A stretch of DNA of 64,000 nt from Pelagibius marinus (GTDB taxonomy: Bacteria; Pseudomonadota; Alphaproteobacteria; Kiloniellales; Kiloniellaceae): assembly GCF_014925385.1 (NCBI RefSeq), contig NZ_JACSDK010000014.1, positions 62,001-126,000 of the forward strand, in the 5' to 3' direction. Within the stretch, counting starts at the first letter, position 1, and each line of letters begins with the position of its first letter. Made by a program: the position numbers and the translations under genes. The notes beneath the pieces were generated by a model. It was not told where the DNA came from and ran no database searches. It worked only from the letters and a program-made list of their open reading frames with translations. Shown here in pieces: positions 1 through 64,000 of the stretch.

Positions 1-162
1 CGGCGACTGAAGCCTCAGGAGAGTAAGCCGCCCCTTTTTCGGGGCCCGGGTCTGTTGCCGGCCTCTGTAGTGGCACAGTCAGCGGCCGGGAGTCAGAGCC
101 CCTCTCTGCTGCAGTCCGTGGTGGCCGGCCGCTTTGGCCATAGGACTCATACCATTTCGGCA
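1..162. other. Window edge, no gene recognised
   Basis: No convincing coding frame is seen. A short GCCCC/GGGGC inverted repeat around a T-run lies at 30-45 and could be the end of a transcript entering from the left, but this is weak. Confidence 0.3.
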
Positions 163-199
163 AAGAGAAAGAGCACCGGAAACCGGTGCTCTTTCTTTT
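163..199 (-). terminator. Rho-independent terminator after the PEP-CTERM gene
   Basis: A perfect 12-bp stem (AAAGAGCACCGG) closes on a 3-base loop at 180-182. It extends to about 17 bp with one G-U pair and is flanked by T-rich sequence on both strands. It lies 37 bp past the PEP-CTERM stop codon. It could act in both directions. Confidence 0.8.
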
Positions 200-235
200 A
201 TGAAACCAGGAGATCGGTTCTGCGAAGCAGGCCCC

Positions 236-1219
236 TTACGCCTGCGGGGACTGCCGGCGGATGGCAATGCCGATGGCGCCAAGTGCCAGGAAGCCGACAC
301 CGAACATCAGGAGGGATGCCGGTTCCGGAACCTGCAGCACGAAGTCAATGCTGCCGTCATGGTCCGAGTCCACCGTGAACAGCGCGTCTCCCTCCTCACA
401 GGTACCGGCCAGGAAGCAGGCGCTCGGAGTGGTGATCACGTTGTCGGTGTTCTGGTCGATAAAGACCGCGATCTCGACCAGGCTGCCGAGCAGATCGTTG
501 AAATCCAGATCGCCGTCGACAAAGAACCAGAAGTCCGCCAGGGCGAAGGTCACTTCGCCGATCAGCGTTGAGGTGCCGCGCAGGAAGTCGCCGGTGGCGG
601 CATCGAAGACGTTGGTGCCTTCGCCGCCGACGATCAACACGGAGAGGACCAGGGTGCCGTCGTTGAAGGTCGCGTCGACGTCGTCGGTTTCAGCGATGGT
701 CGCCCCATAGTCGAAATTCGTGCGGCCGGCGCCATTCACGCCGAAGTCGACGTAGAAATTGAAGGTCGTATTGCCGACCGCGTCGTAGGTGATATTGCCG
801 ATCAGCTCGCCGGCATCCTCAGGGTTGGGCGAAAGCGCTGTCGAGGTGCCGGTCAGGCCGGTCCACTCCGCCGTCAACTGGTAGCCGCCGAGGCTATTCA
901 GGCCTTCGGTGTCGCCACCGCCGCCGGGAATGAAGCCCGTGACGTTCAGGTGGCCACTGTCCGAGAAGGCGTCGCCGTCGCTCAGCATGCTGTCCCCGTC
1001 GCTGTCGAACTGGGTGGTCGTCGTGTTGGCGAAGACGCCGAGCTGGTCGAAGGATTCCGTTATCTGATCGGGATCGATTATCCCGTCCAGGTCAGTATGG
1101 CCATCAACGCCGCCGCCGGCGCTGAAATCCATATAGACGGCGTCGGCATGAGCAACTCCCGCCAGCCCGAAGACCATGGCGCCCACGAACAGCGGAGCGA
1201 AAAGTGTTTTCTTGTTCAT
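236..1219 (-). CDS. PEP-CTERM sorting domain protein
   Basis: A secreted surface protein of 327 residues. It has an N-terminal signal peptide (about residues 1-25, cleavage after AHA), a Gly/Asp/Thr-rich extracellular region without a recognised enzyme fold, and a C-terminal sorting signal. The signal is VPEPASLL, a hydrophobic helix and a basic end (IAIRRQ), over about the last 30 residues. Known for the family: exosortase XrtA recognises the PEP motif and cleaves there; such proteins are often released to the matrix or glycosylated. XrtA is encoded 16 kb away in this window. The gene has its own sigma-54-type promoter and terminator, so it is probably a single-gene transcript. The biological role of the body is unknown. 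Confidence 0.9.
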   Translation of the reverse strand: MNKKTLFAPLFVGAMVFGLAGVAHADAVYMDFSAGGGVDGHTDLDGIIDPDQITESFDQLGVFANTTTTQFDSDGDSMLSDGDAFSDSGHLNVTGFIPGGGGDTEGLNSLGGYQLTAEWTGLTGTSTALSPNPEDAGELIGNITYDAVGNTTFNFYVDFGVNGAGRTNFDYGATIAETDDVDATFNDGTLVLSVLIVGGEGTNVFDAATGDFLRGTSTLIGEVTFALADFWFFVDGDLDFNDLLGSLVEIAVFIDQNTDNVITTPSACFLAGTCEEGDALFTVDSDHDGSIDFVLQVPEPASLLMFGVGFLALGAIGIAIRRQSPQA

Positions 1220-1322
1220 GCTTCCGATCTCCTTTGGTCTGCTGCAGCGGCAAGAGGCGGCGCTACAGACCTATCCTCACTATCCCTGGCATCGCCCACG
1301 GCGGTGCCTGGTTCCTATAGGA

Positions 1323-1338
1323 AGCAAAGCGCGTGCCA
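1323..1338 (-). promoter_or_regulatory. Sigma-54 (RpoN) promoter for the PEP-CTERM gene
   Basis: The minus strand reads TGGCACGCGCTTTGCT, an exact match to TGGCAC-N5-TTGCW with the required GG-N10-GC spacing. Transcription would start near 1311, about 90 bp before the ATG. In other XrtA organisms, RpoN with the PrsK/PrsR two-component system is known to control PEP-CTERM genes; applying that here is inference. Confidence 0.8.
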
Positions 1339-1387
1339 ATCTGACATTGACCGTCAAGGCATTGATATATTGGGGAGAAATAAGAAG

Positions 1388-1414
1388 GCGCCGAAACCCG
1401 GCGAACGCCGGCGC
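1388..1414. promoter_or_regulatory. Inverted repeat upstream of the sigma-54 promoter (candidate activator site)
   Basis: CCGGCGAACGCCGG at 1398-1411 is a perfect 6-bp-arm palindrome nested inside a second, mutually exclusive GCGCCG/CGGCGC pair. Its centre lies about 93 bp upstream of the predicted sigma-54 start site, where enhancer-binding proteins usually bind. A transcription terminator is the alternative, because the minus strand continues TTCTTATTTC. Confidence 0.35.
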
Positions 1415-1577
1415 AGAAACTGTAAAAATGTCTTACGACGACCCGGGGGGCGTTTGGGGGCTGTGTCTTGCCGGAAAGGGGCGGCGGCTCTTCAAAAAGC
1501 TGGGGGGGATCCTATCCTATTGTTCCATAATCGAAAATGGCTGACTGGTCGGGAAGGGGTGGGGCAGTAAAGTTCTT

Positions 1578-1614
1578 TGACACGTCACCGGCGCCTTGTC
1601 GCCGGGCCGTGTCA
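1578..1614 (-). terminator. Hairpin at the end of the ThiF gene
   Basis: TGACACG (1578-1584) pairs with CGTGTCA (1608-1614), and inside it CCGGCG (1588-1593) pairs with CGCCGG (1600-1605) around a 6-base loop. The hairpin includes the ThiF stop codon. There is no clean U-tract, so termination could be imperfect. It would separate the ThiF operon from the PEP-CTERM gene. Confidence 0.5.
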
Positions 1615-2502
1615 CCTGCCGTGCAGCAGCCGCTTGATCTGCTTCTCGACCGCCCTGAGTTTCAGACGCTGCAACGGGTTGTCGTTGCCGAGGAAAAGGC
1701 GTCGGCAGACGAAGCGGCCCTGATGGACGTCAAACTGATGGTAGTAGGGGGCGGGGCGAATGCGACCGCGGCGTAAGAGGATCTTGACTGCCTCCGCGCC
1801 GACGACGCCGGCACAGAGTTGTACCGCGGCGGCGGAGGAGGGGCCGCGCCGTTCCACGAGGTTCAGCCGACTCGGATCGACAAGGTAGTTTCGGTGCAGC
1901 CCCTTCGGGGCCAGCCCAAGCAGAAACCGCGCGTACTGGCGCTCCTCCGGCAGGCCTTCCATACGGAAGTACTGTTCGAATGTCATGCCGCCGGGCAGGA
2001 AGATGAGATAGCAGGTTCCGAAGCCGATGGGACCGGCAGTGATGGCTGGGATACCGAGTTCGGCGCAGCGACGGAAGACTTTCGCCCTAATACCGGGAAC
2101 GAAGAAATCGAACCCGTCGACGAAGAGTTCGGCGTGGGAGAGGAAAGCGTCGATGTTGGCTTCGGTGATTCCTTCGGGAAAGCTCTCGATCTCCAATTGA
2201 GGGTTGATGTCGCGAGCCATTTCGGCCATGACCTCAACCTTCGGGCGGCCTATCGTCGAGACGGCGGCGCCGGCCTGGCGGTTAAAGTTCGCCAATTCGA
2301 ATATGTCCATGTCGGAGATGTTGAACGCGCCGACTCCCATGCGCGTCAGAGTCAGCAGATGGGCGCCGCCGACGCCGCCCATCCCGGCAATGGCAATCCG
2401 CTTGCGGCGGAGCTCCTGCTGTTCATCCGCGGTGATCCAGCCGATGTTGCGGTCGAATGCCCGGTCATACTCGAAGTCGCTGTCGATCATCCAAACAAAC
2501 AT
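1612..2502 (-). CDS. ThiF/MoeB-family adenylyltransferase (E1-like)
   Basis: A 296-residue protein of the ThiF/MoeB/E1 superfamily. Members adenylate the C-terminus of a small carrier protein or peptide with ATP. The Rossmann nucleotide site (GMGGVGG, about residues 40-46) and the family signature (DMDIFELANFNRQ, about residues 64-76) are clear. The zinc-binding CxxC pairs of MoeB are not seen and no rhodanese domain is fused, so this is a stand-alone minimal E1. Its start is uncertain (ATG at 2502 or 2490; neither has a good ribosome site). It is the last gene of a run with two exosortase-associated acyltransferases. No ubiquitin-like partner is encoded nearby, so the substrate is unknown. 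Confidence 0.85.
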   Translation of the reverse strand: MFVWMIDSDFEYDRAFDRNIGWITADEQQELRRKRIAIAGMGGVGGAHLLTLTRMGVGAFNISDMDIFELANFNRQAGAAVSTIGRPKVEVMAEMARDINPQLEIESFPEGITEANIDAFLSHAELFVDGFDFFVPGIRAKVFRRCAELGIPAITAGPIGFGTCYLIFLPGGMTFEQYFRMEGLPEERQYARFLLGLAPKGLHRNYLVDPSRLNLVERRGPSSAAAVQLCAGVVGAEAVKILLRRGRIRPAPYYHQFDVHQGRFVCRRLFLGNDNPLQRLKLRAVEKQIKRLLHGR

Positions 2503-2544
2503 CCATTGCTGACGGTCGGCGATGACTCAGCGTGGCGAAGATTC

Positions 2545-3357
2545 TCACTCGGAGCGGCCGGACTGCAGACTCACCAGGCGATCCCAGTGTTGTCCGCCGT
2601 CGGTGAGGATGTCCCAAACGTCCGGCCGCTCCGTTTGCACCTGGGTCAGCATGGTGTCGAGCTTGATCAGACAGGGCTGCCGGTGGCCGTGGTAATCGAC
2701 CAGGGGGCCGATGTCCTTGAAATGAATGCCCAATCGAGCCAAGAGACGCAGCAGGGGGCGCTCCATCACCGCGCACCAGTAGTAAATGCCGTGGTCGAGA
2801 CTGATCTGCACAAGGCCCTCGATCAGGCCGAGCGTCATGTTGGGAATGATGCGCCGCTGATGCTCTCTCTGCTCTGGCTCGTTGCTGCGGGGGTACAGCC
2901 AATCGCCCTGGCGTTTGCGGAATTCCTTGGAGATGCAGAAGCGGGAGATCTCTCCCATCTCCTGCACTGGAAAGAGTTCCGGCTGGAAGATGGTAGGATC
3001 CGTGCAGACCTGTTGCAGGGCGAAGCTGTGTTCGGGAGCATTCTGGTCGGGCAGGATCAGGCGCACCGCACCCGCCCAGCTGTGGGTAGGTAGGTGCAGC
3101 AGGAGGCAGTGAACGGCACGCTCGTCGTAGGTATCACGCTCTCGGCCGTCCGGATTGTCTGCAGGATCTTCGAAGGGATTCTCAATGCAATAGACCTGGT
3201 AGCGCAGGCGAAATGCTGCGTCACGCAGTGCATCATCCTCCTCTCCAACCACTACAGTCTCGAAATACTGCCGATAGCTGTCCCGGGCAGGCGGCATTGC
3301 GACGTTCCGTTTCGGCCCAGCGCCTGGAGGCGTAGGCGTGACCTTTTCCGGCGCCAT
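2545..3357 (-). CDS. PEP-CTERM/exosortase system-associated acyltransferase (copy 1)
   Basis: Member of the exosortase-associated acyltransferase family, related to GNAT/acyl-homoserine-lactone-synthase-like folds. The core begins at YRQYFETVVVGEEDD and shows FRLRYQVYCIENPFED, RDTYDERAVHCLL, GAVRLILP and EMGEISRFCISKEFRKR. Family members occur with XrtA; the acyl acceptor is not known. I chose the start at 3357 because GGAG lies 5 bases upstream; the frame stays open to 3477 with upstream Met codons that lack a ribosome site. A TATGAT -10-like sequence sits just upstream of the chosen start. Copy 2 lies immediately upstream and is clearly paralogous, and ThiF follows after 42 bp. Confidence 0.88.
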   Translation of the reverse strand: MAPEKVTPTPPGAGPKRNVAMPPARDSYRQYFETVVVGEEDDALRDAAFRLRYQVYCIENPFEDPADNPDGRERDTYDERAVHCLLLHLPTHSWAGAVRLILPDQNAPEHSFALQQVCTDPTIFQPELFPVQEMGEISRFCISKEFRKRQGDWLYPRSNEPEQREHQRRIIPNMTLGLIEGLVQISLDHGIYYWCAVMERPLLRLLARLGIHFKDIGPLVDYHGHRQPCLIKLDTMLTQVQTERPDVWDILTDGGQHWDRLVSLQSGRSE

Positions 3358-3650
3358 TGGAACTCCGGAGTTTGGGAGTGACCCTGACGTCACAATCATA
3401 CCGTCAAACAAAAAAAGCAACTGCCGTCGCGGCGCTGCCACTCTCAACACAGATTTCAGGCGACGTTTCAACCACAAAAAATGCAGAGGCTGCGGCGCGA
3501 AACTGCTGCTGGGAGGCGGGCCGTGCTACGACCAAAAAAGAATGGATTTGCAAGTCGCGCCCATGCGTTCGCGACGGTTTAGGGTGGCGTCCTCAGCACG
3601 AAAGCGAGTGCCAACCGAGTTGCGGCAAGTGGCGAATCGGCCAGCGGCGT
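3358..3650. other. Spacer between the two acyltransferase genes
   Basis: About 290 bp without a supported gene. It carries TGACGTCA inside a GTGAC/GTCAC inverted repeat near 3380 and a T-rich stretch with a -10-like TATGAT, so copy 1 may have its own promoter. Confidence 0.3.
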
Positions 3651-4511
3651 TCAGGCCACGGACTTTCCGTATGCACTGGAGAGCAGAAAACCGCCGACCG
3701 TAATGATATCCCAAAACTCCGGCTGCTCGACTTCTGCGCGAGCGAGCAGGGCCTGCAGGTCGGCAAAGCAGATCTGCCGCAGTCCCCGGTGCTCGACCAG
3801 CGGACCGGCATTCTGAAAATGCAACCCGAAGCCGCGTAAGCGCCGAAGCAGGCTCGGTTCCGCCGCAAGACACCAGTGCGTGATTCCGTGCTTCATGCTG
3901 AGGCGCACCAGTCCACGAATTAGTCCGAGTGACATGTACGGCAGCAGCTTGCCGCTACTTTGCAGAGCACGCATGGACAGACTGGATCTGTCCCGGACGG
4001 CTTCCTGCGATTGCCAGAGAATGTCCCGCGCCGATCGGGTAATCGCGAAGCGCGACACCTCTGCAGTCGTCGCCTTGGGCAGGCTCCTGAGAACGTCGAT
4101 GCTTTCCTTTGGGGCGTACTCGGCCAGAGGAAGCGCTTTAATCCCCGATGTCCTGTGCGCAGCGGGAACCAGTCGCACGGTACCCAGCGGACGCCTGCCG
4201 GCTCGTTCCCTGAGAAGGCAATGCAGCGCGGTGTCGTCGTAGCCGTCTCGCTCCAGCCCGTTCGGACAAGCTTCGGCGTCTTCAAATCCACGGTCCAAAC
4301 AATAGACGAGGTAACGCAGTCGAAAGGCAGCCTCCGCGTCCTGTGAGGTTGAAACCGGGGACTCGCTGAACACCTCATCGAAGTGACACAAAACCTCAAG
4401 TCGTTTGCTGGAGGGGGCAGGCGTTGCCGCTTCCGGTATGCTGCTTATCGGTTGTTGCAATGTGGTGAGGGCGGGGTGGTCGTGGAGGTGACGAGGCAGC
4501 TGAGATCCCAT
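3651..4511 (-). CDS. PEP-CTERM/exosortase system-associated acyltransferase (copy 2)
   Basis: Paralogue of the neighbouring acyltransferase with the same landmarks: FRLRYLVYCLDRGFED, RDGYDDTALHCLL, GTVRLVPA, TAEVSRFAITRSARD and a C-terminal LRRLRGFGLHFQNAGPLVEHRG motif. It is about 286 residues long from the Met at 4511 (MGSQLPRHL), which has GGAA about 8 bases upstream. The open frame continues to 4772, but that extension is not family-like. Divergence from copy 1 is considerable, so the pair is probably an old duplication, and each may serve a different acyl donor or acceptor. Function is inferred only from family membership. Confidence 0.85.
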   Translation of the reverse strand: MGSQLPRHLHDHPALTTLQQPISSIPEAATPAPSSKRLEVLCHFDEVFSESPVSTSQDAEAAFRLRYLVYCLDRGFEDAEACPNGLERDGYDDTALHCLLRERAGRRPLGTVRLVPAAHRTSGIKALPLAEYAPKESIDVLRSLPKATTAEVSRFAITRSARDILWQSQEAVRDRSSLSMRALQSSGKLLPYMSLGLIRGLVRLSMKHGITHWCLAAEPSLLRRLRGFGLHFQNAGPLVEHRGLRQICFADLQALLARAEVEQPEFWDIITVGGFLLSSAYGKSVA

Positions 4512-5061
4512 TTTTTTCCGTGGCCTAGGAGTCGGTAGCGGAGATGCGCGGGGCGCAACGGAAAGAATCGCTGGCGGATGACAACAAATTATTAACCAGT
4601 CGTTCTTTTCTTGGCGGGAAAGCCAAAAGGCTTTTATTTGCCACAAACAGCGTTTTGTTGCGGACAGGCCCATTTCTTCGCGCGCGCAAATGACCCCGAA
4701 GGGATCGCGACAAAAAGAGGCGTCCCGCAAGGACTTGGCGGGTGCGGTGACGAATTGTGGAAGTTGGCGCACTCCCCCAAAAGCGCCGTAGGCAGTGTTT
4801 TAGGGCCAGCAATTCTGTGGTAACTGCAAATCCAAAAGAGTTAGTGGATGATAATCGGCTTTCTCCCGAACCGTTGTGATCTTTTGCGGTTTACTGGTTT
4901 TTTTTGGGTCGGGCGGTGGTTTTTAGGTAAATGTTCTGAGGCTGGCATGAACCATTCAGTCGAAATAAGGGCGGAGATAGTAATTCGCGCCGCGATTCAA
5001 CTATTTCATGTACCAAAAAGCGTCGCAATCACGACTCGAGAAGGGGGCGACGGTGAGGCAG
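4512..5061. other. Intergenic region upstream of acyltransferase copy 2
   Basis: About 550 bp without a supported gene; it is more AT-rich than its surroundings (for example 4840-4990). An AAAGCC/GGCTTT hairpin with a 4-base loop lies at 4619-4634. It probably holds the promoter for the acyltransferase-ThiF run and the end of the hydrolase transcript. Confidence 0.4.
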
Positions 5062-5286
5062 CTACCGCCTGCGGCCCGTCGGCGGCGACGGAGCGTGCAC
5101 AGTGGGAGGGGGTGGCGGAACACTGGTACTGCGCTTGCCTTTCGCGGAACGGGGGCTCTGCGGGACACGCATCCGGATGAAACCGGCCTGCTCCCTGATC
5201 GACGGTGCCGCATCGTTCTTTATGCTCCAGAATACAACGTAAACGATGCACAGGATGAAAACGCCAAACGCGATCGAGAACAGCAC
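5062..5286 (-). CDS. Small single-span membrane protein in the XrtA module
   Basis: A 74-residue protein starting with GTG, preceded by a clear AAAGGAG ribosome site 6 bases upstream and only 13 bases after the hydrolase 1 stop. One transmembrane helix (about residues 1-21, LFSIAFGVFILCIVYVVFW) is followed by a basic, proline-rich tail (PPPPPTVHAPSPPTGRRR). Strand, spacing and ribosome site indicate it is the last gene of the hydrolase-ACP operon. I do not recognise a family. It could anchor the module to the membrane through its proline-rich tail, but that is speculation. Confidence 0.6.
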   Translation of the reverse strand: MLFSIAFGVFILCIVYVVFWSIKNDAAPSIREQAGFIRMRVPQSPRSAKGKRSTSVPPPPPTVHAPSPPTGRRR

Positions 5287-5299
5287 TTTGCAACTCCTT

Positions 5300-6148
5300 T
5301 CACCAGCCGCGCAGCCAGTCTAAGGTCCAGCAGGCAACCTTGTCACGCCAGGTGCGGCGCGAGAACGTGTGGTCGGCCGGCGCCAGTTTTTCCCACCGGA
5401 CCCGCACTTCGGCCGTCAGTCGGCGCCAAGTCTCCGATTTCTGTACCGTATCCTCGAACTCTCTTGCCGTCAGATCCTGGCCGCTCGTGATGAGCAGCAC
5501 GGGTCCGCCAAATCGGGCAAAGCCCTCGGCCATCCGATCCGCCAGCGGCGCGTGTGAGTCGGGAGGCCGGGTGGTGCGGAATCGACGGGCCAGCAGTTGC
5601 ATCAGGGATGTGGCTGCCGTGTGAGGTTTCACTTGTCCCGTTAGGAGGCGGCGCCAAAAATCGCGCGCCATCAGTCGTCTCAGATAGTAGTGACGCAGAA
5701 AGACAGCCGCTTCGCTCTGCGGCGTGCGCACCCAGGGATTCAGCAGCACCACTCCCGCTACCCTGGGATCGCGGTGGGCATAGAACAGAATTGCCGACGC
5801 GGCATCGCAGAGACCCCAGAGCACCACTTCCTCCAGTTCAGGACAGGCGGCGAGAAAGGCATCGACCGCGGTGCCGATGTCGTCGTCCAGCGCTTCGAAA
5901 CCGGGGTAGGTCCCACCGCTGTCGCCGATGCCCCGATGGTCAAAGCGCATTGCCGCAACACCATGCGCGGCCAGGGTGCGTGCCAGCAGCAGGAACTGGC
6001 GGTGACTGCCGATGCGGTATTGCGGCCCGCCGACCACGATCAGGACGCCGCGCCGGGCCGCCACGGCGGGCAAATGGACAATGCCGACCAGCGTGGCAGT
6101 GCCGCAGGTAAAGGTTAGTGCTCGCTCTTGCGGCTGAGCGCGGGTCAT
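5300..6148 (-). CDS. Alpha/beta hydrolase 1, exosortase A system-associated
   Basis: A serine hydrolase of the XrtA-associated hydrolase 1 family, 282 residues. The family hallmark VVGGPQYRIGSHRQF is present (about residues 36-50), followed by FDHRGIGDSGG and the region LWGLCDAASAI, where the nucleophile elbow G-L-C-D-A places Cys rather than Ser. A late His (ADHTFSRRTW) completes a plausible triad. Known: co-occurs with hydrolase 2, an ACP, an acyl-CoA ligase and a PLP decarboxylase in XrtA genomes; the substrate is unknown. Its start overlaps the stop of hydrolase 2 by 4 bp, implying translational coupling. Confidence 0.9.
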   Translation of the reverse strand: MTRAQPQERALTFTCGTATLVGIVHLPAVAARRGVLIVVGGPQYRIGSHRQFLLLARTLAAHGVAAMRFDHRGIGDSGGTYPGFEALDDDIGTAVDAFLAACPELEEVVLWGLCDAASAILFYAHRDPRVAGVVLLNPWVRTPQSEAAVFLRHYYLRRLMARDFWRRLLTGQVKPHTAATSLMQLLARRFRTTRPPDSHAPLADRMAEGFARFGGPVLLITSGQDLTAREFEDTVQKSETWRRLTAEVRVRWEKLAPADHTFSRRTWRDKVACWTLDWLRGW

Positions 6149-6975
6149 GCTCGAAACAGAGCCTCCGTCGCCTCGAGAAGTTTTGGCGCCACGGTGATCT
6201 CCTGAAGGGACCAGAACGGATCGCCGCTGACTGCATGGGCGCGTAACCGCCGCTTTCGATTCCCGAGCTCCTCCAGCAGTTGCCGCGTGGAAAGGGCGAC
6301 CGCCGGATCGTCGCCTGCTCTGACCTCCAGAACGTCAAGCGGCAGTTCCTCAGGGCGCTGCAGCATGCCGGCAAGCTGGCGCTCCGCTATTGCCCGAGCC
6401 AGAGGCGAGGCCAGTTCGTAGCCGGCAATTTCCAAAGCCTCTCCTTGCCACAGGCGCGCCCGCAGTTCCTTGGTGGTCTCTGCTTCGGAGCTTTTGTCCA
6501 TACCGGCCGCCACGCGTAGGCGGAGAAACTGGGTTAGGAAGCGATCACCCGAGAGGATCGGCTGCCACAGCAGCAGGCAGGCCGGCGGCTGGGCCGCTTC
6601 CGACGTGACCTCGGCAGCCAGCAAGGCGCCGAGCCGCAGGCCCCAGAGGCCGACCCGGGCTCCGCTGCGCTCTTTCAGCCAGGCGATCGCAGTCTTTGCG
6701 TCCTCTCGCCAAATCTCCCAGCGGGCATCGCCGAAATCGCCTGCGCTGTCCCCGGTCCCAAAGGGATCAAGAAGGAGCACATCGATCCCGAGCGCCGCCA
6801 GCCGGCCCGCCTGCAGGCTGGCCATGCGACGCGAGCGGTTCATCTCCTCGGCGAAGGGGGGCAGATACACCAAACCCAGTTTGACTCGGCGTCGGGGTCG
6901 AGCGGGATGGTAGATCGCAAAGAGCGTACCTGCGCAACCTTCAAGGAAGAGCGCCTGCATGTCGGTCGTTTGCAT
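6145..6975 (-). CDS. Alpha/beta hydrolase 2, exosortase A system-associated
   Basis: 276-residue alpha/beta-hydrolase of the XrtA-associated hydrolase 2 family. It shows YLPPFAEEMNRSRRM, LLLDPFGTGDSAGDFGDARWE and a GLWGLRLGALLA elbow. In the elbow the nucleophile position is not an obvious Ser/Cys (G-L-R-L-G), so catalysis may be absent or unusual. It is the second of two adjacent hydrolases, 5 bp after the ACP stop and overlapping hydrolase 1 by 4 bp, so the three are one operon. A role as a thioesterase or acyl-transfer partner for the ACP is plausible but unproven. Confidence 0.88.
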   Translation of the reverse strand: MQTTDMQALFLEGCAGTLFAIYHPARPRRRVKLGLVYLPPFAEEMNRSRRMASLQAGRLAALGIDVLLLDPFGTGDSAGDFGDARWEIWREDAKTAIAWLKERSGARVGLWGLRLGALLAAEVTSEAAQPPACLLLWQPILSGDRFLTQFLRLRVAAGMDKSSEAETTKELRARLWQGEALEIAGYELASPLARAIAERQLAGMLQRPEELPLDVLEVRAGDDPAVALSTRQLLEELGNRKRRLRAHAVSGDPFWSLQEITVAPKLLEATEALFRA

Positions 6976-6980
6976 CGCCG

Positions 6981-7232
6981 TCAGGCAACGAGCTTTCTTT
7001 CGACAAAGCGGGTAAGGCTGTCCAAGGTCGCAAAGACCTCGGCCGAGATGTCATCGTCGTCGACTTGGATGTCGAACTGCTCTTCGAGACCCGTAACCAC
7101 CGCAACCACCGCCATGGAATCGAACTCCGGGATGCTGCCGAAGAGCGGTGTCGAGGGGTCCAGAACCACCATCCGGTCGCCCACCTGCAAGACCTCCTGC
7201 AATACGCGTCGCACGTCATCGATGACGGACAT
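6981..7232 (-). CDS. Acyl carrier protein, exosortase A system-associated
   Basis: An 83-residue acyl/peptidyl carrier protein. The phosphopantetheine attachment Ser lies in PEFDSMAVV (about residue 38), followed by the usual acidic helix (EEQFDIQVDDDDISAEVF). The start at 7232 is set by GGAGG six bases upstream; upstream in-frame codons are not family-like. It begins the operon with hydrolases 2 and 1 and is transcribed away from the GNAT and acyl-CoA ligase genes. It is probably loaded by that ligase and carries an acyl or aminoacyl intermediate as a thioester. Confidence 0.92.
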   Translation of the reverse strand: MSVIDDVRRVLQEVLQVGDRMVVLDPSTPLFGSIPEFDSMAVVAVVTGLEEQFDIQVDDDDISAEVFATLDSLTRFVERKLVA

Positions 7233-7348
7233 CGGTCCTCCCCGAGGTTTCAATCGGCGCCGCGATTGTGTCTCGCCGGCGGTCATCCCAGCCCGGCAGC
7301 AAGAGCCTGGCGATTCCAAGATAGCGCAGTGATGAGAAAATCCACATA

Positions 7349-8113
7349 GTGAGATCGCTCGGAGTTTGGCTGCGGCGACATATCATTCTGGCAACGGAAT
7401 CTGATTTGGTGGCGGCATCTTTGCTATGCAAATTCAGAAGGCTCGTGCGTGAACTCGGGCTGTCCCACGCTCTCTGCTACCTGATGCAACGCGCGAGCGC
7501 CAAGTCAGGCGGGCTTATGGCAGTCCACAGCTATCTCCTGGTTGCGCAACCCGTCCCTGCCGCGCCGCTGCTCGCGGCTCGACGCGGCCGCTCAATCGTT
7601 GTGCGTCAACTCGACCCGCAGGACCGGCGTCTCATGGCGCTGCCTCTTGATGAGGCCGTTCTGGCATACCGTGCGAGCCAGGGCGCGGTTTGCTTTGCGG
7701 CCTTCAAGGAGGAAGATGTCATCGGCTGCCTCTGGCTTTGCCTTTCGCCCTACGACGAGGACGAGGTGCGCTGCCGCTACAGGCCGGCACCGGCGGGAGA
7801 AGCATCCTGGGATTTTGACGTTTACTTGATGCCGGCGCACCGCAGTGGTCTCGGTTTTGCCCGGCTATGGGACGAGGCCAACGCTTATCTGCGCCAGCGC
7901 GGCATAGCCTTCAGCTGGAGCCGCATCTCGGCCTTCAACCCGACCTCACTGGCATCTCACGCACGCCTCGGCGCACGCGTCGCCGGCCAAGCCACCTTCC
8001 TGCGGCTCGGTCCCTGCCAGCTTATGCTCGCCTCGCTTCCGCCGCGCTGGCATTTATCATTCCGGCCGACGGACCGACCTTCCATAACCTTGCAAAACCC
8101 AAAAAGACGGTAA
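7349..8113 (+). CDS. GNAT-like acyltransferase of the XrtA module
   Basis: Up to 254 residues. The C-terminal part has the GNAT-like progression IGCLWLCLSPYDEDEVR, WDFDVYLMPAHRSGLGFARLWDEANAYL and SRISAFNPTSLASHARLGAR, which would bind acyl-CoA and end in the N-x-x-S helix. The N-terminal part (RLVRELGLSHALCYLMQRAS) precedes the catalytic fold. The start is uncertain: GTG at 7349 is the first possible codon, and later TTG/GTG codons are equally possible. It is divergent from the ACP gene, with 116 bp of shared promoter region, and codirectional with the ligase. Substrate unknown; a donor from the ACP is possible. Confidence 0.7.
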   Translation: MRSLGVWLRRHIILATESDLVAASLLCKFRRLVRELGLSHALCYLMQRASAKSGGLMAVHSYLLVAQPVPAAPLLAARRGRSIVVRQLDPQDRRLMALPLDEAVLAYRASQGAVCFAAFKEEDVIGCLWLCLSPYDEDEVRCRYRPAPAGEASWDFDVYLMPAHRSGLGFARLWDEANAYLRQRGIAFSWSRISAFNPTSLASHARLGARVAGQATFLRLGPCQLMLASLPPRWHLSFRPTDRPSITLQNPKRR

Positions 8114-8245
8114 AGGGGCGCGAGTGAACTGCGCCGGAGGCGGCGCTTCTTGGCGCAACCGTTGTCTTGAATTGACAAGCCGTTGCGGCAGCTAGCAGTG
8201 TCATTGTCATGCTTTGCGAAATCAGTTGCGAATGCGGCAGGTCCG
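8114..8245. promoter_or_regulatory. Leader region before the acyl-CoA ligase
   Basis: 132 bp with a TTGACA hexamer (8172-8177) and a TTGTC/GACAA inverted repeat around TTGAAT. A promoter is plausible, but no good -10 box is seen at the right distance. A sigma-54-like TGGCGC-N5-TTGTC at 8151 lacks the essential GC. Confidence 0.25.
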
Positions 8246-9874
8246 ATGATCCAGGTCCTTCACGACTTTCTTTTGCGTGGCGCAAGACGATGGCCGCAGG
8301 CGACAGCCTTGGCCTTGAAGGAAGACAGCGTTTCCTATGAAGAGCTCTGGGGCGAGGTCGAGAGTCATGCGGCAGGATTGGGGCAACTAGGCGTCGCCCG
8401 AGGTGAGCGGGTTGGCATCTGGCTGGAAAAGCGTGTCGAGACCATAACGGCGTTCTTTGGTGCGTCCCTTGCCGGAGCGGTCTTTGTGCCGATCAACCCG
8501 GTGTTGCGCCCGCCGCAGGTGCATCACATTCTCACCGACTGCGCCGTGCGCGTCCTCATCACCTCCCGCGAGCGCCTGCGGGTTCTCGACCTTCACGGCC
8601 ACGAGTGCCGAAGCCTCGAATACGTGGTGCTAGTCGACGCGCAGGGAGACGAGGAACAGGGGCGGGCGGACAACCCGACGGTGGTGCCATGGGGGGCGCT
8701 GAAGGCGGCGCCCCTCTCTCGGCGCCATCCGCGGATGATCGATCTCGACATGGCGGCGATCCTCTATACCTCAGGAAGCACCGGCCGGCCGAAGGGCGTC
8801 GTTCTGTCGCATCGCAACCTGGTGGTTGGCGGCGAAAGCGTGAGCCAGTACCTGAATAATAGCTCGCACGACTGCATTCTCTCCGCACTGCCCCTCAGCT
8901 TCGATGCCGGCCTGAGCCAGGTCACCACCGCCTTTTGCGTAGGCGCCAGACTGGTCCTGCTGAACTACCTCGTGGCGAGCGACCTGATGCGCGTCTGTGC
9001 CCGCGAGGAAGTCACCGGCCTCACCGGGGTGCCGCCGCTTTGGTTTCAGCTGAGCGAGCTGGACTGGTCCGACGACGCAGGTCGTTCCCTCAGGTACTTC
9101 GCGAACACGGGCGGCCACATGCCCTTGCCCCTGCTGCAGCGGTTGCGCGAAATCTTTCCTTACGCCAAGCCGTACCTGATGTACGGCCTGACAGAAGCGT
9201 TCCGCTCTACCTATCTCGATCCGGCGGAGGTTGATCGTCGGCCCGGTTCCATCGGCAAGGCGATTCCCAACGCAGAGGTTCTGGTGGTGAACGCCCAGGG
9301 TGACCTCTGCGGGCCGGGGGAAGAGGGCGAACTCGTGCACCGGGGCGCCCTGGTGTCGCTAGGCTATTGGAACGATCCGGTAGCCACGGCTGAGCGCTTC
9401 CGGTCTGTGCCGGGGCGCCCGGCGGAGTTGCCGTGCGAGGAACTGGCGGTTTGGTCCGGCGACATCGTCCGGCAGGACGAGGAGGGCTTTCTCTATTACG
9501 TTGGCCGGCGTGACGAAATGATCAAGACGTCGGGCTACCGTGTAAGCGCGACGGAGATCGAGGAGGTCATCTATGCCACCGGCTGCGTGGAGGAGGCAGT
9601 GGCCCTTGGTCTGCCGCATCCGAAATTGGGACAGGGCATTGCGGTGGTTGCCAGGCCCAAAGATGGCGGGCCGCTCTCTAAGGCCGCCATCCTGGCCGCC
9701 TGCCGCGGCAATCTGCCTTTGTACATGCTGCCGGCGCTTGTAGTGGAGCGAACGCAATTGCCGCGCAACCCCAATGGGAAGATCGATCGGCCGGCGCTGG
9801 CCCGTGAGCTCGCCGGAGTGTTCATGCCGCAGCAGGCGTTGCCCGAGGGTGCCGTGGCATGCACCCAGCCATGA
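8246..9874 (+). CDS. Acyl-CoA ligase (AMP-forming), exosortase A system-associated
   Basis: 542-residue ANL-superfamily enzyme that activates a carboxylate with ATP and transfers it to CoA or a carrier-protein thiol. Motifs in order: AILYTSGSTGRPKG (P-loop, about residue 170), YGLTEAFRST, WSGDIVRQDEEGFLYYVGRRDEMIKTSGYRV (hinge) and the catalytic Lys in PRNPNGKID. It belongs to the XrtA-associated ligase family, which occurs with the PLP decarboxylase and ACP seen here. The ATG at 8246 fits the family start; a TTG at 8183 would add a non-homologous 21 residues. It overlaps the next gene by ATGA. The likely product is an acyl or aminoacyl thioester on the ACP. Confidence 0.92.
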   Translation: MIQVLHDFLLRGARRWPQATALALKEDSVSYEELWGEVESHAAGLGQLGVARGERVGIWLEKRVETITAFFGASLAGAVFVPINPVLRPPQVHHILTDCAVRVLITSRERLRVLDLHGHECRSLEYVVLVDAQGDEEQGRADNPTVVPWGALKAAPLSRRHPRMIDLDMAAILYTSGSTGRPKGVVLSHRNLVVGGESVSQYLNNSSHDCILSALPLSFDAGLSQVTTAFCVGARLVLLNYLVASDLMRVCAREEVTGLTGVPPLWFQLSELDWSDDAGRSLRYFANTGGHMPLPLLQRLREIFPYAKPYLMYGLTEAFRSTYLDPAEVDRRPGSIGKAIPNAEVLVVNAQGDLCGPGEEGELVHRGALVSLGYWNDPVATAERFRSVPGRPAELPCEELAVWSGDIVRQDEEGFLYYVGRRDEMIKTSGYRVSATEIEEVIYATGCVEEAVALGLPHPKLGQGIAVVARPKDGGPLSKAAILAACRGNLPLYMLPALVVERTQLPRNPNGKIDRPALARELAGVFMPQQALPEGAVACTQP

Positions 9875-11076
9875 AGCATTGGCGTGCGCGCAATGGCTGC
9901 CTCGAGCTTGGTGGGCAGAGCCTGACACGCCTGGCGGACCGCGTAGGCCAAACCCCTTTTTTTGCCTACGATCGGCAGCTGCTGGACGAGCGCGTGGCGC
10001 TGCTGCGCGGTTGTCTGCCGGTGGGCGTGAGGCTCCACTACGCCGTTAAGGCCAACCCCATGCCGGCCGTCCTCCAGCACCTGAAGCCCCTGGTGGATGG
10101 GTTTGATGTCGCCTCAGCCGGCGAGATGATTGCGGCCTTGGACACAGGGATGGATCCTGCCGCCGTCGCCATTGCCGGACCGGGCAAGACCGACTCCGAA
10201 CTTCGACAGGCTATTGCCGCCGGTATTCTCGTCGAGATCGAGTCGGAGAACGAAGCGCGGCGCGTAGCGAGGCTATCCGAGGACAGCGGATATACGGCGC
10301 GGGTGGCGGTGCGGATCAATCCGGACTTCGTCCTCAAGGGAGCAGGCATGCGCATGGGCGGTGGCCCGCAGCAGTTCGGCGTCGACCAGGAGCGCGTGCC
10401 AGAACTACTCGGTCAAATCACCAGTGCCGGCCTGCAGTTCGAGGGATTTCATATCTTCGCCGGTTCGCAAATCCTGCGGTCCGACATCATCTGCGACGTT
10501 CAAAGGCAGAGCGTGGAGCTCGTGCTCGGTTTTGCAGAGCAGGCAAGGCGGCCGCTGCGCTACCTGAATATCGGCGGCGGTTTCGGTATCCCGTATTTTC
10601 CAAAGGACGAGCCGTTGGATATCCGGCAGGTTGGCGAAAACCTGCATCTGCTCGCCGAGCGGGTTTCTGAGCGGCAGCCGCAGGCCGAGGTGGTGGTGGA
10701 GCTGGGTCGCTATATTGTCGGAGAAGCCGGCGTCTACGTCTCGCGCGTTGTCGATCGCAAGGAATCGCGAGGCCAGATTTTCCTGGTGACCGACGGGGGA
10801 CTGCATCATCAACTCGCGGCTTCGGGCAACTTCGGCCAAGTGATCCGGCGCAACTACCCCGTGGCGATCGGCAACAAGTTCGACGCCGTGCCGACCGAGG
10901 TCGCGTCCGTGGTCGGTTGTCTCTGCACGCCGCTTGACCTTCTGGGCGATCGCTGCGAGTTGCCGGCCGCGGAGGTGGATGACCTCGTGGTGATTTTCCA
11001 GTCCGGCGCCTACGGCCGGACTGCCAGCCCGAGCGCCTTTCTCAGCCACCCGACCGCCATCGAAGTTCTGGTATAG
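9871..11076 (+). CDS. PLP-dependent decarboxylase, exosortase A system-associated
   Basis: 401-residue fold-type III (alanine-racemase/LysA-like) decarboxylase. The Schiff-base Lys lies in LHYAVKANPMPAVL (about residue 58). The phosphate-binding loop is NIGGGFGIPYF, and a substrate-region motif is ELGRYIVGEAG. Related to diaminopimelate and ornithine decarboxylases, but the family in XrtA genomes has no established substrate. The ATG overlaps the ligase stop as ATGA; an upstream in-frame ATG at 9859 is also possible. The asparagine-synthetase-like gene starts 7 bp later, so ligase, decarboxylase and synthetase form one operon. Confidence 0.92.
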   Translation: MKHWRARNGCLELGGQSLTRLADRVGQTPFFAYDRQLLDERVALLRGCLPVGVRLHYAVKANPMPAVLQHLKPLVDGFDVASAGEMIAALDTGMDPAAVAIAGPGKTDSELRQAIAAGILVEIESENEARRVARLSEDSGYTARVAVRINPDFVLKGAGMRMGGGPQQFGVDQERVPELLGQITSAGLQFEGFHIFAGSQILRSDIICDVQRQSVELVLGFAEQARRPLRYLNIGGGFGIPYFPKDEPLDIRQVGENLHLLAERVSERQPQAEVVVELGRYIVGEAGVYVSRVVDRKESRGQIFLVTDGGLHHQLAASGNFGQVIRRNYPVAIGNKFDAVPTEVASVVGCLCTPLDLLGDRCELPAAEVDDLVVIFQSGAYGRTASPSAFLSHPTAIEVLV

Positions 11077-11083
11077 TGCGACC

Positions 11084-12934
11084 ATGAGCGCTTTTTGCGG
11101 CTGGCTGGCCCTGAGCGACAGCGACCGTCCACCCCAGGCAATGTTGGACACCATGTCTGCTGCCTTCCGTGGCCGACGGCTGAAGGAAGGTCGGGTTGCC
11201 AGTGGGCCCGCCGCTGCCTGGGTAACGACAGCCGCGCCGCAGGCTGATCTCTGCACCGCAGAGGACCCCTGGGTAGTCATCGTCGGCACGGTCGACTGGC
11301 GTGATGCCGCCTTGATCAAGGAGCAGCAGAAGAAGGGTGCGGCCTGGGCATTGCGGCGCGCCTACCTCGAGCACGGCCTGAAGCTTTTTGACAGCATCAC
11401 GGGAGCATTCGCCTTTGCCATCCTCGACCGGCAGCGACGCAGGGTATTGCTCGCCATAGATCGGATGGGCATCCATCGTCTCTACTATGCCGCCGTAGCG
11501 ACGGAGGGGCTGGTGTTCGGCACCACCGCCGATATGGTGCGCGCCCATCCGAAAGTCGAGTCCAGTGTGTCGCTGCAGGCAGTCTACGGCTATCTCCACG
11601 CCTTCGTTTGCCGTTCTCCGCGCACCATCTACGAAGCGCAGCGAAAGCTGGAGCCGGCGCAATATCTTCTGTGGCAGGACGGGCGGAGCCGGGTGGCCAG
11701 CTACTGGCAGATGCCCTTCGTACCCGATAGGCGGAAGAGCCCGACGCAGTTTGGTGACGAGCTGGTGGCGCAGGTGCGCCGCGCGGTGCACGGGGCCGTA
11801 TCCTGCGACGAGGTGGCGGTTACGGGAGCTTTTCTCAGCGGCGGCCTCGACAGCTCTACGGTCACCGGCATGCTGAGTGAGGTGACGCCGGGGCCGGTGG
11901 AGACCTTCACCATCGGCTTCGAGGAAGCACCCTACGATGAGATGTACTACGCCGGTGCGACCGCCCGCCGCTTCGGCGCGCGTGACCATCGCTACTATCT
12001 GACCGCGGAAGCGACCGCCATGATGGCGCCGAAGATAGCTGCCTACTACGACGAGCCCTTCGGCAACTCTTCGGCCCTGCCGGCCTATTTCTGTGCCGTC
12101 CAAGCGCGGGAGGCAGGCATGACAAGGCTGCTTGCCGGCGACGGCGGCGACGAGATCTTGGCCGGCAACTCCCGCTATCTTGAGCAGTTGAAGCAGGGCC
12201 GCTATCAACGCCTGCCGAAGCCTCTGCGCATCGCGTTGAAGTCGGTGATTTTCCATCTGCCATTGCTGTGCAGCACGAGGCTTTGCAGGAGAGCGCAGCA
12301 GCATATTCTGCGCGCGGAGATGCCTCTTCCGGAGCGCCTTGAGGCCTACAACTTCTACCAGCCCGGCCGCATGGCGGAGGTATTCGATCCGCAGATACTC
12401 CCCGCGCTTGACCTTGACGCACCCTGGCGGGAACTGCGTCAGGCCTACTTGGGGGCCGCCGCAGAGGACCCCTTGCTGCGAATGATGCATCTGGATCTCA
12501 AGTATGCGCTCGCGGACGCGGACCTGAAGAAGGTGACCGGTATGTGTGATCTCGCCGGTATAGATGTCGCTTTTCCTTTTCTCGACGACGATCTTGTCGC
12601 CTTCTGCGCCACCATTCCGCCGGAGCTGCTTCTGAAGGACGGGCGCCTCAGGGCGTTTTACAAGGACACCTTCCGGCATCTTCTGCCGCAAGAGGTGATC
12701 GCGAAGAAAAAGCACGGCTTCGGAATGCCGTTCTACGAGTGGACGCGGGACGATCCTCGACTTCGTGAGCTTGCCTACGACAGTCTAGGCAGCTTGCGCG
12801 GGCGCCATATTATCAGCGGCGGCTTCATAGACGAGGTAAGGAGGCAACACGCGCGGCCTGCGCGAACGCCGTACGACGGCCTGGTGTGGGACCTCATGAT
12901 GCTGGAACTGTGGTTCGCCAGTCACGGCTTCTAG
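11084..12934 (+). CDS. Asparagine-synthetase-like ATP-dependent amide-forming enzyme, glutaminase site lost
   Basis: 616 residues in two domains. The C-terminal synthetase domain is intact: PP-loop FLSGGLDSSTV (about residue 248), DGGDEILAG and the C-terminal KHGFGMPFYEW. The N-terminal Ntn domain starts MSAFCGW, so the Cys that must be residue 2 in asparagine synthetase is residue 5. The RLSIID and NGEIYN motifs that bind glutamine are replaced (VVIVGTVDWRDA). The protein probably adenylates a carboxylate but cannot make ammonia from glutamine. Beta-lactam synthetase is a known relative with the same loss. Together with the ligase, ACP and decarboxylase, it may close or join an amide on a carrier-bound intermediate (inference). 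Confidence 0.88.
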   Translation: MSAFCGWLALSDSDRPPQAMLDTMSAAFRGRRLKEGRVASGPAAAWVTTAAPQADLCTAEDPWVVIVGTVDWRDAALIKEQQKKGAAWALRRAYLEHGLKLFDSITGAFAFAILDRQRRRVLLAIDRMGIHRLYYAAVATEGLVFGTTADMVRAHPKVESSVSLQAVYGYLHAFVCRSPRTIYEAQRKLEPAQYLLWQDGRSRVASYWQMPFVPDRRKSPTQFGDELVAQVRRAVHGAVSCDEVAVTGAFLSGGLDSSTVTGMLSEVTPGPVETFTIGFEEAPYDEMYYAGATARRFGARDHRYYLTAEATAMMAPKIAAYYDEPFGNSSALPAYFCAVQAREAGMTRLLAGDGGDEILAGNSRYLEQLKQGRYQRLPKPLRIALKSVIFHLPLLCSTRLCRRAQQHILRAEMPLPERLEAYNFYQPGRMAEVFDPQILPALDLDAPWRELRQAYLGAAAEDPLLRMMHLDLKYALADADLKKVTGMCDLAGIDVAFPFLDDDLVAFCATIPPELLLKDGRLRAFYKDTFRHLLPQEVIAKKKHGFGMPFYEWTRDDPRLRELAYDSLGSLRGRHIISGGFIDEVRRQHARPARTPYDGLVWDLMMLELWFASHGF

Positions 12935-12968
12935 GGCCGGTCCGGAATCGCCGCTCCGCCCCTGTACC

Positions 12969-13760
12969 TCAATCCGGGCCGAGATGACCCTGGCGGCGCA
13001 GCCAGTACCACGACAAACCCAGCCACTCGTGCATAGCAAAATAGGTCGTGTGGAAGGCGCCGGCCGACGGTATAAAGTCGCGCCAGAACAACGTCGACCG
13101 GGAAATGAACCGGGTGGGTGCCGGAACGGGCTCGACGCCCAGGCCCTCGAACGAAGCCATGGCGCGCGGCATGTGCCAGGCGTGCGTCACCAGATAGAAC
13201 CGGCGGATGCCCGCGTCTCGAAGCAGCGTCGCGGAGAGGCGGGCATTGGATAGCGTCGACTGCGACGCCCTCTCGATCCAACGGCTCTCCACCCCGAAGT
13301 CGCGCTGCAGCGTCGTCTTCATCACGTCGGCCACGGTATACTGCGGCGCGGCACCGGAAGAGCCACCGGTGACCAGGATAGGGGTGCCCGTGCGCCTCGC
13401 CAGGAAGGCGGCGTATTGCAAGCGCTGCAAAGTGAGGCCATCGGCGGTGATGCCGGGCGCGTCGCCTGCCCCGGCCAGAGTGTACTCAGGCGCGCCGAAG
13501 TAAATTCCGGCGCCGAGCACCACAACGGCGCCGATGTCGGCGTCAGGATGCTGTAGATCGACCGCCGGATAGGGTTGTAGAGGGGCCATGAGCTCGCCGG
13601 CAACGAAAGGAGTGGTGCTGAGGTAGACCACCGTGAGCAAACCCCACAGAAATACCCGACCTGCAGTGCGCCGCCATTTCCTTATTAGCAGCCCCAGAAG
13701 GAAAAGAATGAAAAAGCTGGAAGGCGGCAATACCAGAGTCTTTGTGACTGTGTAGATCAT
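12969..13760 (-). CDS. YdcF/ElyC family membrane protein (DUF218)
   Basis: 263 residues. Two N-terminal transmembrane helices (about residues 10-25 and 33-55) precede a DUF218 domain with AVVVLGAGI, ILVTGGSSGAAPQYTVADVM, ERASQSTLSNARLSA and LVTHAWHMPRAMASFE. The family is linked to cell-envelope and polysaccharide homeostasis (ElyC, SanA, YdcF), without a settled reaction. It is convergent with the synthetase-like gene (34 bp apart) and follows the UDP-sugar dehydrogenase on the same strand. Confidence 0.85.
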   Translation of the reverse strand: MIYTVTKTLVLPPSSFFILFLLGLLIRKWRRTAGRVFLWGLLTVVYLSTTPFVAGELMAPLQPYPAVDLQHPDADIGAVVVLGAGIYFGAPEYTLAGAGDAPGITADGLTLQRLQYAAFLARRTGTPILVTGGSSGAAPQYTVADVMKTTLQRDFGVESRWIERASQSTLSNARLSATLLRDAGIRRFYLVTHAWHMPRAMASFEGLGVEPVPAPTRFISRSTLFWRDFIPSAGAFHTTYFAMHEWLGLSWYWLRRQGHLGPD

Positions 13761-13805
13761 GGCTGCAGCCTCCCCCTGGTTCCGAACTGCGCAAGCGGTG
13801 CACCG

Positions 13806-15092
13806 CTACAGGCTCCAATAGTGGATAGACGGGGGCAAGGTCGCAGGTTCGAGCGCCGACTTGACATCGACAAGGATGCCGCCCTCCACCAGGCGGTCGG
13901 TCAGGCAGGGCGTCATTCCCATCATGATTGACCGGTGTGGGACGCAGAGCACCAGCGCGTGCAGGTTCATCAGGTCGCAGGCATCGGCAAGCTTTATCCC
14001 AAACTCAGCTTCGGCTTGCGCCGGATCGACCATCGGATCATGCACGAGTGCTTCAATGCCGTACTCACGCAGCTCCTTCACAATATCGGGAACACGGCTG
14101 TTGCGCAGGTCGCGCACGTTTTCCTTGAAGGTCAGGCCGAGGATCCCAACCTTCGCCGATCCGCTCAGCCGGCCCCTCTGGCCTAACATCTTGACCACGC
14201 GCCCAGCGACGAAGGCGCCCATGCCGTCGTTGATGCGTCGGCCGGAAAGGATCACTTCCGGGTTATAGCCGACCTCCTCTGCCTTGGCCGTTAGATAGTA
14301 CGGATCAATGCCAATGCAGTGACCCCCGACAAGACCCGGAGAGAAAGACAGGAAATTCCATTTCGTGGCGGCGGCGGCTAGGACGTCCCGTGTCGGAATG
14401 GCCATGCGATCGAAAATGATGGCAAACTCGTTCATCAAGGCGATGTTCAGGTCGCGTTGCGTGTTCTCGATCACCTTTGCCGCTTCGGCGACCTTAATGG
14501 ATGAGGCGCGATACACGCCGGCACTGGTTACCGAACCATAGATCGTGGCGACCCGGTCGAGCGATTCAGCATCTTGTGCCGACACGACCTTCACGATCCG
14601 CTCCAGTACGTGTTCGTGGTCGCCGGGATTGATGCGCTCCGGTGAATAGGCAAGCTTGAAATCCTCACCGGCTACGAGGCCGGAAACCTCGCTGAGCAGC
14701 GGCCCGCAGACTTCCTCCGTCACGCCCGGATATACGGTCGACTCCAGCGAAACGATGGCACCGGGTGTCATATGTGCGGCGATTGTCCGGCAAGCTGCTT
14801 CGACGGCGCCGAGGTCCGGTCGATGGTTGCTGTCAACAGGGGTGGGGACGGTGACCGCGTAGAAGGTGCGATTGCGTAAGCTCGCCGGGTCGGCCGAGAC
14901 TTTGAGCCGCGAGGCACGGAGCACCTCGGTATCAACTTCTCCCGTCCAGTCTTCGCCCCGCGCCAGGCACTCGACGCGCTTCCGGCTGACGTCGAAGCCC
15001 ACCACGTCTTCAAAGTGAGCGGCGAGTGCGATCGCCAGGGGCAGTCCGACGTAGCCCAGGCCGACCACTGCGATTCTTTCGCTGCTGTCCAT
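13806..15092 (-). CDS. UDP-N-acetylhexosamine (TviB/WbpA-type) dehydrogenase
   Basis: 428-residue nucleotide-sugar dehydrogenase oxidising C6 of a UDP-sugar to the uronic acid with two NAD+. NAD site VVGLGYVGLPLA at the N-terminus, SLESTVYPGVTEEV, YSPERINPGDHEH, and the catalytic Cys in GGHCIGIDPYYL (about residue 265). These and SPERINPG are typical of the TviB/WbpA/VipA branch acting on UDP-GlcNAc or UDP-GalNAc rather than UDP-glucose. It lies between amidotransferase 1 and YdcF. A plausible job is making a HexNAcA sugar, which the amidotransferase could then amidate. Confidence 0.92.
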   Translation of the reverse strand: MDSSERIAVVGLGYVGLPLAIALAAHFEDVVGFDVSRKRVECLARGEDWTGEVDTEVLRASRLKVSADPASLRNRTFYAVTVPTPVDSNHRPDLGAVEAACRTIAAHMTPGAIVSLESTVYPGVTEEVCGPLLSEVSGLVAGEDFKLAYSPERINPGDHEHVLERIVKVVSAQDAESLDRVATIYGSVTSAGVYRASSIKVAEAAKVIENTQRDLNIALMNEFAIIFDRMAIPTRDVLAAAATKWNFLSFSPGLVGGHCIGIDPYYLTAKAEEVGYNPEVILSGRRINDGMGAFVAGRVVKMLGQRGRLSGSAKVGILGLTFKENVRDLRNSRVPDIVKELREYGIEALVHDPMVDPAQAEAEFGIKLADACDLMNLHALVLCVPHRSIMMGMTPCLTDRLVEGGILVDVKSALEPATLPPSIHYWSL

Positions 15093-15144
15093 TCCTGTTT
15101 CTCCAGGAGAGCGTTGCGGGATGGGGATTCGCTCCGGGCTTTCG

Positions 15145-17079
15145 TCACGAGCCGGCAGCGCGCTGTCCGTTCTGGTGCGCTGCCGTCTTCATGTTTACAT
15201 TGCCGAGGAACGATTCGAACATGAGCAGTGCCCAGATCGCGGCACTGTGGTCGCTGACTCCGCTGGCGTGTTCGTCCAGGAGGCGCTTCACGAAGCCCAT
15301 GTCGAACAAGTCGACTTCTTGCAGCATGCCATCAAGCAGCCGTTGGCGAATTACCGCCTGTAGCGGCCCACGGAACCAGCGGGTTAAGGGAATGCAGAAG
15401 CCCATTTTCTCGCGATAGAGAACCTCCCGGGGCAGCTGGTCTTCCATGGCTTTTTTCAGCAGGTACTTTCCCTCCCGCGCCCGAAGTCGGAAGGTGGGCG
15501 GCAATGTAGCCGCCCATTCCAGGAGTTCGTGGTCAAGCAGGGGCACGCGCACTTCAAGGGAAGTCGCCATGCTGGCGCGATCGACCTTCGTCAGGATGTC
15601 TCCCGGCAGGTAAGTCTTCAGGTCCGCGTACTGAACATGATCCAGGTGATGCTCAACCGGTGCGTCCCGGAGCACGTCCGCAAGGACGTCACGGGCGTCA
15701 TAACCTTGAAGATCGCGAAGCATGCGCGCGGAGAAAAGCTTGCGGCGGAGACGGCGGTCCAAGATCGATACGCTGTGGAAGTACGCATCAACGCTGTCTC
15801 GGGCCAGCGCCTGCAGGGTCGACTTGGCGCGCAGTGCCCGTGGCGCCCAGTCGAGTTTAGGATACACCTGGCCAAGCAGCGCGAAGAGCGGCTGCCGCAG
15901 GGATCGGGGGAGGCTGCCGCGTACCAGTTCCTCATAATGATGCCAACGGTAACGGCGGTAGCCGGCAAAGGCTTCGTCACCGCCGTCGCCGGAAAGCGCC
16001 ACCGTCACCTTCTCGCGCGCGAGGCGGCAGACCTGATAGGTCGGCATTGACGAACTGTCGGCGAACGGCTCGTCGTAGAACGTCGACATGCGCTCTATCA
16101 GATCGAAAGCGTCGGTGGATACTTTCCGAACACGGTGATCGGTGTTCAGGTGCCGAGCCACTGTTTCGGCATAGTCAGCTTCGTTGAATTCTGGCACATC
16201 GAAGCCGATCGAACATGTGTTCACGCGACCCGCCGAATGGCGCGCCATCATGCTGACGACGCTGCTGGAATCGACACCGCCGGACAAAAACGCGCCAAGC
16301 GGCACGTCCGCCATGAGGCGGATTTTGACGGCCTCGCCCATTCGCTCGCGCAACTCGGCACAGGCATCCGCCTCGCGCAGCTGTGTGTTCGCCTGGAAGA
16401 AGATCTCCCAGTATTGCTTCAACGAAGGTGACGGCGCTCCCCTTTGCCAGACCAGGGTATGAGCCGGCGGCAGCTTGCGCACACTGGAATAGATCGTCTT
16501 CGGGTCCGGAATGTAGCCGAACGCGAAGTAGTCCTCGATAGCCTGGACGTCGAAGCCCCGCGTGAGGGCCGGGTGACAGAGCAGCGCCTTCAACTCCGAG
16601 CCGAAGACTAGCTGCCCGTCCGGCAGGACTGCATAGTACAGAGGCTTTATTCCCAGACGATCCCGGGCAAGGAACAGGGTTTCCGTGTTACTGTCCCAGA
16701 GGGCAAAGGCGAACATGCCGCGGAACCGTTTGACGCAGTCCACGCCCCATTCCTCCCAGGCATGTACAATTACCTCGGTGTCGCACAAGCTGCGGAACCG
16801 ATGGCCGCGGTTGCGCAGCGACTTCGCCAACTCTCTAAAATTGTATATCTCGCCGTTGTAGACGACAGAAACGGTGTCGTCTTCGTTGTGCATGGGCTGT
16901 TGGCCGCCAGCGAGGTCAATGATTGACAGGCGACGGTGGCCGAGCCCGATGCCGTCATGCACGTAGAAACCGCTCCCGTCCGGTCCCCGATGCGCGAGGC
17001 TGTCGGTCATCGTCTGCAGCAGACTCCGGTCGATCGACCGGGTTGCAACGCTATTGAAGAGTCCTACAAGGCCGCACAT
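15145..17079 (-). CDS. XrtA/PEP-CTERM system amidotransferase 1 (asparagine-synthase type)
   Basis: 644 residues starting MCGLVGLF, so the Ntn nucleophile is Cys2. The glutaminase domain is complete (RLSIIDLAGGQQPM, YNGEIYNF, SELKALLCHP). The synthetase domain has FLSGGVDSSSVV, LSGDGGDEAFAGYRRY and LTKVDRASMATSLEVRVPLLD. Known family: exosortase-A-associated amidotransferase 1, thought to amidate sugar carboxylates during exopolysaccharide synthesis. The uronic-acid-making dehydrogenase next door fits. The start is fixed by MCG; the frame remains open upstream to 17133. It contrasts with the glutaminase-dead homologue at 11-13 kb. Confidence 0.93.
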   Translation of the reverse strand: MCGLVGLFNSVATRSIDRSLLQTMTDSLAHRGPDGSGFYVHDGIGLGHRRLSIIDLAGGQQPMHNEDDTVSVVYNGEIYNFRELAKSLRNRGHRFRSLCDTEVIVHAWEEWGVDCVKRFRGMFAFALWDSNTETLFLARDRLGIKPLYYAVLPDGQLVFGSELKALLCHPALTRGFDVQAIEDYFAFGYIPDPKTIYSSVRKLPPAHTLVWQRGAPSPSLKQYWEIFFQANTQLREADACAELRERMGEAVKIRLMADVPLGAFLSGGVDSSSVVSMMARHSAGRVNTCSIGFDVPEFNEADYAETVARHLNTDHRVRKVSTDAFDLIERMSTFYDEPFADSSSMPTYQVCRLAREKVTVALSGDGGDEAFAGYRRYRWHHYEELVRGSLPRSLRQPLFALLGQVYPKLDWAPRALRAKSTLQALARDSVDAYFHSVSILDRRLRRKLFSARMLRDLQGYDARDVLADVLRDAPVEHHLDHVQYADLKTYLPGDILTKVDRASMATSLEVRVPLLDHELLEWAATLPPTFRLRAREGKYLLKKAMEDQLPREVLYREKMGFCIPLTRWFRGPLQAVIRQRLLDGMLQEVDLFDMGFVKRLLDEHASGVSDHSAAIWALLMFESFLGNVNMKTAAHQNGQRAAGS

Positions 17080-17142
17080 TCCCGCTATATCCCAGTGCAA
17101 AGGAACTCGTAAGGAGGGTGAGGCGTGAGACACTCCCGGCTG

Positions 17143-18867
17143 TCATGGCGAAGCGGTTGTCCCGGCGCCTGTTCGCGAGGTCCCGATCTGCATCAGGGAG
17201 CCGTCGCTATTTAGGGCTTGGTTCATAAAATCCCGGATAAGCGCATTTGCCTGTTGTGCATCCTCCGTCACTCTGGAAGCGATGGCAATAACGGCGGCGC
17301 TCTGGTCGCCGCCGGAGACCAACGCCTTGAACTCCAGTAGCTTGCCGAGGAAAGGCGAGTTCGTGTTCTGCCCGCCAATGCGATACCAGTACCATACGAT
17401 ATAGCTTTCATTGCGGCTGGCGAGGAGCATGCGGGTGTGAGGATGCTCCCGTCCGGCAATCCGGGTCACGGCGTTCCTGATCTCCAGCGCGTGCCATTCT
17501 TTGCCGGAGCCGCCAAGCGCATGCACATCACTAACCGCTTCGGCTCCCTCGCGCTGATGGCTGAAATAGGCGACATGGAGATCGACCGTCTTGCCGCCCA
17601 GGGCATAGCTGCCCTTGAGAGCCAGGTCATTGCCGTGGAAGCGAGGCGTCCATCCGGTTTCGTCGCCTGCGGCCGCCAGCCAGGGAGCCGCAACCTGCGG
17701 CAGAAGGAGATCTGGAAGCGGCCCGGCCGGCGGCTCCTTAGCTGCAGCCGTCCAGGCCTGCGCGAGAAGGATGACCACCAACGTCAAACCGCTCCCCAAA
17801 AGCGAAGTCGCGAGGGGGCGGCGCGCCATGTTGTCCCGCTGTCGCTGGCCCGGATCCTGGGCGTCGAGTGTTGCTGGCGCCGTCCGGTCTACGCGGTCGC
17901 GCAAAAGCACAGCGATGCCCAGTAGGCTGAGAGTCACGACACCCAGGAAGAGAAAGCCGTAGAAGACATGGTCGATGTCTACGGCAATCCGATAATCGCT
18001 GAGGTGGGCGAGCATCACGATCCCGTAGGCGCGAAGGCCGTTGGCCACTATCGGCACGGCGAGAGACAACCCAAGAATAGCGATCCGTCGTGCCCACGAT
18101 CTGAAGAGAAGATGGGCTACCAGGGCGCCGAGAGCGACGCTGACCATGAGATAGCGCACGCCGGAGCAGGCCTCGGCAATCACGAAGCTTCCCGAGGGAA
18201 TTTGGATCAAGTAGCCGTCGAGGAACACCGGTATGCCCGAGAGCCGCAGAAGGTGGACGACGATTTGTGCCGTCACATCCTGGAGCGCGGGGATGGCCGA
18301 TGAACCGAAGGGCACCGCGAAATACAGGTAGAAGAGGGGAAAGAGCGCTAGCCGTGTGATCGGCCAACCCAGAACCAGCAGGAACAGGGACTGCCAAAGT
18401 CCCACGAAAGCGAACTGCTTTACGACCATGATATTTGCCAGCGCGCCGAATGCCCATAGCAGCGTGAGGAGGACAATCGGCACGGCAGCCCATGGAGTTG
18501 GCGCCGGCTGCAGCAGCGCCAGGCGATGGCGCTGGCCGAAGAGAAGCAAAAGGCTGATAGGAGCAATGAAAAAAGCGTGACCGAAGGTTGCGGAGCTCGA
18601 CCACACTGCAATTGCGGCGGCGATCTCTTGTCGAAACGCAAAGAACAGTCCTATGGAGGCCGCTCCGAAGATTATGAGGCTGCGGGCCCAGGGAGTCTCA
18701 ATGCCCGCTCGTGGTCCCGCCGGGTGGGACGGCGGTCGACGCAGGGTGGCTTCCCTTCCTTCGGAGCGCCGCTCAGCTTCAGGTCTGGTCTGCCCGCGAG
18801 GACAAGCCTCAGCATCGTCGGCAACTTCCAGCTCGTCTGCGTGTTCCGACTGCGGGACAGACGCCAT
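17143..18867 (-). CDS. xrtA: Exosortase A fused to EpsI domain
   Basis: 574-residue membrane transpeptidase/protease that processes PEP-CTERM proteins at the inner membrane. After a basic 60-residue cytoplasmic N-terminus come about eight transmembrane helices. The catalytic Cys is in EACSGVRYLM (about 234), Arg in ANGLRAYGI (about 279) and His in DIDHVFYGFLF (about 300). A periplasmic EpsI domain (about 355-574) follows. The fused EpsI arrangement is the usual form of XrtA. The start at 18867 shares its A with the upstream FemAB stop (TAATG), so translation is coupled. Its PEP-CTERM substrate in this window is the protein at 0.2-1.2 kb. Confidence 0.95.
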   Translation of the reverse strand: MASVPQSEHADELEVADDAEACPRGQTRPEAERRSEGREATLRRPPSHPAGPRAGIETPWARSLIIFGAASIGLFFAFRQEIAAAIAVWSSSATFGHAFFIAPISLLLLFGQRHRLALLQPAPTPWAAVPIVLLTLLWAFGALANIMVVKQFAFVGLWQSLFLLVLGWPITRLALFPLFYLYFAVPFGSSAIPALQDVTAQIVVHLLRLSGIPVFLDGYLIQIPSGSFVIAEACSGVRYLMVSVALGALVAHLLFRSWARRIAILGLSLAVPIVANGLRAYGIVMLAHLSDYRIAVDIDHVFYGFLFLGVVTLSLLGIAVLLRDRVDRTAPATLDAQDPGQRQRDNMARRPLATSLLGSGLTLVVILLAQAWTAAAKEPPAGPLPDLLLPQVAAPWLAAAGDETGWTPRFHGNDLALKGSYALGGKTVDLHVAYFSHQREGAEAVSDVHALGGSGKEWHALEIRNAVTRIAGREHPHTRMLLASRNESYIVWYWYRIGGQNTNSPFLGKLLEFKALVSGGDQSAAVIAIASRVTEDAQQANALIRDFMNQALNSDGSLMQIGTSRTGAGTTASP

Positions 18868-19913
18868 TACGCCAGTTCCTGCGCAATGTAGGGTCCGATG
18901 GTATTGGCAACGACCAATGGCAGGCGCCGCCATGCAGCGATCATCAGGCCATATCGTGGGTTAAGGGGGGTGATGTCGGGAACATCATTGAGACGAAGCA
19001 GCCGGTGCTCATAGTGCAGGGGACGCGGATCGAACCCCCAATGCTTTTTGAAGGCATAAGAGCCGGTTCCGACCTTGCTGCGGCCGAAGTCGAAAACACC
19101 CAACCTCGCCTCACAGGCGCGGCTCATCACCACCCAATACATGAAATCATTGGCGGCATGGTTCCTCGCTGCCTTGCAGCCGCCGCCATAATACGGCAGC
19201 ACTTCGTCGCGGAAGAAGAAGGAGAGAACGCTGGCGAGCGGCCGCCCTCCCAAAGTTATGGTGACGACCTCGCTGGCGTCTCGGAAGATGGTTTTCAAGC
19301 ATTCGAAATAGCGCCGCCCGAGGACAGGCGTGCCGAGGTTGCGCAGACTCTCGGCATAAAGCGGATAGAACCTGCTCACATCGGTGTCGATCTCGCCAAC
19401 CAAGCCTTCCTTGATGCCCTTACGGACCATGGCACGCTGCTTGCGCGGAATGGCCGCCATCGCCCTCGCGGGGTCTGGCTCGATCGCCTTTCGGAAGGTG
19501 ACATAGGTCGTCCGATTGGTCGGCCAGTCCGGGTGTTGCGGTTCTCGCAGGCGGTACTCGATCCGTTCTGCTCGGAGGTCCTGGGCCAGCGTCAGCGCAG
19601 CGTCGTCCAAGGCCGCCAGGGCGGCGGGTGTCGCGACAAGGGGCCCGCCGTAAACGCCAAAAGCGTTTGAAAGCAGGCTGTTGCCGAACAACCGGCCGCG
19701 CACGTGCGTCAGGGGCAGGATCCCGACGATTTCGCCCGCCTGGCGCGCGACAAGGTAGTGGCACTTATGTCCGAAGCTTTCCTCAATCACCGCTTTCCAG
19801 GCGGAGAGATGAAAGAACGTAGCTTCCGGCCGGCCTTCGACAAAGCGGTCCCACGCGGGATCGGTGCCGTCTAGGCAATTGACCTGGACGCTGTCGGTGA
19901 AGTCGCGGGGCAT
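18867..19913 (-). CDS. FemAB family protein, XrtA/PEP-CTERM system-associated
   Basis: 348-residue two-GNAT-domain (FemAB) protein. Landmarks: FFHLSAWKAVIEESFGHKCHYL, GILPLTHVRGRLFGNSLLSNAFGVYGG, MVRKGIKEGL, NLGTPVLGRRYFE and FDFGRSKVGTGSYAFKKHWGF. FemAB enzymes transfer aminoacyl groups from tRNA to peptidoglycan precursors. XrtA-associated members are thought to modify a polysaccharide or its carrier, which is unproven. It overlaps the deacetylase stop by 43 bp and leads into xrtA by TAATG. Confidence 0.92.
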   Translation of the reverse strand: MPRDFTDSVQVNCLDGTDPAWDRFVEGRPEATFFHLSAWKAVIEESFGHKCHYLVARQAGEIVGILPLTHVRGRLFGNSLLSNAFGVYGGPLVATPAALAALDDAALTLAQDLRAERIEYRLREPQHPDWPTNRTTYVTFRKAIEPDPARAMAAIPRKQRAMVRKGIKEGLVGEIDTDVSRFYPLYAESLRNLGTPVLGRRYFECLKTIFRDASEVVTITLGGRPLASVLSFFFRDEVLPYYGGGCKAARNHAANDFMYWVVMSRACEARLGVFDFGRSKVGTGSYAFKKHWGFDPRPLHYEHRLLRLNDVPDITPLNPRYGLMIAAWRRLPLVVANTIGPYIAQELA

Positions 19914-20779
19914 TCTTCGCCAAGTTCCTTGGATAGAAAGAGCCGGTCGATGCGGTCCCAGGAGAAGTCCCTCAAGACAGCGCGCAGGCGCTCCTCCATC
20001 GCGCCCAGGTGCACGTAGTGGCGAAACCGCGAGCGCAGGGAGAGGCCTGCTATGCGCGGTTGCTCGGGATCGATCTCCCAGGGGTGGAAAAAGAACACCG
20101 TGGGCTGCCCGTCTTGCTCGCCGATGCGGCGCAGGGCCCAGCGGGACACGCCATAGGGAAGGAGCCGGAAATAGCCGCCACCACCACTCGGCAGATTGCG
20201 ATCGAACAGGCGCAGCGTGGAGATCGGGATTTCGATAATGCGATGGCGATCGCTCGGGTGGAATGCGAAGCGCGAGGCGTCGGGCATTCCATAGTGATCG
20301 TGTCTGATGGGATATACGCTGGAGCTGTAGTCGTAGCCCTCTTCGGCCAGGACGTCGAAAGCCCAGAGCGTCCGCTGGTCAATGGAGAAGCTCGCGGCGC
20401 GATAGCCTCTGACCCGCTGACCGCTGATCTGCTCGAGAATTGCCTTGGTGCGGCGGATATCCAGGCGAAAGGCGTCCGGGGCCTGATTGTGGATTTTGAC
20501 ATGCTCGTAGCCATGGCTGGCGAGCTCGTGTCCTGCGCCAACGATCCGTCGGATGAGCAAGGGGTAGCGTTCCGCAATCCAACCAAGCGTAAAGAACGTC
20601 GCGCGCACCCGTCGCTCGGCGAACATCGCCAGGATGCGATCGACGTTGCGTTCCACGCGGCAGGGATAGCTGTCCCAATCCGCGCGCCGGACCTTCTCGG
20701 CAAGTGCCGCCACCTGGAAATAGTCTTCCACGTCCACGGTCATCGCGCCGGTATGGGCAGAGGTGCTGTTTACGCTCAT
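19871..20779 (-). CDS. XrtA system polysaccharide deacetylase
   Basis: 302-residue NodB-type (CE4) deacetylase. The first metal/catalytic motif is MTVDVEDYFQV, where DVED replaces the usual TFDD. Next comes GHELASHGYEH (the H-x3-H metal ligands), then RGYRAASFSID and the C-terminal FFFHPWEIDPEQPR His motif. Known family: the XrtA-cluster deacetylase, assumed to remove N-acetyl groups from the exopolysaccharide. No signal peptide is seen, as usual for the family. The start at 20779 is preceded by GAAGGGAAG; a GTG 15 bases upstream is less likely. Confidence 0.93.
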   Translation of the reverse strand: MSVNSTSAHTGAMTVDVEDYFQVAALAEKVRRADWDSYPCRVERNVDRILAMFAERRVRATFFTLGWIAERYPLLIRRIVGAGHELASHGYEHVKIHNQAPDAFRLDIRRTKAILEQISGQRVRGYRAASFSIDQRTLWAFDVLAEEGYDYSSSVYPIRHDHYGMPDASRFAFHPSDRHRIIEIPISTLRLFDRNLPSGGGGYFRLLPYGVSRWALRRIGEQDGQPTVFFFHPWEIDPEQPRIAGLSLRSRFRHYVHLGAMEERLRAVLRDFSWDRIDRLFLSKELGEECPATSPTASRSIA

Positions 20780-20884
20780 CTTCCCTTCTCCCACGTCTTC
20801 CGCGAGCCCAGGCGGTTCTCACCAGTCGTCAAAGAAATGACCTGTCTCTGCCTGCGGTGCGTTCGCGGGGGGCACCACCCCACG

Positions 20885-21856
20885 CTAGTTATCCTTACCG
20901 TGAGACGCGTGAAAGCCGACGACGCGGTCCGTTCCGGCCGAGGCGGAGTCCCTGCGGTGAGCCTCTTCCAACTGGTCCGCCTCTTCGGGTTCGACTCCCA
21001 GGTCGATCTCGGGGGATGGTTCGCCGTCCAGCGTCAGTCCGCTCGCATCGAGGCGCATGTCGCCGATAACCATTTCCACATCCTCGACCGTGATAGCGTG
21101 CTTTTCCTCAATGAAGGCATGCCACAAGAGGCGGTCGCATAGATTGTTTACAAGTCGAGGGACGCCTCGCGCCTCCTGATGAATGAGCGGGAAGCACTCG
21201 GCAGCAATTGCGGGATCATCTGCCCAACCTGCGGTGGTCAGGCGGAACAGGATGTATTCGCGCGTCTCGGAGTCCTTGAGAGGCGTCAGGTGGTGGATGG
21301 CGACGATGCGCTGGCGCAGTTGCTCCAGGCCGCGTCCGGCCAGATTGCGGCGGAACTCCGGCTGACCGACGAGAAAGACCTGAAGCATGGGCCGGCCCCG
21401 GTGGTAGACGTTCGAGAGCATGCGCAGTTCCTCCAGGGCCGATACCGGCAATCCCTGCGCCTCGTCGATTATCAGAATGGCCCGGACGCCGCGGCGGTGA
21501 GTGTCCCGGAGGAATTCCTCCAGGTGCCGGAACACCGTGGCTTTGTCGGCATTCGCTTGCTGCAGGCCGAACGCAGAAGCGACCATGCGCAGGAAGCTGT
21601 CGGCTTCGAACTGCGTGCTTGTAATGGTTGCCGTCACGACGTCGTTTTGCGGCAGCTGACTGAGGAAGTAGTCGATGAAGACGGTCTTCCCGGCCCCAAT
21701 CTCGCCGGTTATGACAACGAAGCCCTCGCCCTTGCTCAGCCCAAAGCTCAGATACGCCAAGGCACGGCGCTGGGATTGGCTCCGATAATAAAAGCGGAGG
21801 TCCGGCGTGAGGTTGAAGGGGTAATCCCCGAGATTGAAAAATTCAGTGTACTTCAT
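20885..21856 (-). CDS. XrtA-associated ATPase (ExeA/GspA-like)
   Basis: 323-residue AAA ATPase starting MKYTEFFNLGDYPFNLTPD, the family's typical opening. Walker A GEIGAGKT (about residue 51), Walker B AILIIDEAQGLP, sensor-type VGQPEFRRNL and a C-terminal lid RGVPRLVNNLCDRLL. The last 50 residues are acidic and probably disordered. The family is always near XrtA and resembles the secretion ATPase ExeA. It is the first gene of the run leading to deacetylase, FemAB and xrtA. The 156 bp upstream probably holds the promoter. Confidence 0.93.
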   Translation of the reverse strand: MKYTEFFNLGDYPFNLTPDLRFYYRSQSQRRALAYLSFGLSKGEGFVVITGEIGAGKTVFIDYFLSQLPQNDVVTATITSTQFEADSFLRMVASAFGLQQANADKATVFRHLEEFLRDTHRRGVRAILIIDEAQGLPVSALEELRMLSNVYHRGRPMLQVFLVGQPEFRRNLAGRGLEQLRQRIVAIHHLTPLKDSETREYILFRLTTAGWADDPAIAAECFPLIHQEARGVPRLVNNLCDRLLWHAFIEEKHAITVEDVEMVIGDMRLDASGLTLDGEPSPEIDLGVEPEEADQLEEAHRRDSASAGTDRVVGFHASHGKDN

Positions 21857-22012
21857 GAAATGCCTTTACCAGGCGTAGCCGCGCCGTATCCGCGAACAAT
21901 CAAAATAATCATCAGCAAAACCGAATTATGCTAATGGCGCAGATGCCAATCGTTGGCCGGCATACTGACGAAACCTGAGTAGTATAGACGCGTTCAGCCT
22001 ACGTGAACTGTG

Positions 22013-23245
22013 TCAGCTTTCGCTACCGATGCCGATCTGGTCGCTGCGTTGCATGGCTTGCCTGCGATCCGTCTCGTTCTTCGGGGGAGACATCGTCCGG
22101 AGGAGCTGCTCGATCCGTGTCTGTCGGCGCCGGCGGTCTTCCTCCTCCCGTACGTCCGCGGGGCGCAGCAGGCTCTTGCGTGCCAGATGCGGCAGCAGCA
22201 GATGAAGGGGCATGCGGAGATAGTGGGCGCGCACGTAGAGGAGCCAGCGGGCGGCGCCGGTCAATCGATCATTACAGCTCTCATGGTCCGGCAGCAGGGC
22301 GCGATCGAACAGGGCGTCGAAGGTTGTGCGTTTCAATGTCGAAGGCTGCCACTGCAACGTCGCCTCCCCAGCTCGGTCGGGCAGCGGCGCGCCGAGGACG
22401 CGATCGAGGTATCTGCAGCAAAGAAACAGCGGCCCGGTCAGGCCAAGTGCCTCCGCGCGCCCTGTCAGGCGATCCCAGAATGCCGGGCGGCGGCCAAAAT
22501 GGCTCAGCAGGTCGTGAAGATCCAAGAGATCGCGTAGCCCTCGATTGAATTCGCCCTCATTGAAGAGATGAACCGCGGAGTGCAGAACCATGTCTTCCGG
22601 TGCCAGGACATGCAGCTGCCCATCGTCGTCGAGGGGCAGGCTTTCGGACGCCAGGACCGCGGCCGAGACAGGAGCGTGGGCGGTTGGCGGCACGATGGTA
22701 TGGTGGACGTCAAGAACGCTGTGGCGCAGTACATGCTGCAGGGGCGGGATCTGATGGGTCCAGCGTCGGTAGTAGCGCTGATCATAGAGGTCTTTGACCA
22801 TAGGGACCCAATCGGCATGCAGAAGGAGGCGCTCGACTTCTTCCAGTCGTGTCCGGGGTACCATGATGTCGATGTCGGCGAATAGGCGCCCACGCGCGGG
22901 CGGCAGGTCGGCCAGGAGATAGGCGGCGCCCTTCAGCAAGGTGATCGGCACTCCGGATTCCGCCAGCACGGAGCGCAGGCAGGTCACCTCCCAGCGAACA
23001 TCGCGGGCATGTTTTAACGCGAGGGTCCTTGCGGCCTCCAGATGTTCACGCGGCTTTTCGGGTAGCTGCGCCAGGATGCCGAGATCTTCGAGCTGAAAGC
23101 AAAGCCGGGCCAGGACGCCGGCCTCTCGTGCCTGTCGGATCGCAAGATCCCAGAGATCGAGGGGGAGGCTGGTGACTCGCTCCGGTTTCCCCAGCATGTG
23201 TGTCAACAGCGCCCTTGGGGCACGAGAGTTGCGAGGCGGTGTCAC
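22013..23245 (-). CDS. Nucleotidyltransferase family protein of the HPr-rel-A system
   Basis: 410 residues of the uncharacterised nucleotidyltransferase family (PF14907-like). The fold is minimal: VPITLLKGAAYLLAD, then FADIDIMVPRTRLEEVERLL with the metal-binding D-x-D of polymerase-beta-type transferases, then HHTIVPP and a helical C-terminal half (ELLDLHDLLSHFGRR-like). The tail is very basic and polar. It overlaps the HprK-like kinase by ATGA, so the two are co-translated. The reaction is unknown; adding NMP to a protein or small molecule is the family expectation. Confidence 0.85.
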   Translation of the reverse strand: MTPPRNSRAPRALLTHMLGKPERVTSLPLDLWDLAIRQAREAGVLARLCFQLEDLGILAQLPEKPREHLEAARTLALKHARDVRWEVTCLRSVLAESGVPITLLKGAAYLLADLPPARGRLFADIDIMVPRTRLEEVERLLLHADWVPMVKDLYDQRYYRRWTHQIPPLQHVLRHSVLDVHHTIVPPTAHAPVSAAVLASESLPLDDDGQLHVLAPEDMVLHSAVHLFNEGEFNRGLRDLLDLHDLLSHFGRRPAFWDRLTGRAEALGLTGPLFLCCRYLDRVLGAPLPDRAGEATLQWQPSTLKRTTFDALFDRALLPDHESCNDRLTGAARWLLYVRAHYLRMPLHLLLPHLARKSLLRPADVREEEDRRRRQTRIEQLLRTMSPPKNETDRRQAMQRSDQIGIGSES

Positions 23246-24177
23246 GCCGAGGCAGCCTTGAAAGCGGCGCCGCCCGGCGCGAGGGCGTCAAAGGTCCGAC
23301 ACGCCTGGTCCATGCTGCTGTAGCGGAAATCATAACAATCGCAACTGTCCACCAGGTGGGACAGCAGTTCGAAGCCGCGCTTCCCGTGAATGCTGTAGTT
23401 GAAGGCATTGTGACCGACATCGATCAAAGTGCGCGCCTTGGAGCGCGATTGGAGCTGGCCTTCTGCGCCGGGCATGAACCGGGGGAAGATAATCCAGGCC
23501 GGGTGAGCCGTTTCGTCACTGCGGAAGACACTATCCTGCGGCGCTTGAAGCAGAGCGACGGTGCCTTTTGTCGTGTCGGCGCAGGGTGGGCTCATCCGGG
23601 CGCCGGGCAGAAGCCGGCCGATAAGGTCGATGGACTGGTTCTTGAGGCCTAGCGGCCGGGCAAGGGGAGTAACGCGCCCGTCGTCGAGCGACAGCAGCGC
23701 CAGCTCATCCGACAGCAGCCGCCAGCCATTGCCGGTAAGGAAGGCCGTGAGGGTGCTCTTTCCCGAGCCCGGCGGGCCCGGCAGTATGACGGCGCAACCG
23801 TCGCGCTCGATGGCGGCCGCGTGGATGATGAGGAAGTGGTGCGCGTGATTGCTGATGCACCAGTTCAATCCCCACTCGAGCATAGGTAGCGCCTGTGTCA
23901 AGGGCAGGGGCTTGAACAAGGAAACGCCGTCAAACTCGAAGAGGGCCTGCGGGCGGAACCAGCGTCTCGCGCCCGGAGGCTGCGTCAGGGCAAGATGAAA
24001 GTCGGCGAATCCCTCTGCCTCAGAGACCGGATAGTCCGCGTAGAGAAGGGCTATCCCGTCAATAACTGCGGGCAGGCGCGTTCGAATGCGGCTTATGAAG
24101 GGGCCGGTTTTGAGGCTCACGCCAGGCCCTTTAAGCCGCATGATCAGTTCGTCTTTGGGCCAGCAGGAAAGAGTCAC
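23242..24177 (-). CDS. HprK-related kinase A
   Basis: 311-residue relative of the HPr kinase/phosphorylase catalytic domain. The P-loop GPPGSGKSTLTAFL (about residue 138) and LLSDELALL are present, but the HPr-recognition N-terminus of real HprK is not. Family name: HprK-related kinase A of the HPr-rel-A system, found with a nucleotidyltransferase and a PqqD-like protein. A GTG start at 24177 gives the family-like N-terminus (TLSCWPKDELIMRLKGPG) with GGGAA upstream; the frame itself is open to 24300. The phosphate acceptor is unknown, and no PTS HPr is nearby. Confidence 0.88.
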   Translation of the reverse strand: MTLSCWPKDELIMRLKGPGVSLKTGPFISRIRTRLPAVIDGIALLYADYPVSEAEGFADFHLALTQPPGARRWFRPQALFEFDGVSLFKPLPLTQALPMLEWGLNWCISNHAHHFLIIHAAAIERDGCAVILPGPPGSGKSTLTAFLTGNGWRLLSDELALLSLDDGRVTPLARPLGLKNQSIDLIGRLLPGARMSPPCADTTKGTVALLQAPQDSVFRSDETAHPAWIIFPRFMPGAEGQLQSRSKARTLIDVGHNAFNYSIHGKRGFELLSHLVDSCDCYDFRYSSMDQACRTFDALAPGGAAFKAASA

Positions 24178-24296
24178 TGAGCATTCCCGGCCTCGAAAAC
24201 AGCAAGGCCTCTGTTTTAGCGCTCGCGCAGCCGATACTCGTTCAGCGGTACCCCGGATCTTTGCAATGCCGAACAGGTGAACCCCATTCAACGCTG

Positions 24297-24407
24297 TCAC
24301 CCTGCCGAGCCGCCAACGATTTCCAATTGCGCAATATGATCTGCCGCCACGATTTCGGGCGCAAGACGAAGATCCGCCGGCCCGGCGATCACCGGTATCG
24401 ATTTCAT
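24297..24407 (-). CDS. Possible 36-codon small ORF between chaperone and kinase
   Basis: ATG at 24407 opens a 36-residue frame beginning MKSIPVIAGPADLRLAPEIV and ending QLEIVGGSAG before TGA. It sits in the 316-bp gap of the HPr-rel-A cassette, the usual place for a leader-type precursor. Against it: no ribosome site is seen before the ATG, and third-position GC is lower than in the neighbours. A random frame is quite possible. Confidence 0.25.
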   Translation of the reverse strand: MKSIPVIAGPADLRLAPEIVAADHIAQLEIVGGSAG

Positions 24408-24493
24408 AAACTATGGAATTTGGAGATGTTTCGCCAGTGGGCGCCAGGCGCGAGAGACGGTATCAGGCAGCTGTCGTTGTTTCGGTAGTTCGA

Positions 24494-24865
24494 TCAGACA
24501 CTGCGCGGCGGGGTTGCCGTGTTGGGGACCGGCTCAATCAGGCCGCATCGCCGGAATTTCTCCAGAACGAGTTCCGTATAGCAGGCCAGCTGTCGATCTG
24601 AATCAAGATCGAACTGCTTGGCGAGATGATCGGTCAATTCGGCGCGGGTCGCCGGAGCCTCCAGAAGGCGGAGAAAAGCGCCCGACATTACAACATCCAA
24701 CATCATAGTATCGCCGGATAGGTCGTCATAGATGACCACTTCACCATCCCAGCATTGCCAATGCCCGAGGTGATTCCGGTCGATCTGCCAAGCCCGTTCG
24801 TTGCCTGCCTTCTGGGAGAGGCTGGTTGTGTCCAAGTTTTCAATGGGACGCAGTGTTGCGGCCAT
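24494..24865 (-). CDS. PqqD-family peptide chaperone, HPr-rel-A system
   Basis: About 123 residues from the Met at 24865. The PqqD/RRE-like winged-helix core is visible: VVIYDDLSGDTMMLDVVMSGAFLRLLEAPATRAELTDHL, followed by a C-terminal helix LVLEKFRRCGLIEPV. RRE/PqqD domains are known to hold the leader of a peptide substrate for modifying enzymes. The gene starts 5 bp after the Tat-signal protein, on the same strand, which makes that protein the prime candidate partner. The frame is open to 25015, but that part overlaps the upstream gene. Confidence 0.85.
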   Translation of the reverse strand: MAATLRPIENLDTTSLSQKAGNERAWQIDRNHLGHWQCWDGEVVIYDDLSGDTMMLDVVMSGAFLRLLEAPATRAELTDHLAKQFDLDSDRQLACYTELVLEKFRRCGLIEPVPNTATPPRSV

Positions 24866-24870
24866 GTGGA

Positions 24871-25617
24871 TCAACTGCGGCCATTCATCGTCGTGAGCAT
24901 GTCCTGCATATCGTAGGTCGGCCACCCTGCCTGCACGAACGCAACAACTTCGGAGGGAGTCATACCGTATTCCTCTTTGCCGAACTTGACGGCATTCAGA
25001 TAGGCCGCAGAGCATTGCGCGGCCATATCCAAGCCGTTTCCGGCGCCGAGGGACTGCATTATTGTCGTGAATTCGTCGTTAAGGAGCCCTGTGCCGAAGA
25101 TGTCGGAAAACGGTGTGCCGAAAGGCGGACTATTAGGATATTCGTTATTTATCAAATCCTTGTAAGCATTCAGGGCCCGCTTCTCGTCGGGGCTAAGAGT
25201 GCTCGCATTCGATGAAAGATATTGTTGTATCTCCGTCGTGGTGGGAACCGAATAGTCGGAGCAGGTTGCCCCATCGTAATAAAGCGGATTGCACGGGCCG
25301 ACGATAATTCCGCAGTTGGCGACGTCATCCGGATGAGAGAACCACCACTCTGGCGTTAACCCGCTACAGATGGCCAGTGCGGCTCTGGATGGATTGCCCG
25401 ATGTAGTTGCCGAGGGGGAGCAATAGGTCGCGAAGGCGGGGCGAGAGGTGAGAGTCACCACGAATGGCGCCCCAGCCAGGCCACCAGCGAGAATGCGACG
25501 CCTCGCTTCACGGCGCGCCTGTTGTTCCGTCGAGGCCTGAGGTGCGGGCCCGGATGCGGAAGTGCAGGCATGCCCGCGGTCGCCGGTCTCAACGTCAGAG
25601 CGGACTTCGTCAGCCAT
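24871..25617 (-). CDS. Cys-rich secreted protein with Tat-like signal, candidate HPr-rel-A substrate
   Basis: 248 residues. A charged N-region (ARREARRRILAGG) and a hydrophobic segment ending RPAFA give a twin-arginine-type signal, cleaved near residue 63. The predicted mature protein begins TYCSPSATT and has six cysteines, an even number that suits disulfides. Near its start it carries GLTPEWWFSHPDD, which resembles the GLTPGYWKNHP-type motif seen in some extracellular bacterial proteins. No enzyme domain is recognised. It is the first gene of the cassette with the PqqD-like chaperone (5 bp), the HprK-like kinase and the nucleotidyltransferase, so it may be what they modify. The function is unknown. 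Confidence 0.7.
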   Translation of the reverse strand: MADEVRSDVETGDRGHACTSASGPAPQASTEQQARREARRRILAGGLAGAPFVVTLTSRPAFATYCSPSATTSGNPSRAALAICSGLTPEWWFSHPDDVANCGIIVGPCNPLYYDGATCSDYSVPTTTEIQQYLSSNASTLSPDEKRALNAYKDLINNEYPNSPPFGTPFSDIFGTGLLNDEFTTIMQSLGAGNGLDMAAQCSAAYLNAVKFGKEEYGMTPSEVVAFVQAGWPTYDMQDMLTTMNGRS

Positions 25618-26039
25618 TTCAGCAGTCCTGCTTTGCTGCGCTATGTTACCACCCTACGCTCTACAGTGTATGTCAGGTTGTCCAAGAATGTGCATCAAGG
25701 CAATCACACTGTGCGGTGCGCAGAGGCACTTACACTTCTGCGTTCTCCACTTCTGCGTCCTCCAGTCCCGAAACGGCCCGCGAGAGGCTACGATGATCTT
25801 TACGCAGGTTTCGTGCCGATTGTGAAATGTGCCGGAAAACGCGGCAAAATGGGTGAGCGTCCTCTTACCTCGATGCCGGAGGTGTAAAGTTTTTTTACGG
25901 TGTCTCCGGCCGAAAGGCTCTCGAGGTGCTCATGATCTGCTCATCTGAGAAGACAAGGTGATTGGCGGGGAACTACGCTTTCCATTGGTGAGAGGCCGTT
26001 TGCTATTTATGCCGCGGCAAGGCCAGGAGCTGCCATTCA
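25618..26039. other. Divergent intergenic region
   Basis: About 420 bp between the HPr-rel-A cassette and the WalW-like gene, presumably with promoters for both. Apart from the short tandem repeat listed separately, no structured element stands out. Confidence 0.4.
25734..25763. repeat. 15-bp tandem duplication
   Basis: ACTTCTGCGTTCTCC is followed immediately by ACTTCTGCGTCCTCC, one mismatch. It is probably a replication-slippage duplication without known function. Confidence 0.7.
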
Positions 26040-27158
26040 ATGAGACCTGACAGCTTTCTCGATACGTCGGACGGCCCAAGGGGCGGGCCTGCCGAACTGC
26101 CGCCAAGCCATGCCCCGCTTCTGCTGGTCGTGGTCGACACCGAGGAGGAGTTCGACTGGCGCTTGCCCCATCGGCGGGAGAATACGAGCGTCCACTCCGT
26201 TGCGGCGCAGGGCCTAGCGCAGGAGATCTTTCGGCGCCATGGCATCGTGCCGACCTACGTCGTCGACTACCCGGTCGCCACCAGTCCGGCGGCTGTAGCC
26301 GTGCTGAAGTCCTTTGCCGACCGCGGCGAATGCCGGATCGGCGCTCACTTGCACCCCTGGGTAAATCCGCCCTATCTGGAGACCGTCAACGCTGCCAATT
26401 CCTATCCAGGAAATCTATCACCCTCCCTCGAAAGAGCGAAGCTGGCGGAATTGACCGAAGCCATCGTGCGGGCGTTCGGAACTCGCCCCGTGGCATACAA
26501 GGCGGGCCGCTACGGCATCGGCTCTGCTACCCCCGGAATCCTTGAGGAACTCGGCTATACGACCGACATGAGCGTCGTCCCCTTTACGGACTTTGGCGAC
26601 GACGGCGGGCCGGATTTCACGGAGAACGGGTTCCAGCCGGGTTGGTTCGGCGACGGCGGGAGGCTGCTTGAAATTCCCCTTTCGTGCGGTTTCTGCGGCT
26701 TTCTGCGGTCGGCAGGCCCCAGAATATTTCCCCGCGTCGGCGGCCGTGCAGGGTTGCGCCTTCGCGTGCCGGCGGTGCTGGCCCGCAGCGGCATACTGGA
26801 GCGTATCCGCCTGACCCCGGAGGGCGTCGATCTCGCTGCCAACATGCGCCTGGCCCGCAGCCTGTATGAACAAGGCTGCCGCGTCTTTTCATTTACTTAT
26901 CATTCTCCCTCCCTGGCACCTGGGATGACGCCCTACGTATCCTCCGCCGCGGAGCTGGAAGCCTTCCTCGACTGCATGGATCGATTTTTCTCTTTCTTCA
27001 GGCGGGAGCTGGGCGGCCGTCCTTCAGACCCCGTCGAGGTCTACACCCTGTTGCGATCGCTGAAGGGGACAGCAGAGGAAACCGACAGCAGGCAGGCGGC
27101 GGTGGGAAAGGCTGGTAGGCGGGGGAAGGAATCGAACTTTCCGGCCTCTCCCGTGTAG
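26040..27158 (+). CDS. WalW-like polysaccharide deacetylase family protein
   Basis: 372 residues of the NodB-like fold. The catalytic motif is LLVVVDTEEEFDW (about residue 32), then GAHLHPWVNPPY with the metal His pair, the helix YKAGRYGIGSATPGILEELGY, and a late His in FTYHSPSLAPGMTPYV. This is the WalW branch of predicted xylanase/chitin deacetylases. There is no signal peptide, so it probably acts in the cytoplasm on a lipid-linked or nucleotide-linked sugar. The last 15 codons run antisense through a tRNA-like gene, so its native C-terminus may have been replaced. It stands alone on the plus strand. Confidence 0.85.
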   Translation: MRPDSFLDTSDGPRGGPAELPPSHAPLLLVVVDTEEEFDWRLPHRRENTSVHSVAAQGLAQEIFRRHGIVPTYVVDYPVATSPAAVAVLKSFADRGECRIGAHLHPWVNPPYLETVNAANSYPGNLSPSLERAKLAELTEAIVRAFGTRPVAYKAGRYGIGSATPGILEELGYTTDMSVVPFTDFGDDGGPDFTENGFQPGWFGDGGRLLEIPLSCGFCGFLRSAGPRIFPRVGGRAGLRLRVPAVLARSGILERIRLTPEGVDLAANMRLARSLYEQGCRVFSFTYHSPSLAPGMTPYVSSAAELEAFLDCMDRFFSFFRRELGGRPSDPVEVYTLLRSLKGTAEETDSRQAAVGKAGRRGKESNFPASPV

Positions 27159-27189
27159 AGGGAGCGCTCTGCCTCTGAGCTACCCGCCT
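27113..27189 (-). tRNA. tRNA-Val (anticodon TAC)-like gene, atypical
   Basis: 77 nt with encoded CCA. The acceptor stem is a perfect 7 bp (AGGCGGG with CCCGCCT, discriminator A). The D arm is GCTC/GAGC and the anticodon stem CTCCC/GGGAG. The loop TCTACAC gives anticodon TAC. Two departures from the rules: position 33 is C instead of the nearly universal U, and the T stem is 6 bp (GGAAAG/CCTTCC) with an A-C mismatch below the standard TTCGATT loop. It is either a degenerate tRNA-Val or an unusual functional one. It overlaps the end of the WalW-like gene antisense. Confidence 0.7.
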
Positions 27190-27296
27190 GTAGAAGTGCC
27201 GAGATCAGTCTCAGACATCGCTAAAGCCGATGCAATGCGTTCTGCCGTCAGCCGCGCTTCGCGATCAGAGGCCTGTGGAACGAAGAGCCCGTTTAG

Positions 27297-28199
27297 CTAT
27301 TTCCAGCAGCCAACTTGCACCATAAAAGGGCGGGTGTCCTGCCGGAGCCTTTCCTCCGGCTGAAGCGGTCGCCGCTGGCCGCTGTGGTAGCGGACGTCCT
27401 GCGCATCGAGAAATCTCCGCACTCTGTCGATGGGTAGAACGAAACCGATGTCGCGTACGACCTTTCCGGTGGCGTTGTACGTGGCCACGGTGTCAACCTT
27501 CGCGACAACCACGCCAATCACATTGCCGCCTGTATCCAGCAGCGGCCCGCCGCTGCCTCCCCTTCTGACATCCCCTCTCACGATCATGGCAGGACCGCGA
27601 GGTGTATGGGATTCGCGCCGCAGAACTTCCACGGCGGTGAGAACGGGTATCAGACTCACCATGCCCTGCTCGGGATATCCCGCAATAAATGCGGGCCCCA
27701 CAACAGCTGGTCCGCCGTCCTGGGCAAGGACGGCAATACCGGTAGGCGCTGCTCCAGTGTGCAGCAAGGCAAGGTCGGCCCTGTCGTCGGAAACCATCGA
27801 AGTGACGAGGGCCTTCGCGCCGAACGAGGGCGCTACAGTCACCTCTATGCAGTCTTCGACAAGGTGACGGCTGGTGAGAACGCCACCATCGTCGTCGACG
27901 AAAAAACCGGATCCGCTGCTCGCCAGACGTTTGCCCTTCAGCTTGCTATTCCCAGGGTTCGCCAAGACCTTCTGGATGTAGTCACGCCGCTGATTGCGGG
28001 CGGTTACGGCCTCTTCCTCCGTAGCCACCCGACCTTTGCAGTCGTCGGCCAGCGTGTCCTGGACGATCCCGAGAACCTCATCCAGGCAGTGCACGATAAC
28101 GTGACCGTTCTGCCCTCCGGCGGGCCGGGCAGCGAACAGGGCCAGCAAAATTGCTGCAGCGATCCCAAACTTAGGAACTGTCGCAGACTGCATTGTCAT
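27297..28199 (-). CDS. Secreted trypsin-like serine protease
   Basis: About 300 residues with an N-terminal signal peptide (ILLALFAARPAGGQ). The S1 (DegP-like) triad is visible: His in GVLTSRHLVEDC, Asp in SDDRADLALL and Ser in RRGGSGGPLLD. No PDZ domain follows. A linker of about 45 residues precedes the protease domain and contains NQRRDYIQKVL. The start is uncertain: MTMQSATV at 28199 or Met at 28193; the frame is open to 28250. It is probably periplasmic. The substrate is unknown. Confidence 0.88.
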   Translation of the reverse strand: MTMQSATVPKFGIAAAILLALFAARPAGGQNGHVIVHCLDEVLGIVQDTLADDCKGRVATEEEAVTARNQRRDYIQKVLANPGNSKLKGKRLASSGSGFFVDDDGGVLTSRHLVEDCIEVTVAPSFGAKALVTSMVSDDRADLALLHTGAAPTGIAVLAQDGGPAVVGPAFIAGYPEQGMVSLIPVLTAVEVLRRESHTPRGPAMIVRGDVRRGGSGGPLLDTGGNVIGVVVAKVDTVATYNATGKVVRDIGFVLPIDRVRRFLDAQDVRYHSGQRRPLQPEERLRQDTRPFMVQVGCWK

Positions 28200-28616
28200 T
28201 CTTGGCCTGGGGAACATTATTCCCAAGTCCGGCGAGTTTCCAATTGCCAATCCGCGGCGGCAAGGAAGATGGCGGCTGCCGGTGCCGTTGAGCGAATTCT
28301 ATCAGGTGTTCGGTGCCGCAGGGAAGCAACGGCATGTCAATTCCGCGTCTTCAGACACCCCACAGCCTTGCCGGTTCGGCTTGGTCGCGGAGAGTTGCTG
28401 AGGCGGGAAACAATGGATTTGGCTGATCGGACATTCTACAGTTTCGCAAGACCTTACCTGTCTACGTGAATTCGGCGGTTCATAAGTGATCCGGAAATGA
28501 TCGTAGCGACGGCAGGGGCTGCAGTGATCTTACAAAGTTCGCCCGATCGCCTTTCAGGCAGACCGATTTGGGGGGGAGCATTGTCGGGACCCGCTCTTCA
28601 GCTCACGAGCCAGCCG
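28200..28616. other. Divergent intergenic region
   Basis: About 415 bp between the protease and the export/beta-barrel gene. It probably holds both promoters, but I cannot place them; no sigma-54 motif with the correct GG-N10-GC spacing was found. A frame extends the downstream gene back to 28497 without homology. Confidence 0.35.
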
Positions 28617-30599
28617 ATGCACGGCATCGTTGCGAAGCATTGGCGCGCATTTTCATTGCTGCTCGGGCTGCTCGCCCATCTGTTGATCTGGATGCTCGGC
28701 CCCCTTGCGCAGGCAGCTCCCGCTGAACCGCCAACCTATCTGATCGGTCCGGGTGACGCCTTGGAAATCACCGTCTGGCGGCAACCGGAACTGTCCACGG
28801 CGGTCACCGTGCGTCCGGACGGCCGCATCTCGATCCCCTTGGTCGAGGATCTCCCTGCCGCAGGCAAGACGCCTATGGAATTGGCCGATGCGATAGAGGC
28901 CAGACTGTCGCCATACCTGCAGGATCCCCTGGTCTTGGTGACGGTTGGCTCCGGACTTGGGGACCTCGGCCAGCAGATCCGGATCGTGGGGGACGCCGTG
29001 GAGCCTATGGCGATTGCCTACAGGAGCGGCATCACCCTGCTCGATGCCATCATCGCTGCGGGCGGCCTGTCCCGCCAGGCGGATGGCAACGCTGCCGTGA
29101 TTCTGCGCCGCAGCGAAGATGGTCGCCGGGAGATACCCGTGCGTCTCGCCGATCTGGTGAGGGAAGGGGATTCGACAGCTAATACGCTTCTCAGCCCTGG
29201 CGATGTGATTGTCATTCCAAAAGGGTTCTTCACAGGCGAGTGGCACGTGACCTACGGCGCCAGTGCCAGTCAGACCTTCAGCGACAACATAGATCAGGGG
29301 CCCAGTGGTGATCGCGAAGCCGGCTTCGTCACTCGTGCCGGCCCGAACATCTCCATTAGGGGAGAGACCGCGCGCGTGACGGTGGGGTTGAACGGCAGTC
29401 TGGCCGGTGTCCAGCAGATTGGAGGCGATGATGAGGGGGTTTCTCTCGATCCCCGCATCAACGGCACCTCCAAGACCGAGGTGCTGCAGGACCTGATGTT
29501 CTTCGACCTCAGGGCCGCGATCAGCCGGCAGTTGCTCGATTCCCGGCAGTCCACTTCGACTTCGGGCGCCAGCATTGCAAATCGCGACCTCGTCGCAACT
29601 TTGACTGCGAGCCCTTACGTGGTGCACAGGCTGGGGGACGTTGCCAATGTGGAATGGCGCTACAGCTTCAGCCCGGTCCTGGTGGATGCCGGAAACCGAT
29701 CGGACGTCTTCAGCCACGAGGGCAGCCTGACCGTCGACAGCGGGTCCGCGTTCAGATCCTTCTCATGGACCTGGACGAACCGGGGCGGCGAAGAGGTTCG
29801 CAGCCAAAACGGCGACATCACCACGGCCAGCACCGATTTCGGAGCCCGCTATACACTCTGGCAAGGCTTCTCCCTGCTAGGTGGAATTGGCTACGAGTAT
29901 CGCGACGGTGACGGGAGTAATGATAACAACTTCGACGGCATGACTTGGCGCGTCGGATTTGACTGGTTCCCCCATCCGGATCTCGATCTCCAGGCTACCT
30001 ATGGCCGACGGCAGGACGATGAGAGCATCGATGCATCTTTGTACTATCGCCTCGGCCCCAAGACCACATTGCGTGCCAGCTACGCCGAAGCTCTGCAGAC
30101 ATCGCAGCAGCGGGCGATAGCCAACCTGGGCCGTCTGGTCATCGATCCGATAACTGGCGAACTTGTCGATGAAGCGACGGGGCAGCCCTTTAGAGAGGAC
30201 GAGTTATTTACTTTCGAGGACGCGACGACGCGGACTCGCACTTTCCGGTTGAACGCCGAGCACAGGAGCGGCCGCAACACCTTTCGTCTGAGCGGCCTGG
30301 CAGGCACTAGTGAAGGTGGCTCGGCTGGCGACGAGGAATTCTACCGGGTGAATTTAGCCTGGGGGCGCCCGCTGAGTTCGACCGTCGACCTCACTGCCAG
30401 CGGTGGCTATCAGCGCAGCGACTTTCAAGACGAAGACCGCACGGATGATACCTTCAATGCAAACTTGGGCCTGACCTACCAGCTATCTTCCAATGCGCGG
30501 GCATTCGCGTCATATGGCTTCCAGGTCCGCGACTCATCCGCTAGTGACGAGAGCTTCGTAGAGAATGCCGTGACCGTGGGCGTGACAATCTCATTCTAA
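28617..30599 (+). CDS. Polysaccharide export (Wza-like, SLBB) protein fused to an outer-membrane beta-barrel
   Basis: 660 residues. A signal peptide (LLGLLAHLLIWMLGPLAQA) precedes a Poly_export domain (YLIGPGDALEITVWRQPELS, VTVRPDGRISIPLVEDLPAAG, about 35-120). An SLBB domain follows (IRIVGDAVEPMAIAYRSGITLLDAIIAAGG to GDVIVIPKGFF, about 120-205). From about 215 to the end is a repeated amphipathic beta-strand region ending in Phe (VGVTISF), typical of a barrel of the BBP2_2 type. In most organisms these are two separate XrtA-linked genes. The fused product would join the periplasmic export funnel and the outer-membrane pore in one chain. No Lys/Tyr chain-length kinase is seen next to it. Confidence 0.88.
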   Translation: MHGIVAKHWRAFSLLLGLLAHLLIWMLGPLAQAAPAEPPTYLIGPGDALEITVWRQPELSTAVTVRPDGRISIPLVEDLPAAGKTPMELADAIEARLSPYLQDPLVLVTVGSGLGDLGQQIRIVGDAVEPMAIAYRSGITLLDAIIAAGGLSRQADGNAAVILRRSEDGRREIPVRLADLVREGDSTANTLLSPGDVIVIPKGFFTGEWHVTYGASASQTFSDNIDQGPSGDREAGFVTRAGPNISIRGETARVTVGLNGSLAGVQQIGGDDEGVSLDPRINGTSKTEVLQDLMFFDLRAAISRQLLDSRQSTSTSGASIANRDLVATLTASPYVVHRLGDVANVEWRYSFSPVLVDAGNRSDVFSHEGSLTVDSGSAFRSFSWTWTNRGGEEVRSQNGDITTASTDFGARYTLWQGFSLLGGIGYEYRDGDGSNDNNFDGMTWRVGFDWFPHPDLDLQATYGRRQDDESIDASLYYRLGPKTTLRASYAEALQTSQQRAIANLGRLVIDPITGELVDEATGQPFREDELFTFEDATTRTRTFRLNAEHRSGRNTFRLSGLAGTSEGGSAGDEEFYRVNLAWGRPLSSTVDLTASGGYQRSDFQDEDRTDDTFNANLGLTYQLSSNARAFASYGFQVRDSSASDESFVENAVTVGVTISF

Positions 30600-30840
30600 G
30601 AATCTCCGCTTGAAGACGCGGTAAGCTCGCTTGGCGTGGGCGGCCACCCCACATCTCGGATACGACCAATAGTAGAAGTTCCGGCCTCAATTAATTGTCT
30701 GGTATATGCAACCATTTTGATCATGAAATCTAATCGCCAAATAATCAGAATCATTGCTTTGCGATGCAAGGAGCCTTAGCCTTGTTGGCAAGGCATTATC
30801 AGCCGTGGGGGTCCTTATTTTCATAAGGGAGGGGATCCAG
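30600..30840. other. Leader region before the SANT-domain gene
   Basis: A GTGGG/CCCAC repeat at the left may end the export-gene transcript. CCTTATTTTCATAAGG (30813-30828) is a perfect 5-bp hairpin whose right arm runs into the strong AAGGGAGGGG ribosome site of the next gene, so it could mask it. The middle is AT-rich and may carry the promoter. Confidence 0.4.
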
Positions 30841-31842
30841 ATGCAGCTTACGGCGGATCAAGAACTGCGGAGAGAGCTTCTATTATTCACTCTCAATAAG
30901 CAGCCGGATTTGAGTTCTGCGATTGCTCTGGCGGCCCAGATGGAGCAGTTCGTTCTTACCGGCGCGCCGGATGATGGTGTAGTGGGTAGGCTATCAGCGT
31001 CGGCCATGGCGCGCGGCGCGGAGGCGGCCGCTGCACGGGCCGATGCTCAGCGCAACGGCGCGTCCGAGGAAACGCCACCTCGCGAAAGGATTGACAAGGC
31101 GGCTTCGTCGGCACGGACGAACGGCGGCACAGCCAACTGGCGGCCGCCAGCTGAGTCTCCGGCTGAGTCTCCGGCTGAGGCTCATGAGTTCGGCCGCGGC
31201 TTGAAGAAGCGGCGTTGGAGCGAGGGCGACGACGAGCGCCTGGAAAAGCTCTGGTACTCCGACCATTCCCTCGAAGAGATTGCCGAAGCGATGGGGCGGA
31301 CTACGCCGAGCCTGTACAGCCGGGCGCGCGCACTGGGGATGAGCAAGCGCAGCCCTGTGGTCGAAAAGCACGAAGCCACTCGACCATCCCATATGGGGCG
31401 CACGCCAACTTCCTCCGGCGCGACCACGGCGTCCGCCAGCGAGGATGATATACCGGGAGAGCAACGGAAGGTCACCGCCCCGCCAGTATTAAAGGAAGAT
31501 CCTCAGGCGATTGAGGAAAGGCGGCACCACGCGATAGCGAAGGCCCAGGGAGTGCATTCGCCCAAGAGTGGAGGCGTTGCTGGAAACGGCAAAGTTACGA
31601 AGGTGAGCAACCGCTCCGCAGCCACCCCTTTCCACGGTGGACTGTTGGACGCCGGGATCGAGGTGGTCATCCATTTCCTGCGCAGCCGGGACTACTCGGT
31701 GGTGCGCGTCGATAATGAGCACTTCAAGCTGGACGGCCGCCGGATCCTAAATGCCGAAGAGCTTCGCGAGAAGGCCAATCACGTACGCCAAACCCTTGGC
31801 AAGCCTCCATTCGCCCCGCACTCGTCCAGGCTGGCCGGATAG
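30841..31842 (+). CDS. SANT/Myb-like DNA-binding protein of unknown function
   Basis: 333 residues starting MQLTADQELRREL after a strong GGGAGGGG site. Disordered, Ala/Ser/Pro-rich stretches (including a PAESPAESPAEA repeat) surround one helix-turn-helix at about 125-170 (WSEGDDERLEKLWYSDHSLEEIAEAMGRTTPSLYSRARALG). That segment resembles the N-terminal DNA-binding part of GcrA and SANT domains. The last 60 residues form a second conserved-looking block (GIEVVIHFLRSRDYSVVRVDNEHFKLDGR). It precedes glmS by 77 bp and may share its transcript. The target genes are unknown. Confidence 0.7.
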   Translation: MQLTADQELRRELLLFTLNKQPDLSSAIALAAQMEQFVLTGAPDDGVVGRLSASAMARGAEAAAARADAQRNGASEETPPRERIDKAASSARTNGGTANWRPPAESPAESPAEAHEFGRGLKKRRWSEGDDERLEKLWYSDHSLEEIAEAMGRTTPSLYSRARALGMSKRSPVVEKHEATRPSHMGRTPTSSGATTASASEDDIPGEQRKVTAPPVLKEDPQAIEERRHHAIAKAQGVHSPKSGGVAGNGKVTKVSNRSAATPFHGGLLDAGIEVVIHFLRSRDYSVVRVDNEHFKLDGRRILNAEELREKANHVRQTLGKPPFAPHSSRLAG

Positions 31843-31919
31843 TTCACAGTTGTTCTCGGCCATATCCTGGCCGAGTTTGGTTCCCGGCTTTCTTGGTGAC
31901 AAAATGGGGAGTGCCGGCG

Positions 31920-33743
31920 ATGTGCGGCATCGTGGGGTTCATCGGTTCGCGTCCAGCAGTGCCCGTCCTTATGGAAGGGCTAAGAAGGCTCGAGTATCGC
32001 GGCTATGATTCCGCCGGCGTTGCGACACTCATCAATGGCGCGATCGATCGGCGCCGGGCGGTCGGCAAAGTGAGCAGCCTTCAGGAGCTGCTGGACCGAC
32101 AGCCGTTGGAGGGGACAATCGGCATAGGGCATACGCGCTGGGCGACGCACGGCTCGCCCAGCGAGTTGAACGCCCATCCCCATGCCAATGAGCGCGTGGC
32201 GCTGGTCCACAACGGAATTATCGAGAATCATCAGCTTCTGCGAGCCGAACTGGAGGCGAAGGGACATGTTTTCACGTCCCAGACTGACAGTGAGGTCATT
32301 GCGCACCTAGTCTCTGATCTTCTGGACCGCCAGTTCAGTCCGCAGAATGCGGTGGCCGCTGCGCTCAAGCGGCTTGAGGGAGTCTTCGCGATCGTGCTGG
32401 TCTTCGCCGGCCGCCACGACCTGGTGATCGGAGCCAAGCGCGGCTCACCGCTCGCTGTGGGGGTCGGCGACGGCGAGATGTACCTGGGGTCTGATGCGCT
32501 GGCGCTGGCGCACCTCACGGATCGCATCATCTACCTGGAAGAAGGAGACTGGGTGGAAGTCAGCTGCCAGGGCTGCGTAGTTCATGACGTCAACGATCAA
32601 CCGGTCGTGCGGCAGATGCAGCATACCGCGTTCTCCGGAGCTCTCATCGGCAAGGGCGACTACCGCCATTACATGCTGAAGGAAATCTGCGAGCAGCCGA
32701 TGGCGATTGGTGAAACCCTGAGTTCGCTCGTCGACCCTGTCAACGCCCAGGTGGTGCTGCCGGAGTTGCCGTTCGACTTGGCGACTGTGAGCCGCTTTAC
32801 CTTCTGTGCTTGTGGCACGGCATTTCTTGCCGCAGCGGTGGCGAAGTACTGGTTCGAGCAGCTTGCGCGTCAGCCGGTCGAAATCGACATCGCCTCGGAG
32901 TTCCGCTATCGCGAAGCACCGATGCCGAATGGCGGCGTCGGTGTATTCGTCTCTCAGTCAGGCGAGACGATCGATACCCTGTCAGCGCTGCGCTATGTCA
33001 GGACGCAGGGGCAACCAGTGTTGTCTATCGTAAATGTCCCGGAAAGTGCCATTGCGCGGGAGTCGGATTGTGTTCTGCCAACCTTGGCGGGACCGGAGAT
33101 AGGGGTGGCTTCGACTAAGGCTTTCACGACCCAGCTTACCGTTCTGGCCTGTCTTGCCCTGGCGGTTGCCAGAACCAGGAAAACCACATCGCCGGAGGAA
33201 CTGGAGAGGTTGACGCTGGCGCTGATCAGTCTGCCAAAGCTCATTGACGACACCTTGCTTATTGACGGAGCGGTGCGCAATGTCGCCGCGTCTCTCGCCG
33301 GCTCCCGCGACGCGCTCTACCTGGGCCGCGGCTCCTTGTACCCCATTGCCATGGAAGGCGCATTGAAGCTGAAGGAGCTCACCTATATCCATGCAGAGGG
33401 CTATGCGGCCGGAGAGATGAAGCATGGTCCCATCGCATTGATCGACGAGCAAATGCCGGTGATCGTCTGTGCGCCGGTGGGTCCCCTTTTTGAGAAGACT
33501 GCCGCGAACGTCCAGGAGGTGCTGGCACGCGGCGGGCGGATCATCCTGGTGTCGGATCGGGTAGGCATCGAGAAGATCGGCCGAGATGCCGAGGCCGTCA
33601 TCGAAGTGCCGCCGGCGGACAACTTCATCGCGCCGATGGTCTACAGCATTCCGGTTCAGCTTCTGGCCTACCACACGGCTGTTTTCAAGGGTACGGACGT
33701 TGACCAGCCCCGGAACCTCGCCAAGTCGGTGACGGTGGAGTGA
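31920..33743 (+). CDS. glmS: Glutamine--fructose-6-phosphate aminotransferase (isomerising)
   Basis: 607 residues, full length. It converts fructose-6-P and glutamine to glucosamine-6-P, the first step to UDP-GlcNAc. The start is fixed by MCGIVGFIGSRPA (catalytic Cys2). The glutaminase domain has GIGHTRWATHG and ENHQLL-type motifs. Two SIS isomerase domains follow, with CACGTAFLAA, SQSGETIDTL, STKAFTTQ, GRGSLYPIAMEGALKLKELTY and the terminal NLAKSVTVE. There is no glmM or glmU beside it, but the mutase at 38 kb could serve a related role. No glmS ribozyme is visible in the 77-bp leader. Confidence 0.97.
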   Translation: MCGIVGFIGSRPAVPVLMEGLRRLEYRGYDSAGVATLINGAIDRRRAVGKVSSLQELLDRQPLEGTIGIGHTRWATHGSPSELNAHPHANERVALVHNGIIENHQLLRAELEAKGHVFTSQTDSEVIAHLVSDLLDRQFSPQNAVAAALKRLEGVFAIVLVFAGRHDLVIGAKRGSPLAVGVGDGEMYLGSDALALAHLTDRIIYLEEGDWVEVSCQGCVVHDVNDQPVVRQMQHTAFSGALIGKGDYRHYMLKEICEQPMAIGETLSSLVDPVNAQVVLPELPFDLATVSRFTFCACGTAFLAAAVAKYWFEQLARQPVEIDIASEFRYREAPMPNGGVGVFVSQSGETIDTLSALRYVRTQGQPVLSIVNVPESAIARESDCVLPTLAGPEIGVASTKAFTTQLTVLACLALAVARTRKTTSPEELERLTLALISLPKLIDDTLLIDGAVRNVAASLAGSRDALYLGRGSLYPIAMEGALKLKELTYIHAEGYAAGEMKHGPIALIDEQMPVIVCAPVGPLFEKTAANVQEVLARGGRIILVSDRVGIEKIGRDAEAVIEVPPADNFIAPMVYSIPVQLLAYHTAVFKGTDVDQPRNLAKSVTVE

Positions 33744-33769
33744 ATCGGGGCAGCGGTTGGAGCACGGAG

Positions 33770-34525
33770 TCAGAGCGCAGAGGTGATGAAGCGCTGCGAC
33801 GTTCCTTCCAGAACGAGGCAATTCAGGCGATCCGTTGCGTAGGCCATAGTGTCCACGCAAATTCGATTGCGTCGCACGACGACATCGCGGCCGGCTGCAT
33901 GTCCGTGGACGATGACGTGCTCATGCCGGCATCTTGAGCGCAGAAACTCGCCACGAATCCAAAGCATGTCTTGCGGGTCCTGGTTTGCAAGGCGTCGCCC
34001 CGGCCTGATTCCTGCATGAACAAAAAGGTAGTCGCCGGCCGCCTGGAAGAGGTTCAGCGCGCGCAGGAAGGAAAGATGGCGTTGGGGAATGGCGGCGTTC
34101 ATTCTCTCCCGAATGGCTTCGGTGGGGAGGGGGTGACCGCCGTTCTTGCGCAGGCACACGCCGTAGCTCTTGGCGGTGGCGCCTGCACCGAGCGCCAGCC
34201 ATCTTTCCCCGCCCTTCTGGCCATCGAGGAATCTTAGCAGCGTGTCTTCATGATTGCCCTTGAGGAATGTGCATTCCGCGCGCTTCACGGGGTGATCTAG
34301 TAGGCGGTCGAGTACCGCCTTGCTGTCGGGACCACGGTCAATGTAGTCACCGAGATAGATCACCCTGGCGCGGCGGTTCGCTTCTCCCGCTTGGAGATCG
34401 GCTTCAATCGACTCGTGCAGTTGTCCCAGCAGGTCGTCACGACCATGGATGTCTCCCACCGCGTAGATGACTTCGCCGTCTGGCACCTTTGCCTTGCTGT
34501 TGAGAAGTCGTGAGAGGAGCTGCAT
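33770..34525 (-). CDS. Serine/threonine-type metallophosphoesterase (PPP family)
   Basis: 251 residues with the complete PPP metal signature: GDIHGR (about 24), GDYIDRGPDS (about 58) and GNHED (about 90), then later His ligands in LFVHAGIRPG and VIVHGHA. This matches bacterial PrpA/ApaH-like phosphatases. It could dephosphorylate phosphoproteins or diadenosine polyphosphates. It follows a small membrane protein by 5 bp on the same strand, and the two are likely co-transcribed. It is convergent with glmS, 26 bp away. Confidence 0.9.
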   Translation of the reverse strand: MQLLSRLLNSKAKVPDGEVIYAVGDIHGRDDLLGQLHESIEADLQAGEANRRARVIYLGDYIDRGPDSKAVLDRLLDHPVKRAECTFLKGNHEDTLLRFLDGQKGGERWLALGAGATAKSYGVCLRKNGGHPLPTEAIRERMNAAIPQRHLSFLRALNLFQAAGDYLFVHAGIRPGRRLANQDPQDMLWIRGEFLRSRCRHEHVIVHGHAAGRDVVVRRNRICVDTMAYATDRLNCLVLEGTSQRFITSAL

Positions 34526-34530
34526 CGCGC

Positions 34531-34764
34531 TCAGCCTGGGCTATCGTCGCGGTAGCCCGCCATGACCCATTCGATCGCGGAGACCAGTGTGAGGGGCAGG
34601 AGGAAGGCTGTAAGCAGAATGGCTGCCATGATCCACCACCAGAGGGGGTTGTACGGTGTTCCGTAGAACACCAGGACGGCAGCCATCAGGACGGCGCAGG
34701 CCGCGCCGGAAAAGCCGCAAAGAAGTATGCTCAGGCGCAGGCGCCCCTTTCTCGCCATCGGCAT
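34531..34764 (-). CDS. Small two-helix membrane protein
   Basis: 77 residues with a basic start (MPMARKGRLRLS) and two hydrophobic helices (about 12-33 and 42-66). It lies 5 bp upstream of the phosphatase on the same strand. No family is recognised. It may be a membrane partner of the phosphatase, but nothing beyond position supports this. Confidence 0.6.
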   Translation of the reverse strand: MPMARKGRLRLSILLCGFSGAACAVLMAAVLVFYGTPYNPLWWWIMAAILLTAFLLPLTLVSAIEWVMAGYRDDSPG

Positions 34765-34824
34765 GGATCATTTACTCCAAAGCAAGTGGCCGTCATGTCG
34801 GGCCGGCAGGGTTTTGCTGCTGCA

Positions 34825-36804
34825 TCAGGCGCAAGGCGGCGGGCCGCTACGCATGGGCGGCTTCCGATCGTTCCGTTTAAAGGTGGAGACGTTCTCCACG
34901 TAGCGGACGATCCGCTCCACCGACTCGGGCACCGTCTCGGTGGAGGTATCGACCTCCAGGTCGGCGGCCTCCGGCGCCTCGTAGGGCGCCGAGACGCCGG
35001 TGAACTGCGGAATCTCACCCGCGCGGGCTTTCTTGTAGAGGCCCTTGGGGTCGCGCTGTTCGCAGGTCTCCACATCCGCCTTGATATAGATCTCGTGGAA
35101 GCGGCCCGGCGCCGAGGCGCGGGCGCGGTCCCGGTCGACCCGGTAGGGCGAGATGAAGGCGGTGATGCAGATGATGCCTGAGTCGGCAAAGAGCGCCGCC
35201 GCCTCGCCGACGCGGCGGATGTTCTCCGTGCGGTCTTCCGGCGAGAAACCGAGGTTGGCGTTGAGGCCGCGCCGCACGTTGTCGCCGTCCAGCACGTAGA
35301 CCTGGTAGCCCTTGGCGAAGAGGCGCTGCTCCACCTCCATGGCGAGCGTCGACTTGCCGGCGCCGGACAGCCCGGTGAACCACAGCACCCCGCCATGGTG
35401 GCCGTTGCGGGCAGCTCGGTTGTCGGCGGTCAGGCGGTGCTCCACCGAAATGACGTTGGTCGACTTCACCTCGACCGCCTGACGCTGGTCGGGCAGTCCC
35501 TCCATGGAGATGACGCCGCCGCCGACGGTGTCGTAGTCCTCGATCAGCACGAAGCGGCCGGTCTTGGGCAGGTCGCCGTAGTCGTCGAGGCCCAGGACCT
35601 GGCGGCTGCGCAGGGTGACCTCGGCCACCGCGTTGCGCTCCACCGAGTCACCGGCGGAGGTCTCCAGGGTCTGGGTGTCGACGATGCGCTCGATCGACTC
35701 CACCGTGACCTCCGCCTCCTGGGTAAGGAGCTTCAGCTTGTAGCGGCTGCCCACGGTCAGCGATTTGTGGCCGAGCCAGAAGAGTCGCGCATGGAACAGG
35801 GTGGTCAGCTTCGGCGGGTTCTCGACGTGGCTGGCGATCTCGCCGCGCTCGACGAAGAGCTGTTCGTCCAACGTGATGCCCACCGACTCGCCGGCGGCCG
35901 CGCTTTCCGGCTTGCCGTCCTCCGGCCAGGCCTCGATGGCGCGCACCCGCGCGGTCTTGTTGGAGGGCGAGAACAGCACCGTGTCGCCGACCGAGATGCT
36001 GCCGCTCTCGATGCGCCCGGCCAGGATGCGGCGGGCATCGAATTTATAGACGTCCTGGATCGGCAGGCGCAGCGGCTGGGCGCCGACGCCCGGGTGGCCG
36101 TGGAAGCCGTCCAGGGCGGAGAGCACCGTCGGCCCGTCGTACCAGGGCGTGCGCCAGGAGCGCTTGGCGATGTTGTCGCCGTCGCGCGCCGAGATGGGCA
36201 CGATGACCATGGGCGTGGCGCCGATGGACTCCAGGTACTCGGTGATCTCCTTGGAGACCTGCTCGAAGCGCGCCTGGTCGAAATCGACCAGGTCCATCTT
36301 GTTGACCACCACCGCGACCTGGCGGATGCCCAGAAGATGCAGCAGGTAGGCATGGCGGCGCGACTGCTCGCGCACGCCTTCTTCCGCGTCGACCACGACA
36401 ACGGCCGCATCGGCGCTGGCCGCGCCGCTGACCATGTTCTTCAGGAACTCGCGGTGGCCGGGCGCATCGATGATGACGTAGTCGCGCAGCGCCGTCTTGA
36501 ACCAGATCTGCGTGGTGTCGATGGTCACCGCCTGGTCGCGCTCGGCCTGGAAGGCGTCGAGCACGAAGGACCATTCGATCGCCATGCCGCGGCGCGCGGA
36601 GACGGCTTCCAGCTCCTCCACCTTGCCGGGCGGCAGGGAGTCGGTGTCGTACAGCAGCCGGCCGATCAGGGTCGACTTGCCGTGGTCGACGTGACCGACA
36701 ATCACGATACGGTGCAGCGCCCGGGCGCCGTCGGTTTCTGCCTCTGCCAAAGCCTGGCCCTTCAACTGGTCCGGCGTCAGGGTGGTGGTTCCGTCGTCTT
36801 TCAT
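34825..36804 (-). CDS. cysNC: Bifunctional sulfate adenylyltransferase subunit 1 / APS kinase
   Basis: 659 residues. The N-terminal EF-Tu-like GTPase (CysN) has GHVDHGKST (about 37), DAPGHREFLKNM and NKMDLVDF; it drives ATP sulfurylase. The C-terminal APS kinase (CysC, from about 465) has GLSGAGKSTLA and DGDNVRRGLNANLGFS. Together with CysD it makes PAPS from sulfate and ATP. PAPS is needed by the sulfotransferase at 48.3-49.4 kb as well as for cysteine. The gene follows cysD by 17 bp. GC is very high, like the right half of the window. Confidence 0.96.
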   Translation of the reverse strand: MKDDGTTTLTPDQLKGQALAEAETDGARALHRIVIVGHVDHGKSTLIGRLLYDTDSLPPGKVEELEAVSARRGMAIEWSFVLDAFQAERDQAVTIDTTQIWFKTALRDYVIIDAPGHREFLKNMVSGAASADAAVVVVDAEEGVREQSRRHAYLLHLLGIRQVAVVVNKMDLVDFDQARFEQVSKEITEYLESIGATPMVIVPISARDGDNIAKRSWRTPWYDGPTVLSALDGFHGHPGVGAQPLRLPIQDVYKFDARRILAGRIESGSISVGDTVLFSPSNKTARVRAIEAWPEDGKPESAAAGESVGITLDEQLFVERGEIASHVENPPKLTTLFHARLFWLGHKSLTVGSRYKLKLLTQEAEVTVESIERIVDTQTLETSAGDSVERNAVAEVTLRSRQVLGLDDYGDLPKTGRFVLIEDYDTVGGGVISMEGLPDQRQAVEVKSTNVISVEHRLTADNRAARNGHHGGVLWFTGLSGAGKSTLAMEVEQRLFAKGYQVYVLDGDNVRRGLNANLGFSPEDRTENIRRVGEAAALFADSGIICITAFISPYRVDRDRARASAPGRFHEIYIKADVETCEQRDPKGLYKKARAGEIPQFTGVSAPYEAPEAADLEVDTSTETVPESVERIVRYVENVSTFKRNDRKPPMRSGPPPCA

Positions 36805-36821
36805 CTTCTCACCCCCCTCCC

Positions 36822-37616
36822 TTACATGTAACCCGTGGCGCGCAGCCGCTCGAAGGCGTCCTCGCGCTCGTGGTCCATGGCGCGGCCGGCACGCTCCGAG
36901 GTATTGGTGGTCTGCAGCTCCTTGATGATGTCGGCGATGGAGGCGGCGTCGGAGTCCACCGGGTTGGTGATGTCCTCGTCGCCCAGCGAGCGGTAGCGCT
37001 TGCCGTCCTTCGACAGATAGAGCGGCACGATGGGAATGCCCTCGCGCTGCGTATAGAGCCAGATGTCCAGCTCCGTCCAGTGCAGCAGCGGATGGATGCG
37101 GATATGGGTGCCCGGCGGGAAATCGGTCTTGTACTGATCCCAGAACTCCGGCGGCTGGTCGCGGAAATCCCAGGCCCCGGTCTCGCCGCGGGGGCTGAAG
37201 ACGCGCTCCTTGGCGCGGGTCGCCTGCTCGTCGCGGCGGATGCCGGCGATCACGCCCTTCAGCTCATGCTTGGCGATGGCCTGGCGCAGCCCCTCGGTCT
37301 TGCGCGCGGCCGAACGGGCCGCCGGCGGCAGCGAGGGGTCGATCTCCTCGATCGGCGGGCAGACCTCGCGCAGGAAGTCCAGTTTCCACTCCTCGGCGTA
37401 GCGGTCGCGGAACTCGTACATCTCCTTGAACTTCTTGCCGGTATCCACGTGCATTACCGGAAAGGGCACATGGCCGAGGAAGGCCTTGCGCGCCAGCCAG
37501 ATCATCACGTTGGAATCCTTGCCCAGGGACCAGAGCATGGCCAAGGGCTCAATCCGGGCATAGGCCTCGCGGAGGATGTAGACGGATTGCGCTTCCAGAG
37601 CGTCCAGATGGTCCAT
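36822..37616 (-). CDS. cysD: Sulfate adenylyltransferase subunit 2
   Basis: 264 residues of the PAPS-reductase/ATP-sulfurylase small-subunit family. The PP-loop-like SLGKDSNVMIWLARKAF (about 30) and FPVMHVDTGKKFKEMYEFRDR are typical of CysD. Further landmarks are GIRRDEQATRAKERVFSPRG, HPLLHWTELDIWLYTQREGIPI and the terminal RATGYM. It forms APS from sulfate and ATP with the CysN GTPase domain encoded next in the operon. Confidence 0.96.
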   Translation of the reverse strand: MDHLDALEAQSVYILREAYARIEPLAMLWSLGKDSNVMIWLARKAFLGHVPFPVMHVDTGKKFKEMYEFRDRYAEEWKLDFLREVCPPIEEIDPSLPPAARSAARKTEGLRQAIAKHELKGVIAGIRRDEQATRAKERVFSPRGETGAWDFRDQPPEFWDQYKTDFPPGTHIRIHPLLHWTELDIWLYTQREGIPIVPLYLSKDGKRYRSLGDEDITNPVDSDAASIADIIKELQTTNTSERAGRAMDHEREDAFERLRATGYM

Positions 37617-38007
37617 AAAGGAACAGGTCCTTGGCCTTGGGGAGATGCTGAGGGACCCACTGTCTCCATAATTGAAGGGAGGTGGGCGGCAAGCGTCAAC
37701 AATGTCACTGCTTCGGAAGTATTCTTTTCCTGGCTACGGGCCGCGTAGGAAAGCGCAGGAGGGGGCTGCGAAGCGCGCAGCCGGCAGGAAACTTCTGTCG
37801 TTCGTCGCGGTCATTGCCCGCCGGGCTATTGCTAGACTAGTCGACAGGACTGCTATGGCGCGACAATCATCCGACAGCTCTTGAGAATAGGCGATCTTGC
37901 CAATTCCGGATCAGGTCGTTCCGTTGGTTGGAAAACAATGGTTGGTTACCCGAGCCCTGGGGAACCATTCCAGAATTATGATAAATGGCGAGAGGAGGTG
38001 GCAATTG
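37617..38007. other. Divergent promoter region of cysD and the hexose-phosphate mutase
   Basis: About 390 bp with no supported gene. The mutase gene is preceded by AGAGGAGGTG, a strong ribosome site 10 bases before its ATG. I could not assign promoters with confidence. Confidence 0.4.
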
Positions 38008-39414
38008 ATGGAAATCTTCAGCTCGTCAACAGAGGATGCTCCGTACAACTTCCACAGCTCCCTCCTTCGCGAATACGACCTTAGGGGCGTAGTCGGAGAA
38101 ACGCTTTCTGCTGCCGACGCGTGGGCCCTGGGTCGTGCGTTCGGGAGCCTCGCCCGCCGCCGGGGTGCCGGTGCTATCGCGGTCGGCTATGACGGCCGTC
38201 ATTCCTCACCCATGCTGGCAAAGACCTTGACCGCCGGACTTGCCGCCAGCGGCATCGACGTCATAGACATCGGTCGCGTTCCTACACCGATGTTGTACCT
38301 GGCATCCCATATACTGGACGTCGATGGCGGCGTCATGGTGACAGGGTCCCATAATCCACCCTCCTACAACGGCTTCAAGCTGGCATTGAACGGGGCGCCG
38401 TTTTTCGGAACGGATATCCAGGAGCTCGGCAGAATTGCGGCGACGGCGGAATTCGAGAACGGCCGAGGGGGGAGCGAGAGCATCTCAGTGTTTGACGCCT
38501 ATGTCGCCCGCGTTCTCGAGGACGTAACCGGCAGTCGCCCGTTAAAGGTGGCCTGGGACGCCGGCAACGGCGCCATGGGAGAGGCAATGTCGGCGGTGGC
38601 TTCGCGCTTGCCTGGCCGGCATATTCTGTTGAACGAGCGCATCGACGGCAATTTCCCCAATCACCATCCCGATCCCACGGTGCCCGAGAACCTGAAGCAG
38701 CTGCAGGAAACCGTCCTGGCCGAGGGCTGCGACCTCGGTATTGCCTTCGACGGAGACGGGGATCGGCTCGGCCTCCTCGACTCAAAGGCACGGATTCTCT
38801 GGGGCGACCAGATTCTGCTACTGTTGGCGCGGGACGTGCTGAAGCGCCGCCCCGGCGCGCCGGTTATCGGCGATGTCAAGTGCAGCCAGGTCCTCTTCGA
38901 CGGTATCGCGGCGGCCGGCGGCCAAGCCGTCATGTGGAAGACCGGGCATTCTCTCATCAAGGCTCGTATGAAAGAGCTTGGCGCCCCTCTTGCCGGCGAA
39001 ATGAGCGGGCACCTGTTTTTGGCCGACGGCTACTACGGCTACGACGACGCGCTCTATGCGGCCCTGCGGGTTATTTCGATCCTGCAGTCTTCCGACCAGA
39101 GCCTGGCCGAGTTCCGCGACTCGCTGCCGGCTGTGGTGAACACACCCGAGTTGCGCATCCCCTGTGCGGACGAGCGAAAGTTCGAGGTCGTCGAGGTGGT
39201 CCGTGCAAGGCTCGCCGCCCGGGGAGCCGAGGTGGATGACACCGACGGCGTGCGCGTGCGCGAGTTGAGCGGATGGTGGCTGTTACGGGCGTCCAATACC
39301 CAGGACGTTCTGGTCTTACGTTGTGAGACCGCGGATGAGGCGCATCTTCGGTCAATGGTTGACCGGGTTCGTTCCGAACTCGCGGAATGCCATCTGGAAT
39401 TGCCTGCGTGGTAG
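38008..39414 (+). CDS. Phosphomannomutase/phosphoglucomutase
   Basis: 468 residues of the alpha-D-phosphohexomutase family. The N-terminal REYDLRGVVGETLSAADAW is characteristic of AlgC/ManB types. The phosphoserine loop is VMVTGSHNPPSYNGFK (about residue 110), the metal loop AFDGDGDRLG (about 250), the sugar loop GEMSGHLF, and the C-terminal phosphate site lies in WWLLRASNTQ. It interconverts mannose-1-P/-6-P or glucose-1-P/-6-P, feeding surface polysaccharide synthesis. The start at 38008 is chosen for its ribosome site; the frame is open upstream to 37897. Confidence 0.93.
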   Translation: MEIFSSSTEDAPYNFHSSLLREYDLRGVVGETLSAADAWALGRAFGSLARRRGAGAIAVGYDGRHSSPMLAKTLTAGLAASGIDVIDIGRVPTPMLYLASHILDVDGGVMVTGSHNPPSYNGFKLALNGAPFFGTDIQELGRIAATAEFENGRGGSESISVFDAYVARVLEDVTGSRPLKVAWDAGNGAMGEAMSAVASRLPGRHILLNERIDGNFPNHHPDPTVPENLKQLQETVLAEGCDLGIAFDGDGDRLGLLDSKARILWGDQILLLLARDVLKRRPGAPVIGDVKCSQVLFDGIAAAGGQAVMWKTGHSLIKARMKELGAPLAGEMSGHLFLADGYYGYDDALYAALRVISILQSSDQSLAEFRDSLPAVVNTPELRIPCADERKFEVVEVVRARLAARGAEVDDTDGVRVRELSGWWLLRASNTQDVLVLRCETADEAHLRSMVDRVRSELAECHLELPAW

Positions 39415-40041
39415 GCAGCGCGACCTTGACGCGCCCCGCGTGCAGCACTTGGGGTGCAGCGATACACTACAGGATTCGATGCAGCGCTTCCCCAAATTGA
39501 CGGGGGACCGGTTTCTATACCATTGCGCGGCAACCTTCGATGCTTTGGCGTCCCGAGGTTTACCGACAGGCGCCCGCCCTGCTTCTTGTACTTTAATCCC
39601 TATATGGATCCTCCCCGAATAGCAGCTATTCCCCCACTGAGTTCTTGGGTGTTTGAATTCTAGATTGTTGGATTGGTGAACGGATGTTCACGCAGCTGCT
39701 GCGCGGACCTGCATGGAGGCGCCTACTGCCTCTGGGGTTCAATCCAGAAATTCGTCGCGGCCGATGGGCATCGGGTCGAGCTGGGGCTTCGCCGCTTGCT
39801 ACAGTGTCGGCGGGACTATAAGCCCAGGGCCGGCCCTCAACTACCGCCTGCGCGGCCGCGGCAGTCTTGCCTGCCACATCACTGTGTCAGGAACGGGGTG
39901 GACAATGTGCGCCTCTTCGAACGCGCTGACGTTGGCGAGCCTGAACCGCACGAACCGGGTTGTGGATGGCCCAAGGCGCGGCGGCAGATCAATGGTGTCT
40001 GGCTTGCGCCTTGGTCCTTACACCAAGGTTCGCGACAGGCG
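39415..40041. other. Decayed region left of the integrase remnant
   Basis: About 630 bp without an intact gene. Several overlapping open frames exist, but none has a good ribosome site or recognisable domains. Stretches such as 39790-39970 look like fragments of coding sequence split between frames, as in an eroded mobile element. I see nothing else that can be supported. Confidence 0.35.
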
Positions 40042-40197
40042 ATGCCGCGTCGCTCCCGTCTGAAGCGCAAGGGCAACTTCCGGTACTTCCCCGCCAAGGC
40101 GCCGCAAGACGTCCGCGAGATCATCGGTAAGTCCGAGATCAGGACGCTGCCCAGGATCCTCGCGAACCAGAAGCTGCACATTGCCGGCCCCTCATGA
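40042..40197 (+). pseudogene. N-terminal remnant of a tyrosine-type integrase
   Basis: 51 codons beginning MPRRSRLKRKGNFRYFPAKA and continuing with PQDVREIIGKSEI. This resembles the N-terminal arm-binding (DUF6538-like) segment of phage/ICE tyrosine recombinases, whose usual form is a RGGTYYFRRRVP-x-DLR-x-x-x-G-x-x-E-I/L pattern. It stops after LHIAGPS, and the catalytic domain is missing. It lies next to the sugar-uptake island, suggesting that the island or its flank arrived by site-specific integration. Confidence 0.55.
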
Positions 40198-40221
40198 TGG
40201 GGGCTGCGCAATGTGGGCAAA

Positions 40222-41262
40222 TCACACGATGCTTCTTTGTTTCGACAAGGTTGCACAGCTCTCACGTACAATGAGGTCGCCATGAAGGAGATGCGGCTGG
40301 GCGGTGAGAGACCGGTTCGCCAACTTGTCGAGCAGGATGTTCATGGCCAGTTCGCCGATATGGTGCCGTGGCTGGCGGATCGTGGTGAGGGCTGGTGTGA
40401 AATTGTTCGCAAAGGGAATGTCGTCAAAGCCAAGCACCGAGAAATCCTCCGGCACTTTATATCCACGTCGCTGCAAAGCGGAAATCACGCCAATCGCCGT
40501 ATTGTCATTGAAGCAGAAGAAGGCCGTCGGCAGGTCATCTTTGATAAACAGCCGTTCGACGGCCGCCCGGCCGCTTTCGCTGGAACCATCTCCTTCGACG
40601 CGCCAGTCTCGCAGCTGCTCCGGTGATTCCCGCAAACCTTCTTGGTAGCCCAAATGACGGAGATCGCTGCGGACGTCCGTAAGGCCTCCAGAAATATAGG
40701 TGATCCGCCGATGGCCGAGTGAAATCAGGTATTCCGTGGCCACCTTGGAAGCAGCGGTATCATCGACGCCCACGTAGCTGATGTCCGGATTATCGACCGG
40801 CCTTTCGGTGGCCACGATCGGGGGAAGGGTGCCCAAGGGGGTCCGTGGCTCACCCGCCACGGGGATATGTCCGGTCAGAAGAACAAGCCCGTCAGCCATT
40901 CCGGTGGACAGGAACCGCAGATAATTCTGCTCGAGTGAGATGGTGCCTTCAGTGTTGCCGATAAGGACACCATAGCCCCGGTCGTTGGCCGTTTTTTCCA
41001 GGCCGGTCAGAATGCCCGAGAAATTCGGATCGGCGATTGAGGATGCCAGAACCAAGACCATTTTTGAGCGTTGCATGCGCAGGTTCTGCGCCATGGCATT
41101 GGCCGTGTAGCCGGTTCTGGCAATGGCCGCGGCAACCTTCTTCCGCGTGCTTTCGGCCACCTTTTCCGGTGATCGGAGTGCCCGGCTCACGGTAGCGATC
41201 GAAACGCCGGCAAGTTTGGCGACATCCTCGATTGTGGCCGGCCGTGCTGCCGCTTCGCTCAT
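40222..41262 (-). CDS. LacI family transcriptional regulator
   Basis: 346 residues. The N-terminal helix-turn-helix is TIEDVAKLAGVSIATVSRALRSP (about 8-30) with the hinge NAMAQNLRMQRSKMV. A periplasmic-binding-protein-like effector domain follows (VGVDDTAASKVATEYLISLGHRRITYI, FCFNDNTAIGVISAL, LGFDDIPFANNFTPALTTIRQP). The start at 41262 has GGAG 8 bases upstream; Met 41280 and longer frames are less likely. It is divergent from the ABC transporter operon. Three LacI-type operators in between indicate that it represses the transporter and itself until the sugar binds. Confidence 0.95.
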   Translation of the reverse strand: MSEAAARPATIEDVAKLAGVSIATVSRALRSPEKVAESTRKKVAAAIARTGYTANAMAQNLRMQRSKMVLVLASSIADPNFSGILTGLEKTANDRGYGVLIGNTEGTISLEQNYLRFLSTGMADGLVLLTGHIPVAGEPRTPLGTLPPIVATERPVDNPDISYVGVDDTAASKVATEYLISLGHRRITYISGGLTDVRSDLRHLGYQEGLRESPEQLRDWRVEGDGSSESGRAAVERLFIKDDLPTAFFCFNDNTAIGVISALQRRGYKVPEDFSVLGFDDIPFANNFTPALTTIRQPRHHIGELAMNILLDKLANRSLTAQPHLLHGDLIVRESCATLSKQRSIV

Positions 41263-41352
41263 CTTTGTTGTCTCCGGCATTTCAGGACTGTGGCGGCCGG
41301 AAAGATCATCGATTCCAATGGCATCCGCACTGTATAGTGCCTCGGGACGGGC

Positions 41353-41411
41353 ATGAAAAGGTTTACATTCATCAATGTAAAGGTTTACATCATGAATGAA
41401 AACGTTTACAT
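41353..41411. promoter_or_regulatory. Three phased LacI-family operators
   Basis: Three 16-bp sites: ATGAAAAGGTTTACAT (41353), ATGTAAAGGTTTACAT (41375) and ATGAAAACGTTTACAT (41396). The central copy is a perfect palindrome in its 7-bp arms. The centre-to-centre spacings of 22 and 21 bp equal two helical turns, so repressors would bind one face of the DNA. The divergent promoters must overlap this block. Confidence 0.85.
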
Positions 41412-41464
41412 ATTGGCCCAACGCCGGACAAGAGAACAATCGGCGCTTGGGAGGTGCAGCAAGG

Positions 41465-42988
41465 ATGTCAGCTGAAACGTCCGCTTCGGCGGCGATCATT
41501 GAAGCTGTAAACATCAGTAAGTCATTCGGCCCCGTGCCAGTCCTTTTCAGCGTGAGCATGGATGTACGTCCAGGCGAGGTCCATGCGCTCATCGGCGAAA
41601 ACGGTGCCGGCAAATCGACACTGATGAAGATCCTGTCCGGCTTTCACGAGCCGACCTCCGGTCAGATCAGGCTGGACGGTGAGGCAACCGATCTCCCTCC
41701 CAATGGAGCCGCCGAACAATACGGCGTCGTGCTCATCCACCAGGAGCTGAACCTGGCGGAGCAGATGACCGTTGAAGAAAACGTTTTTCTGGGGCGGGAG
41801 GTGACGGCGCGGGGCTTTCTGGACCGCGCGTCCATGCGGGCCACCGTTCAAGGATATCTGGATGAAATCGGTCTTGATATTTCGCCGAGCGACCGAATTT
41901 CCGATCTGACCATCGCGCAAAAGCAGATGGTGGAAATCGTCAAGGCGGTGAGCCGCAACGCGCGCCTTCTGATCTTGGATGAGCCGACAGCCGTTCTGAC
42001 CGAGGCGGAGACGGAGGTCTTTTTCCGTCAGGTCGAGAAACTGAAGGCGAACGGCGTCGCGATCGTTTTTGTCTCGCACAAGCTCGCCGAGGTGAAGGCA
42101 ATCGCCGACCGCGTCACTATTCTGCGCGACGGACAGTGGATCGACACGCGCCCCACGGAGGACCTGACGCCGGACACGATGGCGCAGATGATGGTGGGCC
42201 GGGAACTGTCCGATCTCTATCCCCCGCTCCATGAAGCCGATGTCGATGCCGAACCGGTACTGGAGGTCGATAACCTCTATGCCCCGGGTGTCGACAACGT
42301 CAGCTTTCTCCTGCGCAAGGGGGAGATCCTCGGATTTTCAGGCCTGATCGGCTCCGGTCGCACGGCCGTTTTCGAGGCGATCTGCGGACTCGCACCGATT
42401 GAAAGCGGAGAGATCAGGCTCTTTGGAAAACGCGTCGGTCTCATGACCGTTGCGGAGGCCCGGGACCTCGGACTCGCGTATCTGACCAAGGACCGCAAGG
42501 AAAAGGGACTGCTGCTGGACAAACAGATGCGGCCCAATCTGACTCTCTTCGCCCTGCCGAAGTTCGTGCGGAATTTCGCCATCGACCGCAAGGCCGAAGA
42601 ACGTGCGCTCGAACGCGCCGTGCGTCGCTTCGATGTGCGGGCACGCGACACCGCGATTACCGTCGATAAACTGTCAGGCGGGAATCAGCAGAAGCTGCTG
42701 CTGGCTAAGATCATGGAGTGCGACCCGAAGATCGTCGTCATCGATGAACCGACCCGCGGCATCGACGTCGGCACCAAGCAGCAGATCTACCACTTCATTG
42801 CAGCGCTTGCGGCCGAAGGCGTGTCCGTCGTCGTCATCTCGTCCGAGATGCCGGAGATTATCGGGATATGCCATCGCGTGGTGGTCATGCGTGAAGGTCA
42901 TATCACCGGGATTCTGTCCGGCGACCACATCAACGAGAACGAAATCATGCGTTACGCCGCCGGGCTGAAACGGGAGGAACTCCATTGA
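41465..42988 (+). CDS. Sugar ABC transporter ATP-binding protein (RbsA/MglA type)
   Basis: 507 residues with two ABC cassettes. The first has GENGAGKSTLMKILSGF (Walker A), ISDLTIAQKQMVEIVKA in place of the LSGGQ signature, and LLILDEPTAVL. The second has a degenerate Walker A (GLIGSGRTAVFEA), an intact LSGGNQQKLLLAK and IDEPTRGIDVG. This asymmetry is normal for CUT2 importers. The start at 41465 is preceded by GGAGGTGCAGCAAGG; the frame opens earlier inside the operators, which excludes the earlier start. It is the first gene of a six-gene sugar-uptake and oxidation locus. Confidence 0.95.
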   Translation: MSAETSASAAIIEAVNISKSFGPVPVLFSVSMDVRPGEVHALIGENGAGKSTLMKILSGFHEPTSGQIRLDGEATDLPPNGAAEQYGVVLIHQELNLAEQMTVEENVFLGREVTARGFLDRASMRATVQGYLDEIGLDISPSDRISDLTIAQKQMVEIVKAVSRNARLLILDEPTAVLTEAETEVFFRQVEKLKANGVAIVFVSHKLAEVKAIADRVTILRDGQWIDTRPTEDLTPDTMAQMMVGRELSDLYPPLHEADVDAEPVLEVDNLYAPGVDNVSFLLRKGEILGFSGLIGSGRTAVFEAICGLAPIESGEIRLFGKRVGLMTVAEARDLGLAYLTKDRKEKGLLLDKQMRPNLTLFALPKFVRNFAIDRKAEERALERAVRRFDVRARDTAITVDKLSGGNQQKLLLAKIMECDPKIVVIDEPTRGIDVGTKQQIYHFIAALAAEGVSVVVISSEMPEIIGICHRVVVMREGHITGILSGDHINENEIMRYAAGLKREELH

Positions 42989-44013
42989 CCATGATATCCG
43001 CTCCCGAACGACACGCGCGCAAGCCGTCAAGACGCTATGCGCTTGATCTGAAGACGCTCGGCCCGGCATTGGCGCTGCTGCTGCTCTGCGTGATCGGCTT
43101 CCTTCTGAACCCGGCTTTTGTGAGCGAGGGCAATCTGACCAACCTGCTGACACGATCGGCCTTTATCGGGATCATCGCGGTGGGCGCGACCTTCGTCATA
43201 ACAGCGGGGGGAATCGACCTGTCGGTAGGGTCCATGGCCGCCGCGATCTCCGGTGTGATGATCATCGTGATGAACAATGTGGTCGAAACCATCGGAACCG
43301 GCGTTGCGACGGTGTTGCTCGGCTGCGGGCTGGCGATCGTGCTGGGGATCGGCGCCGGGTGGATCAACGGAGCCCTGACGACGAAGGGGAAGATCGAAGC
43401 CTTCATCGTCACGCTCGGCACGATGGGGATATACCGGTCCCTGGTTACCTACTTCGCCGACGGCGGTACCCTGGCGCTGAACTTCGACATTCGCGGCACC
43501 TACCGCCCTGTCTACTATGACAGTTTCCTGGGGTTGCCGTTCCCGGTTTGGGTTTTCATCGGTGTTGCGATCTGCGGCTGGCTGCTGCTGAGCAGAACCG
43601 CGTTCGGCCGCTATTGCACGGCGATCGGATCGAATGAGTCGGTTGCCCGCTATTCGGCGATCAATGTCGATGCGGTCAAGACGCTGACTTATGTCATCCA
43701 GGGGCTTTGCGTCTCCTTCGCGACAATCATCTATGTGCCACGCCTGGGCTCGGCCTCGGCGTCGACGGGTGTGCTGTGGGAGCTGGAAGCGATTGCGGCC
43801 GTCATTATCGGCGGCACCGTCCTGAAAGGTGGCTACGGCCGGATCGGCGGCACCATCTTGGGGGCGCTGATCCTGACGACTATCGGCAACATCCTGAATT
43901 TCACCGACATGATCTCGAACTACCTGAATGGAACCATGCAGGGTCTGATCATTATCGTCGCGGTTCTGCTGCAGCGTAGCGACTGGAGGCTCGGCAAGAG
44001 CAGAAAGACCTAG
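42985..44013 (+). CDS. Sugar ABC transporter permease (RbsC type)
   Basis: About 340 residues with 8-10 transmembrane helices. The CUT2 signatures ATFVITAGGIDLSVGSMAA (about residue 70) and ALTTKGKIEAFIVTLGTMGIYRS are clear, as is the late GGTVLKGGYGRIGGTILGALIL. The start is either TTG 42985, 7 bases after GGAGG and overlapping the upstream stop, or ATG 42991. It forms the membrane channel with the ATPase encoded before it. Confidence 0.93.
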   Translation: MTMISAPERHARKPSRRYALDLKTLGPALALLLLCVIGFLLNPAFVSEGNLTNLLTRSAFIGIIAVGATFVITAGGIDLSVGSMAAAISGVMIIVMNNVVETIGTGVATVLLGCGLAIVLGIGAGWINGALTTKGKIEAFIVTLGTMGIYRSLVTYFADGGTLALNFDIRGTYRPVYYDSFLGLPFPVWVFIGVAICGWLLLSRTAFGRYCTAIGSNESVARYSAINVDAVKTLTYVIQGLCVSFATIIYVPRLGSASASTGVLWELEAIAAVIIGGTVLKGGYGRIGGTILGALILTTIGNILNFTDMISNYLNGTMQGLIIIVAVLLQRSDWRLGKSRKT

Positions 44014-44114
44014 GCAAGCAATACAGAAATAGGGACCCGTCCCCCAATTCCAAAAAACCGGCTCGCACCGGACGGGAGAGGTGCGCCCAAATGGCAGCAT
44101 CAGAGGAGGAAGCA

Positions 44115-45071
44115 ATGCTTATGAGGAAAGTCGTCGGGCTCGCCGCAATTGCCAGTGTCCTGGCATTTGCCGCCCCCGCAACGGCCCAGGAAAAGATCAA
44201 GATCGGCGTCAGCTACCCAACCCCAACCCATGCCTGGGCGGCCGGCATGAATTGGCATGCCGAGGTTGCTGAGAAGCGCCTTGAGGCCCTCTACCCGGAC
44301 GTTGATCTTATCTTGGTCAACTCTCCGGACCCAAGTGCGCAGGCCAGCGCACTGGAGGACCTTGTCGCCGTCCATCAGATCGACGCTTTGGTCGTGTTGC
44401 CCTTCGAGTCCGAACCGCTCACGGATCCGGTGTTGAACGTCAAGAAGTCCGGGGCCTGGATTACCGTGGTCGACCGGGGGCTCAGCCAGCCCGGCATCGA
44501 GGACCTCTATGTGGCCGGCAATAACCCCGAACTCGGCCGCGTCTCCGCCAAGTACATGAAAGGCCGGCTCAAAGACGGCGACAACATCGTCATTCTTCGC
44601 GGCATACCGACCGTGATCGACAACGAGCGTTTCGATGCATTCATGGAGGAGATTAAAGGCTCCGGAATCAACGTTCTGGATCATAAGCATGCCAACTGGA
44701 ACCGCGATGACGGATTTCAGGTGATGCAGGACTTCCTGTCCCGCTTCCCGGATATAGATGCGGTTTGGGCACAAGACGATGACATTGCGATCGGTGTCGT
44801 CGCGGCGCTCAAACAAGCCGGCCGCGACGGAAACGGCATGTTTGTCGTCGGCGGCGCCGGCATGAAGCAGATCATCAAGGGCATTATGGATGGTGACGAC
44901 CTCATCCCCATCGATGTGCTCTATCCGCCATCGATGATTGCGACCGCGATGGATGCGACTGTTGCCCATTTCAAGTCCAACGGCCCTATTGCCGGCCGCT
45001 ACATCCTGGGCGCGACGCTGATTACTCCGGAGAACGCGGAGTCCTATTATTTCGCGGAATCTCCCTTCTAA
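44115..45071 (+). CDS. Sugar ABC transporter substrate-binding protein (RbsB type)
   Basis: 318 residues. A signal peptide (LAAIASVLAFAAPATAQ, cleaved after ATA-Q) precedes a type I periplasmic binding fold (KIGVSYPTPTHAWAAGMNWHAE, VAGNNPELGRVSAKYM, VWAQDDDIAIGVVAALKQAG). Ligand contacts such as the D-D-D segment and N/R residues suggest an aldose or polyol, not resolved further. The start at 44115 follows AGAGGAGGA. A 100-bp gap to the permease could hold an mRNA-stabilising element. Confidence 0.94.
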   Translation: MLMRKVVGLAAIASVLAFAAPATAQEKIKIGVSYPTPTHAWAAGMNWHAEVAEKRLEALYPDVDLILVNSPDPSAQASALEDLVAVHQIDALVVLPFESEPLTDPVLNVKKSGAWITVVDRGLSQPGIEDLYVAGNNPELGRVSAKYMKGRLKDGDNIVILRGIPTVIDNERFDAFMEEIKGSGINVLDHKHANWNRDDGFQVMQDFLSRFPDIDAVWAQDDDIAIGVVAALKQAGRDGNGMFVVGGAGMKQIIKGIMDGDDLIPIDVLYPPSMIATAMDATVAHFKSNGPIAGRYILGATLITPENAESYYFAESPF

Positions 45072-45139
45072 GAGAGGGCGCGGGGGTGGAGCCCGCGATA
45101 CGCTCCACCCCCGTCTTTCACGCCAAAACGGGGACTAAG

Positions 45140-46195
45140 ATGAAAACCATCAAAGGACCGGGCCTGTTTCTCGCGCAGTTTGCGGGAGACGCATCGCCCT
45201 TCAATTCCTGGGAAAGCATCACGAAGTGGGCGGGGGAGTGCGGCTTTAAGGGCGTTCAAGTCCCCAGCTGGGATGAGCGTCTTATCGATCTGGCAAAGGC
45301 GGCCAGCTCCAGAACCTATTGCGACGAGCTGATCGGCATCGCGAGAGAGAACGGCGTTGAGATCACCGAGCTCTCAACACATCTTCAAGGTCAGTTGGTT
45401 GCTGTCCATCCCGCCTATGACGCCGCATTCGACGGTTTTGCAGCGCCTGACGTGCGCGGCGATCCGAAGGCACGCCAGTCCTGGGCCGTTGACCAACTGA
45501 AGCAGGCCCTGACGGCCAGCAGTAATCTCGGCATTTCAGCCCACGCAACCTTTTCCGGAGCGCTCGCCTGGCCCTTCGTCTACCCCTGGCCGCAACGGCC
45601 GGCGGGTTTGATCGAGGTCGCGTTCGACGAGCTTGCCAGCCGCTGGCGCCCGATCCTGGACTATGCCGACGAGATGGGGGTGGATGTCTGTTACGAGATC
45701 CACCCAGGCGAGGACCTCCATGACGGCGTTACATTCGAGATGTTTCTGGAGCGGGTGAACAACCACAGCCGCTGTAAGATGCTCTATGACCCGTCCCACT
45801 ATGTTCTGCAGTGTCTCGACTATCTCGACAATATCGACATCTACCGGGACCGGATCGGCATGTTCCATGTTAAGGATGCCGAGTTCAATCCGACAGGCAG
45901 GCAGGGCGTCTACGGCGGCTATCAGTCATGGGTCGACCGGGCGGGCCGGTTCCGATCTCTGGGCGATGGCCAGGTCGACTTCAGCGCGGTCTTTTCCAAA
46001 ATGGCGGCGAATGACTTCGACGGCTGGGCGGTTGTCGAATGGGAGTGCTGCCTGAAGCACCCGGAAGATGGGGCCCGGGAAGGCGCGCGGTTCGTCAAGG
46101 AACACATCATTCGCGTAACTGAAAAGGCATTCGACGATTTTGCAGGCGGTTCGACCGACGAGGGCGCCAACCGCAGAATGCTGGGTATCGGATAG
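45140..46195 (+). CDS. Sugar phosphate isomerase/epimerase (xylose-isomerase-like TIM barrel)
   Basis: 351 residues of the AP-endonuclease-2/xylose-isomerase-like family. Metal ligands are likely Glu in VCYEIHPGEDLHDG (about 195), Asp/His in MLYDPSHYVLQ, His in GMFHVKDAEF and Glu in AVVEWECCLKHPE. Family members isomerise or epimerise sugars or keto-inositols, often together with a Gfo/Idh/MocA dehydrogenase as here. Start at 45140 with GGGGA upstream; an earlier in-frame Met at 45086 is less likely. Confidence 0.9.
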   Translation: MKTIKGPGLFLAQFAGDASPFNSWESITKWAGECGFKGVQVPSWDERLIDLAKAASSRTYCDELIGIARENGVEITELSTHLQGQLVAVHPAYDAAFDGFAAPDVRGDPKARQSWAVDQLKQALTASSNLGISAHATFSGALAWPFVYPWPQRPAGLIEVAFDELASRWRPILDYADEMGVDVCYEIHPGEDLHDGVTFEMFLERVNNHSRCKMLYDPSHYVLQCLDYLDNIDIYRDRIGMFHVKDAEFNPTGRQGVYGGYQSWVDRAGRFRSLGDGQVDFSAVFSKMAANDFDGWAVVEWECCLKHPEDGAREGARFVKEHIIRVTEKAFDDFAGGSTDEGANRRMLGIG

Positions 46196-46205
46196 GAGCC
46201 GGGCG

Positions 46206-47357
46206 ATGGCGAACGAAGACAGCACTTTCCCCCGTCCGATCCGGCTTGGCATGGTCGGCGGCGGCAAGGACGCTTTCATCGGTGCTGTGCACCGGATCGC
46301 GGCGCGGCTTGACGGGCGCTATGAGCTGGTGGCCGGCGCCCTGTCGTCCACTCCCGGAAAAGCCTTGGAATCCGGACGGGTGCTGGGCCTCAAGGAGGAC
46401 CGAATCTACGGCTCGTTCGAGGCGATGGCCAAGCGGGAAGCCCGCCTCAAGGACGGCATAGAAGCCGTCGCGATCGTCACGCCAAACCATGTGCATTACC
46501 CGGCCGCGAAGGCTTTCCTGAAGCGCGGCGTCCACGTCATCTGCGACAAGCCGCTGACTTCGACGCTGGCGGATGCCAGGAAGCTCGCCAAGGCAGTGGA
46601 GACATCAGAGGCACTGTTTTTCCTGACGCACAACTACACCGGCTATCCGATGGTGCGCCAGGCCCGCGAGCTGGTGCGGAACGGTGATCTCGGCACGATC
46701 CGGGTGATCCAGGTGGAGTATCCGCAGGACTGGCTGACAGTCGAACAGCATAACAAGCAGGCGGAGTGGCGCACGGATCCGGCCCGTTCCGGTGCAGGCG
46801 GTTCCACCGGCGATATCGGAACCCACGCCTATAACCTGGCCTGCTTCGTTTCGGGGCTCGCATGCGAATGCCTCGCCGCGGATGTGCAATCCTTTGTTCC
46901 GGGCCGACTGGTCGATGACAATGCCCATGTCATGCTGCGCTTTGAGGGCGGTGCCAGGGGAATGCTCTGGTGTTCGCAAGTGGCTCCCGGAAACGAGAAC
47001 AATCTCAGGCTGCGGGTCTATGGCGACAAGGGAGGGTTGGAATGGCACCAGGAAAATCCGAACTACCTTCACGTCACGAAGTTCGGCCAGCCAGCTCACG
47101 TTGTCACCCGTGGCGGCGCCGGCATGTCGGAAGAGATTGCCCCAGCCACTCGCGTTCCTCCCGGCCACCCGGAAGGCTATCTGGAGGGCTTTGCCAATCT
47201 CTACAGGGAGGCGGCGGATGCGATCCGGGCGCACCAGGAGGGAAGAACCATCAGCACCCTCATCCCGGGTATCAGCGACGGAGTCGAGGGTGTGAAGTTC
47301 GTCGATGCCTGCGTGCGATCGTCGCACAAGAACAGCGCATGGGTCTCAATGAAGTGA
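46206..47357 (+). CDS. Gfo/Idh/MocA family NAD(P)-dependent oxidoreductase
   Basis: 383 residues. The Rossmann motif is [18 protein letters not shown] (about 14-31), followed by [18 protein letters not shown], the catalytic-site Lys in HVICDKPLT, and a [16 protein letters not shown] segment with the conserved D-x-G-x-H. It should oxidise or reduce a sugar hydroxyl, probably forming a 3-keto or 2-keto sugar for the TIM-barrel isomerase upstream. It is 10 bp after that gene, the last one in the operon. Confidence 0.93.
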
Positions 47358-47360
47358 GCT

Positions 47361-47378
47361 GCCCCAGTCGACTGGGGC
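47361..47378 (+). terminator. Palindrome after the sugar operon
   Basis: GCCCCAGTCGACTGGGGC is an 18-bp perfect palindrome starting 4 bases after the dehydrogenase stop. As RNA it would form a hairpin closed by a tight turn, but no U-tract follows, so it is a possible terminator or mRNA end rather than a certain one. Confidence 0.4.
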
Positions 47379-47891
47379 CAACCCGAACTGCGCCGCTTGC
47401 GCCCTCGGTTGTGCTGGTTCAGTGTCTGATCCTGGGGCTCAGTCACCTTACGGACCAGCGCGGCCCCTCCGGTGGCTGGCGGATCTTCGCGCGACGCTTT
47501 GGATGTGACCGCCACGCGCGCTACCCGATCCGCCAGGCGGAAGGCCCGGGGTGTATAGATCAAGTCCGGCGCGGGCCTACTGCCCGGTGACTACCGACCT
47601 AGAAGACGTAATGTTCCGAATGAGCCGACCGCTGCCTGGGCACGCCCTTGCCGGGCGCTACAAAGATTGCTACTAAACCCGCATCGAGAAAATCGATAAA
47701 ACATTGTTCTCTAATTAGTTTTTGGCTTTTATAGCAGTTCCCTTGGGGACGCCAGGAATTTTCCAGGAAATCGCGACTTCGGCGCCCTCAGGGCGTTTCA
47801 CTGCGTTCGGGTGGTGAGCCCGTCCGGTGGGGCCGTGCTATGTGCGTCCCTACCGGGCATCTTTTTTCCGCGATAAGAAGGCCGATCACCC
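47379..47891. other. Intergenic region at the right end of the sugar island
   Basis: About 510 bp without a supported gene. The part 47650-47760 is clearly AT-rich compared with both sides. A CGCCC-TCA-GGGCG hairpin followed by TTT lies at 47783-47795. The base composition shift suggests an insertion boundary; no IS end or integrase site is recognisable. Confidence 0.35.
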
Positions 47892-48326
47892 ATGTCCCTC
47901 CTCAGCGTTCTCCTGAACCTTCTCTGGATCCTCTTCGGCGGGCTGTGGATGGCGCTGGCCTGGGCAATTGCCGGGATCCTCATGGCGATCACCATCGTGG
48001 GCCTGCCCTGGGCGCGGGCGGCCTTCAATATCGCCGGCTACACGCTGCTGCCCTTCGGCCGTGTCGCGGTGTCGCGCGAAAGCGTCAGCGGTGAGGAAGA
48101 TCTCGGCACCGGCCCGCTCGGGACGCTGGGCAACCTCATCTGGCTGGTCCTGGCCGGCTGGTGGCTGGCGCTCGGCCACATCGTCACCGCCCTGGCCCTG
48201 GCAGTCACCATTATCGGCATCCCTTTCGCCTGGGCGCACCTGAAGCTGGTGCCGATCTCGCTCTGGCCGATCGGCAAGACCATCCTCGACCGCGACGCGG
48301 CCGAGCGGTTGCAGCAGGGGCGCTAG
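47892..48326 (+). CDS. yccF: YccF domain membrane protein
   Basis: 144 residues built from two repeated YccF units: LLNLLWILFGGLWMALAWAIAGILMAITIVGLPWARAAF and LGNLIWLVLAGWWLALGHIVTALALAVTIIGIPFAWAHLKL. Each carries the I-x-G-x-P-F/W-A motif. It is an inner-membrane protein of unknown activity. Its stop TAG shares the CTAG palindrome with the stop of the convergent sulfotransferase gene. Confidence 0.92.
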   Translation: MSLLSVLLNLLWILFGGLWMALAWAIAGILMAITIVGLPWARAAFNIAGYTLLPFGRVAVSRESVSGEEDLGTGPLGTLGNLIWLVLAGWWLALGHIVTALALAVTIIGIPFAWAHLKLVPISLWPIGKTILDRDAAERLQQGR

Positions 48327-49426
48327 GCGCCCGCTGCGGCCCTCAAGTTTGCTTCCACTTCCGCCGCTCTTTCCAGCAGCGCCGGGTCGGCGTCGCCGGC
48401 CGCCGCGCGCGCCGGCGGCGGGGCCTTGAAGAGACCGGCTGCGGCACCCAGTTCGCCGCCCGGATCGACGTCCAGGCGGGCGCAGAGGGCGGCCAGGGCG
48501 GCACGGCCGCCGGCGCAGGTATCTTCGTAGGATAGCAGGAGGATCCGGCTGGGGTTCCCGGCCTGCTGCTCGGCGATGTGCGCGAAGGCGGCGATCCAGT
48601 AGGCGAGCCAGTAGTCGAGGCCTTGCGGATCGCGGCCCTCCGTCAGTTCCGCCAGGCCGGGGAAGGCGATGGGCCGGTGCAGGGCGCCGAACTCGTAGTG
48701 GCCGATGTCGGCCATGTAGCGGCGCACGAAGGGCTGGTCCCGGTGCAGGGTCAGGAAGTTCTCGTGCTGGCGCAGCAGCGAGGCGGCGTGCTCCAGCGGC
48801 CGGCGGAAGGGCACGACGATCCTGGCGTCGGGAAACATCCGGGCGAGGAGGTCCAGGCGGGCGATGTTGCCGTTGTTCTTGGAGAGGTAGCGCCCGCTCT
48901 CTTCGCCGCTGCGGCTTTCCGGGGACCGGCGCAGGGCGACGATCTTCTTCAGGTGCTCGGCGAAGAAGGCGGCGGCCTCCTCCTTGCCGTCGCCCGCGCG
49001 CCACAGGGCGATGCCGTCGTCTTTGTACTTCTCCGGCCAGAAGGCGCGCCACAGCACTTCCTCGAAGGCCTCCGGGCTGTCGAAGCCGATCTCCATGCCG
49101 TCGCCGTGGGCGCGCTCGGCGAGCTCGGCGCGCTTGCGGAAGCCGCCGCTCAGCCGTGCCCAGACCAGGGGCGCCATGACGAAGGGCATGTCACGGTAGC
49201 AGTGGGTGGCGAAGGCGGGAAAGCGGTGCAGCACCTCCAGCAGCAGGGTGGTGCCGGCGCGCGGCAGGGAGGTGATGAAGACCGGGCGCTCCGCCGTCAC
49301 CTTGCGAAGGTCCGCCGCGTAGAGCCTGCTTTCCAGGTCCGCCGCCGTCAGCTGCAGCCCCGGCACGCCGAAGGCGAGCCGATGCAGGCAGCGGTCGAGG
49401 GCCGAGTAGTTCAGCTCGAAGCCCAT
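48323..49426 (-). CDS. Sulfotransferase family protein (PAPS-dependent)
   Basis: 367 residues. The 5'-phosphosulfate loop is FITSLPRAGTTLLLEVLHRFP (about 50-70), a P-R-A-G-T-T variant of the P-K-S/T-G-T motif. The 3'-phosphate site follows in ARIVVPFRRPLEHAASLLRQHE (about 195-216). It would transfer sulfate from PAPS to a sugar, lipid or small alcohol in the cytoplasm. CysD/CysNC 11 kb away provides PAPS. Its start overlaps the upstream 128-residue membrane protein gene by 16 bp, suggesting coupling. Confidence 0.9.
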   Translation of the reverse strand: MGFELNYSALDRCLHRLAFGVPGLQLTAADLESRLYAADLRKVTAERPVFITSLPRAGTTLLLEVLHRFPAFATHCYRDMPFVMAPLVWARLSGGFRKRAELAERAHGDGMEIGFDSPEAFEEVLWRAFWPEKYKDDGIALWRAGDGKEEAAAFFAEHLKKIVALRRSPESRSGEESGRYLSKNNGNIARLDLLARMFPDARIVVPFRRPLEHAASLLRQHENFLTLHRDQPFVRRYMADIGHYEFGALHRPIAFPGLAELTEGRDPQGLDYWLAYWIAAFAHIAEQQAGNPSRILLLSYEDTCAGGRAALAALCARLDVDPGGELGAAAGLFKAPPPARAAAGDADPALLERAAEVEANLRAAAGA

Positions 49427-49797
49427 AGCCGGTTCCAGAGGACATAGCCGGCCAGCAACACCAGGGAGACGACAAGAATCACGTCCCAGCGCGCCAGGAA
49501 CAGCAGTACCGTCTCGCTGGATGCCAGGCCCAGCGTGTCGGCGACCCAGATCGGCAGAAAAGAGGCGAAGAGAGCGAGGAGGCTGCGCGCCAGGATCGAG
49601 AAGAAGATCCCCAACAACTTCAGGGAGGCGCGCTGGACTTCCTTCTCCCGCGCGTCCTCGTCCAGCGCCGCGTCGCGCATCGCGGCAAGGGCGCCACGGG
49701 TCACGGCCAGCGCGGCGGCGGCCCTGCGCACAATGCCGAGCAGCCAGAACGCGCCGATGAAGGCGCAGATCGAGGCGAGGGCGACGGCGGGTGTCAT
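49411..49797 (-). CDS. Membrane protein of unknown function
   Basis: 128 residues with three hydrophobic segments (about 3-22, 62-85 and 100-122). A helix rich in Ala, Glu and Arg lies between the first two. It lies inside a run of small genes between the arylsulfotransferase-like protein and the sulfotransferase. Its ATG overlaps the upstream stop (TGATG), and its end overlaps the sulfotransferase start. No family is recognised; a membrane partner of the sulfotransferase is an inference from spacing. Confidence 0.65.
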   Translation of the reverse strand: MTPAVALASICAFIGAFWLLGIVRRAAAALAVTRGALAAMRDAALDEDAREKEVQRASLKLLGIFFSILARSLLALFASFLPIWVADTLGLASSETVLLFLARWDVILVVSLVLLAGYVLWNRLWASS

Positions 49798-50027
49798 CAG
49801 ACGGAGGGAGACTCGCGGTCTTCCTTCTCGGCGCGCATCTTGCGGCGCAGCCGCTTGATCGGATACCAGACGAAGCCCACGATCATCAGCGCGAGGGCGC
49901 CGAGCAGCGCCACCACCGTGCCGATCGCCGATATGCCGGCGCCGGGACCGATGTAGGCCTCAGCGGCCTGCGGGAGGGTGGCCAGTACGGCGGCCAGCAC
50001 CAGAGCATGAAAGGTTCCTCTAAGCAT
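49797..50027 (-). CDS. Small secreted/anchored protein with YIGPGAGIS motif
   Basis: 76 residues. A signal peptide (LVLAAVLATLPQAAEA) is followed by YIGPGAGISAIGT, a transmembrane helix (VVALLGALALMIVGFVWYP) and a basic tail (IKRLRRKMRAEKED). The A-Y-I-G-P-G-A-G pattern after a signal peptide recurs in small membrane proteins found near sulfotransferase and alkaline-phosphatase-type genes; the function is not known. It is between the arylsulfotransferase-like gene (26 bp upstream) and the 128-residue protein (TGATG overlap). Confidence 0.7.
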   Translation of the reverse strand: MLRGTFHALVLAAVLATLPQAAEAYIGPGAGISAIGTVVALLGALALMIVGFVWYPIKRLRRKMRAEKEDRESPSV

Positions 50028-50053
50028 GGGGATTTTCTCCTCAGGTAGTCGGC

Positions 50054-51400
50054 CTAGTTGCCGCAGGACCAGTTGGTGACATTGAAATAACTCTGCGGAT
50101 AGGCGCGCGCCTCGGTCACTTCGGCGACCTGGTCGGCGCTGTAGCGGTTGATGAATTCCCAGACCACCTTGCCCTCGGCGTCGGTCTCGAAAGCCCGGCC
50201 GCCCTCGAACTCGGTGATCAGCAGGCCGCCGCCGGGCCTCAGCTCCACCTTGCCGCGGATTACGGTCAGCATCTTCTGCCCTTCCGCATCACCATAGATA
50301 GTTTCGTAGCGACCGCTCGCCGGGTCAATCTCGACGATGGTGGAGCCGCGCGTGTAGGTGACCGGCGTCAATTCCTCAGAGTTCTGAAAAGCGGTCTTGT
50401 AGACGTTGTTGTTGAAGACGACGATCGTGCCGCCGGCCTTGAACTCCGGATCGTGCTGGCGCAGCCAGGGGCCGACGCGCCACCACTTCACCTCGCCGTC
50501 GTCGGGGTCCATCACCAGTACCAGGTTCGACTCGCGGATCGAGATTGCCAGATCGCCTGCCTCGAACATCGGAAAGTCGTCGGCAATACTTGCCGGCAGC
50601 TCTTGTATTTTATTGACATGAAGAATCTCTCCGTCCCAGGTGCCCCAGGAGGCAAGACTGTGCCCGGTTGCCGTGATCAGCGGCTCCAGGCCGTTGTCGT
50701 AGAGTACCTGGACGAGAGGAATCTCCTTCAACACCTCGCCGTCTTGCGAGACGCGCAGCAGGGTGTCTTCGAGCAAGGGGGGCTGGAAGGGAGGGTAGGG
50801 TGTTGCCTCATTCTCATCCCAATAGCGCCGCGCGGGCACCCAGTAGCCACCGCCGGCGCTGGGCTCGACGGAGTGGTGGGTCATGCGCGGCAGTGTCCAG
50901 AGAACCTTGCCGCAGCGGTTCAGCTTGACGAGGCCGGAGTACTCGAGATTGAAAACGACCGAGCCGTCCGGCTCGATCAGCGCGCCATGAATATCGACGT
51001 TCCAGTCGCCGGCCGGCGGCCAGGGCAGATAGCTCGTATCCGAGACGAGCTCGGAGTAGACGACCGGCCAGCGGGCGACAACGCCGCCGTCGCGCCGGAT
51101 CAGGCGAAGCTGGTTGTTGCCCTCGAAGAACCCCGACAGCAGTACGAGGTCGTCCCCGCCGCCCGGAAGCGCGTTGACCGTGACGCCGTCGCCCTCGTGG
51201 CGCGCGGCTTGCAGGAAGTGACTGGGCAGGACGCCGGTCAGGGTAAAGCGCTCCTCATAGACGGTGACGATGCTGTCCCTGATGAAGTAGGCGACCTTAC
51301 GCGGCGCCGGGTGGAAAGCGGTGAAGGCGATCCCGGCGAGAAAAACAGCGACGATGCCGACGCTGTTGAACAGGAATTTCGAAAGGTCGAAGTTTTTCAT
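50054..51400 (-). CDS. Arylsulfotransferase-like beta-propeller protein (copy A)
   Basis: 448 residues. One N-terminal membrane anchor (about residues 10-30) precedes a repeated beta-sheet domain of the arylsulfotransferase (ASST) superfamily. Repeated elements include DIHGALIEPDGSVVFNLEYSG, LPRMTHHSVEPSAGGGYWVPARR, VKWWRVGPWLRQHDPEF and LLITEFEGGRAFETDAEGKVVWEF. Candidate catalytic His lie in DIHGAL and THHSV. ASST proteins move sulfate between phenols without PAPS. No assay-level evidence applies here, and a structural role is possible. Start 51400 has GGAG upstream. Tandem paralogue of copy B. Confidence 0.82.
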   Translation of the reverse strand: MKNFDLSKFLFNSVGIVAVFLAGIAFTAFHPAPRKVAYFIRDSIVTVYEERFTLTGVLPSHFLQAARHEGDGVTVNALPGGGDDLVLLSGFFEGNNQLRLIRRDGGVVARWPVVYSELVSDTSYLPWPPAGDWNVDIHGALIEPDGSVVFNLEYSGLVKLNRCGKVLWTLPRMTHHSVEPSAGGGYWVPARRYWDENEATPYPPFQPPLLEDTLLRVSQDGEVLKEIPLVQVLYDNGLEPLITATGHSLASWGTWDGEILHVNKIQELPASIADDFPMFEAGDLAISIRESNLVLVMDPDDGEVKWWRVGPWLRQHDPEFKAGGTIVVFNNNVYKTAFQNSEELTPVTYTRGSTIVEIDPASGRYETIYGDAEGQKMLTVIRGKVELRPGGGLLITEFEGGRAFETDAEGKVVWEFINRYSADQVAEVTEARAYPQSYFNVTNWSCGN

Positions 51401-51444
51401 CTGCCGGCTCCGCAATCCGTCATCTCGCCTTTCGGTAGGATCCC

Positions 51445-51467
51445 CCGACCGGTCTGGGACCGGTCGG
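51445..51467 (-). terminator. 10-bp perfect hairpin between the two arylsulfotransferase-like genes
   Basis: CCGACCGGTC pairs perfectly with GACCGGTCGG around a TGG loop. It lies 45 bp before copy A and about 180 bp after copy B, on the strand of both. No T-tract follows, so it could be a rho-independent terminator of copy B, an attenuator for copy A or a processing site. Confidence 0.5.
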
Positions 51468-51648
51468 CCGTGGAACTGAATAGGATCATAGCGTTAGTCG
51501 ACGGATGATCGGGGCGTCGCGAATAATCGCCCCGGTTGCGAGCCTTCGCTGCGGATCTGCCGCTTTCGGACTCCGGCGGGCGCACCGCGGGAACGGCCTG
51601 CCGCGGCACCCTCAAGAGGCCGGGATCGGCGGCCGCGAAAACTGCTCG

Positions 51649-53004
51649 TCATGCGCCCGTCCCTTCGCAGGACCAGCTCGAAACCGTGAAGTAGCTCTGC
51701 GGATAGAGGCGCGCCTCGGTGATCTCGGCGACTTCCTCGCTGTTGTAGCGGTTGATGTATTCCCAGATCACCCGGCCCGCGGCGTCGCTTTCGAAGACCC
51801 GGCCGCCCTCGAACTCGGTGATCAGCAGGCCACCCAGCGGCGTCAGTTCGACCTTGCCGCGGACGATGCTCAGCATCTGCTGTCCCGGCATATGACCGTA
51901 GAGCGTCTCGTAGTCGCCGGAAGCCGGATCGATCTCGACGATGGTGGACCCGCGGTCGTACTCCACCGGTGTCTTCTCGTCGCCGACGGGATAGGCGGTC
52001 TTGTAAGCGTTGTTGTTGAACACCACCAGGCGGCCGCCGGCCCTGAACTCGGGGTCGTGCTGGCGCAGCCAGGGGCCGATGCGCCACCACTTTACCTTAC
52101 CGTCGTCGGGATCGATCACCATGATCAGGTTCAGCTGGCGGATCGAGACGGCCAGGTCGCCCGCCTCGAACATCGGGAAATCGTCCGCGATTTCCGCCGG
52201 CAGCTCTGCGATCTTGTTCAGGTGAATGATTTCGCGGTCCCAAGACATGGTCCTGTAGAAAGTGTGGCCGCTGGCTGTCAGCAGACCCTCAAGGCCGTTG
52301 TCGTACATGATCTGCAGCAGCGAGAGCTCGCGCAGCACCTCGCCCTCCGCCGATACCTGAAGCAGGGTGTCCTCGGAGAAGGGAGTCTGGAACGGCGGGA
52401 AGGGCGAAGCCGCTGCCTCCTGGTGGATTCGGCGCCCGGGCACCCAGAAGCCGCCGGTGGCGGCGAATTCGACCGAATGATGGGTGAGGCGCGGCAGGGT
52501 CCAGGCGACCCGGCCGCAGCGGTCCAGCTTGACCAGGCCGGCGTATTCGAAGTTGAACACCACGGAGCCGTCCGGCTCGATCAGCGCGCCGTGCGTGTCG
52601 ACGTTCCAGTCGGTGGCCGGCGGTCGGTCGAGGTGGTCGGTGTCCGGGAACAGTTCGGAAAAGCGCACCGGCCAGCGGGCGACGATATCGCCGTCGCGGC
52701 GGATCAGGCGCAGCTCGTTGCCGCCGTCGAAGAAGCCCGACAGCAGCACCAGGTCGGCGTCGCCGCCCGGCACCTCGTTGACCGTCACGCCCGTGCCGTC
52801 GTAGCGGGCCGGCTGCAGGAAGCGCTCGGGCCGCACGCCGGTCAGCGTATGCCGCTCCTGATAGACGCTGGCGACGCTGTCGCCGATGAAAAGCAGCGCC
52901 TCGCGCGGCGCCGTGTGGGCGACGCCAAAAACCACGCCGACGAGAAAAAGACTCATGATGCCGGCGCAGTTGAACAGTGCCTTTGAAATATCGACATTCT
53001 TCAT
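51649..53004 (-). CDS. Arylsulfotransferase-like beta-propeller protein (copy B)
   Basis: 451 residues, clearly paralogous to copy A over the full length. Shared segments include DTHGALIEPDGSVVFNFEYAG, LPRLTHHSVEF, FEAGDLAVSIRQLNLIMVIDPDDG and VKWWRIGPWLRQHDPEFRAGG. The N-terminal anchor (MSLFLVGVVFGVAH) is kept. Both copies keep the candidate His residues, so neither is obviously dead. The duplication is tandem with a 250-bp gap. The 450-residue length fits single-anchor members of the superfamily. Confidence 0.82.
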   Translation of the reverse strand: MKNVDISKALFNCAGIMSLFLVGVVFGVAHTAPREALLFIGDSVASVYQERHTLTGVRPERFLQPARYDGTGVTVNEVPGGDADLVLLSGFFDGGNELRLIRRDGDIVARWPVRFSELFPDTDHLDRPPATDWNVDTHGALIEPDGSVVFNFEYAGLVKLDRCGRVAWTLPRLTHHSVEFAATGGFWVPGRRIHQEAAASPFPPFQTPFSEDTLLQVSAEGEVLRELSLLQIMYDNGLEGLLTASGHTFYRTMSWDREIIHLNKIAELPAEIADDFPMFEAGDLAVSIRQLNLIMVIDPDDGKVKWWRIGPWLRQHDPEFRAGGRLVVFNNNAYKTAYPVGDEKTPVEYDRGSTIVEIDPASGDYETLYGHMPGQQMLSIVRGKVELTPLGGLLITEFEGGRVFESDAAGRVIWEYINRYNSEEVAEITEARLYPQSYFTVSSWSCEGTGA

Positions 53005-53319
53005 CAGCCTGCTCCACGACGCCGCATTCTCCGCGGGCCCGCCTTCTCGCCTTTCCGTTGGGACAGGCGAACAGACTAGGCACTTAGAATGAGTATTAGG
53101 TTAATGCGCTGAGGCGCGGCGGAGCCCGGGAATCCGCGGAATTCCGCCGTATTCTGCAGAAAATCTCATGCTTATCGCCGGCCCGGGCGGCGCTGCCGTG
53201 CCGACTGGAAATCCTGGTCGCAGGAGCGTAGCAGTTGCTCGCCGATGTCGCAGGGCGGGCTGAGGCGGGGCTCTTTCGATGCTGGCGCGCGGTTGAAGCG
53301 CTTGGTGCCTGCCCCGGGC
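53005..53319. other. Intergenic region holding a DUF1194 tail remnant
   Basis: About 315 bp between arylsulfotransferase copy B and the protease-FHA gene. It contains the DUF1194 tail remnant listed separately and an AT-rich stretch near 53075-53115 that may carry the copy B promoter. Confidence 0.4.
53172..53277 (-). pseudogene. Remnant of a duplicated DUF1194 C-terminus
   Basis: The minus strand reads EPRLSPPCDIGEQLLRSCDQDF before a TAA, almost the same as the end of the DUF1194 protein at 54.7 kb (RISPPCDIGEQLLRSRNEDF). 28 bp are identical: 53236-53263 and 54730-54757. There is no start codon or further homologous sequence, so this is a decayed copy. It lies just past the stop codon of the protease-FHA gene, in another frame. 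Confidence 0.65.
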
Positions 53320-54633
53320 TCAGTTTTCGGAGGTGGGGCGCCGCTCCACGCGGAACACCAGGTTGCCGAGGCGCAGCTCAGCGCCGGGCTTGAGCAGCGC
53401 CGCGCCGTTCTCGGGGTCGACCGGCTTGGCGTCGATGGCCGTCCCGGTTTCCGAATGCAGGTCCTTGATCCCCAGCTCCTCCCCCAGCGGCACCAGTTGC
53501 GCGTGGCGCCGGTCGATGCCGTCAGCGGCCAGGCAGCGATCGCAGGCGGTGTCGCTGCCGATCACCAGCCCATGCGGCGCCCGCCGCAGATCGTCTTCGT
53601 CGATGACGATGTCGATCGGCCGGCCCTCCTCGACCGCATCGCAGTGCAGCCTCCAAGTGATCTTGCGCGGCTTGCTCCCGGCTCGCGGGTGCAGGATGAG
53701 GTGGCCGAGGGCGCGCGCGCCGTTACGCGCGGCATCGCGGCTGATCACCACTACGTGAATCACGCGCCGCGGCCAATGTTTCACCAGGAGCAGCACAAGA
53801 ACGAGAAGGACGACAACCGCCGCCGCGGCGTACCAGGGATAGTTTGTCGAGGCGACCCCGAAGATGACGCGGCAGACCTTCGGTGAGCCGCTGTAGGGCA
53901 CGTCCAGTTCGTTCAGCTTCTCGATCAGCACCGAGACATGCGAGGCGAAGAACACCCCCTGGATGACGTCGTAAACGATCGGCAGGCCGGTCGGCGTCAC
54001 CAGCATCGCCATCTCGCGCTCGGTGTTGATACCGACGACCTGGCCGCAGGGGTTGACGATTGGCCCGCCGCTGTTGCCCGGATTGGTGGCGGCGGAATGC
54101 TGGATGATGCGGATGCGCGCGCTCTCGGCGGTCCAGGCGCCGACAAAGATGCGGTTGGCCATGCCGGCGGTGAAGCTCATGCCGGCGCCGGCGCCGAGCC
54201 GCGCGCCGGCCGCCGGATAGCCGATGGCGAAGATCTCGCTGCCTTGTGCCGGGAGGTCCAGATCGGCTTCGCTGAGGGTGACTGGCGGCCGTTCCAGGCC
54301 CTCGACCTTGAGAACTGCCAGGTCTTCCTCGGGATAGGTCCCGACCACGGTGGCACTGTGGCGGGCCGCCGGCGCGGCGCCGCTTTCCAGCACAAAGAGT
54401 TGCCAGCCGGCTTCGATATGCGGCCGCAGCATGTGAAAGGCGGTTGCCACATGGCCCTCGGCGCTGACCAGGAAGCCGCTGCCGCTGGCCCGCCTCTCCG
54501 GTCCCTCGACCAATACCTGCACCATGCTCGGCTCGACCATGCGCGCGACCGCGGTCGGCTCGATGGCGGCGGCCGGCCCCGCTGCCAGCAGGCAGACCGC
54601 GCCGAGGACGAATCGTGTGCTGCGGTGTGACAT
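53320..54633 (-). CDS. Membrane-anchored serine protease with C-terminal FHA domain
   Basis: 437 residues. A signal peptide (LGAVCLLAAGPAAA) leads a trypsin/DegP-like domain: His in GHVATAFHMLRPH (about 68), Asp in YPEEDLAVLKVEG and Ser in ATNPGNSGGPIVNPCG (about 190). A transmembrane helix (AAAAVVVLLVLVLLLV, about 270-290) is followed by a cytoplasmic FHA-type domain (LVIGSDTACDRCLAADGIDRRHAQLVPL, LRLGNLVFRVERR). FHA domains bind phosphothreonine, so the protein could couple a periplasmic protease with cytoplasmic phospho-signalling. It follows the DUF1194 gene by 65 bp on the same strand. Confidence 0.85.
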   Translation of the reverse strand: MSHRSTRFVLGAVCLLAAGPAAAIEPTAVARMVEPSMVQVLVEGPERRASGSGFLVSAEGHVATAFHMLRPHIEAGWQLFVLESGAAPAARHSATVVGTYPEEDLAVLKVEGLERPPVTLSEADLDLPAQGSEIFAIGYPAAGARLGAGAGMSFTAGMANRIFVGAWTAESARIRIIQHSAATNPGNSGGPIVNPCGQVVGINTEREMAMLVTPTGLPIVYDVIQGVFFASHVSVLIEKLNELDVPYSGSPKVCRVIFGVASTNYPWYAAAAVVVLLVLVLLLVKHWPRRVIHVVVISRDAARNGARALGHLILHPRAGSKPRKITWRLHCDAVEEGRPIDIVIDEDDLRRAPHGLVIGSDTACDRCLAADGIDRRHAQLVPLGEELGIKDLHSETGTAIDAKPVDPENGAALLKPGAELRLGNLVFRVERRPTSEN

Positions 54634-54698
54634 GGCCCTGATACTAAGCCAAGAGCGTTCTCTTGGGAAAATCTACTCCTTTATTATCCTGGCCGGGG

Positions 54699-55556
54699 CT
54701 AGAAGTCTTCGTTCCGAGATCGCAGCAACTGCTCGCCGATGTCGCAGGGCGGGCTGATACGGGCGTCGCCGTCGTCGATGAACTGGGCGGGCCGGAGCGG
54801 CGGGACCGGCCTGGCGGGAGGAGGAGTCAAGCCGGCGATCTCCAGGATCAGCTTGCGGCGGATCGCGCTGGCGAAGGCGGTGAAATCCTCGGCCACGACA
54901 ATGAAGGCCGCCGGACCGCCGATGACGCAGTCGCGGTAGTAGAGGTCCAGATTGGGGATGTTGTAGCGCGAGAAGGGTCCCGTGCTCTGGTCCAGGATCG
55001 GCAGGCCGTTGATGGTGATGCCCTTCTTCACGGCGCGGTCGCGGGCGTGGATCACCAGGTCGCCCCAGTTGTTGGGACCGTCGCCGGAAACGTCGATCAC
55101 CTGGCGCGTGCCCTCGAAGCCATTGTCCTTGAACAGGGCGGCGCCGAAGTCGATGGCGCCGCTGATGGAGGTGTAGTGCGCCGGACCGGGGCGCCGCGAG
55201 GCCAGGGCGGCGGCGAAGCGCTCGGCGGCGGCCGGGGATTCGATCAGTGTCCAGTCGACGATGAGTTGGGTGTGCGCCGAGTTGGCCCACTCGAAATAGG
55301 TGACCGCGATGCGCCCCAGGATGCCGCCGCCGATGGCGTCCACCACCAGGGGGTCGCGAAAGGCCTGCACGTAGCCCTGGCGCTGCAGCTGCGCCTCTTC
55401 GGAGTCGACGCTAAGCGAAACGTCCACGGCCAGCACCAGCTCCAGGTCCACCGCGATACGCGCGCGAGCCTGAGCCGCGGAGCCTTGGGCCGGTGCCTGG
55501 ATCGGGGCGAGGGCTGAGAGCAGCAGCGCCGCGAGGAAACCTCCGATCCGCACCAT
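54699..55556 (-). CDS. DUF1194 (von Willebrand A-like) secreted protein
   Basis: 285 residues with a signal peptide (LAALLLSALAPIQAPAQG) and a VWA-like fold. The MIDAS-like motif is LAVDVSLSVDSEE, and later segments are GRIAVTYFEWANS and QVIDVSGDGPNNWG (the second MIDAS-like D-x-S-x-D). The C-terminal tail carries SPPCDIGEQLLRS, whose Cys is its last. DUF1194 proteins are exported; the partner is unknown. Start 55556 has AAGGAGG six bases upstream. The same tail is found as a remnant at 53.2 kb. Confidence 0.9.
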   Translation of the reverse strand: MVRIGGFLAALLLSALAPIQAPAQGSAAQARARIAVDLELVLAVDVSLSVDSEEAQLQRQGYVQAFRDPLVVDAIGGGILGRIAVTYFEWANSAHTQLIVDWTLIESPAAAERFAAALASRRPGPAHYTSISGAIDFGAALFKDNGFEGTRQVIDVSGDGPNNWGDLVIHARDRAVKKGITINGLPILDQSTGPFSRYNIPNLDLYYRDCVIGGPAAFIVVAEDFTAFASAIRRKLILEIAGLTPPPARPVPPLRPAQFIDDGDARISPPCDIGEQLLRSRNEDF

Positions 55557-55764
55557 CAACACCTCCTTGGGGTGGACGACCCTGCTAGCATGCCACCGCC
55601 CAGGGGCCTGGTCCAGCGGGGGGCGGAGTCGTTCCAGGCTCCGGGGTTTCACTTCGCGGTGAGGCCGCCGGCGGCGCGGCGCGGCACGCCTGGCGGGGCG
55701 TTGCCTGTCGGGTGCTTCTGGGCCAGTCTCTCCTTCCCACCGTCAGTTGATCTGTCGCCTGCCT

Positions 55765-56532
55765 ATGATTTCCGATCCCTGGTTCTACCTCGCCGCGGTG
55801 CCGGCCGTGATGATCGCCGGCATTTCCAAGGGCGGATTCGGCGCCGGGCTGGGCATGCTGGCGGTGCCGATGATGGCGCTGGTGCTGCCGCCGGTGTAGG
55901 TCGCCGCCATCATGCTGCCGATCCTCTGCCTCATGGACCTGGTTGGGGTCTGGGCCTACTGGAAGAAGTGGGAGCCGCGGGTGCTGACGCGCCTGGCCCT
56001 GGCCGCCGTTGTCGGCATCGCTGTCGGCACGCTGACCTTTCACGTCATGGCGCCCTGGATGATCCGCCTGCTGATCGGCGTCATCGCCCTCGGCTTTACC
56101 GCCAACTACCTGCTAAAGCGCCTGCGCCGCCGCCAGACCACCGGCTTTGCGCCGGGGCGGGCAAGCGGCTGGTTCTGGGGGGCGGTCTCCGGCTTCACCT
56201 CCTTCACCGCGCACGCCGGCGGGCCGCCGGTCAACGTCTACCTGCTGCCGCTGGGTCTGCCGAAGACCCAGTACCAGGCCACCACCGTCGGCTTCTTCCT
56301 GCTGGTCAACTACGTGAAGCTGCTGCCCTATACGGCGCTCGGCCTCTTCACCACGCAGAACCTGGCGACCTCGGCGGCGCTCTTCCCGGTTGCCGTCCTC
56401 GGCATCCTGGCCGGAATCTGGCTGCACAACCGCGTGCCCAGCGGTCTTTTCTATGCCGCCTGCTATGTCTTCCTGGCGATGACCGGCGTTAAGCTGATCT
56501 ACGACGGTCTTGCGGGGGCGGGGCTGTTCTAG
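55765..56532 (+). pseudogene. TauE/SafE (TSUP) sulfite exporter-like gene with in-frame amber codon
   Basis: 255 codons if read through. The first 44 codons (WFYLAAVPAVMIAGISKGGF, GAGLGMLAVPMMALVLPPV) are typical TSUP, with the GxSKG-type motif. Codon 45 is TAG (55897-55899). The same frame continues without further stops to the end (MLPILCLMDLVGVWAYWKKWEPR, then several helices) and finishes KLIYDGLAGAGLF. Relatives usually have Gln or a small residue at this position, so CAG to TAG is the likely event. A translation restart at the Met at 55912 would give only the last 206 residues. TSUP proteins export sulfite and related anions. Confidence 0.75.
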
Positions 56533-56677
56533 CCCGGAATGCCGAGGCCGGCCGGAAAAGCCGGAAAAATCTCCCTTCTTTGGCGACTTGCCGGGCTGGT
56601 GTTAAGGCTTGGGAAAACAAAATTAACCATTATGCGATACTAGAGCGAGGTGCGACGGTAAGAGATTGTTAAGGCCT
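56533..56677. promoter_or_regulatory. Leader of the nonulosonic-acid operon
   Basis: About 145 bp. CCGGC/GCCGG (56548-56564) could end the TSUP transcript. TTGGGA and CGATACT about 19 bp apart, within an AT-rich patch just before TAGAGCGAGG, resemble a sigma-70 promoter. No ribosome site is clear upstream of the pseI ATG. Confidence 0.35.
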
Positions 56678-57760
56678 ATGGCTTCGATCAGGACGTTGGA
56701 GATCGACGGGCGCCGAATCGGCCCGGACGATCCGCCGTATATTATTGCCGAGATGTCGGGGAACCATAACGGCGACATCCGCCGGACCTTCAGCATTCTG
56801 GAGGCGGCGAAGGCCGCCGGCGCGGACGCGGTGAAGCTGCAGACCTACCGCGCCGACACCATCACCATCGACCACCACGGCCCGGAGTTCATGGTCGAAG
56901 GCGGGCTGTGGGCCGGCCGGCGTCTCTACGAGCTCTACGAGGAAGCGCACACCCCCTGGGAATGGCACCCGGAGATCTTCGCCCGCGCGCGCGAACTGGG
57001 GATCACGGTGTTTTCATCGCCCTTCGATCCGACGGCGGTCGACTTCCTGGAGAGCCTGGGCGCCCCCGCCTACAAGATCGCCTCGCCGGAGATCATCGAC
57101 ATTCCGCTGATCCGCAAGGCGGCGCGCAGCGGCAAGCCGATGATCATCTCGACCGGCATGGCGAGCCTGGAGGAGATCGAGGAAGCGGTGGCCGCGGCGC
57201 GCGGCGAGGGCAACGAAGACATCGTCGTGCTTCACTGCACCGCGGCCTATCCGACGCCGCCGGAAGAGGCCAACCTGGCGACCATTGCCGATCTGCAGAA
57301 GCGCCTGGGCGTGACCGTCGGGCTTTCGGACCATACGCTCGGCACCACCGTCGCCACCATTGCCGTTGCCCTGGGCGCGGCGGTGATCGAAAAGCACTTT
57401 ACCCTGTCGCGGGCCGACGGCGGGGTGGACAGCGCCTTTTCGCTGGAGCCGGCGGAACTGGCGCGCCTGGTCGAGGAGTCGGCCATCGCGCATGCCGCCG
57501 TCGGCGCGCCGGCTTACGAGCCGACCCGTTCCGAGGCCTCGGTACTGCGCAACCGGCGTTCGCTCTATGTGGTGGCGCCGGTCGCCAAGGGGGAGGCCTT
57601 CAGCTACGAGAACGTCCGCTCGATCCGGCCGGGCAACGGCATGAAGCCCAAGTACCTGGACGTGGTGGTCGGCCGCAAGGCCGCGCGCGACCTGGCCTTC
57701 GGAGAGCCGCTGGATGCCTCCATGATCGAGGGCGGGCTCGGGGAAGGTGTGGCGACATGA
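56678..57760 (+). CDS. pseI: Pseudaminic acid synthase (NeuB family)
   Basis: 360 residues. NeuB-type TIM barrel: YIIAEMSGNHNGDIRRTF (about 20-37), ADAVKLQTYRADTITID, FSSPFDPTAVDFLESLG, YKIASPEIIDIPLI, HCTAAYPTPPEEANL and VIEKHFTLSRADGGVDSAFSLEP, with a SAF-type antifreeze-like C-terminal domain (NRRSLYVVAPVAKGEAFS). It condenses PEP with an amino-sugar to a nonulosonic acid. The NGD and PTP patterns fit PseI better than NeuB. First gene of a tight operon, ATGA overlap with the next. Confidence 0.93.
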   Translation: MASIRTLEIDGRRIGPDDPPYIIAEMSGNHNGDIRRTFSILEAAKAAGADAVKLQTYRADTITIDHHGPEFMVEGGLWAGRRLYELYEEAHTPWEWHPEIFARARELGITVFSSPFDPTAVDFLESLGAPAYKIASPEIIDIPLIRKAARSGKPMIISTGMASLEEIEEAVAAARGEGNEDIVVLHCTAAYPTPPEEANLATIADLQKRLGVTVGLSDHTLGTTVATIAVALGAAVIEKHFTLSRADGGVDSAFSLEPAELARLVEESAIAHAAVGAPAYEPTRSEASVLRNRRSLYVVAPVAKGEAFSYENVRSIRPGNGMKPKYLDVVVGRKAARDLAFGEPLDASMIEGGLGEGVAT

Positions 57761-58461
57761 GCAGCGGCGCGCTCACCTCTGTGGCGATCATCCCGGCGCG
57801 CGGCGGCAGCAAGCGCATTCCGCGCAAGAACATCCGCCCCTTCCGCGGCAAGCCGATGCTGGCCTGGTCGGTTGCCGCGGCGCTGGAGGCCGGGGTGTTC
57901 GACGCGGTGATGGTCAGTACCGACGACGCGGAGATCGCTGAGGTGGCCCGGGCCTGCGGCGCCGAGATTCCTTTCATGCGCTCCTCAAAGACCGCCGACG
58001 ATCACGCGACGACCAGCGACGTGCTGGTCGAGGTGCTGGCCCGCTACCGGGATGCCGGGCAGAGTTTCGATCTTGCCTGCTGTCTCTATCCGACGGCGCC
58101 TTTCGTGCGGGCCGAGGATCTCTCCGCCGGCAAGGCGCGGCTGCTGGAAGAGGGGTTCGACGTCCTGATGCCGGTCGCCGCCTTCAGCTATCCGATCTGG
58201 CGCTCGCTCAGGCGCGCCGACGACGGGCGGGTGACACTGAACTTTCCGGAGAACCTCAACGCGCGATCCCAGGATTTGCCGTCCGCCTATCACGATGCCG
58301 GCCAATGGTACTGGTTCCGCACCGCCGCCTTCCGGCGCGACGGGGTTCTGATGGGGCCGAACACCGGGTCCCTGGTGCTGCCCGCGCTGCGCGTCCAGGA
58401 CATCGACAGCGAAGACGACTGGGCCCTGGCCGAGCTGAAGCACGAGAGGATCTTTGGATGA
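57757..58461 (+). CDS. pseF: Pseudaminic acid cytidylyltransferase
   Basis: 234 residues. CMP-acylneuraminate-synthetase fold: SVAIIPARGGSKRIPRKNIRPFRGKPML (about 8-35), VSTDDAEIAEVA, DVLVEVL, LYPTAPFV and QDIDSEDDWALAELKHE at the end. It activates a nonulosonic acid with CTP to the CMP-sugar. The ATG overlaps the pseI stop as ATGA, and its own stop overlaps the next gene as ATGA. A long overlapping frame starting at 56908 is not a gene. Confidence 0.92.
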   Translation: MSSGALTSVAIIPARGGSKRIPRKNIRPFRGKPMLAWSVAAALEAGVFDAVMVSTDDAEIAEVARACGAEIPFMRSSKTADDHATTSDVLVEVLARYRDAGQSFDLACCLYPTAPFVRAEDLSAGKARLLEEGFDVLMPVAAFSYPIWRSLRRADDGRVTLNFPENLNARSQDLPSAYHDAGQWYWFRTAAFRRDGVLMGPNTGSLVLPALRVQDIDSEDDWALAELKHERIFG

Positions 58462-59342
58462 ACGATCCGCGCCTGAAGCGCAACGCGCTGGGCTTCCTGG
58501 AGGTCGTGTCGCGGCCGAGCGAGGAGGAACTCTCCGACTACTACGCAAAGACCTACTACCAGCAGGAAAAGAGCAGCTACCGGAAGTCCTACCCGCCCGA
58601 GGAGTTGGCGGTCATCGACCTGCGCATCACCCAGCGCGGCGCCCGTGCGCTGGAACTGCTGGAGCGGGACGGGACGGGCAGCCTGCTGGACGTGGGCTGC
58701 GGCGAGGGTTTTGTCCTGGCGGCCTTCGCGAAGCGGGGCTGGACCGTGGCGGGTGTCGATCACAGCCGGGCAGGCGTCGAGTCGATGAACCCGGATTTCG
58801 CCGACAAGGTCGAACAGGGCGATCTCTTCGCACTGCTGCGCCAGAGGATCGAGGCGGGCGAGCGCCACGACCTGGTCTGGCTCGGCAACGTGCTGGAGCA
58901 TGTGCTCGATCCCCTGGGGCTGCTGGACTCGCTGCATTCCCTGGTCGCGCCCGGCGGCCTGCTGGTCGCCACGGTGCCGAACGACGGCAACGCCTATCAC
59001 GAGGACCTGCTGGCCGGCGGGGCGATCCCGGAGCGCTTCTGGATCGCCATTCCCGACCATATGTCCTATTTCACCATCGACAGTCTGCGGCGCACCGCCG
59101 AGGCGACCGGCTGGGATTGTCTCGACGTGCAGGCCGATTTCCCGATCGACCTGTACCTGGCGCACGAAGGCTCGAACTACGTCCGCGACCGCTCCCAGGG
59201 CGGGGCCGCGCACCGCGCCCGCCTGCAGCTGGAGCGGATCATCGGCATGGCGGGGGCCGAGGCGGCCAACCGCCTCTATTCCGCCCTGGCCGACGTCGGG
59301 CTGGGACGGAACATCACCGCGTTCATGCGGCCCAAGGGCTGA
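58458..59342 (+). CDS. Class I SAM-dependent methyltransferase
   Basis: 294 residues. The SAM-binding motif I is SLLDVGCGEGFVLAAFAKRG (about 74-93), followed by GVDHSRAGVE and LVWLGNVLEHVLDPLGLL (motif II/III region) with the post-SAM block LLVATVPNDGNAYHED. The N-terminus (RPSEEELSDYYAKTYYQQEKSSYR) is unlike generic UbiE-type enzymes and resembles methyltransferases found in glycan clusters. It probably O-methylates a sugar of the nonulosonic acid product. ATGA overlap with pseF. Confidence 0.87.
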   Translation: MNDPRLKRNALGFLEVVSRPSEEELSDYYAKTYYQQEKSSYRKSYPPEELAVIDLRITQRGARALELLERDGTGSLLDVGCGEGFVLAAFAKRGWTVAGVDHSRAGVESMNPDFADKVEQGDLFALLRQRIEAGERHDLVWLGNVLEHVLDPLGLLDSLHSLVAPGGLLVATVPNDGNAYHEDLLAGGAIPERFWIAIPDHMSYFTIDSLRRTAEATGWDCLDVQADFPIDLYLAHEGSNYVRDRSQGGAAHRARLQLERIIGMAGAEAANRLYSALADVGLGRNITAFMRPKG

Positions 59343-59353
59343 GGAGAGATTTC

Positions 59354-60109
59354 ATGACGGCGAAGAAAGAGATCCGGACGCTGGTGGGCTCGACCCGGGG
59401 CGAAACCGACCGCAAGCAGGACCTGGTCGACAAGCTGCGGGGCGCCCCGATTCCCGATGCCGAACTGCTGGACAACATCGGGCTGTTCCTGACCCGCCAG
59501 ACCCTCTCGCGCATCAACTTCATGCAGAAGCTCTACGAGATGATCGTGCCGGTGCATGGCGTCATCATGGAATTCGGCGTGCGCTGGGGCCAGAACATGG
59601 CTCTGTTCTCCTCACTGCGCGGCATTCACGAGCCCTACAACCACAACCGCAAGATCATCGGCTTCGATACCTTCGAGGGTTTCCCCGCCGTGGCGCCCGA
59701 GGACGGCGGCCACGCCAAGGCCGGCGACTACAGCGTGTCGGAGGATTGGGCCGCGCAGCTTGAGACGATCCTGGAGTTCCACAACGCCAACTCACCGATC
59801 CCGCACAAGCGGAAGTTCGAACTGGTGAAGGGCGACGCCACCCGGGCGCTGCCGGCCTATCTGAAGGAACACCCGGAAACCATCGTGGCGCTGGCCTACT
59901 TCGACTTCGACATCTACAAGCCGACGCGCGGCTGCCTGGAAGCGATCCAGCCGCACCTGACCAAGGGCAGCGTGCTGGCCTTCGACGAACTCAACATGCC
60001 GGAGTTTCCTGGCGAGACCTTGGCCCTGAAAGAGGTGCTGGGGCTGTCGCGCTATGCGATCCGGCGCGATCCGGCGAGCCCGCTGACCTCCTACCTGGTC
60101 GTGGAATGA
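59354..60109 (+). CDS. TylF/CmcI-like O-methyltransferase family protein
   Basis: 251 residues. Motifs of the TylF/macrocin O-methyltransferase group: VIMEFGVRWGQNMALFSSLRG (about 72-92, motif I), IIGFDTFEGFPAV and YFDFDIYKPTRGCLEAI with an acidic metal-binding cluster, then FDELNMPEFPGE. This differs from the preceding enzyme, so two distinct methyl groups may be added. Start 59354 has GAGGAGAG upstream; its stop overlaps the GNAT as ATGA. Homologues are sometimes misnamed carnitine CoA-transferases in databases. Confidence 0.85.
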   Translation: MTAKKEIRTLVGSTRGETDRKQDLVDKLRGAPIPDAELLDNIGLFLTRQTLSRINFMQKLYEMIVPVHGVIMEFGVRWGQNMALFSSLRGIHEPYNHNRKIIGFDTFEGFPAVAPEDGGHAKAGDYSVSEDWAAQLETILEFHNANSPIPHKRKFELVKGDATRALPAYLKEHPETIVALAYFDFDIYKPTRGCLEAIQPHLTKGSVLAFDELNMPEFPGETLALKEVLGLSRYAIRRDPASPLTSYLVVE

Positions 60110-60720
60110 CCAAGGCCGGCCTCAGCGTAACGAAGCCGGAGGGCCGCGGCGGCTACCGCTGCATGCCGCGCGCCGAGATCGCCGACGGCCGCTATGCCGT
60201 GCGCGCGGTCGAGCCGCAGCATATCGAGGCGATCCGCCAGTGGCGCAACGCCCAGATCGACGTGCTGCGCCAGGCCGCCCCGATTTCGCCGCAGCAGCAG
60301 GCCGACTACTACGCGCGGGAGATCTGGCCGACCAAATCCGTTGCCGAGCCGCGCAACATCCTGCTGATCTATCTGGAGGACGGCGAGCCGATCGGCTACG
60401 GGGGGCTGGTTCACATCGCCTGGGAACACCGCCGGGCGGAGGTCTCCTTCCTGCTGGATCCGGCGGTGCCGCGCAGCGACCAGGCGCTGGGCGCGCTCTT
60501 TGCCCGGTTTCTGAAGCTGATGAAGGAGCTGGCCTTCCGGGACCTGGGCCTGATGCGTCTGCACACAGAGACCTATGCCATACGTCATGTCCACATCGCG
60601 ACGCTGGAGGCCTGCGGTTTCCGTCGTGAAGGCTGCCTGCGCCACCACGTGATCATCGATGGCCGCCCGACCGACGCCCTGCTGCACGGCTGCCTTGCAG
60701 ACGACGCCGTAGCGGAGTGA
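60106..60720 (+). CDS. GNAT N-acetyltransferase (PseH-like)
   Basis: 204 residues. The GNAT fold contains RQWRNAQIDVLRQAAPISPQQQADYYAREIW, then GYGGLVHIAWEHRRAEVSFLLDP and the acetyl-CoA helix region LMRLHTETYAIRHVHIATLEACGFRREG. It resembles PseH, which acetylates the 4-amino group of the pseudaminic acid precursor. The substrate is inferred from context. ATGA overlap with the previous gene, GTGA overlap with the next. Confidence 0.82.
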   Translation: MTKAGLSVTKPEGRGGYRCMPRAEIADGRYAVRAVEPQHIEAIRQWRNAQIDVLRQAAPISPQQQADYYAREIWPTKSVAEPRNILLIYLEDGEPIGYGGLVHIAWEHRRAEVSFLLDPAVPRSDQALGALFARFLKLMKELAFRDLGLMRLHTETYAIRHVHIATLEACGFRREGCLRHHVIIDGRPTDALLHGCLADDAVAE

Positions 60721-61694
60721 CGGGCGTGGACGGTCCGGCGGAGAACATCCTGATCACCAGCGCGGCCCGCAAGGCGCCGCTGGTCCGGGCCATGAAGTCG
60801 GCGGCCACGCGGGCGGTGCCCGGCGCCGCCGTGATCGCCGGCGACATCGACCCGCAGGCCCCTGCGCGCTACGTCGCCGACGGCTTCTGGCAGATGCCCC
60901 GCCTGACCGAGGCCACGCCACAGACTTTGCTGGAGGGCTGCCGCGAGCGCGGCATCGGCACTGTGCTGCCGACGCGCGACGGGGAACTAGCATTCTGGGC
61001 CGACGCCAGGGCGCCGTTCGCAGAGGCCGGGATCGACGTCATCGTCTCGGCGCCGGAAAGCGTCGAGCGCTGTCTCGACAAGCTGGCCTTCGCGCGCTTC
61101 GGGGCGGCGCAGAGTTTACCCTTTATTTCCGCGTCCACCGACCTCGACGAACTGGAGGGCGAGACCTTCGTGGTGAAGGAGCGCTTCGGCGCCGGATCGC
61201 GTAGCATCGGGATCGACCTGCCGCGCGCGGCGGCGCTGGACCATGCCCGCAGGCTGGAGGATCCGGTCTTCCAGCCTTTTGAAGCGGGCGCGGAGATCAG
61301 CATCGATGCCTGGATGGACTGCGCCGGCGCGCCGCGCGGCCTCGTCCTGCGCCGCCGCGACCGCGTGGTCGGCGGCGAATCCCAGATCACCACGACGTTT
61401 CGCGATGCCGCGCTGGAGGCCGCAGCCTTTGAGGTGCTTGCTGCGCTGGACCTGCGCGGTCCCGCCGTGATGCAGGCCATCGTGCCGGCCGGCGGCGGGC
61501 TGCGGGTCATCGAGTGCAACTGCCGCTTCGGCGGCGCCTCGACCGCCTCCATTGCCGCCGGGCTCGACATGCTCTACTGGAGTCTCGCCGAACGGCACAG
61601 TCCGGAGGCCGCGCCGGCCTTCCTCCGTATCGAGGGCGAACTGCGCCAGGTGCGCCTGCCCGAAGACATTGTCCTCCATGATTTTGATCTTTGA
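60717..61694 (+). CDS. ATP-grasp ligase in the nonulosonic-acid operon
   Basis: 325 residues of the CarB/PylC-like ATP-grasp fold. A pre-ATP-grasp Rossmann (NILITSAARKAPLVRAM, GDIDPQAPA) leads to FVVKERFGAGSRSIGID (ATP-binding lysine and Gly loop), SIDAWMDCAGAP, RRRDRVVGGESQITTTF and VIECNCRFGGAS (metal ligands E, N). It would join an amino group to a carboxylate via an acyl phosphate, perhaps decorating the nonulosonic acid with an amino acid. Start is GTG, overlapping the GNAT stop. It overlaps the HAD gene by 17 bp. Confidence 0.85.
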   Translation: MTGVDGPAENILITSAARKAPLVRAMKSAATRAVPGAAVIAGDIDPQAPARYVADGFWQMPRLTEATPQTLLEGCRERGIGTVLPTRDGELAFWADARAPFAEAGIDVIVSAPESVERCLDKLAFARFGAAQSLPFISASTDLDELEGETFVVKERFGAGSRSIGIDLPRAAALDHARRLEDPVFQPFEAGAEISIDAWMDCAGAPRGLVLRRRDRVVGGESQITTTFRDAALEAAAFEVLAALDLRGPAVMQAIVPAGGGLRVIECNCRFGGASTASIAAGLDMLYWSLAERHSPEAAPAFLRIEGELRQVRLPEDIVLHDFDL

Positions 61695-62352
61695 CCTCGA
61701 CGACACGCTCTACGACGAACGCAGCTTCGTCGAGAGCGGGCTGCAGGCCGTCGCCCGGCATGCGGAGCGGGAATACGGCTGGGATGCGGCGGAGTCCTTC
61801 CGCTTTATGATCGAAGCGCTGGACGGCCAGGGGCGCGGCCGCATCTTCGATGCCCTCCTGGAGCGCCACGGCAAACGGACTCGGGGCGGTGTCGAGGCCC
61901 TGGTGAAGGCTTACCGCCATCACAAGCCGTCGCTGTCGCTGTTCCCGGCGGCCCGCCGGGCGCTCGACCGCTACGAAGGCCGCGCGCCGCTCTACCTGGT
62001 GACCGACGGTCACAAGATCGTCCAGGAGAACAAGGTCGAGGCCCTGGACCTCTGGTCCCGCTTCCGGCGGGTGATGATCACCCACCGCTTCGGCCTTCGC
62101 CACGCCAAGCCGTCGACCTATTGTTTCGAGCGGATCCGCGCCGCCGAGGGCTGCGGCTGGGGTGACATGGTCTACGTGGCCGACAACCCCGCCAAGGACT
62201 TCGTGAACCTGAACAGGCAGGGTATGCCGACGGTGCGGGTCCTGACCGGCCTGCACCGCGACGTTGAGGCCAGGCCCGGCTACGAGGCGCGCTTCCGCAT
62301 CGCCGATCTCGACGCGCTGCCGGGCGTGCTGGAAAAGGTGTTCAAGGACTAG
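61678..62352 (+). CDS. HAD family hydrolase in the nonulosonic-acid operon
   Basis: 224 residues. HAD motifs: IFDLDDTLYDER (I, nucleophile Asp 7), LYLVTDGHKIVQENK (II, a Thr in TDG), RHAKPSTYCFER (III, Lys) and VYVADNPAKDF (IV). The four-helix cap lies between I and II. A phosphatase for a sugar-phosphate or nucleotide intermediate is likely; PseI releases the 9-phosphate in some pathways and this could remove it. It starts 17 bp inside the ATP-grasp gene. Its stop shares CTAG with the convergent gph stop. Confidence 0.88.
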   Translation: MILIFDLDDTLYDERSFVESGLQAVARHAEREYGWDAAESFRFMIEALDGQGRGRIFDALLERHGKRTRGGVEALVKAYRHHKPSLSLFPAARRALDRYEGRAPLYLVTDGHKIVQENKVEALDLWSRFRRVMITHRFGLRHAKPSTYCFERIRAAEGCGWGDMVYVADNPAKDFVNLNRQGMPTVRVLTGLHRDVEARPGYEARFRIADLDALPGVLEKVFKD

Positions 62353-63074
62353 ACCGCTTTCCTGGCCGGCTTCGGAAACGGCAGAACGGTTGCGGGCCCC
62401 TGGCCCTCTTGCAGACACCTTGCGGCCAAGGCCTGGACCACCTGGGGCAGCAGCGCGAAGTGTGCGAAGGCGGCGTCGTGGGGCAGGCTCGCCAGCGGCG
62501 CGCTGCGGTAGCCCCCGCTGTAGAGCAGGAAGGGCACGCCGGCGTGGTGGGCGGTGTGGGCGTCGGTCTCGCTGTCGCCGACGTAGACCGCCTCGTCAGG
62601 TTTCGCGCCACAGGTCGAGATGCAGGCCAGCAGCGGCGCCGGGTCCGGCTTCTTGGCCAGGCCGCTGTCGCCGCCGACCACCGCCTGGAACAGCCCCTCG
62701 ATCCGCAAATGACGCAGAATCTCCAGGGCCGGGCCGCTGTCCTTGTTGGTGCAGAGCCCCAGCGCCACGCCGCTGCCGGCCAGGCGGCGCAGGGCCGCGT
62801 CGGCGCCGGGCATGAAGCGGGTGCGGCGGTGGCCCTCTTCGGCGTAGAACTGCTTGAAGCGGGCGACCTGTGCGGGCAGATCTTCCGGCAAGGCGCCGTG
62901 GCGGGCAAAGCAGCGCTCGACCAGCCGGGCCATGCCGTTGCCGATGAAGCTGGTGACGGTGGCCAGGTCCAGCTCCGGACGGCCGTTCTGGCGCATCAGC
63001 CGGTTGGCGGCGGCCTGCAGGTCCGGCGCGCTGTCCACCAGGGTGCCGTCCAGATCGAAGATCACCGCCTTCAT
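62349..63074 (-). CDS. gph: Phosphoglycolate phosphatase
   Basis: 241 residues, HAD family. [17 protein letters not shown] (I), [16 protein letters not shown] (II), [12 protein letters not shown] (III) and [17 protein letters not shown] (IV) with the cap helix [12 protein letters not shown]. This pattern is that of Gph/CbbZ, which hydrolyses 2-phosphoglycolate made when RuBisCO fixes O2. It follows cbbX with an ATGA overlap, the usual cbb arrangement, so it is the CbbZ of this organism. Confidence 0.93.
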
Positions 63075-64000
63075 GCGCTACCGCCTTCTTCGCCGCCCTT
63101 TGCGCCGTTCAGGCCGCCGGTAAAGACGCGGCTGGCGCGGATGTCGGTCTCGTCGATGGCCGAGAGGGCGGCGGCGTCCAGCGGCCCCTCGGCGTTCTCG
63201 AAAAGCCTGTTGGCCTGGCGCAGCCGCGCACGGTCCAGCGCATTGCGGATCGAACGCGCGTTGGCGAAGTGCGGCTGCCGGCGGCGGGCCTCGATGTAGT
63301 CCTTCAGCGCCGCTTCGGCCGCCGGGGTCAGGCTGTAGTTCTGCTCGTCCAGCATGTGCTCGGCGATGTGGAGCAGCTCGTCGTCGCTATAGTCGGGGAA
63401 ATCGATGTGGTGGGCAATGCGCGAGCGAAAGCCCGGGTTGCTCTCGAAGAAGCGGTCCATGCGGTCGGCGTAGCCGGCCAGGATCACCACCAGGTCGTCG
63501 CGCTGGTTCTCCATGACCTGCAGCAGGATCTCGATGGCTTCCTGGCCGTAGTCGCGCTCGTTCTCCGGGCGGTAGAGGTAGTAGGCCTCGTCGATGAACA
63601 GCACGCCGCCCATGGCCTTCTTCAGGATCTCCTTGGTCTTGGGCGCGGTGTGTCCGATGTACTGGCCGACCAGGTCGTCGCGCGTGACGGTCACCAGGTG
63701 GCCCTTGCGCACATAGCCCAGGCGGTGCAACAGGTCGGCCATCTTCATGGCCACGGTGGTCTTGCCGGTGCCGGGGTTGCCGGTGAAGGACATGTGCAGG
63801 GTCGGTGTCTGGTGGGCGAGGCCCAGGCGCTTGCGGGCGCGCTCGACCAGCAGCAGCGCCGCGGTCTCGCGGATGCGCTTCTTCACCGGCGCCAGGCCGA
63901 TGAGGTCGCGGTCGAGTTCCTCCAGCACCTCTTTCACGCCGGAGGACTCGTACTCCGCCCTGAGGTCGATTGCCGTTTCGGCAGTTTCCTCTTCAACTTC
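63071..64000 (-). CDS. cbbX: CbbX, red-type RuBisCO activase (partial at window edge)
   Basis: AAA+ protein, 309 residues within the window. The Walker A is [21 protein letters not shown], Walker [23 protein letters not shown], and the arginine-finger region [16 protein letters not shown]. It remodels inhibited form-ID RuBisCO using ATP. The sequence right of the GTG at 63935-63937 stays in frame to the edge ([21 protein letters not shown]), typical of the CbbX N-terminus, so the true start is beyond 64000 and the GTG is internal. RuBisCO genes (cbbLS) are expected just upstream. It overlaps gph as ATGA. Confidence 0.95.

Follow-up and report, generated by a model that had tools for sequence, protein, structure and literature searches.

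Systems in which an RRE, an HprK-like kinase and a nucleotidyltransferase occur together have been described for two kinds of modified peptide, in each of which a serine is phosphorylated on a precursor that carries a leader. In the paeninodin- and pseudomycoidin-type lasso peptide systems (PadeK, ThcoK, PsmK, PsmN), PadeK and PsmK phosphorylate a serine, PsmN adds a hexose to the phosphoserine, and the kinases use a His-Lys-Asp-Asp catalytic set (PMC9266682). In LPP, a RiPP family of the Bacillota, a cluster of RRE, HprK-like kinase and NTP transferase resides in capsule loci and LppK polyphosphorylates Ser3 of the core; an effect of LppN was not detectable in that study (PMC13381572, 2026).

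A further set of this kind, the HPr-rel-A trio, is named in NCBIfam and found in many Proteobacteria; the literature searched held no paper on HPr-rel-A and no description of its target. Here the trio is tied to one exported protein family, one leader and one serine, which makes the question of its target experimentally answerable. We propose that the exported protein is very probably the target that the trio modifies, an idea that we did not find in the literature searched, where no modification is described for this protein family. The best reading of the cassette is a proteobacterial counterpart of the RRE, HprK-like kinase and NTP-transferase sets, with a Tat signal doubling as the leader.

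The cassette and its closest relatives

The window analysed is the whole 64,000-nucleotide stretch of Pelagibius marinus contig NZ_JACSDK010000014.1 (positions 62,001 to 126,000). Four cassette ORFs lie on its minus strand between 22013 and 25617 (Table 1), with 5 bp (24866-24870) separating the Tat gene from the PqqD-like gene. ORFs and profile scores confirm this four-gene arrangement, including the short spacing, as it had been given in a preliminary description of the DNA.

Table 1. Features of the cassette and its surroundings, in window coordinates
Feature	Position	Strand	Remarks
Tat-signal protein, proposed substrate	24871..25617	-	248 aa; ORF; member of trio-linked family
n-region and Tat signal, residues 1-63, RRRILAGGLAGAPFVVTLTSRPAFA, proposed leader	25429..25617	-	family leader profile
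Mature N-terminal motif, residues 66-75, CSPSATTSGN	25393..25422	-	conserved among long-form members
Ser69 codon	25411-25413	-
Ser73 codon	25399-25401	-
GLTPEWWFSHPDD, residues 86-98, local version of [ST]PGYWKNH	25324..25362	-	family alignment
PqqD-like / RRE-fold protein	24494..24865	-	123 aa; TIGR04353; AF2 model
HprK-related kinase A	23242..24177	-	TIGR04352; likely start GTG 24177, ORF opens 24300
PF14907 nucleotidyltransferase	22013..23245	-	410 aa; PF14907 match
XrtA/PEP-CTERM exopolysaccharide genes (context, outside cassette)	15145..21856	-	NCBIfam models above cut-off

The kinase scores 386.5 bits against TIGR04352 (cut-off 200) and the adjacently encoded PqqD-like protein 41.8 bits against TIGR04353 (cut-off 35); with both models exceeded, the trio of the window belongs to the NCBIfam HPr-rel-A system, whereas its Tat-exported partner matches no NCBIfam model. 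The GTG at 24177 is probably the true start of the kinase, in place of 24300, since conservation across the family sets in at that point. In an alignment of 103 sequences, H160, GxGKST (K181), D198 and E199 (numbered from the 24300 start) are invariant, a set that differs from that of the lasso kinases in its fourth member, which is Glu here. The nucleotidyltransferase matches PF14907 with E = 1e-49, and its KG (105-106), GR (119-120) and D124-x-D126 are conserved across 97 sequences. An AF2 model of the PqqD-like protein (pLDDT 86) has the PqqD-like winged-helix fold expected of an RRE, and its closest PDB matches are to the lasso RRE TbiB1 with bound leader peptide (TMt 0.77-0.83); the protein is thus predicted to fold as the leader-binding proteins of lasso peptides do.

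The cassette shares with LPP a discrete RRE, an HprK-like kinase and an NTP transferase. Unlike LPP, no SpI-like peptidase or MsbA-like exporter was found among the recurrent neighbours of trio loci. Membership of the lasso peptides was considered and rejected, as these recurrent neighbours include no macrolactam cyclase and no leader (B2) peptidase; the asparagine-synthase homologue in the window is the XrtA amidotransferase TIGR03108 and no lasso cyclase.

Distant relationship of the kinase to HPr kinase/phosphorylase (TIGR00679, PF07475), with which it shares Walker A and the catalytic Asp region, would also fit a regulatory phosphorelay akin to HPr kinase/HPr, in which the trio responds to some signal and controls the locus, with the Tat protein as a regulated output and no substrate. 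We regard such a relay as very improbable, since the resemblance is confined to the P-loop, nucleotide-binding region, the TIGR00679 score lies far under the cut-off (12.2 against 240 bits), no HPr-like gene is present among the recurrent neighbours of trio loci, and the trio's conserved partner is destined for export.

Linkage of the exported protein family to the trio

A gene of the Tat family accompanied the trio at 99 of 102 loci and in nearly every case lay immediately upstream of it, and each of the 50 trio genomes searched encoded one; the loci carrying both span Alpha-, Beta- and Gammaproteobacteria as well as Malonomonas. These counts answer the check that the preliminary description had called for, and its concern that the trio might lie beside unrelated genes elsewhere was not borne out, as the same Tat family adjoins it. 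An initial simple Tat regular expression had recovered only 52 of 104 loci, and profile searches traced the misses mostly to the expression itself and to over-extended ORF starts. Three loci (L117, L128 and L131) have instead a tandem pair of Tat genes, some 3 kb downstream of the kinase, and one trio locus (L052) has no adjoining Tat gene. Two kinase hits below the cut-off (L040, L041) were excluded, as they were without PqqD, nucleotidyltransferase and Tat genes.

At the level of the class, an even sample of 385 genomes gave strong Tat-family hits in 8 of 11 kinase-positive genomes versus 2 of the 374 others (Fisher p = 7e-13). One of these two kinase-negative genomes contains a cassette truncated at a contig end, and in the other the hit is to a solute-binding protein with no relation to the family.

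The trio also co-occurs strongly with XrtA (10/11 versus 26/374 genomes), so that the linkage could simply mean that both lie in the same large, conserved XrtA locus, without any functional tie. This we consider extremely improbable: the Tat, PqqD, kinase and nucleotidyltransferase genes remain contiguous while other XrtA genes vary, the leader is specific to the family, and the cassette is also known outside XrtA loci. On plasmids of Vibrio alfacsensis the Tat gene and trio are flanked by unrelated genes, which indicates that the linkage is more than co-residence in polysaccharide loci, and a Sphingomonas plasmid has a similar arrangement with a divergent Tat protein.

The signal peptide and a candidate modified serine

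The Tat protein of the window carries an RRRILAGG...SRPAFA signal, with six cysteines past the predicted cleavage site and one ahead of the twin arginines. Its invariant RR, hydrophobic core and AxA site, together with the TatC encoded in this genome, mark it as a Tat substrate, export itself being a prediction from sequence. Sequence searches yielded no Pfam, NCBIfam or PDB match for the family, and a fold search with the model of the protein gave no significant match. With a profile of the family leader, held-out members could be told apart from 30 ordinary Tat signals encoded in trio genomes (AUC 0.997), and TLxS[RQK][PS] is present in 50 of 101 family leaders and in none of those 30 signals; part of this conservation may stem from the shared ancestry of the entire precursor family. 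The [YW]xxP motif to which known lasso and LPP RREs bind, searched as [YW]xxPx[LVIFA], occurs in just 2 of 101 leaders. Leader recognition would therefore need another sequence, and in this respect the cassette leader, a Tat signal, differs from that of LPP.

The mature protein is very divergent (24-27% mean identity over most of its length). Ser69, about six residues past the predicted cleavage site, is the sole mature-protein residue common to all long-form members (87/87), followed by Cys66 (85/87), Ser73 (82/87) and Ser77 (76/87); in the model of the protein it falls within a low-confidence, probably flexible N-terminal stretch. LPP precursors likewise combine a conserved N terminus, a variable C terminus and a serine near the leader, which in LPP is phosphorylated. 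In contrast to LPP, the cassette precursor is usually a protein of 180-280 aa with a predicted helical fold, and the proposed Ser69 differs from the target of the lasso kinases, a C-terminal serine.

The preliminary description had stressed the six cysteines and a GLTPEWWxxHPDD motif. The former were dropped as a defining feature, as family members have anywhere between about 1 and 10 of them and only C66 and C84 are conserved; the latter is present, and is a local variant of the broader [ST]PGYWKNH and an unlikely site of modification.

Taken together, the four genes probably form one protein-modification module of leader binding, serine phosphorylation, capping and Tat export. Several computed features, namely the linkage of the four genes, the RRE fold predicted for the PqqD-like protein, complete catalytic motifs, a distinctive leader and an invariant Ser69, lead us to infer the following order of events. 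In the cytoplasm, the PqqD-like RRE would bind the Tat signal peptide peculiar to the family, on the protein encoded upstream, and deliver the mature N terminus of that protein to the HprK-related kinase. The kinase would phosphorylate the invariant serine a few residues past the cleavage site (Ser69, with Ser73 as second choice). The nucleotidyltransferase may next act on the phosphoserine, perhaps capping it with a sugar, nucleotide or similar group, after which the modified protein would be exported via Tat and its leader removed. The preliminary model, in which the chaperone presents the Tat protein to both enzymes before export, keeps this core, supported by linkage, fold, leader and serine, and loses its emphasis on cysteines and motif.

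The Tat protein could also be the substrate with another residue modified, such as Ser77 or a residue within [ST]PGYWKNH (P89 and W92 are, like Ser77, well conserved), or with residues that depend on lineage. Short-form precursors in some Alphaproteobacteria (e.g. L036-L039, L053, L055-L058) keep the trio, leader and Cys without the CxxS..S motif, so that a single fixed site cannot serve every system. The status of Ser69 as the one mature-protein residue present in all 87 long forms, and the serine at an end of the core that is modified in both characterised precedents, argue otherwise, and we judge modification elsewhere to be rather unlikely.

If the module is as proposed, leader-guided serine phosphorylation would reach beyond small peptides to Tat substrates of larger size, and the Tat signal peptide would gain a second role as a modification leader.

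The exopolysaccharide setting

The cassette of the window lies beside genes for an ATPase, a deacetylase, FemAB, exosortase A-EpsI and an amidotransferase (TIGR03015, TIGR03006, TIGR03019, TIGR03109/TIGR02914 and TIGR03108, all above cut-off). Such XrtA/PEP-CTERM polysaccharide loci repeatedly carry the trio as an accessory, a context that the preliminary description had not used and that parallels the capsule loci of LPP; the literature searched contained no paper uniting exosortase with HprK and PqqD. Exosortase A is encoded in 65 of 68 trio genomes, and XrtA export, chain-length and PrsK/PrsR genes adjoin the trio. The same setting would suit a kinase and nucleotidyltransferase acting on an exopolysaccharide or sugar precursor, with the Tat protein a co-travelling periplasmic polysaccharide partner. 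Against this quite unlikely alternative, the structures nearest to the PqqD-like protein bind peptide leaders, HprK relatives with the same gene set act on serine in peptides, and the Vibrio and Sphingomonas plasmid cassettes lie outside polysaccharide loci.

As a modified protein, the Tat-family member would work outside the inner membrane, usually within the XrtA/PEP-CTERM exopolysaccharide matrix, of which it would then be a secreted component. The Tat protein has no PEP-CTERM anchor. A covalent link between protein and polysaccharide, with a sugar attached through the serine phosphate and the Tat protein anchoring or priming the matrix, is a speculative extension that we consider improbable. 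In the class sample, the trio was present in just a minority of XrtA genomes.

Linkage of the Tat family to the HPr-rel-A trio

The HprK-related kinase scored above cut-off in 15 of the 63 genomes of the order, and a Tat-signal gene lay directly upstream of the PqqD-like gene at the inspected loci of the order. When the kinase alignment was run against GTDB species genomes, at least 80 further loci emerged, the best-scoring of a larger set; removal of duplicates and two trio-less loci left 102. In this listed sample, skewed towards close kinases and few genera and built on mechanical gene calls, a Tat-family gene was present at 99 of the 102 trio loci (first-stage tallies shifted once better profiles were used). 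A whole-genome search recovered a member in all 50 trio genomes searched, usually exactly one and adjoining the trio. The co-occurrence, put forward as a check in the preliminary description, holds in other genomes. Among the exceptions, L059 encodes a divergent Tat protein, which shares 58% identity with that of the Sphingomonas plasmid cassette, in L061 both the Tat gene and the PqqD-like gene are found away from the locus, on a contig of that genome, and L052 lacks a Tat-family gene at the locus. At three loci (L117, L128 and L131), two tandem members were instead found about 3 kb downstream.

Across 385 genomes of the class, strong Tat-family matches (E < 1e-4) occurred in 8 of 11 kinase-positive genomes versus 2 of 374 others (p = 7e-13); one of these two is a cassette broken off at a contig end (G185) and the other an unrelated solute-binding protein (G328). 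Additional trio-unlinked members with both leader and motif were detected in a few genomes (two in G413, L192 and L193; one in G490, L190), so a single trio may act on several substrates.

Anatomy of the Tat family and its partners

The window Tat-signal protein had no match in Pfam or NCBIfam. In a 41-member alignment, invariance is limited to the twin arginines, Ser69, Ser73 and Pro89, and the long forms (n = 87) retain Ser69 in 87, Cys66 in 85, Ser73 in 82 and Ser77 in 76 cases, with mean identity of 24-27% in the middle and C-terminal parts versus 51% for the kinase. The GLTPEWWxxHPDD motif described earlier is the window protein's local form of the family motif [ST]PGYWKNH. Sixteen short-form precursors, mainly from Alphaproteobacteria, retain a cysteine and the leader and lack the two-serine motif. 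Separately, part of the Tat-family domain (profile positions 88-198) recurs within a leaderless, repeat-rich protein of 1428 aa (L191:1026-5312), in the same genome as L131.

The leader is distinct from generic Tat signals. With a profile built from half of the family, held-out members scored a median of 38 bits versus 1 bit for 30 generic Tat signals of trio genomes (AUC 0.997), and TLxS[RQK][PS] occurred in 50 of 101 family leaders versus 0 of the 30; this conservation partly reflects descent. The AF2 model of the Tat protein is helical, with a confident core and a low-confidence N terminus that includes Ser69, and a fold search returned no PDB match.

For the PqqD-like protein, an RRE (RiPP recognition element) fold is predicted with good confidence. 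The model best matches the lasso-peptide RRE TbiB1 with bound leader peptide (TMt up to 0.83); other RREs and PqqD rank next. Kinase residues H160, K181 (the Walker lysine), D198 and E199, numbered from the ORF start at 24300, are kept in 103 of 103 sequences, and the KG, GR and DxD motifs of the nucleotidyltransferase are conserved.

Proposed mechanism and precedents

No prior work on the cassette was found in the open-access library searched. The precedents come from two systems in which the same enzyme set has been characterised. In pseudomycoidin, a kinase phosphorylates a serine, and the addition of a hexose to the phosphoserine requires a nucleotidyltransferase homologue (PMC9266682); in linear polyphosphorylated peptides (LPP), LppK polyphosphorylates Ser3 of the precursor core, the precursor pairs a conserved leader with a variable C terminus, and the clusters sit in capsule loci (PMC13381572). 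By analogy with this shared set, the Tat leader would be recognised by the RRE, Ser69 would be the residue phosphorylated by the kinase, and the resulting phosphate would be the target of the nucleotidyltransferase, all before Tat export. The likeness to LPP and lasso systems is one of functional analogy; membership of either family was rejected on leader motif, peptidase, exporter and cyclase.

Genomic setting

Features of the window cassette and its surroundings
Feature	Position	Strand	Remarks
Tat-signal protein, 248 aa	24871-25617; starts cassette (25617 to 22013)	minus	
PqqD-like protein, 123 aa	5 bp after Tat-signal gene	minus	TIGR04353, well above cut-off
HprK-related kinase	within 25617-22013	minus	TIGR04352, well above cut-off
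Nucleotidyltransferase	last gene of 25617-22013	minus	PF14907, E = 1e-49
HtrA/MarP-like serine protease	27297-28250	minus	
XrtA exopolysaccharide export protein (TIGR03027) plus TIGR03016 outer-membrane protein	28497-30599	plus	single ORF
tRNA-Asn, anticodon att	6353-6434	plus	ARAGORN, without Rfam confirmation; probably a false call

A GTG at 24177 is the probable start of the kinase and puts it about 316 bp from the PqqD-like gene; this gap (24178-24493) holds no evident gene, and the two genes touch or overlap in most other loci. On the same strand, the cassette is followed downstream by XrtA system genes for an ATPase, a deacetylase, FemAB, an exosortase-EpsI fusion and an amidotransferase. 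The TIGR03027 and TIGR03016 proteins, fused in the window, are separate genes in the other scanned loci. XrtA was found in 65 of 68 trio genomes and, within the class sample, in 10 of 11 trio genomes versus 26 of 374 others. This co-occurrence, together with the recurrent trio neighbours (PrsK, PrsR, the XrtA export protein, a chain-length protein, the TIGR03016 outer-membrane protein and an HtrA-like protease), suggests a possible role for the cassette in the exopolysaccharide matrix. In 25 trio loci the HtrA-like protease gene sits some 2.6 kb upstream of that for the kinase, and the protease is possibly linked to processing of the Tat protein.

Cassettes also occur as compact units among unrelated genes on large plasmids (L229, L230 and L231). 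On those of Vibrio alfacsensis (L229 and L231), the Tat gene, an ORF that lacks annotation where the PqqD-like gene would be, the kinase and the nucleotidyltransferase lie between fatty-acid and phosphonate genes, and the Tat protein has the leader RRRFIRSAAISSPILLSIKSPSAWA followed by CSITSCMSGNAS; a Sphingomonas parapaucimobilis plasmid (L230) carries a similar gene set. The cassette genes thus travel outside polysaccharide loci too.
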